DNA from: a virus
Virus record (IMG/VR): IMGVR_UViG_3300024346_000106
Location: 1-49,443 of that record
Length of the DNA stretch: 49,443 nt
Direction: 5' to 3' (one strand)
The notes under the pieces were generated by a model, which did no database searches, had not been told where the DNA came from, and saw nothing but the letters and a program-made list of their open reading frames with translations. The translations under genes were made by a program, and so were the position numbers. The stretch's first letter is position 1, and every line of letters starts with the position of its first letter. This document shows, in pieces, positions 1 through 49,443 of the stretch.

Positions 1-264
1 TGTGTCCCTTACATAGCAGACAGCCATTTTATTTGTTTTCTTGTCATAAAAAAAGTAGGAGGTCCTATATCCTAGAACGTCTCCTACTTTAATAGTTATG
101 TCAAAAATTTCTCGATTCCAGATTTGCTTTTGAAAATAAAGAAATAGATAATCTTCAAAATCTTCAAAAGAATCTAAGATAGAAAATCCAGGAGCTATTT
201 CAATACTTTGTAAGTATGAAATAAAATCAGCAACTTTCTTATTAGATTCTAAGATAGTTGCCAT
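1..264 (-). CDS. hypothetical protein, 3' end outside window
   Basis: The reading frame opens at an ATG at 264 on the minus strand and stays open to the left edge, so the C-terminus is missing. The visible 88 residues begin MATILESNKKVADF and are rich in aromatic and acidic residues (a DSFEDFEDYLFLYF stretch). There is no signal peptide or recognisable motif. It lies 11 bases downstream of the zinc-ribbon gene and reads in the same direction, so the two are probably co-transcribed. I do not recognise the family. Confidence 0.6.
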   Translation of the reverse strand, partial: MATILESNKKVADFISYLQSIEIAPGFSILDSFEDFEDYLFLYFQKQIWNREIFDITIKVGDVLGYRTSYFFYDKKTNKMAVCYVRDT

Positions 265-275
265 ATTTTACTCCT

Positions 276-485
276 CTAGTCCGTGAGAGTCACAAGGCTC
301 TCGCAGCTATAGCACTTAGAATTTCTAGCTAAATAAGTATAAGTTAAAAATCGCCTACATTTTGGACAAGATACTCCGTCCTCTTCTTCGGCAGGATTTA
401 AATCCCTAGATTTGCGCTCATTCTTCTGAGCCTTAAAGCCTTTAATCTCATGATCTGAGAAATCTTCTCTATAATTCTTTGACAT
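276..485 (-). CDS. small zinc-ribbon protein
   Basis: A 69-residue protein with a charged N-terminal half and a C-terminal zinc ribbon. CPKC near residue 40 is followed about 16 residues later by CYSC, the usual two-knuckle arrangement for one structural zinc. Such ribbons are common in small phage proteins that bind nucleic acid or host polymerase, but nothing here fixes the role. The ribosome site is weak: AGGAA lies about 16 bases before the ATG. The fold call is good; the function is unknown. Confidence 0.6.
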   Translation of the reverse strand: MSKNYREDFSDHEIKGFKAQKNERKSRDLNPAEEEDGVSCPKCRRFLTYTYLARNSKCYSCESLVTLTD

Positions 486-503
486 AATTAATTTATTTAT
501 TTC

Positions 504-590
504 CTAATGATAAGTAACTGTAAAGACGCATTGATTATCGGTTAGATAATTCTTCAATGCAAATGACAATTTCTTTTGATTAATATCCAT
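504..590 (-). CDS. very small protein (28 aa), hypothetical
   Basis: A short frame starting MDINQKKLSFALKNY and ending at TAG, preceded by AAAGGATATTA, a reasonable ribosome site seven bases before the ATG. It fills the only gap between its neighbours and reads in the same direction. No motif is visible. It could be a real micro-protein or a chance frame in a leader. Confidence 0.4.
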   Translation of the reverse strand: MDINQKKLSFALKNYLTDNQCVFTVTYH

Positions 591-603
591 TAATATCCTT
601 TAT

Positions 604-1233
604 TTACTTCAATATAGTGCGATAGTCTGATAGATCGTATTTCGGATTTGCCTGTGAAACCTTATCAGAGATAAGCTTATAAGCAACTTTCGCAAGAGCT
701 CTAAAGTCAGGTCTGTCTGGAGTACCAAATTGGAGATCACAAGAATCTATAACCTCTTCATATATAGGATACTCCATTCTTGCTTGTGCAGTCAAAGGAT
801 GAATGCGAATTTTTGTTGTAGAATCAGTGACTGAATAGTCAGCAATCCAAACAAACTTATCGGTATTCGGTCGACCAAGAAAAGCTCGCTTAAGTCTAGA
901 CAAAGCAACCTTTCTGCCCTCATGCTTATCATAAGGATCTACAGGATTATGGACAGACAAAGCAAAAGCAAACTCAGAATCACCAAGACGAAAGGCCGCA
1001 GTAGTTACATATCTAACTGATAGGCCAGTCTCTCGGCGATTCTTCTTTGAAATGATTCCTCTATTCCGGTTATACAGAGTAGCAAGATAGCTTGCATTAT
1101 CATAAGCATCAGCATTCTTTAGCTCTGAGATCTGATAGACTTGACAAGAATGCTCAGTGTAATCGTGCTTGCGAACGAAAAGAGCGCTCGCAAAAGTAAC
1201 TCTATCATCTGACTTAAAAACATTAGTAGTCAT
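604..1233 (-). CDS. hypothetical protein, 209 aa
   Basis: A soluble-looking protein of 209 residues with a strong ribosome site (AAGGAGCATT before ATG at 1233). It has an N-terminal stretch of short beta-like segments, a basic middle (KKNRRE, then a GRKVALSRLKRAF segment) and a helical C-terminal third. No catalytic motif or membrane segment is visible. It is followed upstream at 9 bases by a small membrane protein gene. I do not recognise the family. Confidence 0.65.
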   Translation of the reverse strand: MTTNVFKSDDRVTFASALFVRKHDYTEHSCQVYQISELKNADAYDNASYLATLYNRNRGIISKKNRRETGLSVRYVTTAAFRLGDSEFAFALSVHNPVDPYDKHEGRKVALSRLKRAFLGRPNTDKFVWIADYSVTDSTTKIRIHPLTAQARMEYPIYEEVIDSCDLQFGTPDRPDFRALAKVAYKLISDKVSQANPKYDLSDYRTILK

Positions 1234-1241
1234 AATGCTCC

Positions 1242-1505
1242 TTATATAGTGTTATATAGTTGTTTCTTTCTTAAACTAAATAGGAATAAACAAGTAAATT
1301 CACTAATTACGCCTGCAGCTATTGCCATAAATGACATTGAAATGCCAGTTATGAACAATAGATTTGCAAATGTAACCGCAGCGTCAAATAGGAATTCATG
1401 TCTAAATAAAAAGAACTGAACTCCCATTGGCAATTTTGTGAATGTATGATAGGTTGAGTAACCTAGTAATAGTCCAAAAAATACAGCGGCTAGTATAAGG
1501 CTCAT
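1242..1505 (-). CDS. small membrane protein, 87 aa
   Basis: Three hydrophobic segments can be seen: an N-terminal one (SLILAAVFFGLLLGYS), a middle one around FLFDAAVTFANLLFITGISM and a last one reaching AGVISEFTCLFLFSL, with a short basic tail. This predicts an integral inner-membrane protein. AAGG precedes the ATG. Size and topology would suit a holin or superinfection-exclusion protein, and a lysozyme-like gene lies 2 kb away, but no holin family is recognisable. Confidence 0.55.
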   Translation of the reverse strand: MSLILAAVFFGLLLGYSTYHTFTKLPMGVQFFLFRHEFLFDAAVTFANLLFITGISMSFMAIAAGVISEFTCLFLFSLRKKQLYNTI

Positions 1506-1518
1506 AATTCAAACCTTA

Positions 1519-2034
1519 TTACTTAGAGATGTCTCTGGTATTAAAAGTGTTTGGATTAATGCTAGAAAGGTCAGTGAGAAAAGACTCGGCGTAACGACGA
1601 GAGATCTCCTTACGCTCATGCTGGGTCCAGACACTCGCAGTGCTAGGTGAGATGCCGCTTAGAGCAGCAGCCACACGAGTTGAATACTTGGTGGATACGG
1701 CATGGACTAGTGAGCGATGCATAGGATGCACCTTACCAGTACGAGTACGGTACTCACGGGCCCGCACAAGCGTCGTAATGACATTGTCAAACTTACCATC
1801 AGTCTTGTTACGATTACGAACAAGATTAGTAAGAGCAGTCGTCGTAATCTTAAGATCACGGCTCACTTGAGCAGTGGAAATCCCACATGAATGACCAATA
1901 TCACGTGCACGAACAGCAAAGATATCATTGCCAGTCGTGGTGTAAGTGTCAATGTTGCGCCAGTAAGCAGTAACATTGTACTCAGAGGTAGAACGGATAT
2001 TAGCTGAGGGATTTGAATTAGTTGTGTCTGACAT
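1519..2034 (-). CDS. probable helix-turn-helix DNA-binding protein
   Basis: The 171-residue protein has two regions that read like helix-turn-helix units. One is around residues 45-70 (DIGHSCGISTAQVSRDLKIT), with the pattern of a homeodomain-like or MarR-like recognition helix. The other is near 115-135 (AAALSGISPSTASVW). The rest is Ser/Thr-rich and basic, with no membrane segment. The ribosome site is AAAGGATACAG before ATG at 2034. A regulatory or small-terminase-like DNA-binding role is possible; motif reading by eye is the only support. Confidence 0.45.
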   Translation of the reverse strand: MSDTTNSNPSANIRSTSEYNVTAYWRNIDTYTTTGNDIFAVRARDIGHSCGISTAQVSRDLKITTTALTNLVRNRNKTDGKFDNVITTLVRAREYRTRTGKVHPMHRSLVHAVSTKYSTRVAAALSGISPSTASVWTQHERKEISRRYAESFLTDLSSINPNTFNTRDISK

Positions 2035-2048
2035 TCTGTATCCTTTGA

Positions 2049-2684
2049 TTAGTTTTGATTAGAGTTAATATTAGACAATATAGTCATAAGCGAAAAAATA
2101 TCTTTTATGTTTTCAGCACCAACAACCTTGGGCAAATTAAACAAAAGGTCTTCAACATTGTCTCCTGAGTAAATACCTTTAGTCCTACGAGAATACATAT
2201 ACGGAATAAGACACGATCTTTCACTTAGAAAGAACGTATAGTCATGTATATGGTCTAGTAGGTAGTGAGATAAATCTACAAATCTTCCATCAAAGTAGAA
2301 AATATCAGAATACGAGCTGTCTACAACTTTAAGTTTATTAGCTTTAATTGCTTGCACACACATTAAATAAGCATATATATCACAATCAATAATTTGATAA
2401 TTATATTGAATTGCGTATCTCTCATCTCCAAGAGGAGCAAAATTACTGGGATAAGCTATAACACAAAAATCACCAGGAATAGATTTCCTTATAAGTTTTG
2501 TAGTCTTATCAACACTTGCTTTAATATCAAGATCTTCAAGTGTACCAGTTTCTTTAAAGTCAATGTCATCTGGTCGGTTTTTAAGACCAAAAATTCCAAT
2601 GTAATTACCAACAAGTCTAGTTCCATACAAAAGACTAGACAAATTTTCTTGTCTAATCCTTGCAATCAACTTTTCTATATCCAT
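2049..2684 (-). CDS. possible nucleotidyltransferase-fold protein
   Basis: Near the N-terminus a segment reads YGTRLVGNYIG and, about 15 residues on, RPDDIDFK. This resembles the polymerase-beta-type nucleotidyltransferase signature (hG[S/T] followed by DhDh). A later IDCDIY could supply the third acidic residue. The rest of the 211 residues matches nothing I know. The start has GAGGAGTAGA before ATG. It overlaps no neighbour and ends two bases before the next frame. The assignment is tentative, since the Ser/Gly pair of the classical motif is altered. Confidence 0.4.
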   Translation of the reverse strand: MDIEKLIARIRQENLSSLLYGTRLVGNYIGIFGLKNRPDDIDFKETGTLEDLDIKASVDKTTKLIRKSIPGDFCVIAYPSNFAPLGDERYAIQYNYQIIDCDIYAYLMCVQAIKANKLKVVDSSYSDIFYFDGRFVDLSHYLLDHIHDYTFFLSERSCLIPYMYSRRTKGIYSGDNVEDLLFNLPKVVGAENIKDIFSLMTILSNINSNQN

Positions 2685-2685
2685 T

Positions 2686-3267
2686 CTACTCCTCTAGATG
2701 TCTTGTTTTGTCATTCAAATCAGACAAACAAGAAAAATCAAAAACAAAATGTTTAAACATTTTAGTCTTCTTAAAGTTTTTGTCTAAAGTTAATATTTTG
2801 TAGTGACATATTTTATGTTTTTTACTAAGATCAAGAACAATATTCCTTATGGAATCATAGGTTGCATCGTTTCCATACTTAATATAGTAGACGGTGTTTT
2901 CCTCCTCTATAAGGAATACGTTCTTTTTCCTAAAACTTTCACCAGGATAGAACACTACGTTATGACCTAACTTAGCATGCAAATAAAAGAATATAGCTAG
3001 CTCTTGTGTCTGTGGCGTTAATTGGCGTTGGATGAGAGCTTTTTGTATATAGTTTTCTATAGCCGCATAGCTATTCAGATCATAATAGTATTTATCTAAG
3101 TCTAAAGTATTTAGAGTATCTGGAAAAGCAATATCTTTTACATCAACTAAAAGAGTATCACTGAAATAATCAGTAATATCTAATACCTGAGTATAAAACC
3201 ATATTACTATTTGCCAAATAATCTGATCATTAGTTAAGCTGGGCGTATTTATCTTGTTGACGCTCAA
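2686..3267 (-). CDS. hypothetical protein, 193 aa, TTG start
   Basis: The frame begins at TTG 3267, with AGGAGACAGT just upstream, inside the end of the lysozyme-like gene (38 bases of overlap in another frame). The protein has an aromatic, Tyr/Asp-rich first half (LDKYYYDLNSYAAIENYI) and a beta-rich second half with Lys clusters. No motif or signal peptide is visible. The overlap and ribosome site suggest translational coupling to the lysozyme-like gene. Function unknown. Confidence 0.6.
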   Translation of the reverse strand: MSVNKINTPSLTNDQIIWQIVIWFYTQVLDITDYFSDTLLVDVKDIAFPDTLNTLDLDKYYYDLNSYAAIENYIQKALIQRQLTPQTQELAIFFYLHAKLGHNVVFYPGESFRKKNVFLIEEENTVYYIKYGNDATYDSIRNIVLDLSKKHKICHYKILTLDKNFKKTKMFKHFVFDFSCLSDLNDKTRHLEE

Positions 3268-3775
3268 ACTGTCTCCTAAGTCGATAATGATTCTTTAAAT
3301 AAGCATAGCCTCTAGCTCCGCATATAATGCCTTGATTATAATGGCAAGGCCAATCTTCTTTGTAGCGTGTCTCAAGGTGCCTATAAGTATTTATGAACTC
3401 TCTAGTTCCACTATATGGATTCTTAAGAAGATCACAAGCATCATTGTATTTCATTTTACGCAATTCTTTATTAGGTAGCCATTTAGGTATCTGTTGATAC
3501 AGGCCGCACTCACCAGAAGAGCCGATTGCCTCTTTAGTAAATCTGCTTTCTTGAAATGCGACGGCCAGAACAATTGCTTTTTCTTGCTTGGATAACTTCT
3601 TGTCAATTGAAGTTTTTTCAATTGCATCAGAGATTAAGTATTTATCTGAATCAGAGATGTATTCATATTTATCCAAGATCCGATATGTGTCTGTTGCCTT
3701 AATCGCATCGTACTCAATGAGATTTCTCATTGGCACAATCCAGAATGACAGCAACATTAGTATTTTCGTAAGCAT
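3230..3775 (-). CDS. lytic transglycosylase / lysozyme-like protein
   Basis: The SLT / goose-type lysozyme signature is visible. AFQESRF at residues 73-79 carries the probable catalytic Glu76, followed by SSGECGLYQQIP at 86-97 and an HYNQG segment near 145, which matches the usual Y-N-x-G motif. Residues 1-20 are hydrophobic with one Lys, like a signal peptide or signal-anchor-release segment. The enzyme should therefore cleave the peptidoglycan glycan strand from outside the membrane, either as an endolysin or during entry. The start has AAGGAGAAA before ATG. At 181 residues it is a single-domain enzyme without a cell-wall-binding module. Confidence 0.75.
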   Translation of the reverse strand: MLTKILMLLSFWIVPMRNLIEYDAIKATDTYRILDKYEYISDSDKYLISDAIEKTSIDKKLSKQEKAIVLAVAFQESRFTKEAIGSSGECGLYQQIPKWLPNKELRKMKYNDACDLLKNPYSGTREFINTYRHLETRYKEDWPCHYNQGIICGARGYAYLKNHYRLRRQFERQQDKYAQLN

Positions 3776-3787
3776 TTTCTCCTTGTA

Positions 3788-4183
3788 TTACAATGCGCTA
3801 AACAACCCTCCTCCATTAGAATAGATTACCTTTTTCAAAGGATACCAGCTAATGAGCTCTTCGCAGAGCGCACAAGGCTTACTATTCTTAAGCTCAAGAG
3901 TGTTAGGTTGAACCCTAACTACATACAAGCTAGCACCACTAAGGTCGCTAGTAGGGAATCCATGTAGACATGTCATCTCAGCGTGCATTGTATCTCTCAA
4001 GCTATTCGGGAAGTTATGCTTTAGGAATGGGGAACCTTTGACCGTGTTAAAACCGGTACTAATGATTGTACCACCCTTAATGAGGACTGCGCCATGGCAG
4101 AACCTCTCATAACTGGATCGTCTAGCTTGTTTAATAGCAACTCGAATATATCCTAGTTCTTTCTTACTGAGGTTATACTCCAT
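3788..4183 (-). CDS. CMP/dCMP-deaminase-family zinc enzyme
   Basis: This 131-residue protein has the zinc-deaminase signature: HAE at 67-69 (zinc ligand and proton shuttle) and PCALC at 103-107 (two zinc-binding cysteines). These follow a GAVLIKGGTIISTGFN segment typical of the family. Phage members usually convert dCMP to dUMP for thymidylate supply, but cytidine or tRNA-adenosine deaminases share the core, and substrate cannot be read here. It sits beside DNA ligase and adenylosuccinate synthetase genes, which suits nucleotide metabolism. The ribosome site is AAAGGAAATAATTT before ATG. Confidence 0.75.
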   Translation of the reverse strand: MEYNLSKKELGYIRVAIKQARRSSYERFCHGAVLIKGGTIISTGFNTVKGSPFLKHNFPNSLRDTMHAEMTCLHGFPTSDLSGASLYVVRVQPNTLELKNSKPCALCEELISWYPLKKVIYSNGGGLFSAL

Positions 4184-4195
4184 AAATTATTTCCT

Positions 4196-5344
4196 TTATT
4201 CGTAGTCTCTTAATGCTTTCGCATATGGAAACCTAGGTACCCCATCAGGGGTGAGATTGAAATATTGAATAGTTACCTGCTTACCTATAAGTGAATCTTT
4301 GTTCTCCCATAGTCTCACAAGATAGTCATGAGGACCCATAATATTACTATTAAAGTGGCGACCGTCTGACATGACCAGGGTAAATGCCCCAGCCATGCCA
4401 GACTTGTTCCCCTCGCCCTCAACAACGTTAACAATCTCATACTCGCTATCGATAAACTTCTTAAGCTTTAGAAGATTCTTACTTCGCTTATTTTCATAAG
4501 CAGTATTTCTTCTAAGCATAAGACCTTCATATCCTTCCTTAAGATATGCAGTAAGCTTAGCCTGGACTTCTTGCTGGCTGTTTACAGTGTGTGTTTCAAC
4601 TGTTGTGACATATTTCATGTCGATCAGTTTCATACCAAACGTATTGTATTGCTTAAAGAACTTAAGGCGGTCAATAAAGTTACCACTTACCATATTGTCG
4701 TAGCACCAGAATTGAATATACTTCTTGCTTTCAGCAAGCTGAGCATCATCAATTTTTTGTCGTTTAACAAGTTCTACAATCTTATTAAAGTTATCTTTAA
4801 ATTCATGATTGTAAAGCTCGCCATCTAGCTGGACATCCGGGCACTTCTCAAAGAATGAAGCAAGTGCTGTATTAATATGAGGACATGATACAATCTTTTC
4901 ATTGTTTCTAGTCCACATACCATCCTTATTGATCCGGCACCGAATGCCATCTAGCTTAGGCTGAGTATAAGCAGGCCAAGTAATGTCATCTGCGTAGTCA
5001 TCGTAGTTCTTAGCGAGCATTACCTGGTAAGGTAGAGCCTCATCTACGTTCTCGACAGTCTCAGTATAGCCTTTCTTGATCTGCTTATCCCATTTAGCCT
5101 TTGCTTCCTTTGCAGCTTGATCAGCAGCAGTAGTCGCATTTTTCTTGCCAACATTCATTGGCTCACAAAGAGTAGGCTTACTGGTAGTTTTAACACCATC
5201 AATATGCCCACTTGTTGTGTAGAATGAACCATTACCTAAGACGGCAATAGTCCATTCCTCAATCTTATTGCCATTTACCTTCTTATAAAGGGTAGGCAAA
5301 AAGTAATTAGTTACAGCATCATCAGTAGTTTCTACTTGTTCCAT
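4196..5344 (-). CDS. ATP-dependent DNA ligase with N-terminal WGR domain
   Basis: Residues 15-95 form a WGR-like domain (LYKKVNGNKIEEWTIAV, a GHIDG turn, then NVGKKNATTAADQA), as seen in ligases of several large phages. The nucleotidyltransferase core follows. TQPKLDGIRC carries the adenylated Lys130 (motif I, KxDG), and later come YEGLMLRR (motif IV) and LLKLKKF (motif V). It would seal nicks in phage DNA during replication and repair. I start it at ATG 5344, preceded by GGGAGGAATATTTTCC, rather than at an upstream frame extension. Its start overlaps the end of the purA-like gene by 13 bases. Confidence 0.88.
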   Translation of the reverse strand: MEQVETTDDAVTNYFLPTLYKKVNGNKIEEWTIAVLGNGSFYTTSGHIDGVKTTSKPTLCEPMNVGKKNATTAADQAAKEAKAKWDKQIKKGYTETVENVDEALPYQVMLAKNYDDYADDITWPAYTQPKLDGIRCRINKDGMWTRNNEKIVSCPHINTALASFFEKCPDVQLDGELYNHEFKDNFNKIVELVKRQKIDDAQLAESKKYIQFWCYDNMVSGNFIDRLKFFKQYNTFGMKLIDMKYVTTVETHTVNSQQEVQAKLTAYLKEGYEGLMLRRNTAYENKRSKNLLKLKKFIDSEYEIVNVVEGEGNKSGMAGAFTLVMSDGRHFNSNIMGPHDYLVRLWENKDSLIGKQVTIQYFNLTPDGVPRFPYAKALRDYE

Positions 5345-6402
5345 GGAAAATATTCCTCCCAATTAACAATTTCTGGATGATCAGAGAAAATCACCTCTTC
5401 CTGTAGAAGATTAGGACATTCTCTTTCAATAATTCCTGCAATAGTATCCTGCATTTGCTTAAGTGCTTGACAAACAACAAGCTCATTCTGATAATAAAAC
5501 TTGAATGGATTCCCATCCTGAATTTTATTAAGAATATCGCCCTTGTTAATTACAACATTAGTTACACCAGACAGACGAATCGCAGCAATCATCTTATCAA
5601 GATTAAGATAATTAACAATTCTTTGACGTCCAGTAGTTGTACCTTGTTCCTTTCCAAGCCTGCCAATCTCAGCAAGAACTGGATCAGTCATTAGGCTAAC
5701 AGGAAACATAGGATCAGCACCACTCTTAGTATCGTACATCTTACCAACGCCAATAATTTTATAGATGTCTCTAGGCGAAAAACCTAGAGAACAAGCATTA
5801 TATGGCAAGGTAGAGCTGCTAGTAACGTATGGGTATGATCCATGATCAATATCCAACCAAACGCTCTGTGCACCTTCTGCTAGGACACAACCAAAAAGTT
5901 GCTCATCCCAAATCCATTTAGGGTCAAGTAGCTCAGCTGCACGAATTCCTTTACGCAACATCTTATCTGAGTAACACGGAGCAATACCTTGTCCGGTAGT
6001 ACCAAGATGCGAGAGATAATTAGTGTCATAGCTAATGTGATCCTGAGTAATTACATGAGCCTTAGGTGAAACCTTAACAAGACTCGTATCAAACCCATTA
6101 GCTTCTAGATAGGCAATCTCTGCCATGAACTTGCTAACATTGATTACGCAAGCAGGACCAATGATGCTGGGAACACCGTGGAATACTCCGCTAGGGATAA
6201 GGTGGGTCTTGTACTGCTTACCATCCAAGTAAACAGTATGACCCGCATTAGGGCCGCCGTTAAAGCGACAGACAAAGTCATAATGCTGGTAGTCAACAAG
6301 TGAGCTAACAACTTTGCCTTTGCCTTCATCGCCCCAAGCAAGCCCAACAACAATATCAACGAATTCCACTTCTCGAGAAGCAGAGTAATTATTAGATTCC
6401 AT
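5332..6402 (-). CDS. purA: adenylosuccinate synthetase (PurA family)
   Basis: All landmark motifs of the family are present: the GTP loop WGDEGKGK at 23-30, GGPNAGHT at 49-56, HLIPSG around 67-72, an LGTTGQGIAPCYSDK loop, an EGAQ segment followed by LDIDHGSYPYVTSS, and a TTGRQR Asp-binding loop. The enzyme joins aspartate to IMP with GTP hydrolysis. The 356 residues are shorter than the bacterial enzyme (about 430). Phage homologues called PurZ act on dGMP in 2-aminoadenine genomes. Here the catalytic Asp of WGDEGKGK is kept, which favours a PurA-like activity, but GRQR and EGAQS differ from the common GRPR and EGAQG. The start at 6402 has AAGGAGATTC. Confidence 0.85.
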   Translation of the reverse strand: MESNNYSASREVEFVDIVVGLAWGDEGKGKVVSSLVDYQHYDFVCRFNGGPNAGHTVYLDGKQYKTHLIPSGVFHGVPSIIGPACVINVSKFMAEIAYLEANGFDTSLVKVSPKAHVITQDHISYDTNYLSHLGTTGQGIAPCYSDKMLRKGIRAAELLDPKWIWDEQLFGCVLAEGAQSVWLDIDHGSYPYVTSSSTLPYNACSLGFSPRDIYKIIGVGKMYDTKSGADPMFPVSLMTDPVLAEIGRLGKEQGTTTGRQRIVNYLNLDKMIAAIRLSGVTNVVINKGDILNKIQDGNPFKFYYQNELVVCQALKQMQDTIAGIIERECPNLLQEEVIFSDHPEIVNWEEYFPWNK

Positions 6403-6410
6403 GAATCTCC

Positions 6411-7469
6411 TTAAAAGGCATAACGAACTTGGCACCAGGGAATAAATTTCTTAATGCCAGAGCAAAAAGCTTTGACATTTTCGCCCTTAAGTCCATACTT
6501 ATAGCAAAGCACGTCGGCTTTATTAGCTTTGACTTGCTGATTCTCAGGAGTCCAGAGAAACTCTTCGCCCTTGGGATTCCATTGCATGTTAAGATCATGC
6601 AAATCAGAGCTATGAGTTAGAAAAATAACCTCAGACTTCATCTGAAGCTTAGCTTTATCTGTTAGCTTAGAATCCATAAGCTTCCAAAGCTCAACCCAAT
6701 CTTTTTTCCACTGCTTATCTCCGTACATAATTACAGGAGAAAAGTTAGCATGAACTTCATAGCCAGCGTCAACAAGTACATTCATTGCATCAATGCGATC
6801 TTCGATAGGTGAAGTCCTAATATCAACATACTTAGATACTGCTTGTGGCATTAGGCTATAACGAATTCTTGTACGATCCATAGGATCAAACTTTAAGAAT
6901 GGATCGATATTAACAGTTTTAGTTGCAAAAGTCAACTTACCATGCTTAGTACTCTTGATAGCTTCCATTAGTACAAATGGATTATCACTAATCATTGCGT
7001 CAATGCTAACATCATTATTATTACCAATGTCATAAATCCAGTATTCCGGATCACATTGATTAGGCTCGCTCTTAGGGCCAAGCGCATTGCAGTGATCTAC
7101 AATGCTTTCAGCAACCTTCTCACTATTAAGAAATACTGTCAAAGGATTACTGCCGCCCTTGCGCCGAGCAACATAGCAATACTGGCATGCACTTAAGCAG
7201 CCATTACTATGAGATGGAGCAATGAAGTCAGAGCTTCTACCGTTGACTGTACTTGCCAGGATCTTAAGCTTACCAAGAACCAAGATATGCTTCTTAGCCT
7301 TAATCCAATCAACAGGATCCATATCTACTAGATCTGGAATTTTCCAATGACTAGCAACTTTTTTAACCTGTGCATCAGGAAATCTATTTAGAATAGAATC
7401 AAGTCTGTTTTGCTCAGACTGTGAATAATTATTATTCTCTACATAGATAGTCTTAAAGTCCAACTTCAA
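6411..7469 (-). CDS. spore photoproduct lyase-like radical SAM protein
   Basis: The radical-SAM cluster motif is CLSACQYCY (Cys91, Cys95, Cys98) after an APSHSNG lead. ATKTVN follows, then a RIRYSLMPQ strand and a long segment with EDRIDAMNVLVDAGYEVHANFSPVI and W-K-DW, matching the order in the SPL family. Known members use SAM chemistry to reverse the thymine spore photoproduct. The C-terminal CSGIKKFIPWCQVRYAF holds cysteines that could include the hydrogen-donor Cys. The start is TTG 7469 with GGAG eight bases upstream. The family is secure; the exact lesion repaired is inferred. Confidence 0.8.
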   Translation of the reverse strand: MKLDFKTIYVENNNYSQSEQNRLDSILNRFPDAQVKKVASHWKIPDLVDMDPVDWIKAKKHILVLGKLKILASTVNGRSSDFIAPSHSNGCLSACQYCYVARRKGGSNPLTVFLNSEKVAESIVDHCNALGPKSEPNQCDPEYWIYDIGNNNDVSIDAMISDNPFVLMEAIKSTKHGKLTFATKTVNIDPFLKFDPMDRTRIRYSLMPQAVSKYVDIRTSPIEDRIDAMNVLVDAGYEVHANFSPVIMYGDKQWKKDWVELWKLMDSKLTDKAKLQMKSEVIFLTHSSDLHDLNMQWNPKGEEFLWTPENQQVKANKADVLCYKYGLKGENVKAFCSGIKKFIPWCQVRYAF

Positions 7470-7472
7470 GGT

Positions 7473-8105
7473 TTACTCCACGGTTGTGAATTCTGTCATA
7501 TAATGATCGCTTGTCTGCATAGCACGCAGATCTTCGACGGAATAGATATTCATGTCAATCAAGTAGCCAGGATTGTTACGAATTCGATTACTAACCCAAG
7601 CAGAATCAATCCAAATGCAGCGATTGTTCGGATAGGCAAAATAATTGCCATCCGTACCTGCAAAGAAGTGAGCACACTTGTGCTCTGGAGTTTCCGAAAA
7701 GTTGACGTCTAGCGCGCCCGCCTTGTTCTCCCAAGACCAGTCTAAGGTAAATAGGTACTTACCTGTACGTCTAGTACCTGTAGGGCCAACAAGCTCTGCT
7801 GAGAGTCCTGCTAGCCGTGCTCTAACCTGCACATCAATGTATGGTGAGAAACAATCCCAATAGACGTGCTCTGTTAAAGGTAAAATTGGAGCATCCTTCT
7901 TCCAGCAAAAAGCTGTAATAGGACGACGAGTCCAATTTACCCCATTGTCAAGGAAAGCCTCAAACAGTGGGACGCGCTTCTCAATGGAGGCTACCGAGTG
8001 AACATCGCAAGGAGTAAACTCTCCATGACCCTTAGTATGATTGAATAGATACTCATTTCGAATCAAACAAGTAACTGTAGGGACATTATGGTTTAGATAA
8101 GACAT
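7473..8105 (-). CDS. hypothetical protein, 210 aa
   Basis: A soluble 210-residue protein rich in Trp, Asn and His (VYWDCFSPYIDVQ, then TLDWSWENKAG and CAHFFAGTDGNYFAYPNNRCIWIDSAW). No signal peptide or known catalytic motif is evident. Its stop codon lies three bases before the TTG start of the photoproduct-lyase-like gene, so the two are probably translated together and may act together. Family not recognised. Confidence 0.6.
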   Translation of the reverse strand: MSYLNHNVPTVTCLIRNEYLFNHTKGHGEFTPCDVHSVASIEKRVPLFEAFLDNGVNWTRRPITAFCWKKDAPILPLTEHVYWDCFSPYIDVQVRARLAGLSAELVGPTGTRRTGKYLFTLDWSWENKAGALDVNFSETPEHKCAHFFAGTDGNYFAYPNNRCIWIDSAWVSNRIRNNPGYLIDMNIYSVEDLRAMQTSDHYMTEFTTVE

Positions 8106-8113
8106 TTTAAACC

Positions 8114-8479
8114 TTAGGGAGCGCCTTCCAATGCATCAATAAGAGCTAGTCCTTCAAGAGGATAACCCCAAGCGTTGCAAGCTCTACCCTTAACCTCCCA
8201 TCTGGGAATCGCATAAAGATCATCCATTGCTTTGCCTTCACCCATTCGTACATAAATACTATTGTCCTTGTAAGCTAAGCGGACAAGACTAAGTAGACAT
8301 CCCACTGTTGCAGGGTCGCTAACATCTGGGAGTCCACCAGGAAGATCTTCGTACTCACCGTCAGGAATACGAATATAAGATTTAGTCTCTGGAAAATAGA
8401 CGCGCATACCTCCGGTCCATTTCCAGTGCTTAGACTTAATAGCTCTTTCAAGAGGTTCTTTAACTGCAATTAAATTCAT
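8114..8479 (-). CDS. hypothetical phage protein, paralogue of 8650-9045 gene
   Basis: The 121-residue protein shares an ordered set of motifs with the gene at 8650-9045. An N-terminal KHWKWTGGMRVY matches KHWQWKIGM there. Then comes PDVSDPATVGCLLSLVRLAY (PDLSDPATLGCLLAVVRDAH there), and both end in EALVAALEAAP-like segments. DPATxGCLL small proteins recur in phages with no assigned function. The ribosome site is AGAGGAATACTA. The start overlaps the stop of the tiny gene upstream (TAATG), showing coupling. Confidence 0.65.
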   Translation of the reverse strand: MNLIAVKEPLERAIKSKHWKWTGGMRVYFPETKSYIRIPDGEYEDLPGGLPDVSDPATVGCLLSLVRLAYKDNSIYVRMGEGKAMDDLYAIPRWEVKGRACNAWGYPLEGLALIDALEGAP

Positions 8480-8601
8480 TAGTATTCCTCTCTGTCACCA
8501 GAAGGTGGCTCAAGATCATAACAATCATTAACACCATCAATGCCATAAAGCATTGCTGTTTCCCAATAAGTCTCACTCTTTTCTAAATCATAATCTTCCA
8601 T
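8479..8601 (-). CDS. tiny acidic protein, 40 aa
   Basis: A 40-residue frame starting MEDYDLEKSETYWETAM with GGAGACTTTT directly before the ATG and a TAATG overlap with the next gene. It is strongly acidic (Asp/Glu with Tyr) with no motif. Ribosome site, coupling and frame make it a probable real gene of unknown role. Confidence 0.55.
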   Translation of the reverse strand: MEDYDLEKSETYWETAMLYGIDGVNDCYDLEPPSGDREEY

Positions 8602-8649
8602 AAAAGTCTCCAGTTGTTATTTAGATCTTTAATACAGAGTAATAGATAT

Positions 8650-9045
8650 TTATGGCGCGGCCTCTAGTGCGGCAACAAGAGCTTCTGCTTCGCTGGGGCC
8701 AACCCATTCACTAGAAAACGAGACGCCCATGCAACGCCATTTGTCCCTAAGAAATGAGTATGCCTCAACGAACATTCGGGGGTCACGATGCGCATCTCGC
8801 ACAACAGCCAGTAAGCAACCAAGCGTAGCAGGATCTGAAAGATCTGGAATTGTATCTTGAGTTACCTGTGTTAGATAATTAATGTAGCTTTGATAACCTA
8901 GAACATATCCATCAGAATCAATGCGAATAACACGTTGATTACTACTAGTAGACATGCCAATTTTCCATTGCCAATGTTTGCAAGCAATAGCCCGCTGGCC
9001 TAACTTCTCAAAATAATCTAAGAGTTCATTTAGTTCATCTTTCAT
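8650..9045 (-). CDS. hypothetical phage protein, paralogue of 8114-8479 gene
   Basis: A 131-residue protein starting MKDELNELLDYF, with GGAG nine bases before the ATG at 9045. A longer frame upstream runs into tRNA-Tyr and is not used. It has a helical N-terminal segment, KHWQWKIGM, then PDLSDPATLGCLLAVVRDAH and an Ala/Glu-rich end. It is a diverged duplicate of the gene 170 bases downstream. Function unknown; the family is typical of tailed phages. Confidence 0.65.
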   Translation of the reverse strand: MKDELNELLDYFEKLGQRAIACKHWQWKIGMSTSSNQRVIRIDSDGYVLGYQSYINYLTQVTQDTIPDLSDPATLGCLLAVVRDAHRDPRMFVEAYSFLRDKWRCMGVSFSSEWVGPSEAEALVAALEAAP

Positions 9046-9082
9046 TCTAGTAGAATCTCCAGTGATAAAGTAAATAAATAAG

Positions 9083-9165
9083 TGGGAGTAGATGGACTCG
9101 AACCAACGTAGACCGAAGTCGGGGGATTTACAGTCCCCTGCAATTGCCACTATGCGATACTCCCA
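9083..9165 (-). tRNA. tRNA-Tyr (GTA anticodon)
   Basis: The acceptor arms TGGGAGT/ACTCCCA pair fully. The anticodon arm is GGGGA-CTGTAAA-TCCCC, giving anticodon GTA (Tyr). An extended variable arm (GACTTCGGTC) fits a bacterial tyrosine tRNA, and the T arm carries GGTTCGAGTCC. No CCA is encoded. It lies eight bases from the 3' end of the split tRNA-Leu. Confidence 0.92.
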
Positions 9166-9316
9166 ATATAAGTGCTCAGGACGGGACTTGAACCCGTAAT
9201 TCCAAGGAAGGCAGATTTTCTTACCACTATAGTTTTCACTACCAGCATATGCCGTTTGTGGTCTGGACTATACCTTTACCATAGTATTTCTACATTAGGT
9301 AACAACCGTCTAGTCT

Positions 9317-9754
9317 CTACACTTTCCTTAAATGGTTTGCTTTTCTCCAAGAGTCTGTCATAGAATGACAGTTTGGACAAAGCAACTGCAAGTTTTCTTC
9401 TACATTATTTGTCCTATCTCCATCAATGTGATGTATTTCCAATTTTATCTGCTCAGAAAGCCATTCTGAAAGATTACATTGTTCGCATTGATGAGTGCGC
9501 TTTTTTATTAAATGAGGTTTTAGATTAGCAGCTTTAGAATAAGAACTCCAGTCTTTCAACTGTTGATCTTTATTCCAACCTTTACCAGTAAAATGAGAAG
9601 TATCACACAATAACCTTTGGATATTCCGTTGGATATTTGCGTAATTTCCTCCAGCTTGCGCTAGCCCAAGAGCTTTAAGCACTTGAGAAATGCTTCTACT
9701 GGCTTTAACAGCATCTATTATTTGCTGGTCTGTATAATCTTTATATTTACTCAT
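9317..9754 (-). CDS. HNH homing endonuclease, intron-encoded
   Basis: A 145-residue protein. An N-terminal helical segment reads like a DNA-binding repeat (DQQIIDAVKASRSISQVLKALGL). The HNH domain follows: CEQC at 90-93, EIHHIDGDRTNN near 107-117 and LLCPNCHSMTD at 124-133, that is, the beta-beta-alpha metal site with two zinc knuckles. It should nick or cut intronless tRNA-Leu genes to spread the intron. I start it at ATG 9754 (MSKYKDY), since the longer frame extends through an extended -10 sequence. The stop codon lies inside intron core element R, so protein and ribozyme share bases. Confidence 0.88.
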   Translation of the reverse strand: MSKYKDYTDQQIIDAVKASRSISQVLKALGLAQAGGNYANIQRNIQRLLCDTSHFTGKGWNKDQQLKDWSSYSKAANLKPHLIKKRTHQCEQCNLSEWLSEQIKLEIHHIDGDRTNNVEENLQLLCPNCHSMTDSWRKANHLRKV

Positions 9755-9760
9755 AGTAAT

Positions 9761-9769
9761 ATTATAGCA
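9761..9769 (-). promoter_or_regulatory. extended -10 promoter-like site inside the intron
   Basis: The sequence TGCTATAAT, a perfect extended -10 box, lies only a few bases before the HNH start codon on the same strand, with no clear -35. It would give a leaderless or very short-leader transcript of the endonuclease independent of the pre-tRNA. Single-site evidence only; the same bases could be chance in an AT-rich stretch. Confidence 0.35.
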
Positions 9770-9949
9770 TAGGTAATGAAGAATAAGCTGTGCGTATGCC
9801 ATTTAAGGCTTAGCTCGGTATTAGCATGCTAGTAAACTAGTTTAGCCTTCACCGAATTTGATTGTGTTCACCTATAAGGTTTCCCTTATAGGGCTCAAAT
9901 TTTCTATAAGTCTGCTGCGTATGCCGATTTCGCCACCTGAGCAAAGGCA

Positions 9950-11119
9950 TTACGCCACAAGTTCTTTATACTTGTCACGCAATGCAAAGTAAGCCAAGTC
10001 TTTAGCCTTAGCCTCGACCTCAAGATCGAGATCAAAAGGTGCATAAAGTAAATTGTCAGAAATCTCATCTACATAATCATGATGAGATCTGTCATATTCA
10101 TGATCTCGACCTTTTGAAATATGCAGTAATGGTTTGTATGCTTTAGAGCGCCACCAATAAAAATCAAATGAACTTACAGGCTTAATAGACATTTGATAAT
10201 TAGCATTATTAATTTCTGAAGGATGATCAATTACAAACTGAATATGCTTACTATAACTAGTACGAGTTTTCCATGTTTCATAACATGCTTCAAGCGCTTC
10301 ACTTAATGGCTCGCCTTCATTATTAATTTTCCAATGATGCACATCTAAAGTAATTGGCATACCAGGAAAATGTTTAATAAGTTCTTGCCATGTCCAGCAA
10401 CCCTTGTCCTCGGTCTCAAAAACAATACGCTTAAAAGCATTAGGATAGTGCTTTAGTACCTGCAAAAGCATGACATTAACATTATTTGCAGTTATAGCTG
10501 GATTATCAGCGCCTCTACTAACGTGAATGTTAAGTGGACAAGAGTAATCAGCTGGGGCACCAATCCAGTCAAGAAACATTGCATGGGCAATAAGTTCTGC
10601 TCTAGATGAGTTCTGTACTACAGGTGATCCACCAAGACTAACAAACTCTGGAGGATGCATAGTCAAGCGACCACCTCCATCCAGATATTTCTGAACAGTC
10701 TTTCTTAGTTGAAGCTCAAGACCATTAAAAGCTCCATCAAATCTACCTTTGATCATAGAGTTAAAAACTTTACATGGTCTAATCCAATAATTAAAATTTT
10801 TATAGGTAAATTCTAGACTCTGTCCATAACTCCAGAGTGGAAATAAATTACTGCTAATGCGATACAACTTGATATTGTTCTGAATGTTATAGTCTAGAAC
10901 AGCAATCAATTCCTTAATATTATGAACATAGATATTAAAGAGAACTTTAGCGCCAACTTCCATATGGTCATAGTGCGCATACCAGTCATCAATGTAACGC
11001 CAACTGCCATCAAACGGAACTGGCTCAAAGTTAAGAGTCTTGATCTTCTTAAGAGTAATAGTTTTAAAGTTAGTTTTATGTGTTCCTAGGCTATTACAAC
11101 AGTAACCAAGTGTAATCAT
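9950..11119 (-). CDS. uvsE: UV damage endonuclease (UvsE/Uve1 family)
   Basis: The TIM-barrel UV-endonuclease motifs appear in order: LGYCCNSLG at the N-terminus, YRISSNLFPL at 86-95, RLTMHPPEFVSLG at 151-163, LNIHVSRGAD at 196-205, VFETEDKGCWTW at 233-244, ITLDVHHW at 256-263 and HISKGRDH further on. The His, Glu and Asp residues are those that hold the metal cluster in the family. It cuts 5' to UV photoproducts and some other lesions. At 389 residues it is longer than bacterial UvsE, with extra sequence around 45-80 and 105-130. The start has AAGGAACT and a 4-base ATGA overlap with the upstream gene. Confidence 0.88.
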   Translation of the reverse strand: MITLGYCCNSLGTHKTNFKTITLKKIKTLNFEPVPFDGSWRYIDDWYAHYDHMEVGAKVLFNIYVHNIKELIAVLDYNIQNNIKLYRISSNLFPLWSYGQSLEFTYKNFNYWIRPCKVFNSMIKGRFDGAFNGLELQLRKTVQKYLDGGGRLTMHPPEFVSLGGSPVVQNSSRAELIAHAMFLDWIGAPADYSCPLNIHVSRGADNPAITANNVNVMLLQVLKHYPNAFKRIVFETEDKGCWTWQELIKHFPGMPITLDVHHWKINNEGEPLSEALEACYETWKTRTSYSKHIQFVIDHPSEINNANYQMSIKPVSSFDFYWWRSKAYKPLLHISKGRDHEYDRSHHDYVDEISDNLLYAPFDLDLEVEAKAKDLAYFALRDKYKELVA

Positions 11120-11430
11120 AGTTCCTTACTAGGCCAACTATCTACCATACCAGTAATTAGAAATTCACGATCTGTTGAGTCCAGTCTAGGAAATGCTTCC
11201 TGAATCATCTTTCCCTGATTCCAAGCAGACAGACACAACATAAATTCACTACTACTCATCTCAGGATAGAGAACGTAGTAAGCCCTACTAAAGGGATCCT
11301 TACGAATAAGTCTAATCTCATCAGTCTCATGAACAATATAAGCCGTAAGTGGACCTCTTGGAGTCGTAACGGTGTGGTATTCACCATCAAGACTAGGCAT
11401 CCAAAAAGTATCAGTATGAGGATACAACAT
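11116..11430 (-). CDS. hypothetical protein, 104 aa
   Basis: A small soluble protein starting MLYPHTDTFW, with AGGAGATATATT before the ATG. It has a beta-rich first half (LTAYIVHETDEIRLI) and an acidic helical end. Its TGA overlaps the ATG of the UV endonuclease gene, so translation is coupled and a role linked to that enzyme is possible. No known motif. Confidence 0.6.
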   Translation of the reverse strand: MLYPHTDTFWMPSLDGEYHTVTTPRGPLTAYIVHETDEIRLIRKDPFSRAYYVLYPEMSSSEFMLCLSAWNQGKMIQEAFPRLDSTDREFLITGMVDSWPSKEL

Positions 11431-11478
11431 AATATATCTCCTTTGTTACAGATTAATTTTCAAATAACTAATTATAAG

Positions 11479-11551
11479 TGCTTCAAACAGGAATCGAACC
11501 CGTGACCCCTTCATTACAAGTGAAGTGCTCTACCAACTGAGCTATTGAAGC
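11479..11551 (-). tRNA. tRNA-Thr (TGT anticodon)
   Basis: The 73-base cloverleaf has acceptor GCTTCAA paired to TTGAAGC with discriminator A. The D arm carries AGCTCAGTTGGTAGAGC, the anticodon arm CTTCA-CTTGTAA-TGAAG gives TGT (Thr, reads ACA), and the T arm is ACGGG/CCTGT with TTCGATT. No CCA is encoded. It is the last of four clustered tRNAs in the direction of reading. Confidence 0.94.
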
Positions 11552-11552
11552 A

Positions 11553-11627
11553 TGGTCGGGATGACAGGGATCGAACCTGCGACATCTTGCTCCCAAAGCA
11601 AGCGCGCTACCACTGCGCTACATCCCG
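11553..11627 (-). tRNA. tRNA-Pro (TGG anticodon)
   Basis: Acceptor CGGGATG pairs with CATCCCG; discriminator A is followed by an encoded CCA. The anticodon arm CTTGC-TTTGGGA-GCAAG gives TGG (Pro). The D and T arms are standard. It abuts tRNA-Thr with one base between, indicating a common precursor. Confidence 0.94.
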
Positions 11628-11646
11628 ATTAACAATAAGATATCAG

Positions 11647-11719
11647 TACGACGAGAGGGGCTCGAACCCTCGACTGACGGATTAAAAGTCCGCTACTCTA
11701 CCAACTGAGTTACCGTCGC
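11647..11719 (-). tRNA. tRNA-Lys (TTT anticodon)
   Basis: A 73-base cloverleaf with acceptor GCGACGG against TCGTCGT (two G-T pairs) and discriminator A. The anticodon arm GCGGA-CTTTTAA-TCCGT gives TTT (Lys), and the T arm is CGAGG-GTTCGAGC-CCCTC-like. No CCA is encoded. Confidence 0.92.
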
Positions 11720-11740
11720 AAAATAGCAGACAAAATAAAG

Positions 11741-11814
11741 TGGACCCACTAGGACTTGAACCTAGAACCAAACGGTTATGAGCCGTCTTCTCTGACCAAT
11801 TGAGATATGAGTCC
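11741..11814 (-). tRNA. tRNA with CAT anticodon (Ile2 or Met)
   Basis: A 74-base cloverleaf with acceptor GGACTCA paired to TGGGTCC and discriminator A. The anticodon arm GACGG-CTCATAA-CCGTT gives CAT. Sequence alone does not separate elongator tRNA-Met from tRNA-Ile(CAU), whose C34 is changed to lysidine. The TilS-like gene immediately upstream in the same direction favours tRNA-Ile2. Confidence 0.9.
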
Positions 11815-11820
11815 AAAAGA

Positions 11821-11837
11821 GGGGATATCCCATCCCC
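11821..11837 (-). terminator. short hairpin between TilS-like gene and tRNA cluster
   Basis: On the minus strand GGGGAT-GGGAT-ATCCCC forms a six-pair stem with a five-base loop, followed by TCTTTT. It lies between the tilS-like stop codon and the CAT tRNA. It could be a weak intrinsic terminator or a processing/stabilising hairpin before the tRNA array. Confidence 0.4.
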
Positions 11838-11873
11838 AAGAAAAGCAAATTGCACCATAGTACAATTACTTTT

Positions 11874-12548
11874 CTAAATGTATTCAAATAGTACTTTATT
11901 ATTTGGTGGATAAAGAATCTTTTCCACTACAGTATATAGACCAGCATTTACGAATAGTGCGTGAGGCACAATGTTCTTCCTAATGTAGGATCTCATGTTT
12001 GAGCCATCAAAATTAGTTGGATCAACATAATAGCAAAGATTATTTTCTTTGCAATACATTAGTAAAGATTCTTTTTTGTTTCTAATGAAAGGTCTAACTA
12101 CAAAGACATTTGAATCTTCTTTTAAACGACGACTGACTGGCATAGTATAAGCTTTGCCATTCAATGTATTAAAAAGGTATGTTTCGACAGCGTCATCTAA
12201 GTGATGAGCTGTAATAATTTTACAAGCGCTAAAACTCGCTGCTACTTGACCAAAAAGTCTGTATCTCTCGTCGCGCCAGTACTCTTCTTGACTAGAAGCC
12301 ATTGGTCTATCTGGATTGATAGCCAAGGACTTAAATTGCCAAGAATAAGCCTTACAATAATCTCTAACAATCTTTTCAGAAAGATCAGAGGTTATTGTGC
12401 CATGATGGATAAATACCACCATGCCATGTTGACTATGCTTACCCTTTGTTAAGAAGTGCAAGCAAGCCATACTATCCGGCCCACCTGAGCAAGCAAAAAT
12501 AAATGGTTTGTCTTTTGAGAGTAATCTTTTGTCGTACTTAAGATACAT
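11874..12548 (-). CDS. tilS: tRNA(Ile)-lysidine synthetase-like protein (TilS)
   Basis: The PP-loop motif SGGPDSM is at 21-27, followed by VVFIHHG, then the family-typical ITAHHLDDAVETYLFNTLNG and RPFIRNKKESLLMYCKENNL, and a DPTNFDGSNMRSYIRKNIVP segment matching the TilS (N)xxRNxIRxxxxP region. TilS adds lysine to C34 of tRNA-Ile(CAU) so that it reads AUA and is charged with Ile. At 224 residues it is the minimal N-terminal domain; the C-terminal domains of the E. coli enzyme are absent, as in short homologues. It sits just upstream of a CAT tRNA. The ribosome site is AAAGGAAAGT. Confidence 0.83.
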   Translation of the reverse strand: MYLKYDKRLLSKDKPFIFACSGGPDSMACLHFLTKGKHSQHGMVVFIHHGTITSDLSEKIVRDYCKAYSWQFKSLAINPDRPMASSQEEYWRDERYRLFGQVAASFSACKIITAHHLDDAVETYLFNTLNGKAYTMPVSRRLKEDSNVFVVRPFIRNKKESLLMYCKENNLCYYVDPTNFDGSNMRSYIRKNIVPHALFVNAGLYTVVEKILYPPNNKVLFEYI

Positions 12549-12556
12549 ACTTTCCT

Positions 12557-14836
12557 TTAAAGATTAGCGATATAGTAGTCAAATACGTCTAGAATTTCAG
12601 TACACTGTACTGTAACATCAGGACGACCTTGAGTAATGATATTCTTAGGAAATCCTAGAAGGAATGACTGATTAGCATAATCAGCAATTAACTCAGATCT
12701 ATAGCCAGAAAGACTATGAATATACTTTACTCGATAGTCTGTCTCGTTCTTGATTAGAATTTCCATATACTTAACAGGATTGGCAAGAGCCTTAGCCTTA
12801 GCTTGAATAAACTTCTTCTTATACTCACCAAAAATTGAGTTCATAAGCTTAGCATCGGCAGCAGCTGGGATATCGGCCCCACATTTGACATTTAAATCAT
12901 AGCCAATATTATTGCTCTGACCAAGATAGTATCTTGTAAATGTATACTCGACGTAATGTCTCATAAACAATTGAAGATATCCAAGATTAATCTTTTCCTC
13001 TTGGGTAAGACTATCCTCCCTACTAGTAAGATCTACATACATTGCAGTATATGCTTCAAAGGTCTTATTCTTTACAATAGAAATTGTAAAAGTATTAAAG
13101 TACTTAGGCATATGCTTTGTCTGCTCGTCAAAGTAAGCAGGAATAAGTTCATTAATAGCATGTACAATCTCGTGCCACTTAGCTCTATCATCATAGGGCA
13201 TTGCTGGATGAGCATCTTTCTCATTGAAACCACAGAATGTGCGTCTATAATTATTTACGCCATACTGATAAGGAGTCGATGCATATCCATGTCTGGTTCT
13301 GCTACGACTATTGACCAGACTAGTAAGAGTCTCGCCAACCTTCTTTTGAACCCACTTGTTGAGGCTTGCGCCTGTAACATTAGAGTTAGCCACAAGATCC
13401 ATAGCCATATGAAGAGCATAAGACTTAGGCTCTTCAGAATTTTGCCAAATAGATCCATTATAGTTTTGATCTGGAGCAAGTTCAGGCAAGTCAAAAGACT
13501 GAAGCATTTTACTTGCAGTCTTTCTGGTGTTCTGATCTTCGCTTCGGAACATACCATACAAGGAATCATATGTTGTAAGATTCAAAGTAGGATTACTTTG
13601 CTTTAGCTGAGCAACAAACGCACTTTCACTAACAACCGTGATATCAGGATTCTCAGAAAGAAATCCAAACAAACGGTCTAGTGAATCAAAATAAGTTCCC
13701 AGTGCAATATATTTATCAGTATTTATAACTTCGTAGTGCTCAGTATCTAGAAGATCAATCTCCAGCTTGGCAGGAGTGACCTCAGAAGAAAATGATCCAC
13801 TGTTAAGACCATAGCTATTGCCATAGTATTGTCCAGCACTTTTTCTTTCCCACCTGGCCTGCCACTCATTCCATTGAGGAAAAGGCATTTCAAGCTTAGA
13901 GCCATTCTTAAAGTCTAGGATCTCTGCATCAGACATAAAAGACATATAAAGCATGGGAACATTATATAGAACATTATATGCATATCCAGTTGGAGTGTTA
14001 GATTTTGGAACATCTACTCCTCTGAGAATGCGATTTGACCATCCCCAATCAAAGACAAAATGAGGAGAGTTCAGTACGCGACCTCTACCTGTAATTTCCT
14101 CTATCTTCAAATCAGAGTAAGGACTAGTATAAGCAGGGCCAAGATAGCCATACTTAATAGTTTCAAGTATTGCTTCATAAGGACTATGTTGATAATTGCC
14201 GCGACTAACAGCACCGCTAGAATCCATTGAACGAGTACCAACAAGTAACTTAACAATGTTATCCTTAATTGCTGCTTGATTGGTCAGGAAATGCCGCTCA
14301 AGAGCATTCTTAATAGCATGTGGTGTTGCAATAAGTGCCTTAATAGGAGCAGCCTTCATCATACCCTGAGGGTACTTTACAATATGATTAAGACAACGCT
14401 CTTCATCGCTAGACAAAACATAATACTGTGTCTTGCTAGGAGCCTTTGCAATGCTACAATCATACTTTAAGGCAAAAGCTTTTTGCTCGTCATTGGAGTA
14501 ATAGCCAGAGCCAAAAGCAATTGTAGAGTCATTAGGAATTGGCTTGGTTGAGATATCAACATACTGCATTCCAAGACGACGCACTGCTTGTTCCTGAGTA
14601 ACAACAAGATCGCAAGATGAGCTTTCATCATAGAAAGGAATAGGCAATTTGCCACGACCATGATAATGATTCCGGGCAGGCATGTTGGGAATAGCACAAA
14701 GTGCATCCCACTCGGAGACCAAAATGTTATCTAGATTATTCTTAATATTACTAAGAAGATAAGTACTAGAATCATTTGGTTTAGTTGCAACAATATCGAG
14801 AATAATAGACTTTGAATTAGACTTTCTCCCAATCAT
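12557..14836 (-). CDS. large hypothetical protein linked to MoxR/VWA genes
   Basis: A 759-residue soluble protein with no membrane segment and no catalytic motif I can name. It is rich in Tyr, Asn and Ser, with two long helical regions (near 560-640 and 690-720). It follows the AAA+ ATPase gene by 14 bases with its own AAGGATAACA site. The order VWA protein, MoxR ATPase, large orphan suggests it is the substrate or partner of the ATPase/VWA pair, as in other MoxR-VWA gene sets with an unrelated third member. No known family recognised. Confidence 0.6.
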   Translation of the reverse strand: MIGRKSNSKSIILDIVATKPNDSSTYLLSNIKNNLDNILVSEWDALCAIPNMPARNHYHGRGKLPIPFYDESSSCDLVVTQEQAVRRLGMQYVDISTKPIPNDSTIAFGSGYYSNDEQKAFALKYDCSIAKAPSKTQYYVLSSDEERCLNHIVKYPQGMMKAAPIKALIATPHAIKNALERHFLTNQAAIKDNIVKLLVGTRSMDSSGAVSRGNYQHSPYEAILETIKYGYLGPAYTSPYSDLKIEEITGRGRVLNSPHFVFDWGWSNRILRGVDVPKSNTPTGYAYNVLYNVPMLYMSFMSDAEILDFKNGSKLEMPFPQWNEWQARWERKSAGQYYGNSYGLNSGSFSSEVTPAKLEIDLLDTEHYEVINTDKYIALGTYFDSLDRLFGFLSENPDITVVSESAFVAQLKQSNPTLNLTTYDSLYGMFRSEDQNTRKTASKMLQSFDLPELAPDQNYNGSIWQNSEEPKSYALHMAMDLVANSNVTGASLNKWVQKKVGETLTSLVNSRSRTRHGYASTPYQYGVNNYRRTFCGFNEKDAHPAMPYDDRAKWHEIVHAINELIPAYFDEQTKHMPKYFNTFTISIVKNKTFEAYTAMYVDLTSREDSLTQEEKINLGYLQLFMRHYVEYTFTRYYLGQSNNIGYDLNVKCGADIPAAADAKLMNSIFGEYKKKFIQAKAKALANPVKYMEILIKNETDYRVKYIHSLSGYRSELIADYANQSFLLGFPKNIITQGRPDVTVQCTEILDVFDYYIANL

Positions 14837-14850
14837 TGTTATCCTTATCC

Positions 14851-16044
14851 TTACGCTCCAAGGACGTAGCTAGAAAACTCTTGCTGCATTGCAAGACTTG
14901 CGAACTTATCATTATTCGCAATAAGAGACTGACAAATATGACGAGTCAGATCTTCCATAAAGATCTTCTCCTTCACAATATGCGTAAGCCGATCCTTGGT
15001 TCCCTTATCAACAGGCTTCTTAGAGTGAAGCTGATTAAGGAAAATTACAAGACGAGTTGCAAGAATGCTTGCAATCGCGGCCTTGTAGGTACCATCAGTA
15101 TTCGTAGCGCTGCGGATCTGATTGCCAAGGAAATCGACATCCTTGTGATCATAAGCAGCACGAATATCAGGAAGCTTATCCAACTCATCGTTAATGAAGT
15201 TGATAAAGAGGCTGGTAGTCTCAGGACCACAGCTGGCATCACCGACAAGTCGAATGAACTTAAGCTGCTTCTTGAAGTCCTTGAAGTCGCTAATCTGATT
15301 AAAGAAATGCACGATTGAGCGTGGATTAATCTTCTCAGGAGACATAATCTCAGGATGCTTAAGAACAAAGTTGATACAACGCTGGTCTAGCGCATTCTGC
15401 TCTGCCCAGGTAGCCCAGGTCTCTGCATCGAAGCCATACTGAATCGTAATGAAACGAGTCTTCATGGCATTGTCGATCTCCTGAACCATGTAATTATCAT
15501 TAGCAGGATTGCTAGTCAGGATAATCGTCCAGCCCTTAGGGAGCTTGAAGCTAATGTATTCCTGACGGTCAATAAGCTCCATGACAGCCTGCATATAGCG
15601 GGGGTCTGCACGAGTGTAATCGTCCAAGAGAAGGATACCGCCCTTGTCAGTGCGACCCTGAATCCAGGCAGGAACGGCATAGCCCATGCGGACTTCGCCA
15701 GTCAAGTTATTGGCGTCAAGACGGTCAGTGCTAACAACGTTTAGATGATCACTAGTGATCCAAGTGCCATCTTCAAGCTTATATTCCTTAACAGGAAAGC
15801 CTACGATATCGCCAAGCTCCTCGCACTGTGCAAGATTAATCTTGACCATGTGAAGATCATTGCGCTGAGCAACCTGAAGAACAGTAGAAGTCTTACCGAG
15901 ACCAGCGTGGCCCTCAATGTTAACAGCCGTAGGCATCATGCCACGGTCCTGAAGACCCCTATTGGTGCGAATTACGTGCTCGAGAAACGTAACAATTTCA
16001 CGAGAGTTGAGAATGAGACTATCATCGATCTTAATTTGAGACAT
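14851..16044 (-). CDS. MoxR/CobS-like AAA+ ATPase
   Basis: Walker A is GHAGLGKT at 45-52 and Walker B is GILLLDDYTRA around 136-146. A sensor-1-like IILTSNPAND follows, and GFPVKEYKL and DPRYMQAVMELID are typical of the MoxR/CobS clade. MoxR ATPases work as hexameric remodelling chaperones, usually with a von Willebrand A partner, which here is the next gene upstream. CobS-type ATPases are known in phages. Length is 397 residues; the start at 16044 has CCAAGGATAAATAA. Confidence 0.85.
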   Translation of the reverse strand: MSQIKIDDSLILNSREIVTFLEHVIRTNRGLQDRGMMPTAVNIEGHAGLGKTSTVLQVAQRNDLHMVKINLAQCEELGDIVGFPVKEYKLEDGTWITSDHLNVVSTDRLDANNLTGEVRMGYAVPAWIQGRTDKGGILLLDDYTRADPRYMQAVMELIDRQEYISFKLPKGWTIILTSNPANDNYMVQEIDNAMKTRFITIQYGFDAETWATWAEQNALDQRCINFVLKHPEIMSPEKINPRSIVHFFNQISDFKDFKKQLKFIRLVGDASCGPETTSLFINFINDELDKLPDIRAAYDHKDVDFLGNQIRSATNTDGTYKAAIASILATRLVIFLNQLHSKKPVDKGTKDRLTHIVKEKIFMEDLTRHICQSLIANNDKFASLAMQQEFSSYVLGA

Positions 16045-16118
16045 TTATTTATCCTTGGTTATAAGGTATTAGGATAAATAGTAAAGAATACTTTAATCTG
16101 TTTTACTTTAATTAATAA

Positions 16119-16139
16119 TCAAAAAGTTCTAAAGAACTT
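16119..16139 (-). terminator. intrinsic terminator after the VWA gene
   Basis: On the minus strand AAGTTC-TTTA-GAACTT forms a six-pair hairpin that includes the TAG stop of the VWA gene, followed by TTTTTG. The weak U tract suggests partial termination between the VWA and ATPase genes. Confidence 0.5.
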
Positions 16140-17508
16140 CCTTCATAATAACAACATCGCCAGGAAACTTTTGGTCTTTGTATTGCTCACGCTCACCGCG
16201 AGTCATAACCCAAAGAATAGGCTTAGTTGTCTTAATAGACGGAGGACTACATGCTCCATCACTAAAATAAACAAGACAAGTATACTTGCTCTTATTCTTA
16301 TTCATATACTGAACAGGAGGATCAAAGTCGGTACCACCACGGCCATAGACCTTAACACTATTCTGCTTGGAATATTCTTCAACCTTTGCAATTGCAGCAT
16401 CGCAATGAAGAAGAGTCATCTTTGCGCCAGTCTTAGAGATAAACTCTAGTTCTGCCATAAAGTTTGCCAACTCCTGATCGCTAACGCTACCGCTAGTGTC
16501 AATCGCAATAAGCAACTTATGCTTAGGATTGAACTTAAGACCAGGCTGACCGACAAAGCGAATCGATTCCTTACGCTTAGTCTTCTTTACAAGTACACTA
16601 GTACTTGCAGCAATGAATCTTCTGAAGTAGGCTTTCCAGTTAGTAACTGGATCCTTCTTTTCAAGAAGGCGATCAATCTCTGAAAGTAGGTTACCAGGGA
16701 TATAGCCGCGAGCAGTAGACCCAGACTGACGAATAGTCTCATGGTAAGCCCTACGAACCTGCTGACGACGGATCTCATCGACCGCTTCCCAGTAGCCCGT
16801 AGAATCTTCACCAGGCTCAAGGTCTGGCTTGTCCCACTGGCTATGGCTAGGATCGCCCTGGCCATACATATCCATTAGATTCTGATCTGCCTTGGATGGA
16901 CCTTTGCCAGACTGACTTTCAGAGTCACCATCTTTATCTCCTGATGGAGCAGGAGAAGATCCTTCTTGCCCATCCTGACCGCCATCAGGACTATCACCAG
17001 GATTCTTAGGCCCTTGGTCTGGTCCATTACCAGGACAAGGATCGCCGTAGAACTCATCAGGATACTCTCCCTTCAACTCTTCGATCTTCTGCTTTAAGAA
17101 ATCATAGTAGAAGACAGTACCTGCCTTTTCAGGCAACTCATAGTCTGGGAAGGTCTCCATCTGAATACAACCTTCAGGAAGCTCTGATCTTTCAATATAC
17201 TGATTGATCTCAAGATCAGCAGCAATATTAAAGATCTTGTGATCGGGACAACGGTTACGATAGTAAGGACTTAAGTGACCAAGCGAGATATGAAGAATCT
17301 CATGCTTTAGTACTCCAACCTGATGCTCAGGGGGCATATCAAGATATCTCCCCTTTCTAAGCAGCAATTTAAAGTTGTATCCCTCCATCGCAACCGCCGC
17401 GATAGGAATCGAATGATCGATCTCATACTTATTGACACCCAATAGATACAATCCAAAGAAAGGATTGTCGTTCATCAATAGCCGAAACGGCTTAGTATAC
17501 TGTTGCAT
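16129..17508 (-). CDS. metallopeptidase-like plus VWA domain protein (DUF2201 type)
   Basis: The N-terminal domain carries a zinc-peptidase helix, LKHEILHISLGH (HEILH at 69-73). A low-complexity linker rich in Pro, Gly, Asp and Ser follows (about 150-230). The C-terminal domain is a VWA fold with the MIDAS motif IAIDTSGSVSD (DTSGS at 337-341), GGTDFDPP further on and VYFSDG. This architecture matches the DUF2201 family (putative metallopeptidase plus VWA-like). It likely partners the MoxR ATPase downstream. Whether the peptidase is active or only binds metal cannot be told. The start has AATAAGGTAAGA. Confidence 0.82.
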   Translation of the reverse strand: MQQYTKPFRLLMNDNPFFGLYLLGVNKYEIDHSIPIAAVAMEGYNFKLLLRKGRYLDMPPEHQVGVLKHEILHISLGHLSPYYRNRCPDHKIFNIAADLEINQYIERSELPEGCIQMETFPDYELPEKAGTVFYYDFLKQKIEELKGEYPDEFYGDPCPGNGPDQGPKNPGDSPDGGQDGQEGSSPAPSGDKDGDSESQSGKGPSKADQNLMDMYGQGDPSHSQWDKPDLEPGEDSTGYWEAVDEIRRQQVRRAYHETIRQSGSTARGYIPGNLLSEIDRLLEKKDPVTNWKAYFRRFIAASTSVLVKKTKRKESIRFVGQPGLKFNPKHKLLIAIDTSGSVSDQELANFMAELEFISKTGAKMTLLHCDAAIAKVEEYSKQNSVKVYGRGGTDFDPPVQYMNKNKSKYTCLVYFSDGACSPPSIKTTKPILWVMTRGEREQYKDQKFPGDVVIMKEVL

Positions 17509-17531
17509 TCTTACCTTATTTTATATTTAAC

Positions 17532-18197
17532 TTATCGGCGGAATCCCTTAAAGATTGCCTCAAGTTCTTTAGTCAACTTGTCAATATCATTAATATCGCC
17601 ATCAAACGCGTAACCTACACCAAAAGGTAGCTTATAGGATGTAACACCCTTAAGCTTCTGATTACCCCAGATGTTCTTGTCAGTAATCTTGGAATCATCG
17701 CCATCGTAGTCTGAGGATCCCTTAGGCCAAACAGGAGGACGCACAGCAGGCTTATTAAGGTCAATCTTAGGCTTATCTCGACGAGCTCCTTCAAGGGTCC
17801 AGAAATACTTGTCAGCTGTCATAAAGGCAGAGATAATCTTTCCTGTAAGATCAGTATACTGAGGAGTACGCTTCTCATCCTCAGCTAGAGTAAGTTCTCT
17901 GCGAACTTCATAACAAGCAGTCTCTAGCAGAGCAATACCACTAGTAATTAGGGCATGCTTACTAGCATCACGAAAATTGAGAAGACGATCAGCCTTGGCA
18001 TCATAGATCAAAGACGGATCCTTCTCATAGACAAAGTGATATTCTGGGAACAGTGAAGAAAGCTCTCTAGCAACAGTAGCAAAATGCTGACCGCTGACTG
18101 TCATGGGACGATCAGTATTGGGCAGATGCACAGTGTAGCAGCCCACAGTGGGCGCATCATAAATGATAATTTGGGGACGGCGAGTATTTACTTCCAT
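17532..18197 (-). CDS. hypothetical protein, 221 aa, upstream of the VWA gene
   Basis: A soluble protein of 221 residues starting MEVNTRRPQIIIYDA, with CAAGGAGAATAAA before the ATG. The first half is mixed alpha/beta. A Pro-rich, charged linker (KPAVRPPVWPKGSSDYDGDD) precedes a C-terminal region ending in a helix. No motif is known to me. Twenty-three bases separate it from the VWA gene, so it probably belongs to the same operon and may be an accessory of the MoxR/VWA pair. Confidence 0.6.
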   Translation of the reverse strand: MEVNTRRPQIIIYDAPTVGCYTVHLPNTDRPMTVSGQHFATVARELSSLFPEYHFVYEKDPSLIYDAKADRLLNFRDASKHALITSGIALLETACYEVRRELTLAEDEKRTPQYTDLTGKIISAFMTADKYFWTLEGARRDKPKIDLNKPAVRPPVWPKGSSDYDGDDSKITDKNIWGNQKLKGVTSYKLPFGVGYAFDGDINDIDKLTKELEAIFKGFRR

Positions 18198-18254
18198 TTT
18201 ATTCTCCTTGTTTAAAAACCAATTACAAAATACAAATTAAAAAAATCAAAAAGT

Positions 18255-18635
18255 CTATCCTAGAGAGTCAACAAGGTCATCCATTTGTTGACTGGTAAAA
18301 GACTGTTGTTTGATAGTCTTTCCCTGCATATTCGGACAAATAATGTCTTCTACATGCACAATATGATTGTATGTAACTCGAATTGCCTCTGTTTGTCCTT
18401 TTGGAACAAAGGGCTTAGTTACATATGGTTCTCCAAGCCTGCAATTGTGAAGACCAATAACACTCCCAGCAGGAACACCCTTAAGTTTGTCACTAAGGGA
18501 ACCCTTTTGAATTCGAACCATAAATGTTGTGAAACTTTTATTTGGCTCAGAACTTACAATCTTAATATACATATAATCTGGATTCTCAACATTATAAGTG
18601 CCAAGCACTCCTGAGAGATACATCGAATGTGCCAT
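18255..18635 (-). CDS. hypothetical protein, 126 aa, beta-rich
   Basis: A 126-residue protein with alternating beta-like segments (YLSGVLGTYNV, YMYIKIVSS, FTTFMVRIQ, GSVIGLHNCRLG, IRVTYNHIVHVEDII) and a short helical Gln/Ser tail ending DDLVDSLG. The strand pattern and acidic tail recall small OB-fold proteins, but this is a guess. Its ATG coincides with the stop of the FeoA-like gene upstream. Confidence 0.55.
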   Translation of the reverse strand: MAHSMYLSGVLGTYNVENPDYMYIKIVSSEPNKSFTTFMVRIQKGSLSDKLKGVPAGSVIGLHNCRLGEPYVTKPFVPKGQTEAIRVTYNHIVHVEDIICPNMQGKTIKQQSFTSQQMDDLVDSLG

Positions 18636-18850
18636 TATTCCTCTACTAGCTGAACGTAAATTGTAGATGCAGTATCTTTATCAAAAAGATAAACTACATT
18701 ATTAATACGAATTCTAATACCAAGAAAATTATTTGAAATCAGGTAAAGTTTTTTACCTGAAATAAATCCTAATTCTTCTAAACGGCTAGACGCTGGCTTA
18801 ATAGTTAGTATTTTATAGCTACCCGACTTACAATAGTCTAGGTTAACCAT
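18635..18850 (-). CDS. FeoA-like SH3-fold small protein
   Basis: The 71 residues follow the FeoA pattern: an N-terminal strand, SSRLEELGFISGKKLYLIS (rLxxLGxxxGxxvxv), then LGIRIRINNVVYLFDKDTASTIYVQL (a strand and the final axxIxV). FeoA domains are small SH3-like folds. In bacteria they join the FeoB iron transporter or the C-terminus of DtxR regulators. A stand-alone phage copy is more likely a protein-protein interaction module than an iron transport part. It overlaps its neighbour at TAATG. Confidence 0.55.
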   Translation of the reverse strand: MVNLDYCKSGSYKILTIKPASSRLEELGFISGKKLYLISNNFLGIRIRINNVVYLFDKDTASTIYVQLVEE

Positions 18851-19113
18851 TAAATAGGATTGTTTCTATTTGTCCATGCTGACTTGAAATTGTCAATACC
18901 AGTAGATAAATCGACTTCAAAAGCAGTAATAGTTGTAGTATCAGAAGATGCGCTAACGCACCAAACATTAGTATTATCAGAGTCAAGACTTTGATAGATA
19001 GTAACAGAACCAACGGCATCAGCCAAAGTTGCTGTATTGCCAACAATAGTATCAGGTGATACTTCAAAGCACCAGGTATAAAGTTCAGTCAAAATAGATT
19101 CAGAGTATTCCAT
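18850..19113 (-). CDS. hypothetical protein, 87 aa
   Basis: A small acidic protein rich in Ser, Thr and Asp, with beta-like segments (SVTIYQSLDSDNTNVWCVSA, TTITAFEVDL). There is no signal peptide or motif. The ribosome site AAAGGAATAAAC precedes the ATG, and the stop overlaps the FeoA-like start. Function unknown. Confidence 0.55.
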   Translation of the reverse strand: MEYSESILTELYTWCFEVSPDTIVGNTATLADAVGSVTIYQSLDSDNTNVWCVSASSDTTTITAFEVDLSTGIDNFKSAWTNRNNPI

Positions 19114-19127
19114 GTTTATTCCTTTTA

Positions 19128-19406
19128 TTACTGAGGGGTGCCATCAATAGCATATTCAATCTTGAATTGATGAATAGCCTTAAGAAGTGAAACAAATGCA
19201 TTTAGAATGCAAAGACAAGAATTGTCATTAACTTGCTCTGCCATCTGATTAGACAAATACCACATTGTTGATAGTAGGTGTCCAGGAATCTGGCCATTCA
19301 AGTCATGAATAATCATGTCATACAATTCGCTCTTGCTAATCTGATCAATTTGTTGAAGTCTATAGACTTGAAAAATAAGATCTGAATTAATTGAAGGACC
19401 AGTCAT
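19128..19406 (-). CDS. hypothetical helical protein, 92 aa
   Basis: A 92-residue, mostly helical, soluble protein (YRLQQIDQISKSELYDMIIHDL, then LLSTMWYLSNQMAEQVN). The strong ribosome site AAGGAGTTAACA precedes the ATG. No motif seen. Eleven bases separate it from the Gp88-like gene upstream. Confidence 0.55.
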   Translation of the reverse strand: MTGPSINSDLIFQVYRLQQIDQISKSELYDMIIHDLNGQIPGHLLSTMWYLSNQMAEQVNDNSCLCILNAFVSLLKAIHQFKIEYAIDGTPQ

Positions 19407-19416
19407 TGTTAACTCC

Positions 19417-20121
19417 TTAAGCTAAAGCTTTTTCCATTTGATTACCATGTGCAATAAATGCAATAATAGGTGCAGCTTTCTTGCTACCATTACAAAGCCT
19501 ACACTGATTACAAGTAATACTGCTTTTAGTTTGCGCTGGACAAACAACTACTTTATTGCCAGCTGGACTAGTAAAAGCATGAGGACTATCTTCAGCTACA
19601 ATCGTAGTAGCTCTCCATCCTTGAGCAACAGCAAGATCTGCGTCATTAATCTTCTCGCTGCTTGCCATAAGAGAACCGCGCCAATTCTTAGCTACTTTCT
19701 CTTCTCTCCAGTGATGGGTATACCCTACTAGTTCAAGCTTTGTTTTGCTAATAGTTTCTTTGATCTCAGATGCTTGTTTTGACGAACATCTGCCGATGTC
19801 CCCAATGGCGGATACACGAACCATTCTAGCGGTTTTGTGTCTATTGTTAAGAGCGTAAGATAAGGTCTTATCAGCGCCCCTTGCATAGGCACGCCTAGTT
19901 GAACTAGATCCAATATTAACGCTACCACTCCACGCATAACAGCCGTTACCTCTGAGCTTACATCCATCGCAACTCTCCCATGCTTCTTGCTTAGTATGGC
20001 CAATATACAAAGTAGGAACATTGCCAGTCTTTACGTTAACAGCCTGAGCATTCCAAATAAGGTTGAAGTCTGCTTCTTGTGAAGATGACTCTAGTGATTC
20101 TAAAATATTATCGTAATTCAT
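19417..20121 (-). CDS. Gp88-like phage protein (DUF7227 type)
   Basis: The 234-residue protein carries the Cys-rich signature CDGCKLRGNGCYAWSG near residue 55 and ends with a second Cys cluster (VVCPAQ, then TCNQCRLC). Between them is a conserved core including RVSAIGDIG and LVGYTHHW. This order is typical of the Gp88/DUF7227 proteins found in many tailed phages. Their role is unknown; the eight or so cysteines suggest metal or Fe-S binding. It is the first gene after a strong terminator, so it likely has its own promoter in the AT-rich stretch 20122-20187. Confidence 0.65.
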   Translation of the reverse strand: MNYDNILESLESSSQEADFNLIWNAQAVNVKTGNVPTLYIGHTKQEAWESCDGCKLRGNGCYAWSGSVNIGSSSTRRAYARGADKTLSYALNNRHKTARMVRVSAIGDIGRCSSKQASEIKETISKTKLELVGYTHHWREEKVAKNWRGSLMASSEKINDADLAVAQGWRATTIVAEDSPHAFTSPAGNKVVVCPAQTKSSITCNQCRLCNGSKKAAPIIAFIAHGNQMEKALA

Positions 20122-20189
20122 ATAAATATCCTAATATGAATAATTAAAAATCAAATATCAAAGAATACATTGTAAACAAATACAGATAA

Positions 20190-20224
20190 ACAAAAAGTCT
20201 TAGGCATTTCTACCTAAGACTTCT
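20190..20224 (-). terminator. strong intrinsic terminator after DUF1353 gene
   Basis: A perfect ten-pair inverted repeat, AAGTCTTAGG and CCTAAGACTT (20195-20222), with an eight-base loop, is followed on the minus strand by TTTTTG. It lies 26 bases past the stop of the DUF1353 gene. Confidence 0.8.
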
Positions 20225-20247
20225 TTATTACTTACATTTGAATATTA

Positions 20248-20691
20248 CTATTCTAAAGTTTTCTTAGCTATTTTCTTTGGAGCATAGCTAACTTTATGTG
20301 CACCATTCTTAATGCCAAAGTCTCCACCAAAAGTAGAAACTCCTTGGTAAACATACCAAGCTCTAATCGCCCACATTCCATCTTCTTTGCACATTTGTTG
20401 AAGAAGACGATCTGCTTTATCTCTGTAAGACAGAGGAAGATGCTTTTCTCTAATAAGCTGATAAAGAGCATCATGAACTAAAGATCCACGCATAAAATTC
20501 TTGCTGTCAACGGTTGGACCTGAAGGTCCATCCCATGCATAGCCATGACGAATCGTCAATGTGCCATCACCAAGAAGTTCTATATATTCGGTCTTGACAT
20601 TCAATGGAGGAATTACATTTATTTTACAAGTGTAGTCTTCCGCCAATTGATATCTCCAACCGTCTGTGTATGCAATGTAACCTTCAGTCAT
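20248..20691 (-). CDS. DUF1353 family phage protein
   Basis: The conserved centre of the family is clear: RHGYAWDGPSGPTVDSKNF, RGSLVHDALYQLIR, LPLSYRDKADRLL and a C-terminal IRAWYVYQGVSTFGG. DUF1353 proteins occur in phages and prophages, often near virion or lysis genes; the HD-like VHDALY segment hints at metal binding, but no activity is established. Length 147 residues. The ribosome site AAGGGAGCATC precedes the ATG, and a strong terminator follows the gene. Confidence 0.72.
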   Translation of the reverse strand: MTEGYIAYTDGWRYQLAEDYTCKINVIPPLNVKTEYIELLGDGTLTIRHGYAWDGPSGPTVDSKNFMRGSLVHDALYQLIREKHLPLSYRDKADRLLQQMCKEDGMWAIRAWYVYQGVSTFGGDFGIKNGAHKVSYAPKKIAKKTLE

Positions 20692-20742
20692 GATGCTCCC
20701 TTAGTAATAATTCCTACTTAGACACAGGAATCATACCAAGTT

Positions 20743-21180
20743 CTACTTAGCGTCAGCCTCAGCAGCAGTAGCTGCATCGGCAGGATGAGCAGGATGAGCA
20801 TCGAAAGGGACACCTAGAACAGCCTCTGCTGCCACACTCTTGGCATCGTAAGGAAGTGCCTTAGGAGCAGCAGCTTCAGTAGCAGCACTGCCGCTAGCAG
20901 CAGGAACCGCAAGAACACCACTGCCAGAGCCACTGCCTGAACCGTCAGAAACGGTATAACCCTCAATGCTATTGCTACCACCAGTGATACGGCCAGTTAC
21001 AAAACCAACTGCGCCACCCACAAGTGAAAGAACCACAGCAAGAACCGAAGCAGTTACACGGCTAAGAAACCAGCCAGCCTTCTTAACAACAACAGGAGCA
21101 GCAGCCGCAACAGCAGCCTCAGCTATAACCTTCACACTATCACCAGTGATCTTCGTAAGATCAGTACCATCAACACTCAT
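20743..21180 (-). CDS. Ala-rich single-pass membrane protein
   Basis: A 145-residue protein with one clear membrane segment (around 42-66, SRVTASVLAVVLSLVGGAVGFVTG). It is preceded by an Ala/Val-rich helix and Lys-Lys-Ala-Gly-Trp. The C-terminal half is low complexity: a GSGSGSG linker and Ala/Pro/Asp-rich stretches including DAHPAHPADAA. The pattern suits a membrane-anchored spacer protein, possibly lysis- or virion-related. The ribosome site is AAAGGAGAATAATT. Confidence 0.55.
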   Translation of the reverse strand: MSVDGTDLTKITGDSVKVIAEAAVAAAAPVVVKKAGWFLSRVTASVLAVVLSLVGGAVGFVTGRITGGSNSIEGYTVSDGSGSGSGSGVLAVPAASGSAATEAAAPKALPYDAKSVAAEAVLGVPFDAHPAHPADAATAAEADAK

Positions 21181-21182
21181 AA

Positions 21183-21443
21183 TTATTCTCCTTTGTCAAA
21201 ATTTGAGGCCTGAGCTACCTCGTTTAGAATTGTTATAATCTCAGCGTAAATAGTGTAAACATCGCAATCATCTAGATTGTAGCCCTTAGCTAAAAACCTA
21301 GAGTCTAGCATCTTAGCAATAGACCAACTAGTTTCAGTATCAGGATAGAAACCAGCACCCCTGCTCATTAGCAAAGCAAATTGACCCATTGTAGAACCAA
21401 TATCAATGTCTGTATAAAAACTATCCATATTGACCTCATTCAT
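21183..21443 (-). CDS. hypothetical protein, 86 aa
   Basis: A small acidic helical protein starting MNEVNMDSFYTDIDIG. The first ATG (21443) overlaps the upstream stop as ATGA; a second ATG at 21428 has a better ribosome site (GAGGTCAAT), so the true start may be there. No motif. It precedes the Ala-rich membrane protein gene by two bases. Confidence 0.55.
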   Translation of the reverse strand: MNEVNMDSFYTDIDIGSTMGQFALLMSRGAGFYPDTETSWSIAKMLDSRFLAKGYNLDDCDVYTIYAEIITILNEVAQASNFDKGE

Positions 21444-21574
21444 CAGTTGTCTTCTCTTTGCATACTCAATAAATGTTGAATATCTTCGCGGATGTCTTCA
21501 ACCTTTGTAATAAGATCTTCAACTTGTCTTTCAAGCTGAGTAATCTTAAATTCTAGATCATATTCATCAGGCAT
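21443..21574 (-). CDS. small coiled-coil protein, 43 aa
   Basis: A 43-residue frame starting MPDEYDLEFKITQLERQV with a clear heptad pattern of Leu, Ile and Val (ITQL, VEDLI, VEDI, LLSM), so it should form a coiled-coil dimer. The stop overlaps the next start (ATGA), and its own start overlaps the end of the previous gene. GAGGAAGATGACA gives a ribosome site. Probably real, role unknown. Confidence 0.55.
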   Translation of the reverse strand: MPDEYDLEFKITQLERQVEDLITKVEDIREDIQHLLSMQREDN

Positions 21575-21857
21575 TGTCATCTTCCTCTTCTGCATCTAGA
21601 TCTAGATCGGCAAAATCTTCTAGAACAAGAATAGGCTTGTTAAGAGCATCTCTCATTTGATTAAGTACTTTTTCAAGTTCATCAAGAGATTCAGCGCTTG
21701 TAAAAGGCTCACAGTAAGTAGAAACCAATCCATTTCTGTATTGAACTTCTACGATGCGAAAGTCCTCATAAACAGACCCTTCGATCTCACTGGTAGTCTT
21801 TAGAACTCTATGGTTCCATGTAAAGCTATAATCCACATCATCTTCATAATCAGTCAT
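21567..21857 (-). CDS. hypothetical acidic protein, 96 aa
   Basis: A 96-residue protein starting MTDYEDDVDYSFTWNHRVL, beta-rich in the middle (FRIVEVQYRNGLVSTYCEPF), with a helical segment and an extremely acidic end (DLDLDAEEEDDNA). It has no catalytic motif. ATAGGAACTTAG precedes the ATG. Acidic phage proteins of this size often mimic DNA or bind basic partners, but nothing specific supports that here. Confidence 0.55.
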   Translation of the reverse strand: MTDYEDDVDYSFTWNHRVLKTTSEIEGSVYEDFRIVEVQYRNGLVSTYCEPFTSAESLDELEKVLNQMRDALNKPILVLEDFADLDLDAEEEDDNA

Positions 21858-21925
21858 CTAAGTTCCTATAAAGTAGTATTGCTGTATACGTAAATAATAC
21901 AATCATAAATAAACAGAGTAAAACA

Positions 21926-22399
21926 TTACTCAGCATCTGGCTTATCTTCTTGCTCTTCGTCTTCCTCATAGTCAAGTTCTACAAGCTTATTACCAGTTTC
22001 TGCAATATGCTCATCACTATGAGTCTTACACAAGGTCATCCACCATCCCCTGTATGAGCCGCAGTGTCCGGGCTCACCACAAACGTCACAAGTCTTAGCA
22101 CTAAGAGCTCTGGCTTCTGAGATAAACTTGTCAATAGTAGGATGACTATAGTCTAGATAAAAAGACAAAGTTCCAAACTTTTCTTTAACCTGAACAGCCT
22201 CAATAGTGTACTTAGGGTATGTAAGCTTAGTCTCATCAACATGAGCCTTAATCTTAGCACAAAGATCGTCAAGTAGCTGATACCAACCATCACCAGTATC
22301 AATGCCCCAACACATACATGTCTGGCTCATAGGAAGATGGCGCTGACGAAAGATATCAGGATATTTCTTAAAAAGCTCGTCCTGTAGCTCTTGTTTCAT
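21926..22399 (-). CDS. conserved phage protein with CMCWG motif, 157 aa
   Basis: The protein has the ordered signature of a widespread uncharacterised phage family: LFKKYPDIF, then CMCWGIDTGDGWYQLLDDLC, VQVKEKFGTLSFYL, CDVCGEPG and WWMTLCKTH. The Cys pairs probably hold a zinc. The tail is acidic (EEDEEQEDKPDAE). I know no function for the family. It overlaps the upstream tiny gene at TAATG. Confidence 0.62.
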   Translation of the reverse strand: MKQELQDELFKKYPDIFRQRHLPMSQTCMCWGIDTGDGWYQLLDDLCAKIKAHVDETKLTYPKYTIEAVQVKEKFGTLSFYLDYSHPTIDKFISEARALSAKTCDVCGEPGHCGSYRGWWMTLCKTHSDEHIAETGNKLVELDYEEDEEQEDKPDAE

Positions 22400-22539
22400 T
22401 AGTCATCCTCTTCTGTAAAAAGATAATCGTCTTCAACAAACCAAGACTCCTCATCTTCCAAGTATTCACTTGAAGACTGTGAGGACTCGTCAGCAAGCCT
22501 ATTAAGCTCATCAATAGCAAGGTCTTTCATTCTTCCCAT
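22399..22539 (-). CDS. tiny acidic protein, 46 aa
   Basis: A 46-residue frame that begins MGRMKDLAIDELN and ends in a very acidic stretch (EYLEDEESW, then EEDD). The start could be ATG 22539 or the next ATG at 22530, for which GGGAAG is a usable ribosome site. It overlaps the following gene at TAATG and follows the previous stop directly, consistent with a coupled gene. Confidence 0.5.
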   Translation of the reverse strand: MGRMKDLAIDELNRLADESSQSSSEYLEDEESWFVEDDYLFTEEDD

Positions 22540-22540
22540 A

Positions 22541-22939
22541 TTACCACCAACAGATATAGTAAACTTTCTTTCCAAGAATAACTTCTACACAGGCTCTAGA
22601 AACGGCTTCAAGATCATATGCAAGTCTATCTAGATTAGATGCATTCGCAGTCTGAAAAGGCCCAGTAGCAACTGGCAAACTTTGCGCAATTAAATCATCA
22701 AAAAGTTCTTGCAGATCCTCTAGATCTAGATAAACTTTTTCAACATTAAATGCACTAACGTCAAAATAGTCGTCGCCAAACTTAATTGTACGAGTAGTTT
22801 CTTCTGGCATATACTTAGTAAGCCATAGCCTTTCGAACCAAGCATTAAGATCGCCATGTTTGCGCCAAGTCGCAATCTCATCATCGTCTGCTTCAGGATT
22901 GTCAAGATTTTCAATCCTGAGATACATATCAAGTCCCAT
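22541..22939 (-). CDS. conserved MGLDMYL-type phage protein, 132 aa
   Basis: The N-terminus MGLDMYLRIENL, followed by ATWRKHGDLNAWFERLW, is the hallmark of an uncharacterised protein family seen in many phages and prophages. The remainder is acidic and helical, ending CWW. No catalytic residues can be assigned. AAGAGGTGACAAT precedes the ATG. Confidence 0.6.
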   Translation of the reverse strand: MGLDMYLRIENLDNPEADDDEIATWRKHGDLNAWFERLWLTKYMPEETTRTIKFGDDYFDVSAFNVEKVYLDLEDLQELFDDLIAQSLPVATGPFQTANASNLDRLAYDLEAVSRACVEVILGKKVYYICWW

Positions 22940-22980
22940 ATTGTCACCTCTTATTAAGTGTTACTTAATAGGTAAAAATA

Positions 22981-23160
22981 TTATTTAAACTGCAAAATTA
23001 GATTATGAGTTGTCGCATAATCCGCAAGTTCTTGACCATCATTAAACTGTTTAAACTTAGATAAATCGGGACCAAAAAGTATGTACTGTTTAATCCCATC
23101 TTTCATAAAAGTATAAACAACACAATGGTTCATCTTTGTTACGTCATGCCATTGAGACAT
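22981..23160 (-). CDS. hypothetical protein, 59 aa
   Basis: A 59-residue frame starting MSQWHDVTKMNHCVVYTF. It looks like a small beta-hairpin domain (CVVYTFMKDGIKQYILFG) followed by a helix. Its ATG overlaps the TAA of the 39-residue gene upstream (TAATG). Coupling, frame and composition support a real gene. Function unknown. Confidence 0.5.
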   Translation of the reverse strand: MSQWHDVTKMNHCVVYTFMKDGIKQYILFGPDLSKFKQFNDGQELADYATTHNLILQFK

Positions 23161-23279
23161 TACTTCTCAGGTTCTTGAGGCTTTACCTCTTTAAACTTAT
23201 CAAGAGAATTCGTCGAATTCAGTTTAGAAGTAAGAATAATCTCTTGAATCTTTTGTTTAACTCTATCAAGGCCAGTCAT
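23160..23279 (-). CDS. tiny lysine-rich protein, 39 aa
   Basis: A 39-residue frame starting MTGLDRVKQKIQEI with AAGGAAAACT immediately before the ATG. It has one amphipathic helix and a Lys/Pro/Glu tail. Its stop overlaps the next start. No motif. Confidence 0.48.
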   Translation of the reverse strand: MTGLDRVKQKIQEIILTSKLNSTNSLDKFKEVKPQEPEK

Positions 23280-23287
23280 AGTTTTCC

Positions 23288-23548
23288 TTAGTCAATATAA
23301 TTTCTAAAATTAGAATTAGCAATTAGTGTTTTGCCAAGATTAGTAAGAATTCCATCTTTCCAGGCAATTAAGTTATCCATACGGTCTGCGACTTCTTGCT
23401 GTGAGAGATGGGAAGTATCTTCACTCTCTTCGCTATCGTCAGTTAAATAGATAATTCCATTGCCCTTTGAAATTGCAATAGCATCAAGAATATCGCTAGA
23501 CTCAACAACCTCACAGGTCTTGTTCCTAGTGTTAGCATACACGTACAT
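23288..23548 (-). CDS. hypothetical protein, 86 aa
   Basis: An 86-residue soluble protein with an N-terminal beta segment (MYVYANTRNKTCEVV), an acidic Ser-rich patch and a C-terminal helix. The strong ribosome site AAGGAGATAATAT precedes the ATG. The AT-rich leader 23549-23611 carries the AATCAAAAAGT element seen in other spacers. Confidence 0.55.
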   Translation of the reverse strand: MYVYANTRNKTCEVVESSDILDAIAISKGNGIIYLTDDSEESEDTSHLSQQEVADRMDNLIAWKDGILTNLGKTLIANSNFRNYID

Positions 23549-23611
23549 ATATTATCTCCTTATTATTAATTACAAATAATAACTAATAATAAGAAATAAT
23601 CAAAAAGTACC

Positions 23612-24190
23612 TTAAATTAATGAAAAGATCTTCTTATAAATTCGAGAGTCTTCTATGTACTCTTGATCTTTATAATAGGATCCTGTGTCTCTATCTTGTA
23701 TTTGTTGTTGTTGAACAGCTTTTGCTACTTCATTTTTAAATAAACTTGCAAAACCAAGAATCAATCCACCAAAAAGTAAACCAATTATTGTTCTAACTAT
23801 AGTTCTATTTAGCCATTCACGGTTTTCTGAGTCTTTTTTCTCTTTCTCTGTGCGGATATCCGCTTTTACTCGTTCGATTTCTTTAGCTATACGGTCATTC
23901 TGATCAATAGTAAATCGAGTAAGTAATTTTTCATTCTCACTTCTATTTAGTTCTATAGTCTTATTAATCGCTTCTATTTGTTGACGCTGAAGGTCAGCAA
24001 GCGAATCTAAGTCTTTTTCTACGTCCCTGAGACGCATATTTATTCCGGGATTCCCGTCATAAGATCCAAGGACTATTGTCTTTAGATCATCGATTGCTTT
24101 ATCATGTTTCTCATGACTTTTCTTTAAATCATCAAGCTTAGTGTTGATGGAGTCAAGTAAAGAATTAGGGCAATCAGTTGAATTTGACAT
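23612..24190 (-). CDS. coiled-coil protein with one membrane segment, 192 aa
   Basis: Residues 10-130 are almost wholly heptad-patterned and charged (LLDSINTKLDDLKKSHEKH through RTEKEKKDSENREW). One membrane segment follows (TIVRTIIGLLFGGLILGFASLF, about 132-152) and then a Gln-rich, charged tail. The topology is a long cytoplasmic or external coiled coil tethered to the inner membrane, as in some spanin-, holin- or tail-assembly-like proteins. No family assigned. AGAGGATTCTCCG precedes the ATG. Confidence 0.58.
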   Translation of the reverse strand: MSNSTDCPNSLLDSINTKLDDLKKSHEKHDKAIDDLKTIVLGSYDGNPGINMRLRDVEKDLDSLADLQRQQIEAINKTIELNRSENEKLLTRFTIDQNDRIAKEIERVKADIRTEKEKKDSENREWLNRTIVRTIIGLLFGGLILGFASLFKNEVAKAVQQQQIQDRDTGSYYKDQEYIEDSRIYKKIFSLI

Positions 24191-24287
24191 CGGAGAATCC
24201 TCTATAAATAAATAGTATTGTTAGAACATTTTCACCACCTGTATAGAGGGAACTAGATAGTTATATCTACCCCTAAATCATAGTGTA

Positions 24288-24293
24288 ATTATA
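24288..24293 (-). promoter_or_regulatory. possible -10 box before the coiled-coil gene
   Basis: On the minus strand AGTATAATTACA gives a consensus TATAAT about 95 bases before ATG 24190, in a stretch without genes and just after the inverted-repeat terminator candidate. No good -35 is seen at 16-18 bases, so this is only suggestive. Confidence 0.3.
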
Positions 24294-24340
24294 CTAGACT
24301 TTACAGTATCTTATACTTTTGATGTATTTTTCAGAATTAA

Positions 24341-24435
24341 AAAACCCTAGGTTCTATGCCATATTTCAAGATCTCTATTCAGCCACTTAAGGGCAAAATA
24401 AAAATACTTAAAATTAGCATAAAACCTAGGGTTTT
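24341..24435 (-). terminator. long inverted repeat, probable terminator
   Basis: Two 19-base arms at 24341-24359 and 24417-24435 are inverted copies with one mismatch, and each contains CCTAGG. They are separated by 57 AT-rich bases. On the minus strand the second arm runs into TTTTTTAA. This could terminate the small cluster 24449-26159. Alternatively the 19-base arms, each partly self-complementary, may be a protein binding site in a 260-base gene-free gap. Confidence 0.5.
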
Positions 24436-24448
24436 ACTTACTTTTTGC

Positions 24449-24517
24449 CTAGATTGGCAAACAAATTAAAATAAAAGCAACGACTAGAAAGACGATTACA
24501 GCTGTCTCAATTTCCAT
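24449..24517 (-). CDS. tiny membrane peptide, 22 aa
   Basis: The frame codes MEIETAVIVFLVVAFILICLPI, a single hydrophobic helix, with the ATG directly after the TAA of the upstream gene. The ribosome site is weak (GGA). It could be a membrane micro-protein or a chance frame. Confidence 0.3.
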   Translation of the reverse strand: MEIETAVIVFLVVAFILICLPI

Positions 24518-24739
24518 TTAGTATCCAGCACGAGTTACGCTTGCAATTTCTTGGTGATCTTTATCATAAAGACGCCAAGAATTCCAATCATCTCCAGGAT
24601 CACTAAAAGAACTATGAACTAGATGAAATGTTTCAGCCTGTCTAAGCCAAGCTTCATCAAAGTTCAATTCGGCGCGTTCATTCTTAAGATACTCACGAAT
24701 ATTCTCATTGCCAGTAACAGTAGCTCCAATGTAAGGCAT
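24518..24739 (-). CDS. hypothetical protein, 73 aa
   Basis: A 73-residue soluble protein starting MPYIGATVTGNENIREYL, with a helical middle (ELNFDEAWLRQAETFHLV) and a beta end (WNSWRLYDKDHQEIASVTR). ATAGGAGAACTAA precedes the ATG. It lies 13 bases after the PcfJ-like gene in the same direction. Unknown. Confidence 0.55.
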   Translation of the reverse strand: MPYIGATVTGNENIREYLKNERAELNFDEAWLRQAETFHLVHSSFSDPGDDWNSWRLYDKDHQEIASVTRAGY

Positions 24740-24752
24740 TTAGTTCTCCTAT

Positions 24753-26159
24753 TTAGTAGGGTGCATCAATCATTTCGTAACCATTCAAGAATGCAGGAAT
24801 AGCAAATTTAACTTTCTTTGGGGCAGGAGTGGGATACTCCAACTTAGCCTTCTTAATCTCAGCGTTGAGATAAGAAGAGAAGTTATTACTAGCTGGAGTG
24901 CTCTTATTGTTTCGGTCAAAGCACTGAATAATATGACCATTAGTCATGCTGACCATAGCACATACGTTTCCTTTACGGAAAAACATATGGCTATTATCAT
25001 TGTAGTAACTGCCAATACAGTGTGCACAGTCACTACCCGCAACTCTCATCTCATTAGAAGTCTTAATTCGAATCTTCTCAAGATGCTCAGGCAAGGCTAG
25101 AGTAGGCATCTCACGATCAGGAACATTTACATCATACTTAAGTAAAGCAAGACGATTCTGTTCCGCCGCAATTCTATGATTATTAACACTAGCATTGATC
25201 ATTTCGAGAACACTCATATTCTCGTAATCAATAGCACTAAGACGCTCATCTCTGACTCGATGACCACGAAGGCCCATACGGTAACCATCCTTAATAAACT
25301 TGTCTACAGCCTCTGCAAGACCAGTACCAACATTAACAGGATGAACATCCTTCATAGCGTTTACCCAACCATCAAGAATCTTAACATCATTGACCTTGCT
25401 CATCTTGGTATAAAGAGTAGCCTGATTCTTATCAATGTCAGCAATCAACTTAGAGATAGTATCACCAGTCATAGTCCCAGTCCGGTTGATAGGAATCAAC
25501 TGAACATACTCCGCAGCAAGACCAGAATGAAACCAGCTAAGCCGCCGATTACTAAAGGTACGGTACTTGTAAGCTTGAACAAATTCCGCATTAACAGGAT
25601 GATTCTGAATCAAGGACAAAATATTCTTAGGATCATCAGACCCAACAGGCCATACTCTAAGAGAATTCCAAGCCTTCAAAGTTCTAATAGACTGAGGAAT
25701 CTTATTAAGAGCTGCCCGCCTATCAGTATACTTCAAAGACGAATGTCCAACATTAAAAGCCTGTTTTACAGTAAACTTTTCCCAGGATCCTTTAGCATTA
25801 TGAAGATCCTTAAGAGCCCAAGTAAGATCAACAAGATCATTAGTCTCTGCAGACCATGTTCTGTTACCATTATTCATCTCAGTAGTCTGATGACAAGCAG
25901 AGATAGTACTGATAGCAGCATCAAGTCTATCTTGCCTATCCTTATGCCAGTAGCCAAGGCCGGCAACCAAGTTAATAATAGTCTTGTGCCGAGACATCAT
26001 AGGCTTAATATAGTGCCACTTACTACTTGTCTTAAAAGCGCCACTCTTACTCTTTCTACTGTAGTGCCGCGGCATATTCCTCGTCTTAATATCAAGACGT
26101 TCAATCATATTAGTCCACAAGTAATGCTTATCCTCAACAAACGCATTAAAGTCATACAT
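24753..26159 (-). CDS. PcfJ-like protein, 468 aa
   Basis: The N-terminal 300 residues are basic and helical with many Trp and Asn, and match nothing known to me. The C-terminal third has the order seen in PcfJ-like proteins: KIRIKTSNEMRVAGSDCAHCIGSYY, a gap, RKGNVCAMVSMTNGHIIQCF and then DRNNKSTP. PcfJ-like domains occur on conjugative plasmids and phages, with uncertain function; the conserved CxxC and His are likely metal-binding. The GAGGTTTACTAG site precedes ATG 26159. The long gene-free stretch upstream probably carries its promoter. Confidence 0.5.
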   Translation of the reverse strand: MYDFNAFVEDKHYLWTNMIERLDIKTRNMPRHYSRKSKSGAFKTSSKWHYIKPMMSRHKTIINLVAGLGYWHKDRQDRLDAAISTISACHQTTEMNNGNRTWSAETNDLVDLTWALKDLHNAKGSWEKFTVKQAFNVGHSSLKYTDRRAALNKIPQSIRTLKAWNSLRVWPVGSDDPKNILSLIQNHPVNAEFVQAYKYRTFSNRRLSWFHSGLAAEYVQLIPINRTGTMTGDTISKLIADIDKNQATLYTKMSKVNDVKILDGWVNAMKDVHPVNVGTGLAEAVDKFIKDGYRMGLRGHRVRDERLSAIDYENMSVLEMINASVNNHRIAAEQNRLALLKYDVNVPDREMPTLALPEHLEKIRIKTSNEMRVAGSDCAHCIGSYYNDNSHMFFRKGNVCAMVSMTNGHIIQCFDRNNKSTPASNNFSSYLNAEIKKAKLEYPTPAPKKVKFAIPAFLNGYEMIDAPY

Positions 26160-26526
26160 CTAGTAAACCTCTACATGATTAAAGAGAAGATCTTAATAGG
26201 AGAGAGAAGACTTAAAAAGATCAAAAGGCATGTTATACTCTGCAAACCCTGCCTTATACCCTGCCGTATACCTGCATGATACCTACCCCGCTTCTCCAAT
26301 AAGTATATATCTTTTATATATCCCTATATAGGCTCGCGGGTAACTCCGGCCTCTTTTGACCCTTTTAACTCTGGACTCTTTCTACTCGTTATATACCCCT
26401 ATAGGGCAAAACCTGCCAAAGTAATCTCCGGCCTCTTTTTGGCCAGTACCCTTTGTTGCGGAAATCCCGCAGGAGCTCAACACCCTTGAGACCCTAAAGT
26501 CTCTCAGGTGTTGGCCCCCACGAAGA
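26160..26526. repeat. gene-free region with an imperfect direct repeat
   Basis: No convincing gene lies here. Two related blocks occur about 75 bases apart on the plus strand: TATATCCCTATATAGG ... TAACTCCGGCCTCTTTT (about 26316-26357) and TATATACCCCTATAGGG ... GTAATCTCCGGCCTCTTTTT (about 26390-26440). Each couples a TATATA-containing palindrome with a CTCCGGCCTCTTTT element. They sit at the boundary between AT-rich and GC-richer sequence and may be paired promoters or regulator sites for the genes starting at 26159. Confidence 0.5.
26478..26513 (-). terminator. two-part hairpin downstream of 26527-26892 gene
   Basis: CAACACC pairs with GGTGTTG, and inside it GAGAC pairs with GTCTC, giving a long hairpin 14 bases past a stop codon. 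There is no U tract, so it could be a factor-assisted terminator, an RNA-stability hairpin or an operator. Confidence 0.45.
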
Positions 26527-26892
26527 TTAGATGGTAGCGCTGGTCCTGGAGCTATTGCCCTTTGCCTTGCGCTTCTTCTGGCTAAGTGCCTCTAGCCTTG
26601 CCTGAAGCTCCATCTCTTCCCGTTCAGCGTTGAGAGCATCCAACTTGCGCTGGTAGTCCCTCTGCTGCTTAGACATCTGCCGAGGCTCTTCCTTGGCATT
26701 CGAATTGATCTGCTGCACCTTGTTGTTAAGCGCGCCCTGTGCCTTCTTAGCGAAGGGGAACAGGATACCACCTACAAGGGCAGGAATCAAAAGGAACGCA
26801 GTAGCGAAGAGACCCCAGAGAGCGCCTGCTGCACCTGCACTTGCAACCTTAGTACCAAGTGTTACTGCTTGATCACCACCGATATCAGCCAT
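26527..26892 (-). CDS. membrane-anchored coiled-coil protein, 121 aa
   Basis: An Ala/Gly-rich N-terminus leads into one long hydrophobic stretch (about 22-50, AGALWGLFATAFLLIPALVGGILF). A strongly charged coiled-coil tail follows (QQRDYQRKLDALNAEREEMELQ) and a basic end (KKRKAKG). This predicts a single-pass or re-entrant membrane protein with a cytoplasmic helix. Holin-like topology is possible. The ribosome site GAGGGTTAA sits very close to the ATG, overlapping the end of the upstream gene. Confidence 0.55.
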   Translation of the reverse strand: MADIGGDQAVTLGTKVASAGAAGALWGLFATAFLLIPALVGGILFPFAKKAQGALNNKVQQINSNAKEEPRQMSKQQRDYQRKLDALNAEREEMELQARLEALSQKKRKAKGNSSRTSATI

Positions 26893-27213
26893 TTAACCCT
26901 CCACTCGACGAAAGGCACCTGCATTAGGTGCGTGAATCTGGATCGAACGGTAGCCTGGATGAATCGGCTTGCCGTCAGCGCCCTTGTTGTGACGCTTAAG
27001 AAATACAGGAAGATCCTTGAAGCAGAGGCTAAAGCCATCAGCACCAATCTCACCAGGGGCCCAGACTTCTGCGTCTGCACCAGCCTCACTTCCATTCATG
27101 ATCTTGCATCGGGTAACCACAAAACTTCCACGCTCAGTAGTAACTCGAGCCGTGACAGGTCCAGCGGTGTTGCCGATCTTGATTGTTCCACTACACGTAA
27201 ACGGAGTCTTCAT
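26893..27213 (-). CDS. hypothetical protein, 106 aa, beta-rich
   Basis: A beta-rich small protein starting MKTPFTCSGTIKIGN (ATG 27213 with AGAGGTGTGAGA; a GTG two codons earlier is the alternative). Regular strands (GPVTARVTTERGSFVVTRC, SIQIHAPNAGAFRRV) and no helix suggest a beta-barrel or sandwich. It ends on the start of the membrane coiled-coil gene, so the two are coupled. Family unknown. Confidence 0.58.
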   Translation of the reverse strand: MKTPFTCSGTIKIGNTAGPVTARVTTERGSFVVTRCKIMNGSEAGADAEVWAPGEIGADGFSLCFKDLPVFLKRHNKGADGKPIHPGYRSIQIHAPNAGAFRRVEG

Positions 27214-27263
27214 TCTCACACCTCTTTTGTTGGCTCTGAAATAGAGCGTTAATGTTTTAACAG

Positions 27264-27337
27264 TGTGCCCGCTTGGAATCGAACCAAGGACCTACGGCTT
27301 AGAAGGCCGTTGCTCTATCCAACTGAGCTACGGGCAC
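27264..27337 (-). tRNA. tRNA-Arg (TCT anticodon)
   Basis: A 74-base cloverleaf with acceptor GTGCCCG paired to CGGGCAC and discriminator A. The D arm is AGCTCAGTTGGATAGAGC. The anticodon arm CGGC-CTTCTAA-GCCG gives TCT (Arg, reads AGA), and the T arm is CTTGG-TTCGATT-CCAAG. It reads a codon that is common in the AT-rich genes of this phage. No CCA is encoded. Confidence 0.94.
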
Positions 27338-27365
27338 GTAGCCTAGGTGTTACCCTAGTAGTTGG

Positions 27366-27755
27366 TTAGAACGGATCAATTTCCGTTACAGTTTCGATGA
27401 CAGGCTCTGACGGCTCAACCTTCTTAGGGGCTTCACCGTAACGAACTACATCAGCGATGATCTCCGTGATCCACCGACGCTCACCTGCTTCGGTCTTGTA
27501 CTCACGAGTTTCACTGCGGCCATCGATCTCGACCTGGTGGCCCTTGCTAAGATACTTTGCAGCATTCTCGGCATTGGGACCAAAGACAACGACGCGATGA
27601 TAGGAAGGCTTGGAAACCTTCTCACCTTTGGCGTTGGTGTACCGATAGTTGGTACAGACGTTAAGAACCGCACGGGACTGTGACGATTCGGAGCTCGTAA
27701 GCTCGGGATTCTTGGTAAGACGACCACGTACTCTAGACTCATTAAGATCTTGCAT
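27366..27755 (-). CDS. ssb: single-stranded DNA-binding protein 1
   Basis: A 129-residue OB-fold SSB: ESRVRGRLTKNPEL at the N-terminus, AVLNVCTNYRY, SYHRVVVFGPNAENAAKYLSKGHQVEIDGR, and an RRWITEIIADVVRYG strand. It then has a short acidic tail ending EIDPF, as in bacterial SSBs whose tip recruits partners. It should coat ssDNA during replication and repair. I start it at ATG 27755, which has AAAGGAGATAGA upstream. A second, quite different SSB lies 3 kb away. Confidence 0.85.
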   Translation of the reverse strand: MQDLNESRVRGRLTKNPELTSSESSQSRAVLNVCTNYRYTNAKGEKVSKPSYHRVVVFGPNAENAAKYLSKGHQVEIDGRSETREYKTEAGERRWITEIIADVVRYGEAPKKVEPSEPVIETVTEIDPF

Positions 27756-27818
27756 TCTATCTCCTTTCCGTTTTTCTACGGACAATTGGTTACTAATATT
27801 AATTAATTTCACACAAAG

Positions 27819-27835
27819 AAGGGGCGATAGCCCCT
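27819..27835 (-). repeat. repeated hairpin GGGGCTATCGCCCC, copy 1
   Basis: On the minus strand AGGGGC-TATC-GCCCCT is a six-pair stem followed by TTCTTT. It sits directly after the stop of the 50-residue membrane gene. Four other near-identical copies lie between 28.3 and 31.4 kb, always between genes; it looks like a repeated intrinsic terminator. Confidence 0.7.
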
Positions 27836-27988
27836 CTAGCGGCTACACAGGGCCCATGCAGCAATTACTGGCCAAAACATGCTGGCGCAGAAATACAGGA
27901 TTGTATACCAGACAGGAACCACAATGCTTGCAGTTCCATTGGCATGTTGCATTGTAAAAGACACAGTACTCGTCAGAATGTTTCGCAT
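27836..27988 (-). CDS. small membrane protein, 50 aa
   Basis: A 50-residue frame starting MRNILTSTVSFTMQH with one hydrophobic segment (VVPVWYTILYFCASMFWPVIAAWAL). The ATG overlaps the upstream TAA (TAATG), and a terminator hairpin follows the stop at once. It is probably a real inner-membrane micro-protein. Confidence 0.52.
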   Translation of the reverse strand: MRNILTSTVSFTMQHANGTASIVVPVWYTILYFCASMFWPVIAAWALCSR

Positions 27989-28149
27989 TAGTTCTCCTTC
28001 TCTTGGTTATCCAGAATGGTTCTGGCTGCTTTCATCAGTGTATTGATACGCTCAGATCCCCAAGTTAGTTCCAGTCTTGCAACTAGATAACTAATGTTGT
28101 CTGCGTCTCTATAGTTAATGTTGAACAGGTTTGGATCGGGGTTATACAC
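27988..28149 (-). CDS. hypothetical protein, 53 aa, GTG start
   Basis: A 53-residue soluble frame starting at GTG 28149 with TTAGGAGATAGC upstream. It reads like a small helical protein (DNISYLVARLELTWGSERINTLMKAARTIL). The stop is coupled to the next start. Unknown. Confidence 0.52.
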   Translation of the reverse strand: MYNPDPNLFNINYRDADNISYLVARLELTWGSERINTLMKAARTILDNQEKEN

Positions 28150-28228
28150 GCTATCTCCTAATTGAGGATTTTAATCAACCAGACTAACTTAAACATCAGA
28201 CTTAATAGGAACAATAGGAATCGTACCT

Positions 28229-28339
28229 CTACCACAACAAGAGATCTAATACTGTTAGCATCTTGCTAAAGTCAGCCATTAGAAGTTTTGTTGTAAGTAG
28301 AAGCAGCATCACAAAGATAAACGTATTTTTGTCGGCCAC
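28229..28339 (-). CDS. small hydrophobic protein, 36 aa, GTG start
   Basis: A 36-residue frame from GTG 28339 with a full AAGGAGG ribosome site. It starts MADKNTFIFVMLLLL and has two short hydrophobic parts separated by KLLMADFSK. A similar MADFSKM start lies inside the same frame. It is likely a membrane micro-protein. Confidence 0.45.
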   Translation of the reverse strand: MADKNTFIFVMLLLLTTKLLMADFSKMLTVLDLLLW

Positions 28340-28370
28340 TTTTCCTCCTTGGAATTGGTTCCAAACAAAC

Positions 28371-28387
28371 AAGGGGCGATAGCCCCT
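28371..28387 (-). repeat. repeated hairpin GGGGCTATCGCCCC, copy 2
   Basis: The 17 bases are identical to copy 1, followed on the minus strand by TTGTTTGTTT. It lies 30 bases upstream of the 36-residue gene, closing the preceding gene-free stretch. Confidence 0.7.
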
Positions 28388-28392
28388 CTAGT

Positions 28393-28580
28393 CTTATAAA
28401 GTGTGGGGCCCCTCCCGCCTATTGCTAGATGAGAGGGGCCTTTGCGCTCTGGGTTACCAGACGTACCACCTAGTTATTTTCTGAACTAGGACAGTTTTGC
28501 TCTAGACCTAGCGAACTAGATCTATGCAGGATTTTCTGGGATACCAAACCTCTGGTCTTTTAAGGATCAACCAGTATTAC
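28393..28580. other. gene-free stretch with several hairpins
   Basis: No gene is supported here. The stretch holds an eight-pair inverted repeat (GGCCCCTC and GAGGGGCC, about 28417-28450) and CCTAGTT/AACTAGG around 28469-28490. The density of stems in 190 bases suggests a structured untranslated RNA or an array of regulator sites rather than random spacer. Confidence 0.4.
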
Positions 28581-28745
28581 CTATTGGGGGTCTAACGCGT
28601 TTCTCCCAATCTCTTCTCTCCAATCGAACTTCCGAGTTTCCTCGATCTCGTTCTGTTTACGCTTATCACCATGGTTGGCGGTATGCATATTCTGGAGCTG
28701 ATAACTCTTGAGTTCTTTCTTGTCGAATCTGAAGCTCTTGCTCAT
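28581..28745 (-). CDS. small basic protein, 54 aa
   Basis: A 54-residue frame starting MSKSFRFDKKELKSY, highly charged with basic excess (HGDKRKQNEIEETRKFDWREE), one predicted helix and no membrane segment. The ribosome site is AGGATATA. It could bind nucleic acid. Support is frame, composition and ribosome site only. Confidence 0.42.
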   Translation of the reverse strand: MSKSFRFDKKELKSYQLQNMHTANHGDKRKQNEIEETRKFDWREEIGRNALDPQ

Positions 28746-28893
28746 TATATCCTACTTACTGATAGTGATGGTCCAGCGACCACCAAGGTTGTTTGCGAGA
28801 ACTACTCCACGGTCCATTGCCGTATCGATATTGTTATGCTTCTCATTGATAACAATACCTTTATTTACCACGAACACTCGAAGATTAATGACT

Positions 28894-29220
28894 TTATTCA
28901 CAGGGTACCTCTAGTTTGTTGATAAAGTCTGCGAGAAGTTCTTTTCCAGTATCGCTCAACTGATAAGTAGTATACCCAGTCTCAATCCATCGCTTATGGG
29001 ATGTCGCCCACTCCTGCTTCTGTAGGACGTTGAAATAGACATTGACTATCTCCCTCTCTCTCTCAATAAGAGCAATGTACTCCTCATGGTTTTCGGCCAG
29101 TGTGTAACACTCTGCCATCGTTCTATCTGGCCGCGCATTGTAAGGAATCTTCCTCTTTGCAACTTCGGCATTCAAGATCTTAAGAATTTTGTCCATATCC
29201 TCAATAGTCTCCATCTTCAT
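28894..29220 (-). CDS. hypothetical helical protein, 108 aa
   Basis: A 108-residue, helical, charged protein starting MKMETIEDMDKILKILN. The second half looks like a small winged-helix-type domain (QEWATSHKRWIETGYTTYQLSDTGKELL), where YQLSDTGKELL recalls the last helix and wing of PadR/MarR-like proteins. A regulator role is therefore possible. AAAGGTTCGTC precedes the ATG, and a tRNA-like element lies 28 bases upstream. Confidence 0.55.
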   Translation of the reverse strand: MKMETIEDMDKILKILNAEVAKRKIPYNARPDRTMAECYTLAENHEEYIALIEREREIVNVYFNVLQKQEWATSHKRWIETGYTTYQLSDTGKELLADFINKLEVPCE

Positions 29221-29247
29221 GACGAACCTTTATATAAGGGGGTAAAG

Positions 29248-29289
29248 TCTTTCCAACAGGAATCGAACCTGTTTTCTGCCACTGGAAAG
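29248..29289 (-). other. tRNA-like minihelix (acceptor plus T arm)
   Basis: On the minus strand CTTTCCA pairs perfectly with TGGAAAG (seven pairs). Between them lies ACAGG-TTCGATT-CCTGT, a canonical T arm, followed by a discriminator-like A. D and anticodon arms are missing: only ten bases separate the 5' acceptor strand from the T arm. Upstream (to about 29350) are further stems, such as TTGGG-TGTCATG-CCCAG. It is either a degenerate tRNA, an unusual tRNA with rearranged arms, or a tRNA-mimicking leader of the gene starting at 29220. Confidence 0.45.
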
Positions 29290-29386
29290 TGATGCAACCT
29301 TTGTGGCTACTGGGCATGACACCCAATAGGTTATCCTACCAACAGGCAGGTTACAGGTTGTTGACCTACTAGTAATCAGTTGACTA

Positions 29387-29974
29387 CTAGGACGGAATAG
29401 AACTACGCAACTCAACCAGGAGGTTGTTGAACTCCTCGATGGAACAGTCGGCGTCCTCGATCTTCTTCAGGTTCCTGGAATCGTTCCAGAACAGACGAAC
29501 CAGGCCATTCATGTCAGCCTTGACGTTTTTGACCGTAAAGTCAAAGTGCTTCTTCAGCTCGGGGATTGCACTGTAGAATGCAACCGTCTCTTCGTCGAAC
29601 CGTTCTGCATACACTTCTACCATCGGGATACAGTACAAGGTCTCGTTGGTCTCCAGGAGGTCACGAAGACGGATCCTGTTGATCTCGGCCTTGACCCATT
29701 CAGAGATGTATTCGCCTTTTTCCGAGGGGAGGCCAATCGTAAAGTTGACCGCGAATCCCTTGTGTGCGTCGTGGAACATTCCGTGCTCCACGATATAGTA
29801 CCCTTCCTTCTCGGTATTGTTGCCCCTGATGGCGGAGCTGATGGTCGGGCCACTGAACTCGGTCAGGGAGACGCTGTAGGTGGTATCGTAACCCAGGAAG
29901 TTCATCCTGGATGCGATCTCCGTAGCGAAAAGGATAACGGCCTTGAAGTCAAAGATCATGCTTTCGTTTTTCAT
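29387..29974 (-). CDS. hypothetical protein, 195 aa
   Basis: A 195-residue soluble protein starting MKNESMIFDFKAVILF at ATG 29974, which overlaps the TGA of the small zinc gene upstream (ATGA). AGGTGACAAA is the ribosome site. It is mixed alpha/beta with a regular pattern (YYIVEHGMFHDAHKGFAVNFTIGLP) and an acidic helical C-terminus. No motif known to me. Codon use is GC-richer than in the left half of the window. Confidence 0.6.
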   Translation of the reverse strand: MKNESMIFDFKAVILFATEIASRMNFLGYDTTYSVSLTEFSGPTISSAIRGNNTEKEGYYIVEHGMFHDAHKGFAVNFTIGLPSEKGEYISEWVKAEINRIRLRDLLETNETLYCIPMVEVYAERFDEETVAFYSAIPELKKHFDFTVKNVKADMNGLVRLFWNDSRNLKKIEDADCSIEEFNNLLVELRSSIPS

Positions 29975-30132
29975 TTTGTCACCTGTTGGTGGGTGTGGGT
30001 AGTGCCTCTGTGCTTGATTGCACAGTCTTTGTGTTGAACTCTCCAAGTTCCGTTGTGACGTTCGAAATGTCCCTCTTTAGCAGGAACAGTTTTGCCGCAT
30101 CGGTAACATACTCCAGGAAACTGGTTCTTCAT
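29971..30132 (-). CDS. small zinc-finger-like protein, 53 aa
   Basis: The protein begins MKNQFPGVCYRCGKTV and continues GHFERHNGTWRVQHKDC. A CxxC pair plus His and a final Cys give a plausible zinc site of the kind found in small phage HNH-like or ribbon proteins; the tail is His/Thr-rich. AAGAGGTTACAAG precedes the ATG, and the stop overlaps the next start. A tRNA-like element lies 24 bases upstream. Confidence 0.55.
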   Translation of the reverse strand: MKNQFPGVCYRCGKTVPAKEGHFERHNGTWRVQHKDCAIKHRGTTHTHQQVTK

Positions 30133-30156
30133 CTTGTAACCTCTTGGTAAATGTGA

Positions 30157-30219
30157 TCTAGTTGTATGGGAATCGAACCCATAGTCCTGTATGGTCCATT
30201 ACGTCACCAGACCAACTAG
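30157..30219 (-). other. tRNA-like element lacking a normal anticodon arm
   Basis: CTAGTTG pairs with CAACTAG (seven pairs), followed by a discriminator-like A. The T arm is TATGGG-TTCGATT-CCCATA, and a D-arm-like GTC...GAC contains GGTGACGTAATGG. The 30 bases between acceptor and T arm are too few for both D and anticodon arms, and no seven-base anticodon loop on a five-pair stem can be drawn. A truncated tRNA or a tRNA-like leader are the options. At 63 bases it is about ten short of a normal tRNA. Confidence 0.5.
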
Positions 30220-30428
30220 AAGGGCGCTGCAGCACCCTAACTTTCTGTTTATAGCCTTAACCAGATCCGAAAGCACGACCTGGGACTCCCCGTATATTAT
30301 TTCTATACTCAACGACGGAGACGTCAGTATAGCCTACTCTCCTTTAGTCATGGCGTCCCACGACCCCTAATCTTCCATCTAGACCGTAGGCAGTCCAGAC
30401 TTCCAATTAGGATTGATAACTTGTTAGA
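30220..30428. other. gene-free stretch
   Basis: I see no supported gene. On the minus strand AGGGTGC-TGCA-GCGCCCT forms a hairpin just before the tRNA-like element (about 30221-30238), which may be a terminator or processing signal. The remainder contains short frames without ribosome sites. Confidence 0.4.
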
Positions 30429-30638
30429 CTACAGGAAGAACCGACGAGCCGTATGCACAGCTTCGATCAAAGAGTCGTTGCCCTTCTTGGCATCGCTCTC
30501 GTACTTCTTGTCATCGAGACGGTCATTCACGTCATCCCAAGGGTCATAAGACTCATGGTTCACGTCATCCAGGCTCAGAGTCTCCTTCTGAACCTCCTTG
30601 AAACTATCAGTCAAGATCGCAGCAGCACTCATCAACAT
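30429..30638 (-). CDS. small acidic protein, 69 aa
   Basis: A 69-residue protein starting MLMSAAAILTDSF at ATG 30638, which has TGGAGGAAGTC upstream; a longer frame upstream crosses a hairpin and is rejected. It is strongly acidic in the middle (HESYDPWDDVNDRLDDKKYESD) and ends RRFFL. No motif. It lies between two hairpins, so it may be a single-gene unit. Confidence 0.55.
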   Translation of the reverse strand: MLMSAAAILTDSFKEVQKETLSLDDVNHESYDPWDDVNDRLDDKKYESDAKKGNDSLIEAVHTARRFFL

Positions 30639-30678
30639 GACTTCCTCCATATAAGCAGAATTGCCTATCCACCGAAAC

Positions 30679-30695
30679 AAGGGGCGATAGCCCCT
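30679..30695 (-). repeat. repeated hairpin GGGGCTATCGCCCC, copy 3
   Basis: The same 17-base element occurs here, with TTGTTTCGG after it on the minus strand, 41 bases before the start of the 69-residue gene. Confidence 0.7.
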
Positions 30696-30756
30696 CAGGA
30701 CTTGTACTAAGCGGAGTTGCGGGCCTATTTTCACTCAGCTAGCCCAGGATCCGAAA

Positions 30757-30786
30757 CCCCCCGACGCCCGCTAGGGCGAAGGGGGG
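30757..30786 (-). terminator. intrinsic terminator of the second ssb gene
   Basis: On the minus strand CCCCCC and GGGGGG flank an inner CGCCC-TAGC-GGGCG stem, followed by TTTCGG. It lies 20 bases past the ssb stop codon. The long GC hairpin makes termination likely even with a short U run. Confidence 0.65.
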
Positions 30787-30805
30787 TTGAGGCTCGACCT
30801 ACGAC

Positions 30806-31231
30806 CTAGAACAGGCCGTCATCGGAGCTGGCAGTCTCGCGAAGCGCCGCAAGGGCCTCCGCAGCAGCATCGCCGCCCGCAGCCTGAGCCGCAGTGGGAG
30901 CCGCAGCGCCCGTGGGGGACCCAGTCTTGACCACCGTGTTGGCGAGGATCTTGACTGCGAAGCCCTTCGAGCCGTCGCGACGAACGAACTCCTCGTCTTC
31001 AGGGGTACCGTCAACGAAGACAGTGTCACCCTTCTTGAGGATCTTCGCCATGTTCTCTGCGGTAGCACCGAAGCAGAGGACATCACGCCACTTGACCACG
31101 GCGACGCCCTTGACCTTGCGGTTCACGGCAACGCGCATCGCGCAAGTAACAGTTCCCGACTGGCCCGTCAGGAGAATAGGGTCGGCTCCAAGGTTGCCGA
31201 CGACCTGAATACGCTCAAAGCCCATGCTCAT
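30806..31231 (-). CDS. ssb: single-stranded DNA-binding protein 2
   Basis: A 141-residue SSB: FERIQVVGNLGADPILL at the N-terminus, CAMRVAVNRKVKGVAVVKWRDVLCFGATAENMAKILKKGDTVFVDGTP (OB-fold core with the Trp used in ssDNA stacking) and AVKILANTVVKTG. An Ala/Gly-rich linker and an acidic tip ending SSDDGLF complete the bacterial SSB plan. The start at ATG 31231 has TGGAG eight bases upstream; the longer frame runs through a hairpin repeat. It differs from SSB 1 throughout, so the two are not a recent duplication. Confidence 0.85.
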   Translation of the reverse strand: MSMGFERIQVVGNLGADPILLTGQSGTVTCAMRVAVNRKVKGVAVVKWRDVLCFGATAENMAKILKKGDTVFVDGTPEDEEFVRRDGSKGFAVKILANTVVKTGSPTGAAAPTAAQAAGGDAAAEALAALRETASSDDGLF

Positions 31232-31280
31232 GGGTGCGCTCCAGTGTGGAAAGAAGGACCATCCCTCTCTCCGCAGAAAC

Positions 31281-31297
31281 AAGGGGCGATAGCCCCT
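31281..31297 (-). repeat. repeated hairpin GGGGCTATCGCCCC, copy 4
   Basis: This copy is identical to copy 3 and followed on the minus strand by TTGTTTCTGCGGAG. That extension is shared with copy 5, so copies 4 and 5 form a longer duplicated unit of about 30 bases in front of the ssb gene. Confidence 0.7.
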
Positions 31298-31355
31298 CTC
31301 GCAGTCCATCACGCTGGACCAAACGGGAGCCAGGACATCTGGACTCCGCAGAAAG

Positions 31356-31371
31356 AAGGGGCGATAGCCCC
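31356..31371 (-). repeat. repeated hairpin GGGGCTATCGCCCC, copy 5
   Basis: The hairpin core is the same, followed by TTCTTTCTGCGGAG on the minus strand. It lies 75 bases from copy 4. The outermost A-T pair is lost in this copy. Confidence 0.7.
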
Positions 31372-31430
31372 AGCGAAGCGAGCGAAGCGGTTGCGCCGAG
31401 CGAAGCGAGCTCTACAAGCGAAGACAAACA
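31372..31430. repeat. short GCGAAGCGAG direct repeats
   Basis: On the plus strand the decamer-like unit AGCGAAGCGAG recurs in AGCGAAGCGAGCGAAGCG, then again in CCGAGCGAAGCGAGC, with a partial copy in AAGCGAAGAC. The set sits between copy 5 of the hairpin and the terminator of the next gene. Its role is unknown; slippage-derived repeats or a protein-binding array are possible. Confidence 0.5.
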
Positions 31431-31492
31431 TGCGAATGGACGGCCGAGCGTAAGCGAGGCAGCGGAGTCATTGGGCCTTTTTTGGATGAAAG

Positions 31493-31526
31493 AAAAAAAT
31501 AGCCCACCCATGATGGGCAGGCTATT
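31493..31526 (-). terminator. intrinsic terminator of 31529-31822 gene
   Basis: On the minus strand AATAGCCTGCCCAT and its near-perfect complement ATGGGTGGGCTATT form a stem of about 13 pairs with a minimal loop, followed by TTTTTTTC. It begins two bases past the stop codon. Confidence 0.85.
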
Positions 31527-31528
31527 CT

Positions 31529-31822
31529 CTAGTTATTGCCGTTCTTCTTTCTGTTTGCTTCTAGCATTTCCAGAAGACCGCGAGCCATCTTTGCATTGTG
31601 CTCATTCTCCTTTTGGGTGACCCATTTCGGAGGAGGATCCTTGATGTCAAAGAAGATTTGAATCTCATGGCGAAGTACATAGTAACCTTTGTTGATACGC
31701 AAATCAACACAGATCACAACTTCTCCTGCTCCAACCAAAGTACCATCCCATGCCCTAATAGTGCCGGTTGGCTTTGGTTTGCGGTTTGTTTCAATGATGT
31801 GGCCATTAAATGACTTTTTCAT
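31529..31822 (-). CDS. hypothetical protein, 97 aa
   Basis: A 97-residue soluble protein starting MKKSFNGHIIETNRK. It has a beta-rich first half (GTIRAWDGTLVGAGEVVICVDLRINKGYYVL), a PPPKW turn and a charged C-terminal helix. AAGGAATAGATAACA precedes the ATG. It is closed by a strong terminator, so it ends the transcription unit of the very large genes upstream. Family unknown. Confidence 0.58.
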   Translation of the reverse strand: MKKSFNGHIIETNRKPKPTGTIRAWDGTLVGAGEVVICVDLRINKGYYVLRHEIQIFFDIKDPPPKWVTQKENEHNAKMARGLLEMLEANRKKNGNN

Positions 31823-31857
31823 TGTTATCTATTCCTTACGTGCAGTGTTATGTTCTG

Positions 31858-34800
31858 CTACTTCTTTGCAAGGTCGTTCGGGTTGATGATAATCATCGGG
31901 CGATTGACCTTCTTGGCGTAGTTGACACAGTTGGATGTGCCACTCGGAGAACCATCCCAGATTGCGACAACCGCCTCGCAGTTATCAACCATCCAGTAGT
32001 TCCGTGCGTGGAGACACTTCTCTTTGCCTGCAAGGTCATAGCCCTTCTTATTGACAAGCACGACTTGATGAGCAAGAGCAAGCATCTTCTTGTAACGCAT
32101 CTTAGCTTCGTCACCCTTGAAGTAATCACCATGGTCGCTGCAAGGACGAGCCACGATGAACTTCAGGCCAAGCTTGTGAGCCTCACGTGCGGCATCAGTG
32201 TCAACGCCAAGAGCACCACCAGTAACGACGATGATCTCACGAGTTGCACTGTACTTGGCAATGGCACGCTTCAATGCATCTGCGATTGCCTTCTTTACAG
32301 CAACACGCAGAGGATGATTCTCGTCATAGCCGCCAATCTTTTCGGGGCGATGACCAGTGAATGCAATCCTGTAGGGCTTGGCTTCTACCGCAGGAGCGGG
32401 CTTTGCATTAAGTACTTCACTGAAGATTTGAGTCTCAGACTCTTCCTCGTCACTGTCGTACTCGCTACCATACTGCTCCAGCTCTTGAGCGCTGACTGGA
32501 TTCTCAGAACCAAAGGCATCTTCAAAGTTGAAGTCTGCCATGCCTGCGCTCTCCAGCATCTTGTCGTAATCGATATTCTCAGAAGCAGAGATATCGAAGA
32601 ACTCCTTCTCGGGAGGAGGCTCGGGTTTGACCGGCTCTTGACCCTTGAAGGTCAGCCAGACGAAGTTACGAGTGTAGGTCTTGCCGTTGGCACCATGACC
32701 GTCACGCTTCTCCACTTCGCTTGCCTCAACGGTAGCACCGCTGAAGAAGTTGTTGAGAGTACCGTGGTAGCCCATCATCCCAGCAATCTGCCACTGCGTC
32801 TTGCCCTTGAAGGCACCGTTGTTCTCGAATGTCTTGCGCGTCTCGCTGGTCTTGCGGAACACAAGATAAGCGATTGCGGCGGCGCGATGGTCCTGATCGG
32901 GATTACCGCGCTGTCCACCGTACGCAAGCTGGATGCGATTGTCGCTGAGGAGCTGCTCAATGCTCAGACCGACAAGCGACTGCGGATCAACAGTCTTGCC
33001 ATCCTTGGTCTCACGGATGAGGAAGGAGGCACGAACGTCGGCAGCAAGAAGCTTATCCTGAGTCTTCTTCACGGCAGCATCCTCAAGGAACTTGCAGAGA
33101 ACTTCTGCGTAGCCCTTGTAGTTCCCGGTCGAGGCAAAGTACATCTTGCGGCTGTAACCACCGCTGGAGCTAAGCTCACCCTGGGCGTCAATAGCGTCAG
33201 AGTCGATGATCTTTGTCTTGTTGCCTTCTTCGTCATCAAGGAACTCGACCTTACCCTTGCCCATGGACAGAGTAATAGGCTTTTCCGCAGACGTACCGAG
33301 AGCGGACATCAGCTCAGAAAGCACGAAGATTTCGTACTTGTACTCAGCGTTATCCTCGTAGACTTCTTCGAAGAGAGGCCAGAGATCCTCGTGGCGTGCC
33401 GCGAACGCTGCATGGATGGGCTTCTGAGCGTAAACCCGACGAAGGGTCTTGAGCTCTTCAGCGTTCATCATGTAGCGAACCTTGTCGATTTCCTCGTAGC
33501 GGTGCTTCATTGCCTCAGGCACAGTCATCATGTGACCATTTTCCTGGCTGTAGCGATTGACCGCATGATACTTGCGGAACATGAAGGAGCCGAAGGTCGT
33601 GAGATTGAACTCACCCTCATACTGCTCCTGCTCATCCCGGTAGTGCTTGTTGATCAGCTCATCAAGCTCATGCGAGTGCTCTTCAAGGAACGCCTGAAGA
33701 GTAGAAGTCAGGAGAGTAGCAGTCTGAGTGCTGTGACCCTCGTCAATGAACGACTTGAGGTTTGAGGTCATCGTCTTCCAGTAGCGTGTGAAGCTGCGGA
33801 TGATGGGATGCTCAACCTTGATGGACCGACCATCTGCCGTGACAACCGTCTGACGAAGGCTCTGGCAGATCTTAGCAGTCATCGGGGTCTTGCCCTCTTC
33901 GTCCTTGAACAAAGCAGGAGCAATGATGTTTTCGCCCGTGATCTCGGAGATTTCTCCCGTGTAACGCACAGCAACAGGTGCAGTTACAAGCGAAAGAAGG
34001 CTGACACCAAGCCGCTTGCGGACAGGCTTAAGGGCAGTCATCTTGCTAGGCTTAGCATCGGGATTCTCACGCATCGCATTGCGGTCGTTGAGTACCCAGC
34101 TGACAGCAATCATCGTCATGATAGCATCGATGTTGTGCCATGCACGCCAAGCGCCGGGGAAGTCAGTGCCGCTCTGAGCAGCATCGACCACCAGCGAGAT
34201 CTCACCTTCCATCATGCAAGCTGCAAGAAGGGCAGGTGGAGTCTTGACTACCGAAGGCAGAATGATCAGGTCAGCAAGCAGATAGCTGCCAAACATCTGA
34301 GCATTTGCCATTGCGCCAACGATGGGCATGAACTCGTTATCACCAGGAAGGTGAATCATGTCCCACTTCTCTTCAGCAGTCTTGTCGACAACCGAAGGAT
34401 CTGCAGGCTGAGCCTTCTCAGCAAGCGCCGTGATGTTGTACTTGATGAGGCCAGAAGGCGAGACAGTCTCGACCGTCTTGACATCAAAGTACGAGGACAG
34501 CAGCTTGTGACCGTTCGGAATGGTGTTCACAAGATCAAGCTTTTCAGGAAGCTTAGCAAGGAAGGTGTGTGCCTTCTCGTAAGTATCCTGGACCTGCTGA
34601 ACAGTGAACTGGCTCAGCTTGTAGTTACGCAGGTTCATAGAACGCAGCGCAAGCAAGCCAAGCTTACCGCACAGGAAGAACGCCTTGTCGTCAGCGTCAC
34701 CGCCGTCCATGCTAACAAGGACAGCCTTCTGCATGATCTCCGTGCTGCCGAAGTACGCAGTAGCGTGCAGGAACATGTCGTCCTCAAGGACAACATAGAT

Positions 34801-36147
34801 AGCCCGCACATCGACCTTAGCCGAAGTAGGCCAACGAGCCGCAGCACCAAGGCTATCCCGATGGTTGACCGCAAGCTCCTTCTCGTTCTCACCCTTTACA
34901 TCATGGATGTTAAGAGCAGGAACGTTGAGGTTCTTTGCAGCTTCTGCCGTGATAGCAATTGCCGCAAATCCTGTTTTGGCAAGGATCTGTTCCGACTTGG
35001 CGTTAAACGCTTCCTCGATCTTTGCCTTGCGGTCAAGCTCAGCCATGATGAGAAGACGACGCTTCTTCAGGCCAGCGGTCTCGTTTGCAAAGGCACCCTG
35101 CTTCTCCTCGTGGAGCCACAGGTCGCGGAACATGCGCCAGACAAGAGCGCGGGGATAGGAGGTAAAGCCACAAGGGCCGTCCTTCGTAACCGCGTTGATG
35201 CGAAGCTTGCTCTGCGTGACATCCTCGCTGACACTGTTGACCAGAGTAGTCACAGTAGCAGGAATTGCGCCAGGATGCACACCAAGGCTAAGCAGCATCT
35301 TGGTAATCTTGGCCTTGAACGTTGTGGACGTCTCGGTTGCCTCAAGGACATCGCCATCAAGGCCCTTAAGGGCATTCTTGACGTAGTCATCCCAGTGCGA
35401 GATGTTCCAGTCAATCATCTCGTTGAGGATCGCATGGAACTTCGGGTCGTTAAGCACCTGACCAAACAGGGCGCTCAGGTTCTGAACACCGAGGAGAACC
35501 CCAGGCTCAGACTTCATCTCACCAACGGTCGGCTGCACCATAAGCGCAACATCGTCAGAGAGATCTGGCTTGAGATCCTGCTTGTCCTCTGAACTCAGAA
35601 GGAAGACATGGGGCGGCATCCACAGCTTGACTGCACCCATTGCGCCCTTGTAGTACGCCTTGCGCGTAACCACACGACGCACCTGCATGCCCTGTGTCAT
35701 GGGGCCAGGGGTGAGCTCTGCACTGCCCATGTAGTGGACACCGTCCTGGATTGCCTTGTAGGCAGGATCCAAGTCAGCCATGTCCACAACCTTGCCAGTC
35801 GCAGAGATAAGCCCGCTGTAGGTGGCCGTCATCATGGAACGCGCATACTTGCGGCCCTTCTGAGCGGTCTTGCTGGTATACCCAACAGCACCCACGAGCT
35901 TTGCCTTCAGCGCCTTAGGCACCATCAGCGTCTCCATGCTGCTAACAGCAAAGAGCGGAACGTGACCGTCCGGGCGCTTCTGTCCTTTCTCAACCACAGG
36001 GTGGTCGAGGAGGCTTTCAAAACCCGGAAGATCGGAATAGGGGCTCTTAACCCCGGAATATTCGAGATGCTCTCGATAGCTACGGTACATCGTACCCTCC
36101 TTGTCAGTAACCGAAATGGTTACGTTCTGTTTCATGTTTTCTACCAT
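31858..36147 (-). CDS. 1429-aa protein: polymerase-like core plus C-terminal SLOG domain
   Basis: The last ~173 residues are a SLOG/YpsA-type Rossmann domain (RIAFTGHRPEKIGGYD near 1260, VVTGGALGVDTDAA near 1307), a family that senses nucleotide-like ligands. Residues 438-660 contain RWPTSAKVDVRA, then DGGDADDKAFF (481-491), IVGAMANA (609-616) and a Cys/Ala segment leading into LVVDAAQSG (652-660). The order and spacing resemble the RxPxxHPGDVR, GGDLDGDxYF, GxIxN and AVDFPKTG motifs of QDE-1-type RNA polymerases, but the catalytic DxDGD is changed to DADDK. That fold call is an inference; the SLOG call is firm. The ATG at 36147 overlaps the upstream stop. An internal AAGGAGGGTACG-ATG (residue 20) is a second possible start. 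Confidence 0.6.
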   Translation of the reverse strand: MVENMKQNVTISVTDKEGTMYRSYREHLEYSGVKSPYSDLPGFESLLDHPVVEKGQKRPDGHVPLFAVSSMETLMVPKALKAKLVGAVGYTSKTAQKGRKYARSMMTATYSGLISATGKVVDMADLDPAYKAIQDGVHYMGSAELTPGPMTQGMQVRRVVTRKAYYKGAMGAVKLWMPPHVFLLSSEDKQDLKPDLSDDVALMVQPTVGEMKSEPGVLLGVQNLSALFGQVLNDPKFHAILNEMIDWNISHWDDYVKNALKGLDGDVLEATETSTTFKAKITKMLLSLGVHPGAIPATVTTLVNSVSEDVTQSKLRINAVTKDGPCGFTSYPRALVWRMFRDLWLHEEKQGAFANETAGLKKRRLLIMAELDRKAKIEEAFNAKSEQILAKTGFAAIAITAEAAKNLNVPALNIHDVKGENEKELAVNHRDSLGAAARWPTSAKVDVRAIYVVLEDDMFLHATAYFGSTEIMQKAVLVSMDGGDADDKAFFLCGKLGLLALRSMNLRNYKLSQFTVQQVQDTYEKAHTFLAKLPEKLDLVNTIPNGHKLLSSYFDVKTVETVSPSGLIKYNITALAEKAQPADPSVVDKTAEEKWDMIHLPGDNEFMPIVGAMANAQMFGSYLLADLIILPSVVKTPPALLAACMMEGEISLVVDAAQSGTDFPGAWRAWHNIDAIMTMIAVSWVLNDRNAMRENPDAKPSKMTALKPVRKRLGVSLLSLVTAPVAVRYTGEISEITGENIIAPALFKDEEGKTPMTAKICQSLRQTVVTADGRSIKVEHPIIRSFTRYWKTMTSNLKSFIDEGHSTQTATLLTSTLQAFLEEHSHELDELINKHYRDEQEQYEGEFNLTTFGSFMFRKYHAVNRYSQENGHMMTVPEAMKHRYEEIDKVRYMMNAEELKTLRRVYAQKPIHAAFAARHEDLWPLFEEVYEDNAEYKYEIFVLSELMSALGTSAEKPITLSMGKGKVEFLDDEEGNKTKIIDSDAIDAQGELSSSGGYSRKMYFASTGNYKGYAEVLCKFLEDAAVKKTQDKLLAADVRASFLIRETKDGKTVDPQSLVGLSIEQLLSDNRIQLAYGGQRGNPDQDHRAAAIAYLVFRKTSETRKTFENNGAFKGKTQWQIAGMMGYHGTLNNFFSGATVEASEVEKRDGHGANGKTYTRNFVWLTFKGQEPVKPEPPPEKEFFDISASENIDYDKMLESAGMADFNFEDAFGSENPVSAQELEQYGSEYDSDEEESETQIFSEVLNAKPAPAVEAKPYRIAFTGHRPEKIGGYDENHPLRVAVKKAIADALKRAIAKYSATREIIVVTGGALGVDTDAAREAHKLGLKFIVARPCSDHGDYFKGDEAKMRYKKMLALAHQVVLVNKKGYDLAGKEKCLHARNYWMVDNCEAVVAIWDGSPSGTSNCVNYAKKVNRPMIIINPNDLAKK

Positions 36148-38138
36148 TGCTCCATCCTTTCACGATAGGGTGTCGTAAGACCTTCACGTGCGTCGTAAAG
36201 AAGAATTTCATCTGCCATTGGCGTAAGAATGCCATAGGAGAAGTAAAGGCGATCCTTATAACGAAGACCGCTTGTTTTCTCAAGCCCCATATCAATGGCT
36301 CGACTTTGGGCGTCAGTCATGATACGATCTGCATTGTTGTAGGCCAGGATTGGGCTCACCAACATATAGCCACTTGCGGTTTTCATCCACTTGTAGCCAT
36401 GAAGATTGATAAGTCTCTGGAGCAGAAGTCGATAGTGCTTGTCTCCAGTGTCCTTACCATTTACCCCACTCTTGTTGCAAGACTGCAGTTCGTTACGCTC
36501 ATATCTCATTTTGAGAATTTGAGGTTCAAAGAAATTGTCCATCTCGTTGAACTTCCGGATTTGACGTTTCATTTCTTGTAACGTCATAGCATCCTTTGTT
36601 CGAAGACTGAAGACAGCTTCCTGTTTCTTCTCTTCCAACAAAGCAACTTCAAAGTCGCTACGAGACAGTCCAAACAGATGAGGCCGGGTAAACTCGGCGT
36701 TCTCCCAAGAGCTGTCCATGTCAAAGCTATAAAGTTCCCATGGCAAGTTATGCTTGCTTGCTAGCTCCCACAAGGTTCCTCCGGCAATCTTAGCGCAATA
36801 CGCTGAGTGATACGGAGAATCAGGTATGCTACTGTCACGTAGGCGGTGAATCTTGTTCTGCTGATACTCTGCCAGTATTTGCATGTTTGCAGTATCCGGT
36901 GCCTGCATATACCAGCGCATAACCGTGCTACTGGTCTCATTTGCTTTCTGACAGAATCCATCAGCTCCAGCAGTCCAAGTGTTTCCGTAGGAGGTTTGAC
37001 GGACTCCCCTGGGATTGAGGAACAGGCGCTCAGCAATATTCCCATTGTAGAAATACTCTAGGAATATTTTCCCATTTTTGTCTGTTCGCTCATAGAACCC
37101 ATTGTCTGGCTTACCAGTTGGATCCCAGCCGCGGAGGTCTACGATTTTCTCGATATGACTGCACCACTGATTGTAAGTGGGCTGGCGCATGTTAAACCAG
37201 TCAGCCATGATCATGCGGATCCATTGCTCTTCTGGTTGGCCTCCTGTGAGGCCTCCGCTACGAGAAGCACCGAAGATAGCCTTTGCAAGCTCCTCTTCAT
37301 GGCCGGTAACTTGGTTCTCAGGACCAAATCCCCAGTCCGCAACACCGCCGCTGGTGACAAGGACAAACCCAAAGGAGAACTTTTCTCCGCCCTTGTAGGA
37401 GTTCGTCTTGGCATCCACTGTCTTGTCGACAATGTAGCCATGGTACTTACCAGACTTCATTTGGTGCTGGTAGTAACCGTCACCGACACAGAACCGGCCA
37501 GCGTCGTTTGGTGGCGGGAAGTAGCGCAAGTTAATGTCCTTGCACTCATCCCATGCCATCTGAGGACTGACATAGCGGAAGTAGTACGTCTCTTTGTTAA
37601 AGAGAGCCGTAACTTCAACCTCCGTAGTCTTGACTTCCGCCATTTCCTTGCCAAGGAATTTGACTGAAAGCTGATTGACCAGCTCAACAGTGTCCTTGAA
37701 GCGGTTCCGGGCAACCATCCACTCGGCCGCCGACCAGGTATCAAGCGTCTTCGGCTTCCTTGCCAATTTCTCGATTGTGACCCAGAAGGCTTCCCAGGTC
37801 GGGTCATGAGCAACCTGGTTAAACCAGGTAAAGACTTCCTTGTTTGCCAGCAAGATGTTAGCAAACTTGTTGAATGCCGGAGCATTCATGGTCTTGATTT
37901 TCACTTGTTTGTCACGCCCCTTGAACTTGCTCTTGACAGTCCGAAGCTTGCCAAAACACCGAAGACGGTACATATCTACACCAATAGCCTGCAGCGCAAG
38001 AAGACGCTTCTTGACACCCATCAGATTGCTTGTTGCAAACTTGGGGAATTGCATGGAGATTTTCTCCATGAGCTCCCTCTGTTCCTGCTTGGCCTTCATA
38101 AGAGCTTCCTTTTGTTCGGTTGTCATGTTCTTAGCCAT
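36141..38138 (-). CDS. large protein with GRFCxGxG domain, 665 aa
   Basis: A 665-residue soluble protein. Residues 180-330 hold a domain with WDECKDIN, AGRFCVGDGYYQ, GFVLVTSGGVADWGFGP and, further on, MADWFNMRQPTYNQW. The same order of motifs is found at the C-terminus of the 731-residue protein at 43914-46109. The rest is helical, Trp- and Lys-rich at the N-terminus (FTWFNQVAHDPTWEAFW) and unknown to me. It starts at ATG 38138, coupled to the upstream stop (TAATG), with GGAGG before it, and its end overlaps the start of the polymerase-like gene. Confidence 0.58.
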   Translation of the reverse strand: MAKNMTTEQKEALMKAKQEQRELMEKISMQFPKFATSNLMGVKKRLLALQAIGVDMYRLRCFGKLRTVKSKFKGRDKQVKIKTMNAPAFNKFANILLANKEVFTWFNQVAHDPTWEAFWVTIEKLARKPKTLDTWSAAEWMVARNRFKDTVELVNQLSVKFLGKEMAEVKTTEVEVTALFNKETYYFRYVSPQMAWDECKDINLRYFPPPNDAGRFCVGDGYYQHQMKSGKYHGYIVDKTVDAKTNSYKGGEKFSFGFVLVTSGGVADWGFGPENQVTGHEEELAKAIFGASRSGGLTGGQPEEQWIRMIMADWFNMRQPTYNQWCSHIEKIVDLRGWDPTGKPDNGFYERTDKNGKIFLEYFYNGNIAERLFLNPRGVRQTSYGNTWTAGADGFCQKANETSSTVMRWYMQAPDTANMQILAEYQQNKIHRLRDSSIPDSPYHSAYCAKIAGGTLWELASKHNLPWELYSFDMDSSWENAEFTRPHLFGLSRSDFEVALLEEKKQEAVFSLRTKDAMTLQEMKRQIRKFNEMDNFFEPQILKMRYERNELQSCNKSGVNGKDTGDKHYRLLLQRLINLHGYKWMKTASGYMLVSPILAYNNADRIMTDAQSRAIDMGLEKTSGLRYKDRLYFSYGILTPMADEILLYDAREGLTTPYRERMEQW

Positions 38139-40381
38139 TACTGATTAACCTCCATTACCTCATTCTCAAGCGCAGAGAAATTCTGGCCAAAGAGTGCTTC
38201 AACTAGATTGATTGCAGCCTGCTCTTCCGCAGAGACAATGACCACAGCAGGAACAACTGGGGCCTTGACAACAGGCACGGTCTTGCCGAACTTGACAAGA
38301 GCCTTGAGTGCCTCCATCGTCACCTGCGCATGTTCGCGCACGGGAGCGGTAGGCATCGTGAACTTCACCACATTGACCTCCAGACGGAGGTTGTGGGGCA
38401 TAGAGACGAAGCTGCAGCCGGTGCCGAGGCGGGGCTTGGCGGGTGCGTTGTTGGTAGACTTGACAGCAGGCTTGACGTCAGCCTTGACCTCAGGCTTGGT
38501 CATGACGACCATAACCTTGGCAGCAGCAGGCCGCGCAGTCGGCGCAACCGTGGTGACCGTCGTGATGCCAGCCTTGGCCTTGATCACGGCCTTGACCTTT
38601 GCCTTTGCCTTCGCAGCCTTGGCCTTGCGGGTTGCAGCCTTGGCGCTCTTGGCAGCGCGAGCCTCGGAGAGCTCCTCTGCCTTGCGGCTTGCGATGGCAG
38701 CGCGGATGCTGGCGACCTTTGCCTTGAGCACCCTCTTGTCGTTCTCGACCTTGGCGAGTGCCGCAGCCTGTGCTGCCTTCACCTCAGCCTCGACGGCCAG
38801 ACGTGCGGCCTTGGCAGCAAGGCTCTGCGATGCGACCTGGGCGGGGTTCTGCGCGGCCCACTGGAGGTCGATGGCGTGCTGGTCGAGGAGCCGCTTGATG
38901 TAGGCATTCTGCGCAGCAGCCGTACGACGAGCAGTACGAACTGCCTTGTCGAGGGTCTTGACCCCCGTGTTGGCGTTGCGAGGGCCGAAAGCCGCCTTGA
39001 CGAGGCGGGTCGCATCGAGGTAATCGTCGCAGCGGACAACCTTGGTGACCACCTTGGCGACAGGCTTGGCCACGAGGGGCTTGACCATGGACCGAAGGAT
39101 GGGGAGGGCGTTGCGCTTGGTCTCTGCCTTACGCAGCGCGACCTCGACCTTCACCGCGTCCTTGGGACGGGTGATGATGTTGCGCTTCCGGTCAAGTGCC
39201 GCCTGGCGACGTGCAGCCGTGTTGAACGCGGGGCCGGTCTTGACGGAGCTGCTCCCGTTCTTCTTCTTCCGCGCCGAGTCGGTCGAGGCGACGTGGATGT
39301 AGGCCGGAGGGGCAGAACGACGACCACCGGGAAGCTTGTACTTCTCCGTGTAGATGTACTCCGCCTTCGGGCGAGGGACGGACGCGCCGTGGAAGCGGAT
39401 GCCGGCGCGCTTACGCCAGACGTGGAGGAGGCGACGACGCTGACGGCGGGACATACGAGACATGGCAGGATCCTTGTGAGGACGGGGGGATTTGGACTTG
39501 TTACGCATGACGATATCCTTGGGTGGGCGGGACTTCTTGTTCTTCATGGGGCGCTCCGTGTAGTACGGGTTGATGCCGGTGTCAGAGATGCCACACATTG
39601 CGGCAATCTTAACATCGTGGCTAATCAGGCGGATGAATGCGTCGAGGGCGATACGAAATGCCATGGTAGTCTCCGGTGGCGGTGGTGGCGTCGGTTCAGG
39701 TTGGTTCATAATCTCACTCATCTTGTCCTCCTCAAGGAAATACACACAACCAGGACCACCCTTTTTGGCATCCCAGTCCAGTAGACGAACGTTCTCCCAG
39801 CTACACTTGTAACCAGGAATCTTGCTGCGACGAGTATGACCAACAATGGCCATACCATGACGACCGTCATAGCTTTCTGCCCAGAAGTCACCTGGGTCAG
39901 TATTGTCGACCAGCTCAATCTGAGCAAGAGTCGGCTCAACGTGCACGAACTTGTTTGGCATCTTGCCATTCGGTACCTTGGCATGAGCAACAACCCAGCC
40001 ATTTCCCTTAATCCACAGCGGCCTCTTGCGCAGCCACTGCATGTCGTCCTCGGTAAGCAGGTTGCGAATTTCGCACCATTCCTGCCAGATCCGCTCTGCC
40101 TGCCCATCTTCTGCGAGGAGCACAGGGTAGTGCAGAGCCCAAGCTTCCGCCAGTTCCGCCTGGCTATCGCCAAAGAAGAGAGGATAGAGCTCATGGTTGC
40201 CCAAGATGAGCTCCGAGCCAGAGGCACGGATCAGGTCAAGGCATTCCTTTGCACCCTGTGCGCCACCTTCCCCATCGAAGATATCTCCGATGAAGACAAT
40301 GTCCCTGCCGTTTGCCATCTCAATAGCAGAGGTGACGAGAGAAGGACGTGCGTGAATATCGCCGACAAACACCTTTTCCAT
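38138..40381 (-). CDS. metallophosphoesterase fused to a histone-like Lys/Ala tail
   Basis: The N-terminal ~220 residues are a calcineurin-like phosphoesterase: VFVGDIHARP, IVFIGDIFDGEGG, LILGNHELY, VVAHAKVP and AIVGHTRR supply the dinuclear-metal ligands. After a Pro-rich linker (PEPTPPPPPE), about 500 residues are extremely basic and low complexity, with RRQRRRLL, then AARKAE-like and KAAKAKAKVKAVIKAKA runs reminiscent of histone H1 or bacterial nucleoid proteins. I use ATG 40381 (AAGGAGATTGCA); the frame extends to ATG 40474 with AGGGAG. Two further ATGs with ribosome sites (39721, 39664) could launch the basic part alone. Confidence 0.72.
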   Translation of the reverse strand: MEKVFVGDIHARPSLVTSAIEMANGRDIVFIGDIFDGEGGAQGAKECLDLIRASGSELILGNHELYPLFFGDSQAELAEAWALHYPVLLAEDGQAERIWQEWCEIRNLLTEDDMQWLRKRPLWIKGNGWVVAHAKVPNGKMPNKFVHVEPTLAQIELVDNTDPGDFWAESYDGRHGMAIVGHTRRSKIPGYKCSWENVRLLDWDAKKGGPGCVYFLEEDKMSEIMNQPEPTPPPPPETTMAFRIALDAFIRLISHDVKIAAMCGISDTGINPYYTERPMKNKKSRPPKDIVMRNKSKSPRPHKDPAMSRMSRRQRRRLLHVWRKRAGIRFHGASVPRPKAEYIYTEKYKLPGGRRSAPPAYIHVASTDSARKKKNGSSSVKTGPAFNTAARRQAALDRKRNIITRPKDAVKVEVALRKAETKRNALPILRSMVKPLVAKPVAKVVTKVVRCDDYLDATRLVKAAFGPRNANTGVKTLDKAVRTARRTAAAQNAYIKRLLDQHAIDLQWAAQNPAQVASQSLAAKAARLAVEAEVKAAQAAALAKVENDKRVLKAKVASIRAAIASRKAEELSEARAAKSAKAATRKAKAAKAKAKVKAVIKAKAGITTVTTVAPTARPAAAKVMVVMTKPEVKADVKPAVKSTNNAPAKPRLGTGCSFVSMPHNLRLEVNVVKFTMPTAPVREHAQVTMEALKALVKFGKTVPVVKAPVVPAVVIVSAEEQAAINLVEALFGQNFSALENEVMEVNQ

Positions 40382-40491
40382 TGCAATCTCCTTAGTAGGC
40401 CTATCAATCTTCATATCATTCATTGGAACAACCTTTGTAATAGTACAAATAGATACATTCATTTGCTTATCCATGACGTTCTCCCTAGGCA

Positions 40492-40662
40492 CTAGTGGAT
40501 GCGCCGGCCAATGCGGCCGATGCGGGCGTGACGGAAGCGACGGACCGCTGCCTTCTTGGCAGCAGCCTTTTCAATGGCCTTGGCCTCAGCGTTAGCCGAA
40601 GTCTTGGCGGTGATCTCTCCCTGGATAAGGAGGAAGATTAGGATAAAGAGGATGACAATCAT
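40492..40662 (-). CDS. small membrane-anchored basic peptide, 56 aa
   Basis: A 56-residue protein: a hydrophobic N-terminal helix (MIVILFILIFLLIQG), then an Ala/Lys/Glu helix and a basic Arg-rich end (RRFRHARIGRIGRRIH). It starts at ATG 40662 with GGGAGAAGTAAC. A membrane anchor with a nucleic-acid-like binding tail is plausible. Its end overlaps the GTG that opens the upstream extension of the metallophosphoesterase frame. Confidence 0.55.
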   Translation of the reverse strand: MIVILFILIFLLIQGEITAKTSANAEAKAIEKAAAKKAAVRRFRHARIGRIGRRIH

Positions 40663-40663
40663 G

Positions 40664-41758
40664 TTACTTCTCCCACTTGCTGATAGTCTCCTGCCCGTAT
40701 TTAAGCAGGAACTGTTGATAGAGATCTTCGTATCTTTCCATGTTGTCTTTGGCATAAGCCAGGTTTACCGTATCCTTGCTGCGGTCCAGGCTACCCCAGC
40801 AGTCAGTGGTGCCAATGTACAAAGCATCGTTGTACTTGACTTCGAAGTCTTCAGCGCTACCTGTGCCAAGGTTTTCGCGACTCGGCCATTCCGTGTAAGA
40901 TACAAAGCCGATTACCTCATCGCCGGCCATCAAAGGCCCACCAGAGTCGCCATGGTCAGGAGAGATTTCAAGGCTGTCTGCAGCGGCACAGATGAAGCGT
41001 TGGTTGCTAGCGCCTGCAATGTACCTCTTGTAGGTATCAACAAGATTCTTAAAGATAACCTCGGGGCTTTTCAGGCTTGCATCCTCAAGTGCGTTTCTGG
41101 CATCAACGAATGCCCATCTCATGTCATTCTGCTCTTTCATGCTAGGCGTACCCTTCTTCATGTGGTCAAAGACCTGCTCAAAAGGCACATAACCCCACAT
41201 GTCTGTGGTCTTACCCCACCAACGGAAGTCAGTGCTGCACTCAAGACCAATCTCATAGAGATCTTCCTTGATTTCGTTAGGGTATTTGTCAGCCGGCACA
41301 ACGATATCGCCAGCGTTTTCACGGTAACCGTTACGTGTGCAGTGCTCTGCCGTGTATATCTTCCCTTTCCACTTCCATGCAGTGCAGTTCCCGCTCTCAT
41401 CAAGGGGGCCTTCCTTTTCCCTCGTGTTGATAGCACCAATTCCATGGTGGATGTTGTTCTCTGCGTGATACTTCTCTTCCAGAAAAGTTTCAAGGTCTTG
41501 GACAACTGAGTAATAGTCGCTGTTAGCAACCCACTCGGCCTGGCGGACCTCCTGCTTCCGTGCGGCAGCAGCCTTTTCCTGATGGAAGCGCGCATTTTTA
41601 CGCACAACGTGCGTGAAGATACCAGCAAAGATTGCAATGAGTACAACCATCACCGACACCATGATGATCTTCTCGCGGCGGAAACTCTTTTTCATCTTCT
41701 CATTCCTCTCGTTGTAGGCCTTAAGCTCAGCATCAACCATCTCTTCCCAGTTGTCCAT
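40664..41758 (-). CDS. membrane-anchored trypsin-like serine protease B
   Basis: A 364-residue protein from ATG 41758 (GAGGAGAAGGTC upstream). Residues 1-31 are charged and cytoplasmic, one membrane helix follows (about 32-52, IIMVSVMVVLIAIFAGIF), and then an extracytoplasmic coiled linker. The S1 protease core has KGKIYTAEHC (His139), ECSTDFRWWG (Asp177) and HGDSGGPLMAGDEVIGFVSY (Ser272), the complete catalytic triad in chymotrypsin order. It should cleave proteins in the periplasm or cell surface. It shares a CxAWKWxGK start of domain with protease A. The frame continues upstream to ATG 41809, overlapping protease A. Confidence 0.78.
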   Translation of the reverse strand: MDNWEEMVDAELKAYNERNEKMKKSFRREKIIMVSVMVVLIAIFAGIFTHVVRKNARFHQEKAAAARKQEVRQAEWVANSDYYSVVQDLETFLEEKYHAENNIHHGIGAINTREKEGPLDESGNCTAWKWKGKIYTAEHCTRNGYRENAGDIVVPADKYPNEIKEDLYEIGLECSTDFRWWGKTTDMWGYVPFEQVFDHMKKGTPSMKEQNDMRWAFVDARNALEDASLKSPEVIFKNLVDTYKRYIAGASNQRFICAAADSLEISPDHGDSGGPLMAGDEVIGFVSYTEWPSRENLGTGSAEDFEVKYNDALYIGTTDCWGSLDRSKDTVNLAYAKDNMERYEDLYQQFLLKYGQETISKWEK

Positions 41759-41801
41759 GACCTTCTCCTCGTTCGGGTTGTTCGAGTTCACAGCAGTAAC
41801 G

Positions 41802-43160
41802 TTATTCATGAGTCCACCCCAGCACTTCAATGATGTCGAAGACATCGGTGTAATCGCTAAAGATATCCGAGTAGCTTGACGCCATCCGATCAATAAACGG
41901 CGATGCAACCGGCTTATTGTCAACCATAGCAAAGCAAGAGACCGGATAGTTACTATGAGCTTCCGTGTAGAACTCATCAAACATCTGATTGTCGGTCCGA
42001 ACGAAGAAAGAGGCGCTACCAATGACTTCATCACCAAGCATGATGGGGCCACCAGAGTCACCCTTCTTGATGCTATCCTCAGCCATAGAAGAAGCACAGA
42101 GATACTCCTGGCTCGTGTAGTGCTCTTTGACGTACTTCAACTGGTTGTAGAACTTGTTGAACGCTGCATGTGCTTTTTCTTTTGCCTTCTTGGCATTATC
42201 GCTATCAGTCTTCATGCTGTTCTCTTCGATCGCGTACTTGTAATCGTTAAGAGCAGTAATAGCCTTATACTTGGAGTCAATAAGCTCTTGCTGCATTTCG
42301 TAAGGAGCATCAAGATAGTTTCTTGTCTTCTTGAAGATCTGCTCCATAGGAATAGTTACCCACTTATTGGTGGTTGTGCCCCACCAGCGGATATCAGGGC
42401 TGCACTCTGTACCTTCCTTGTAGAAGTCACCAGAGATAGTGTTATCGGCTGTCGACTGCTGGACGCGGTCCGTGTTACCATGCTTTTCCAGGTATTCATT
42501 GCAGTGCTGGATGGTGTATAGCTTACCGTTCCACTTCCATGCGCTGCAGGTACCATAGAGAATCTCGCCGTCCTTGTATACAGGAGACTCGATTTTGCCA
42601 TAGGCCTTAGGAGCACTGTCAGTCTTGAGATTTTCAACCTCAACAGCCACTTCCTCATAATCAGCAACAGCCTGCGCATTCTCAATCTCAGGCTTAGCAT
42701 CAGTACCGCAAGCCGTAGTGATTGCGAGGAAGAGGAAGGTTGCGATCTTTGCCATCATTGCCGCATAGTTAGCTTTCACAAGAGCCTCGTTAGCCTTCAG
42801 ATTGTGGAAGGCGTTGGTTGCAAGTGCAATGCTGCGCACCTCGTCATGGTATTCAACATGAATGAGGATATCAACGGCAGTGAAGGCCAGAGGGCCAAGC
42901 GCAAGGATAAGCGTGAAGGCGTCCTGCAAGCTTGCCATGAGGAGAAAGGGAATGAAGAGAACCGCAGTACAGACGATGCTGTATGCAAGCCCAATGGACC
43001 TCTTGCTGACGACGAGCATGACGGACTCCTTGTTGACAACGAACTTGTTCATAGTAGACCCCTTCCAGACAGCGGTGATGATAGCGAGGATGGCAAAGAT
43101 GACGAATGCGATTGACATAGCAGACTCCTTGTTGACGACAGAATTGTCGATGTTGTTCAT
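41802..43160 (-). CDS. membrane-anchored trypsin-like serine protease A
   Basis: A 452-residue frame. Several hydrophobic segments occupy residues 16-100, and a lipoprotein-like signal follows (MAKIATFLFLAITTACGTD near 136-154, candidate lipidated Cys151). The S1 core then has NGKLYTIQHC (His219), ECSPDIRWWG (Asp256) and KKGDSGGPIMLGDEVIG (Ser369). The N-terminus contains VVNKESxM twice (residues 8-15 and 41-48); each encodes AACAAGGAG plus an in-frame ATG, so shorter products from 43118 or 43019 are likely. It is a tandem paralogue of protease B. Membrane-tethered proteases of this type are unusual in phages. Confidence 0.75.
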   Translation of the reverse strand: MNNIDNSVVNKESAMSIAFVIFAILAIITAVWKGSTMNKFVVNKESVMLVVSKRSIGLAYSIVCTAVLFIPFLLMASLQDAFTLILALGPLAFTAVDILIHVEYHDEVRSIALATNAFHNLKANEALVKANYAAMMAKIATFLFLAITTACGTDAKPEIENAQAVADYEEVAVEVENLKTDSAPKAYGKIESPVYKDGEILYGTCSAWKWNGKLYTIQHCNEYLEKHGNTDRVQQSTADNTISGDFYKEGTECSPDIRWWGTTTNKWVTIPMEQIFKKTRNYLDAPYEMQQELIDSKYKAITALNDYKYAIEENSMKTDSDNAKKAKEKAHAAFNKFYNQLKYVKEHYTSQEYLCASSMAEDSIKKGDSGGPIMLGDEVIGSASFFVRTDNQMFDEFYTEAHSNYPVSCFAMVDNKPVASPFIDRMASSYSDIFSDYTDVFDIIEVLGWTHE

Positions 43161-43909
43161 TAGTACACCTTCACAATTTCGCAGGCGAAAAGGTCGATAA
43201 AGTCAAACTTGTCATCCTTTGTGCCAATGGAACGGTTGAGAGCGAGGCTATAGTCGTCGTAAAGACCAAAGCGCTGGGCGTACGCTTCGAACAGGTACTC
43301 ACCGACGCGAGAACAAGCAGGACAGCCGCCTTCCCAGTCAAGTCCAGTCGGCTTCCAGTCGCGAAAAGGAGGAGACTTTCTGATTTCTCGTGCAAGCATA
43401 ATTTCAGGCTTGTAGACTTCAACTGCATAGTTGACCTCAACAATCCACTCATGCTTGATACCTTCAGAGCAGATCAGGCCGTTGTCGTTGTCCATCATAA
43501 GCTCAGCAAGCTCACGAAAGATAACAGGGTCATCGCAACGATCAAGATTGAACTTAATCGGGAATCCTTCCTTCATGACTTTGATAGTGGAGATCGGAAC
43601 GTCCGCGATTACCTGTACAGCACTCGAAGAGTGCTTCTTGGTAATGTATGCAGCCCAGAAAGCATCCAGATTGGCATTTGCCGGAACAGCCCAAGTGCCC
43701 ATCACTTTCTTTCTTTCCGGGTGAAGGTGATTGGTGACTTCCATTGCGGGAACGCCATCCTTAGCAATGATGTCGCCAAAGTTAGGCGCAGTCCAGTGAA
43801 TAACACGCATAGTCTTCATGGTTTCCTCCATCTTAGCCGAAACGGCGTTATCTTCAGTAGTCGTATTCATGAGATTCACCTTGTTGGTGTTGAGGGTGTT
43901 GATTTTCAT
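43160..43909 (-). CDS. hypothetical protein, 249 aa, with internal start
   Basis: The frame from ATG 43909 opens with an Asn/Thr-rich leader (MKINTLNTNKVNLM). AACAAGGTGAATCTC then precedes a second in-frame ATG at 43870, and TGGAGGAAACC a third, before the conserved-looking body MRVIHWTAPNFGDII. The body is a soluble alpha/beta protein with LICSEGIKHEW and a CPAC pair. No known family. Its TAA overlaps the start of protease A (TAATG), so the genes are co-expressed; the real start is probably 43870. Confidence 0.55.
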   Translation of the reverse strand: MKINTLNTNKVNLMNTTTEDNAVSAKMEETMKTMRVIHWTAPNFGDIIAKDGVPAMEVTNHLHPERKKVMGTWAVPANANLDAFWAAYITKKHSSSAVQVIADVPISTIKVMKEGFPIKFNLDRCDDPVIFRELAELMMDNDNGLICSEGIKHEWIVEVNYAVEVYKPEIMLAREIRKSPPFRDWKPTGLDWEGGCPACSRVGEYLFEAYAQRFGLYDDYSLALNRSIGTKDDKFDFIDLFACEIVKVY

Positions 43910-43913
43910 CGTA

Positions 43914-46109
43914 TTACCAGACGTCGCTGTTGACAGCGGCAGCAAGGTTAGCCTTGATCTGCGCCACAACATGGTTGATGTTGAACTCACGCTGGATGAA
44001 CCAGGTGTTATACATCTTTATGGCTTCAAGCTGACCGGGTGTCTTTGATGTGGCCTGGTCGGCGTCGCCAAACATGCGAACAAGAATGGGACGGTGCTTC
44101 TTGCTGCGGTTGTCATTGCCCATACCAAAGTCGACAACACCAACGCTGTTTGTAAGGATAACGCCGAAGTTATCCCACTCACCATTGATCTGGATGTCGG
44201 CAACCCAAGGAATATTCGTGCCATTAAGGAACGTGCCCTGGTAGTAACCATCGGACTGCACATTGCCATTACCTGTGCAAAACCTGCCGGTGTACTTGCT
44301 GTTGATCTGCTGGGACTCTTCCCAGATGCCCTTTGCATCCGTACGACGAATGCGAAGGACCTGGTCATAGCCAGCAGCAAGAATCTTCTCAATCTGCTCC
44401 GTGTTAGCCACGTCACAGCTCTCAAATTCTTTCTTGTCAAAGTTAAAGCCAACAACAATGTCAGTTGTAAGCTTACAGGTTGCAATTTCTTCAGAGGCAA
44501 AGATAGGCATCAAGTCCTCCTTGAGCTCCTTGACCTTGTTATAGCGAGCAAGGTACGTCTTCCACTGAGCAGCCTTCCAGAGGCTTTTCTCTGCATTCAT
44601 CTGTCTGTTATGCCAGAACTCTCTATCATCTTTCATTGCGTGCATTTCGTCCGCAAAAGCAGCGTCTTTGCTCATGGCCAAAAGCAAACCACCCGTTGCT
44701 GCATCGTTCAACGGCAACTGCCAGCGACTGAAGAATTGCATGTTCTTCTTGCTGATGAGCAACTTTGCCGCCTCCCACTCAGTTTTCGTGAGAATACGAA
44801 GAGCCTGCCAGTTGTAACCAGTCTCCCAATTTGCTTGGCAGACAAAGTGGTAGTATTCATTTTCGCTATTTCTCATGGCCTTTTCGAGCTGACGCCCAAA
44901 CTCCGAGAACTTGCGAGCCATCGAGCTATAAGCCGCAGCGTGCTGGTGCTTGCTGTCAAGGTTAGCGTACATAAGCCAATACGAACGGAGGCCTTGAATG
45001 CTAGCATTCTTGTAGAAGAAGCTGCAGTCCGCAGACTCGTCGAGATTCTTTTCAGCCTCATTAAAGGCCTCAAAAGTAATCTCTTCCTTGAGTTTCGTAT
45101 CAAACATTGCCCACAGAGCGTTAATATCGGTAGCGTTCACGATTGAGCGGATAAATTCTTCGTACTTCCAGGCCTCTGCGCTTTGCTTACAGCCGAGTTC
45201 TGCCTGGACCTTAAGGGTTGCAAGACGTCTCTCTTCCATTTCACGGAGAACTTGGGCATTGCGTGCAAGTCGCTGAGCTTCCCGCTCTTGTTCACGCTCT
45301 GCAGCGAGGCGATACTCCTCACGCAGTACAGCGTCACGCTCAAGCTGAGCAATACGCTCTGCATTCTCCAACGCCTGCTGACGCGCCCATGCAATGTTAC
45401 GCTCACGACGCTCCATCATGTAGAAGGCGTCATGCCTGCACGCCTGCTCGTATTCAGCAGCCTCCTTGCGCACTTGCTTAGCAAGCTCATCAGCCTTCTG
45501 CTTGTTCTCATACCAGATGCTACCCACGATAGCACCAACCACAGCTACAGTGATGAATACCAAGGCAAAGATAAGCATGATCTTCTCGTTACCCGTCATC
45601 GTTGCATAGGTCGTGTCTGCAGCAACGGCCAAGATCACCGGAGCGATACTAAACATCTTATTGTCCTTATCGTTCTTCATGGCATCCTCCTCGTTAACGT
45701 CAGAATTGACGTTGTTATTAACATCCTTCTTAACCCAAGCCTGCTGTGCAGCAAAGGCCATGATAGCCTGCATGGTAGCAGCGCTCATTACAGGCATCTC
45801 ACTGTCATCCTTGCACAGGGCATCAATCTCGGCCTCAAACGCAGCCTCCATATCAGCCTCCTGCTGTTCCTCGGTATCCGTACTGTGACCGTAATCACCC
45901 TTGATGTACAGGTCGACATTGTAATCATTCACATACATGGCATCCTCCGCGTTATCAGCCTGGTAGCTGGGGTTATTGCTATTGAACAGTACGTTGATCA
46001 GGCTAGTCATGATAGTCACCTTGTTGTTACTATGAGTGTTATTATTCATAGTGTTGTTGATGATGATAGTGTTGGTGGTGTGGGTGGGGTTTTGTGCGAG
46101 CGTGCACAT
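43914..46109 (-). CDS. large membrane coiled-coil protein with GRFCxGxG domain, 731 aa
   Basis: The first gene of the leftward block, with TAAGGAACGCC before ATG 46109. It has a Thr/Asn-rich leader, an acidic region, one membrane helix (about 177-197, IMLIFALVFITVAVVGAIVG), a long charged coiled coil (about 203-310, Arg/Glu/Ala-rich) and helical repeats. A C-terminal domain follows with WEESQQIN, YTGRFCTGNGNVQ, FGVILTNSVGVVDFGMG and IQREFN. That domain is homologous to one in the 665-residue protein. Embedded AGG-ATG units at residues 34, 58 and 144 could start shorter products. Function unknown; a membrane-linked scaffold is one guess. Confidence 0.6.
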   Translation of the reverse strand: MCTLAQNPTHTTNTIIINNTMNNNTHSNNKVTIMTSLINVLFNSNNPSYQADNAEDAMYVNDYNVDLYIKGDYGHSTDTEEQQEADMEAAFEAEIDALCKDDSEMPVMSAATMQAIMAFAAQQAWVKKDVNNNVNSDVNEEDAMKNDKDNKMFSIAPVILAVAADTTYATMTGNEKIMLIFALVFITVAVVGAIVGSIWYENKQKADELAKQVRKEAAEYEQACRHDAFYMMERRERNIAWARQQALENAERIAQLERDAVLREEYRLAAEREQEREAQRLARNAQVLREMEERRLATLKVQAELGCKQSAEAWKYEEFIRSIVNATDINALWAMFDTKLKEEITFEAFNEAEKNLDESADCSFFYKNASIQGLRSYWLMYANLDSKHQHAAAYSSMARKFSEFGRQLEKAMRNSENEYYHFVCQANWETGYNWQALRILTKTEWEAAKLLISKKNMQFFSRWQLPLNDAATGGLLLAMSKDAAFADEMHAMKDDREFWHNRQMNAEKSLWKAAQWKTYLARYNKVKELKEDLMPIFASEEIATCKLTTDIVVGFNFDKKEFESCDVANTEQIEKILAAGYDQVLRIRRTDAKGIWEESQQINSKYTGRFCTGNGNVQSDGYYQGTFLNGTNIPWVADIQINGEWDNFGVILTNSVGVVDFGMGNDNRSKKHRPILVRMFGDADQATSKTPGQLEAIKMYNTWFIQREFNINHVVAQIKANLAAAVNSDVW

Positions 46110-46518
46110 GGCGTTCCTTACTGCCCTTGTAGGGGCAATGGGCCACAGCTAGCGAATGCTAGCAGTTGGTGAGAGTTGGAAAGACCCTCACCCCTTGGTA
46201 CATGGTCTTGAAAGGGGGTGGGCTAAAAACGAATAGGGGTAGGGTAAATACAGGGGCCCAGGAGTATAAGTACCCGCTCTTTTCCGAAAAAAAAATATAT
46301 AAATATATAAAAATATATATAAAGGCCTTTTACCCTAAGCCTATGACCCTTTCCCCCTCACGTAGCTCTTTTCCCCCATGTATAGCGTTTCTTATGGCTT
46401 CTTATGGTATCAAGTTAATAAAGTTTAAACTTTAGTTTGATTACTAGAGATAAGTAACTGCTCTTGAGTTCCCGAAAAGGAAATCAAATGGAATCACACA
46501 AGGAATAAAGAGGAACTC
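46110..46518. promoter_or_regulatory. divergent intergenic control region
   Basis: Leftward genes end their 5' side at 46109 and rightward genes begin at 46519, so promoters for both directions should lie here. The stretch contains a 10-A run and a long TATATA-rich tract (about 46287-46325) and the palindrome AAAGGCCTTT. A plus-strand frame at 46166-46435 has no ribosome site and poor composition, so I leave it out. No clear -35/-10 pair stands out in either direction. Confidence 0.5.
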
Positions 46519-47817
46519 TTGGCGCACTATAACGACATTAATAAGGCTAATAATAAGAAGCCTAGATCTTCACACGATAACAGTGCAGGGCGTGGAGCCG
46601 ATAATCCATATAAGAATGCGGCGCGATTGGAGAACCCTACTTATACTGGAACTATGACTGGGCAAGTTATAGATCCTTATCTTCTTTCTGATAAACTTTC
46701 TAATAGATTAGAGTTTGCTCCTAAGGAAGAAGGAATGCCCTTTGACCTTCAAGCTTTAGAGGAAAATGTAGATATTAGTTCCAGTGCTAAGGGGTTACCT
46801 ACTCGGCAAATGGAAATATCACAGGATAAAGCCTTTGATAAGACTTCACCCCTGTTGAAAGATTCTAGTATGATTTCAGGTAATAGAAATGCTAATGGTC
46901 TCGGCGGCGTGGAGGCTAATACCCAAGTTCTACTTGACAGAGTAGGTGAGCTTTTAGATAACGATGAAACATTACTGGAAAGAGTTGAGCCCCTTGATAA
47001 TACTTCTTCTACTAGTATCAGTTTACGTGATGCTTTTCAAAGTGCCTTAGATAATAGTGATCTTGCTACGGTAGATGTTACTAGCTTCTTCTCTAATAGT
47101 AGTTTAGGAGCATTCCTTGGTAGTGACCCTGATCTTTATAGGGACTTACATATAACACCTCAGAGTGCTGCGAGGATGAGGTCACATCTTGCCGCCGTTA
47201 AGCATGGTACTTATGCTAGTGTACCTTTAATATGTAAAGGTTATGAGAGTTGCCCAATCCGTAGCTCTTGTTGGTTTGCTGCTAAGAGAGATAACGGCAC
47301 AGTTGATCTTGCTGCTAGTAAATTCCCATTACTACAACCCTGTCCCGTAGAAGCTAGTATTCTTCAGGTTAAGGTTAAGCAATACTGCAGTGAAAACTTC
47401 CATAACTTGAATCACATTACTCCTACTGTTATTAGCTTGGCTACTAAGTTGGCGGAGTTGGATATTTATGAGATCCGGGTTAATATGTTACTTAGTCAAG
47501 GCGATAGTCTTGGGGAAGGCCGCGATTTGATGCAAGAGGCTGTGCTAAGTAGCGATCTACATGGTAATCCTGTTAAGACTGCTATGAAGGAGCATCCTGC
47601 TTTTGCCTTAAAGGAACGTTTCCAAAAGATGCGCAGTCAGCTTATGAAAGAGCTGTTAAGTACTCCCGAAGCTAAGCTTAATGCAAGGGCAAAGATAGAT
47701 GCTACTAAGGCTGAGAGTGTTAGTTCAACTATGACAAAAATGTCTGCTGCATTAAGCAAGATTAATAGTTTAATAAGGGATAATACTGTAGACCCAATGG
47801 ACTTTGATGATGACTAA
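46519..47817 (+). CDS. Cys-cluster phage protein, 432 aa, TTG start
   Basis: The first rightward gene. It begins at TTG with AAGAGGAACTC just upstream and no ATG near. The N-terminal half is polar and disordered-looking (Asn, Ser, Asp). The centre has a Cys cluster: ICKGYESCPIRSSCWF (Cys239, 245, 251) and, 24 residues on, LLQPCPVEAS (Cys275), which suggests zinc or Fe-S binding. Helical, Lys-rich C-terminus. Proteins with this Cys pattern occur in large phages near packaging or virion genes, but I cannot name a function. The stop lies 9 bases before the next ATG. Confidence 0.6.
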   Translation: MAHYNDINKANNKKPRSSHDNSAGRGADNPYKNAARLENPTYTGTMTGQVIDPYLLSDKLSNRLEFAPKEEGMPFDLQALEENVDISSSAKGLPTRQMEISQDKAFDKTSPLLKDSSMISGNRNANGLGGVEANTQVLLDRVGELLDNDETLLERVEPLDNTSSTSISLRDAFQSALDNSDLATVDVTSFFSNSSLGAFLGSDPDLYRDLHITPQSAARMRSHLAAVKHGTYASVPLICKGYESCPIRSSCWFAAKRDNGTVDLAASKFPLLQPCPVEASILQVKVKQYCSENFHNLNHITPTVISLATKLAELDIYEIRVNMLLSQGDSLGEGRDLMQEAVLSSDLHGNPVKTAMKEHPAFALKERFQKMRSQLMKELLSTPEAKLNARAKIDATKAESVSSTMTKMSAALSKINSLIRDNTVDPMDFDDD

Positions 47818-47826
47818 GGTTAAATT

Positions 47827-49443
47827 ATGGCGAATAACAAAGGAGATAAGGTATATACCTTAAAAGATTACTTTGTTAATCCCGATGCTGACCCCATTAA
47901 AGCTATTACTGCACTTAAAGGGAAGTATGACCATACTAACTTTATATCTGGCGTTGATGCTGCGGTTCGTGGAACTTTTACTCTTTCCACTTCAATCCTA
48001 AAAGGAACCTACCGCGCAACCTTAGGTGCTACGAAGTTTATTAATGATATAAGTGGTGCCAATAAAAAGATTGTCACTACTATGGAAACATTAATAGGTA
48101 CAGAAAATACTGATAACTTCTTTTCTTACACAGATGAGGTAAAGAAAGATGCAGTTAGAGCATATAGAGAAGTTGGTAAACAAATGGCCAATTTTGCTAC
48201 TGGTAAAGATAAAGCACGACCATCCGAGATTATTGGAGGCTTGACAAGTACAGCCATTAAACAATTGAAACTTGATGCTATGGCAATGGCGGGTTTCAAT
48301 TTCCAACTAGATGATATAGTTAAGAATGCATTAATTATAGACATTGAAACTGGTGGTCTTTTTAAAGATGCACCTATTCTTCAGATTGCCATGGGGGACA
48401 TGGCAAAACTTGATGAGCTAAAAAGGACAGTTGGGGCTAGTGACCAAACGGCAGCTTTATCTGCTGCTGAAGCAATTGGAAGAATGTCTCCAAAAGAGCA
48501 AATGGCAGAAGGATTCCTCTCAATGAATCTTATGCCTGAGGCAATTATCAGAGATGTTGAAGATGCACCAGATGGTAGTAGAAAAGCTACGTTTAGAAGC
48601 TTTAGCTATATTCCAAGAAGTGAGGCTGAGTTTAAACAAAGATTTGGTACTTGGGCTAGTGGAAAGTTTCCTTGGCTTAGTGAGTTCTACGAAGAGCATG
48701 GTGAAGGCCCTTCTGGCGACAAAATCATAACGGAAGCAAGGATTCAGGAGCTACAACAACAATTAAAAGATGAAGGCTTTATAGAGTTAAAGTCTGGACA
48801 AAGATTATATAGCCAGAAAGAAGGCGCAAAATACTCTATGCTATTTGCCAAGGAAGGTAGCAAGCAAGGTAGAACTCTTATGGCTGCTAACTTGCCATAT
48901 GAGTCTTTTCGAGTAGGTAAGCTTTGGGAACATTTCTTAACACAGAAAGGTAGCGGAGTTAAAGACGCGTTTGAACCTTCACTAGAAGATCATGGCAACT
49001 ATCTAAATAAAGATAAAGATATTGCAAAGGCTTTTGGCGGAAAGATTACTGGACTCAGAGATATGAGAAGTATGCTTGCTGCTACTTGGAAAAGCGAAAG
49101 AAAAAGAAATATTCTTGACGCTAATAACTTCTTCTTTACAGAGCAAGCTCGAATCTTAAAAGATCAAGGCAAAAACGAAGATTTAATTTCTCTACTACCT
49201 GCCTATGTAAAGAATGTATCAACAGGGTTAAATACAAGAGACCAACTTGACTTAACCAAGATGGTTTTCTCTGGATTAATGCAAACTGGATTGATTGAAA
49301 CAAGTAGCGATGTTGCTTCTGGCACTAACATCAACTTGGCATCTCAAATAATACTTGGCTTTGACGAAGCTCACCAAGCCTTATCTGACGTTATGGTTCA
49401 AGGACGTCTTCTACAGGAAGGAAAACTTGGAGAAGTTGTTAGC
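47827..49443 (+). CDS. large protein with DnaQ-like exonuclease motif, 3' end outside window
   Basis: The frame opens at ATG 47827 (AAGGTTAAATT upstream) and is open to the window edge; 539 residues are visible. Residues 1-165 are soluble and helical with no motif. Residues 168-187 read NALIIDIETGGLFKDAPILQ, matching ExoI of the DEDD (DnaQ) 3'-5' exonucleases (DxE). Much later, AANLPYESFRVGKLW resembles ExoII (Nxx[FY][DE]) in a similar role. The ExoIII motif would lie beyond or remain unseen. The long insertion between the motifs is unusual. It may be a virion-associated or replication nuclease. Confidence 0.55.
   Translation, partial: MANNKGDKVYTLKDYFVNPDADPIKAITALKGKYDHTNFISGVDAAVRGTFTLSTSILKGTYRATLGATKFINDISGANKKIVTTMETLIGTENTDNFFSYTDEVKKDAVRAYREVGKQMANFATGKDKARPSEIIGGLTSTAIKQLKLDAMAMAGFNFQLDDIVKNALIIDIETGGLFKDAPILQIAMGDMAKLDELKRTVGASDQTAALSAAEAIGRMSPKEQMAEGFLSMNLMPEAIIRDVEDAPDGSRKATFRSFSYIPRSEAEFKQRFGTWASGKFPWLSEFYEEHGEGPSGDKIITEARIQELQQQLKDEGFIELKSGQRLYSQKEGAKYSMLFAKEGSKQGRTLMAANLPYESFRVGKLWEHFLTQKGSGVKDAFEPSLEDHGNYLNKDKDIAKAFGGKITGLRDMRSMLAATWKSERKRNILDANNFFFTEQARILKDQGKNEDLISLLPAYVKNVSTGLNTRDQLDLTKMVFSGLMQTGLIETSSDVASGTNINLASQIILGFDEAHQALSDVMVQGRLLQEGKLGEVVS

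Follow-up and report, generated by a model that had tools for sequence, protein, structure and literature searches.

A group I intron with an HNH endonuclease gene in the anticodon of a phage tRNA-Leu(UAA) gene

INTRODUCTION

What is a 688-nt insert doing inside the anticodon of a phage tRNA-Leu gene, and does its position tell where it came from or which host the phage infects? The question is raised by the window analysed here, i.e. the whole 49,443-nt stretch of DNA corresponding to positions 1 to 49,443 of the IMG/VR virus record IMGVR_UViG_3300024346_000106. A sequence-only reading had taken the insert for the ancient tRNA-Leu(UAA) intron of cyanobacteria and chloroplasts, carried by a phage together with a homing endonuclease gene, and had seen in it both a vehicle for spread of that intron and a clue to the host. 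According to a 2014 review, all phage introns observed by then were in protein-coding genes, despite the many tRNA genes present in phages (PMC3984707); tRNAscan-SE 2.0, for its part, was not designed for the detection of group I introns (PMC8450103).

RESULTS

A tRNA-Leu(UAA) gene split between positions 34 and 35

In intron mode, ARAGORN returned a tRNA-Leu(taa) gene with a 688-nt intron at 9942-9173 on the minus strand (Table 1); the default mode misses it. Once rejoined, 9942-9908 and 9219-9173 form an 82-nt class II tRNA-Leu(UAA) with a full cloverleaf and the anticodon TAA, the insertion point being between tRNA positions 34 and 35. The exons, insert length and insertion site given by the sequence-only reading were exact to the base. 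At the gathering threshold, Rfam gave no intron match in the window, and the intron reached 23 bits against RF00028 (E 0.0018, gathering 50), a low score which is due to the interruption of P6 by an ORF. ORF-less relatives from phage tRNA-Leu genes did pass the threshold (L121, 62.3 bits; L110, 60.1; L023, 56.9), as did a relative in a tRNA-Arg gene (L249, 53.6 bits).

Table 1. Positions of the split tRNA gene, the elements of its intron and the flanking genes in the window
Feature	Position	Strand	Description
tRNA-Tyr(GUA)	9082..9164	-	directly downstream of the split tRNA-Leu
3' exon, tRNA-Leu(UAA)	9173..9219	-	starts with AAAATCTGC (positions 35 onward); class II variable arm
Group I intron, IC3-like	9220..9907	-	688 nt; final base G (9220)
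P9 domain	9223..9262	-	ACCAC 9262-9258 / GUGGU 9227-9223, plus inner hairpin
P7 3' strand	9266..9270	-	UAGUC, S element; covariation
P8	9277..9301	-	fold and covariation; 100% paired
P3 3' strand	9302..9307	-	GGUUGU; covariation
P7 5' strand	9311..9315	-	GACUA, R element, guanosine-binding helix
HNH endonuclease gene, loop L6	9317..9754	-	145 aa from ATG 9754; 161 aa from in-frame ATG 9802
P6a 3' strand	9326..9335	-	CCAUUUAAGG; doubles as coding sequence for the HNH C-terminus
P6a 5' strand	9799..9808	-	CCUUAAAUGG; closes the ORF-holding loop; perfect complement at 9335-9326
P4 + P5	9814..9856	-	P4 UUCGGU 9856-9851 / ACCGAG 9819-9814; contains P and Q elements
P3 5' strand	9860..9865	-	ACAAUC; partner GGUUGU 9307-9302
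P2	9871..9892	-	CCUAUAAGG (9892-9884), GAAA, CCUUAUAGG (9879-9871); fold and covariation
P1	9894..9910	-	exon CUU 9910-9908 + GAG 9896-9894; invariant across 31 phage introns
5' exon, tRNA-Leu(UAA)	9908..9942	-	3' end GCAGACTT, U34 = 5' splice site; ARAGORN and exon joining
UvdE-like gene	9950..11119	-	directly upstream; flank that led to the empty site

The insert folds as a group I intron

P1, P2, P4-P5, P6, P7, P8 and P9 were all identified in the insert. After excision of the ORF it folds at -59.5 kcal/mol, against -46.95 ± 4.48 for shuffled sequences (z -2.80), and one shuffle out of 200 folds as well. The covariation analysis bore on 31 divergent phage introns, window included. A model of 49 pairs is paired in 96.9% of cells and this value falls to 30-41% in slid controls; 31 of the 49 pairs show two-sided changes, and the observed score is reached by none of 500 shuffles. 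By every measure used, the observation exceeds chance. Among these 31 introns, the U34.G pair of P1 at the 5' splice site is universal (31/31), two-sided changes are found in all seven counted pairs of P2 and compensatory changes in all six pairs of P3. P7 is 100% paired, with an A-U to U-A change in 10 relatives; P9 is also 100% paired and its inner hairpin 99.4%. The P, Q, R and S elements recognised at the outset fall in P4-P5 and P7, and covariation supports the resulting fold.

The window intron has the traits of group I: a P3/P7 pseudoknot core, a U at -1 paired with G, and a terminal G. In it, GACUA is followed by three bases and then by GGUUGU; since only three bases part P7 from P3', the P7.1/P7.2 elements of subgroup IA are absent. 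P5 is short and devoid of P5abc. The common core sequence and the missing IA elements lead us to class the intron as IC3-like, an assignment which rests on core sequence, the Rfam model used (RF00028) being the general one and not specific to a subgroup. The same core is found in the bacterial IC3 tRNA introns, i.e. those of cyanobacterial and plastid tRNA-Leu(UAA), Agrobacterium tRNA-Arg(CCU) and Azoarcus tRNA-Ile(CAU), and one exact P4-P6 pattern fetched the Planktothrix tRNA-Leu (L177) and Agrobacterium tRNA-Arg (L173) introns as well. Like the window intron, these introns interrupt the anticodon loop, have a short P5 and lack P7.1/P7.2. Unlike them, the window intron resides in a phage genome, carries an HNH gene in L6 and is closest in sequence to phage introns. 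The element belongs to the bacterial IC3-like tRNA introns, of which it is a phage representative.

Loop L6 holds an HNH gene that is under purifying selection

A 10-bp helix without mismatches (9808-9799 with 9335-9326) closes the loop around the ORF, whose TAG stop codon (9319-9317) provides the UAG within the conserved R element GUGUAGAGAC. The product scores 24.7 bits against Pfam HNH (cut-off 21.4), matches phrog_10822 (E 1.7e-36) and has conserved H/N/H catalytic residues. Against five sister records, the dN/dS of the gene is 0.08-0.10; it is therefore under purifying selection. These data identify the gene announced inside the intron as an HNH gene, and its context, described below, suggests a role in homing. 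In the AlphaFold model of the protein (pLDDT 80), the HNH region lies at the C-terminus, after three N-terminal helices. PDB sequence searches gave no significant match and Foldseek no informative homologue, its best hit being McrA (E 0.042). A sigma-70 scan found nothing scoring above shuffles. An extended -10-like motif, TGCTATAAT, lies immediately 5' of ATG 9754 and is kept in the sister records; as a promoter element it is only suggestive.

A natural empty site in a near-identical phage

Six sister loci came to light when the UvdE protein encoded next to the tRNA was used as a query. The same 688-nt intron is present in five of them (L320-L324), with 96% identity over 770 bp. In L319, the sixth, the tRNA-Leu gene is intact and intronless, its sequence being 100% identical to the window exons. 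Its UvdE protein is 99% identical to that of the window, and the upstream DNA is 97-99% identical, with 98.2% for the 1571 bp that reach as far as tRNA base 36. At the predicted splice junction, L319 thus offers a naturally empty site. Given its intact gene and the near-identical phages that carry the intron, the intron is polymorphic, the presence-absence pair formed by the window and L319 being compatible with either gain or loss.

The intron could splice and still be immobile, the HNH gene being a relic or having another role, e.g. as a maturase. Many introns of the family do live without an ORF (at least 111 ORF-less phage loci), but the low dN/dS, the intact catalytic residues and the empty-site polymorphism among near-identical phages make decay of this kind unlikely for the window element.

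About 95 bp downstream of the tRNA-Leu gene of L319 lies a freestanding gene of this HNH family, which together with another tRNA-Tyr takes the place of the tRNA-Tyr region. Altogether, two HNH-type inserts are found in the tRNA region of this phage (2166-2639 and 4354-4839), one of them being that which replaces tRNA-Tyr.

The region is otherwise mosaic. The UvdE of L322-L324 is just 80-82% identical to that of the window; because most surrounding genes are 93-98% identical, it is UvdE itself that was swapped, and a reading of this divergence as a mark of homing was dropped. The swapped cassette comprises UvdE and the adjoining ORF (77-82% identity with window 9950-11430). Near the UvdE-like gene is a radical SAM gene resembling spore photoproduct lyase (6411-7469, minus strand), which suggests a UV-repair set. 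A gene of the adenylosuccinate synthetase family (5332-6435, minus strand; PF00709) matches phrog_1211, whose name is linked to modified adenine nucleotides; it is possibly a PurZ-type base-modification gene.

Introns at the same site are common in phages and in many bacterial phyla

With a pattern combining the 3' core and the Leu exon, matches were obtained in at least 120 viral stretches; the P4-P6 core pattern, which is not restricted to tRNA-Leu, matched 119 bacterial and at least 120 viral ones. After normalisation of the splice points, tRNA-Leu(UAA) introns at 34/35 number at least 133 in viruses and 61 in bacteria, both duplicate records and the window itself being counted in; more than 100 IMG/VR phage loci are among them. 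Normalisation disposed of the Tyr(AUA), Phe(GAA) and Ser identities proposed by ARAGORN, which were mis-split Leu(UAA) genes: their splice points were moved to U34 and G|AAAATC. Agrobacterium phage Atu_ph07 and the huge phages LR756501 and LR756511 are carriers, and introns are not mentioned in the corresponding papers (PMC6102473 and PMC7162821). At the same position, other phage introns interrupt tRNA-Arg(UCU), tRNA-Lys(UUU), as in Gordonia phage Daredevil, and tRNA-Leu(UAG). The intron of Microcoleus phage My-WqHQDG is in a tRNA-Arg(CCU) gene, annotated in GenBank as a 286-bp tRNA. Group I introns in tRNA genes at 100 or more viral loci stand against the picture given by the 2014 review, the literature covered being open-access; they were overlooked because tRNA finders are not built for them. 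Published phage tRNA repertoires, those of Atu_ph07 and the huge phages included, are incomplete to the extent that such genes stay hidden.

In bacteria, the carriers include members of the Alpha-, Beta- and Gammaproteobacteria, Bacteroidota, Bacilli, Acidobacteriota and Cyanobacteriota. The match with the cyanobacterial and plastid site holds as a fact, and yet position carries no lineage signal since so many phyla use it. A cyanobacterial intron brought by a phage of cyanobacteria would account for the shared site and for a similar 5' intron start. However, in a tree of 82 introns (168 columns; nine cyanobacterial rows, plastid introns left out), the cyanobacterial introns fall into a single, long-stemmed clade (100/100), and the window intron is placed with the phage introns, across a starred split (96/89). 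Its 3' end, ..GGTAAG|AAAATC, is of the phage and proteobacterial type, cyanobacterial ends being mostly AGAATG or AGAGTG. The AU test did not reject a grouping of the window with cyanobacteria (p 0.488), because only 168 columns were available. We consider a cyanobacterial origin improbable. The lineage and host implications drawn at first are not supported: the intron groups with phage introns, so it is no host clue, and a cyanobacterial host deduced from intron position was rejected, the site being common to many phyla. Position 34/35 of tRNA-Leu(UAA) no longer marks cyanobacterial ancestry or host. A deep common origin of all introns at this site would still be compatible with the sequences. 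In an attempt at host prediction, the terminase of a sister phage matched only distant phages of Moorella, Acinetobacter and Bacillus.

The position of the intron, exactly within the anticodon, calls to mind a protective function: the anticodon loop, in the gene or in the precursor, would be shielded from host anticodon nucleases. The well-assigned phage cases at 34/35 are indeed all U34 tRNAs (Leu UAA, Arg UCU, Lys UUU, Leu UAG). Nevertheless, the U.G pair of P1 needs a U at -1 anyway, so that this bias has a simpler cause; moreover, shielding would stop with splicing, and no genetic link to defence was seen. Such a function is highly improbable.

UUA is rare in the window, where it represents 4.5% of the Leu codons of 21 assumed genes; codon demand is thus no obvious reason for keeping a tRNA-Leu(UAA). 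This rarity and the failure of default tRNA finders could suggest an assembly artefact, or else a tRNA pseudogene in which the insert is there by coincidence. Either is hardly conceivable in view of the 688-nt intron shared at 96% identity with L320-L324, the conservation of splice sites and core over more than 100 viral loci, and exons that form a perfect tRNA.

The HNH family is associated with tRNA-Leu(UAA)

The closest 80 of at least 578 relatives of the HNH protein were analysed. Within this set, 12 of 55 non-redundant viral genes are inside tRNA-Leu(UAA) introns. For 26 of the 37 freestanding non-redundant ones, the nearest tRNA gene is tRNA-Leu(UAA), within 120 bp in 25 cases; the number expected from the tRNAs of the same loci is 13.1, and none of 20,000 simulations matched the observed value. 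The association may weaken at greater distance within the family. Some relatives adjoin Leu(CAA), Leu(UAG), Gln, Glu, Gly, Phe or Tyr tRNA genes, and the proximity may be due to targets at another place in the tRNA cluster. HNH genes next to tRNA-Leu occur in Rhodococcus phage Francesca, Enterococcus phage EFDG1 and Synechococcus phage S-CRM01. Seen from the introns, a freestanding HNH gene lies within 150 bp of the tRNA for 34 of 111 ORF-less phage tRNA-Leu introns, among the matches listed, and for none of 53 ORF-less bacterial ones.

Three placements were found within tRNA-Leu introns: in L6 and sense (the window, L002, L280 and the Bacilli L180 and L240); in L6 and antisense (phages L016, L283 and L262, the last in tRNA-Leu(UAG), and the Gammaproteobacteria L146, L154, L170, L226 and L245); and in L1 and sense (at least ten phages). 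Parsimony gives 14 changes of placement, on a weakly supported tree; the trees were built on 157-168 columns and most of their branches are weak. The window HNH protein nests among those of freestanding genes adjoining tRNA-Leu(UAA) (SH-aLRT 89). In L353 and L354, which have an intronless and an intron-bearing tRNA-Leu gene, respectively, the neighbouring HNH genes are identical in the tree alignment, and identity between the two phages shifts at the tRNA gene, from 97.5% downstream to 73-90% upstream.

DISCUSSION

Freestanding HNH genes adjoining their presumed target gene, and ORF-less introns at the same site, compose the architecture of collaborative homing, a route described in PMC3984707. 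The window element is, very probably, a self-splicing phage intron whose HNH enzyme cuts intronless tRNA-Leu(UAA) genes and which originated by collaborative homing; catalysis and the direction of transfer are deduced. The anticodon of the precursor, split after U34 by the IC3-like ribozyme, would be restored by splicing: with a guanosine bound in P7, the ribozyme would cut at the U.G pair of P1 and the exons would be joined after the terminal G, giving a mature tRNA. The L6-encoded HNH enzyme would cut the intronless gene at or near the insertion site, as the tRNA-Leu association and the empty site lead us to infer, and repair of the cut gene would copy the intron in. Freestanding enzymes, adjoining tRNA-Leu(UAA) genes that are intact or interrupted by an ORF-less intron, would likewise target the anticodon region. 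They would have moved into the intron repeatedly, into L6 on both strands and into L1, the probable order being a freestanding enzyme and an ORF-less intron first, an embedded enzyme later.

On a broader scale, the tRNA-Leu(UAA) anticodon of phages might be a hotspot of collaborative homing, with independent entries of HNH genes into L6 and L1 and with phages as an exchange pool for bacterial introns (Gammaproteobacteria, Bacilli); we see the arguments for and against this proposal as evenly balanced. That part of the sequence-only reading which made the phage a vehicle for spread is plausible in the light of the empty site and of a single HNH family residing in both phage and bacterial tRNA-Leu introns. 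A putative homing hotspot at phage tRNA-Leu is a more interesting result than the lineage first read from the site. Collaborative homing would here operate at a tRNA gene with its successive stages all visible; since the endonuclease forms (freestanding, adjacent and embedded) coexist at one short alignable site, the union of intron and endonuclease is directly testable.

Known systems resemble this one in part. The introns of T4 td, nrdB and sunY and those of HMU phages are likewise phage group I introns with a homing endonuclease gene in a loop, but they are in protein genes. In the cyanophage psbA pair, as summarised in PMC3984707, a freestanding endonuclease adjoins the gene of the supposed target intron site, where ORF-less introns occur; unlike that pair, the present case involves a tRNA gene, tens of separate loci and also later stages, in which the intron houses the same family of endonucleases in three different placements. 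In the Beggiatoaceae, which are not cyanobacteria, two tRNA types that are also split in phages, tRNA-Leu-TAA and tRNA-Arg-TCT, have putative group I introns (PMC4853749); these are on bacterial chromosomes and, in the intron passages of that paper, they are left untyped and no homing gene or phage link is reported. Finally, one doubtful interrupted tRNA, a claimed intron-bearing 'tRNA-Stop', was reported in Vibrio phage pVa5 (PMC5746245); unlike the window intron, the interruption is of about 2.5 kb, had no ribozyme assigned and was possibly an artefact according to its authors.

A few observations were made in passing. In Pelagibacter phage HTVC120P (L433, 1440-1680) and in L432, the same intron core appears within pelagiphage-like capsid genes, as if it had moved between a tRNA and a protein gene. 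The introns of L164, L194, L204 and L155, in tRNA-Met(CAU)-type and tRNA-Leu(CAA) genes, contain a different conserved ORF in L1 (TGDIAEQA...), which presumably resembles I-Ssp6803I; their taxa are Bacteroidota, Methylomirabilota, Desulfococcaceae and Patescibacteria. The phage tRNA-Leu(UAA) intron of L105 has an unrelated ORF 5' of the core. Lastly, tmRNA genes, standard and permuted, are present in intron-bearing phage contigs (L023, 7861-8241; L271, 3451-3721).
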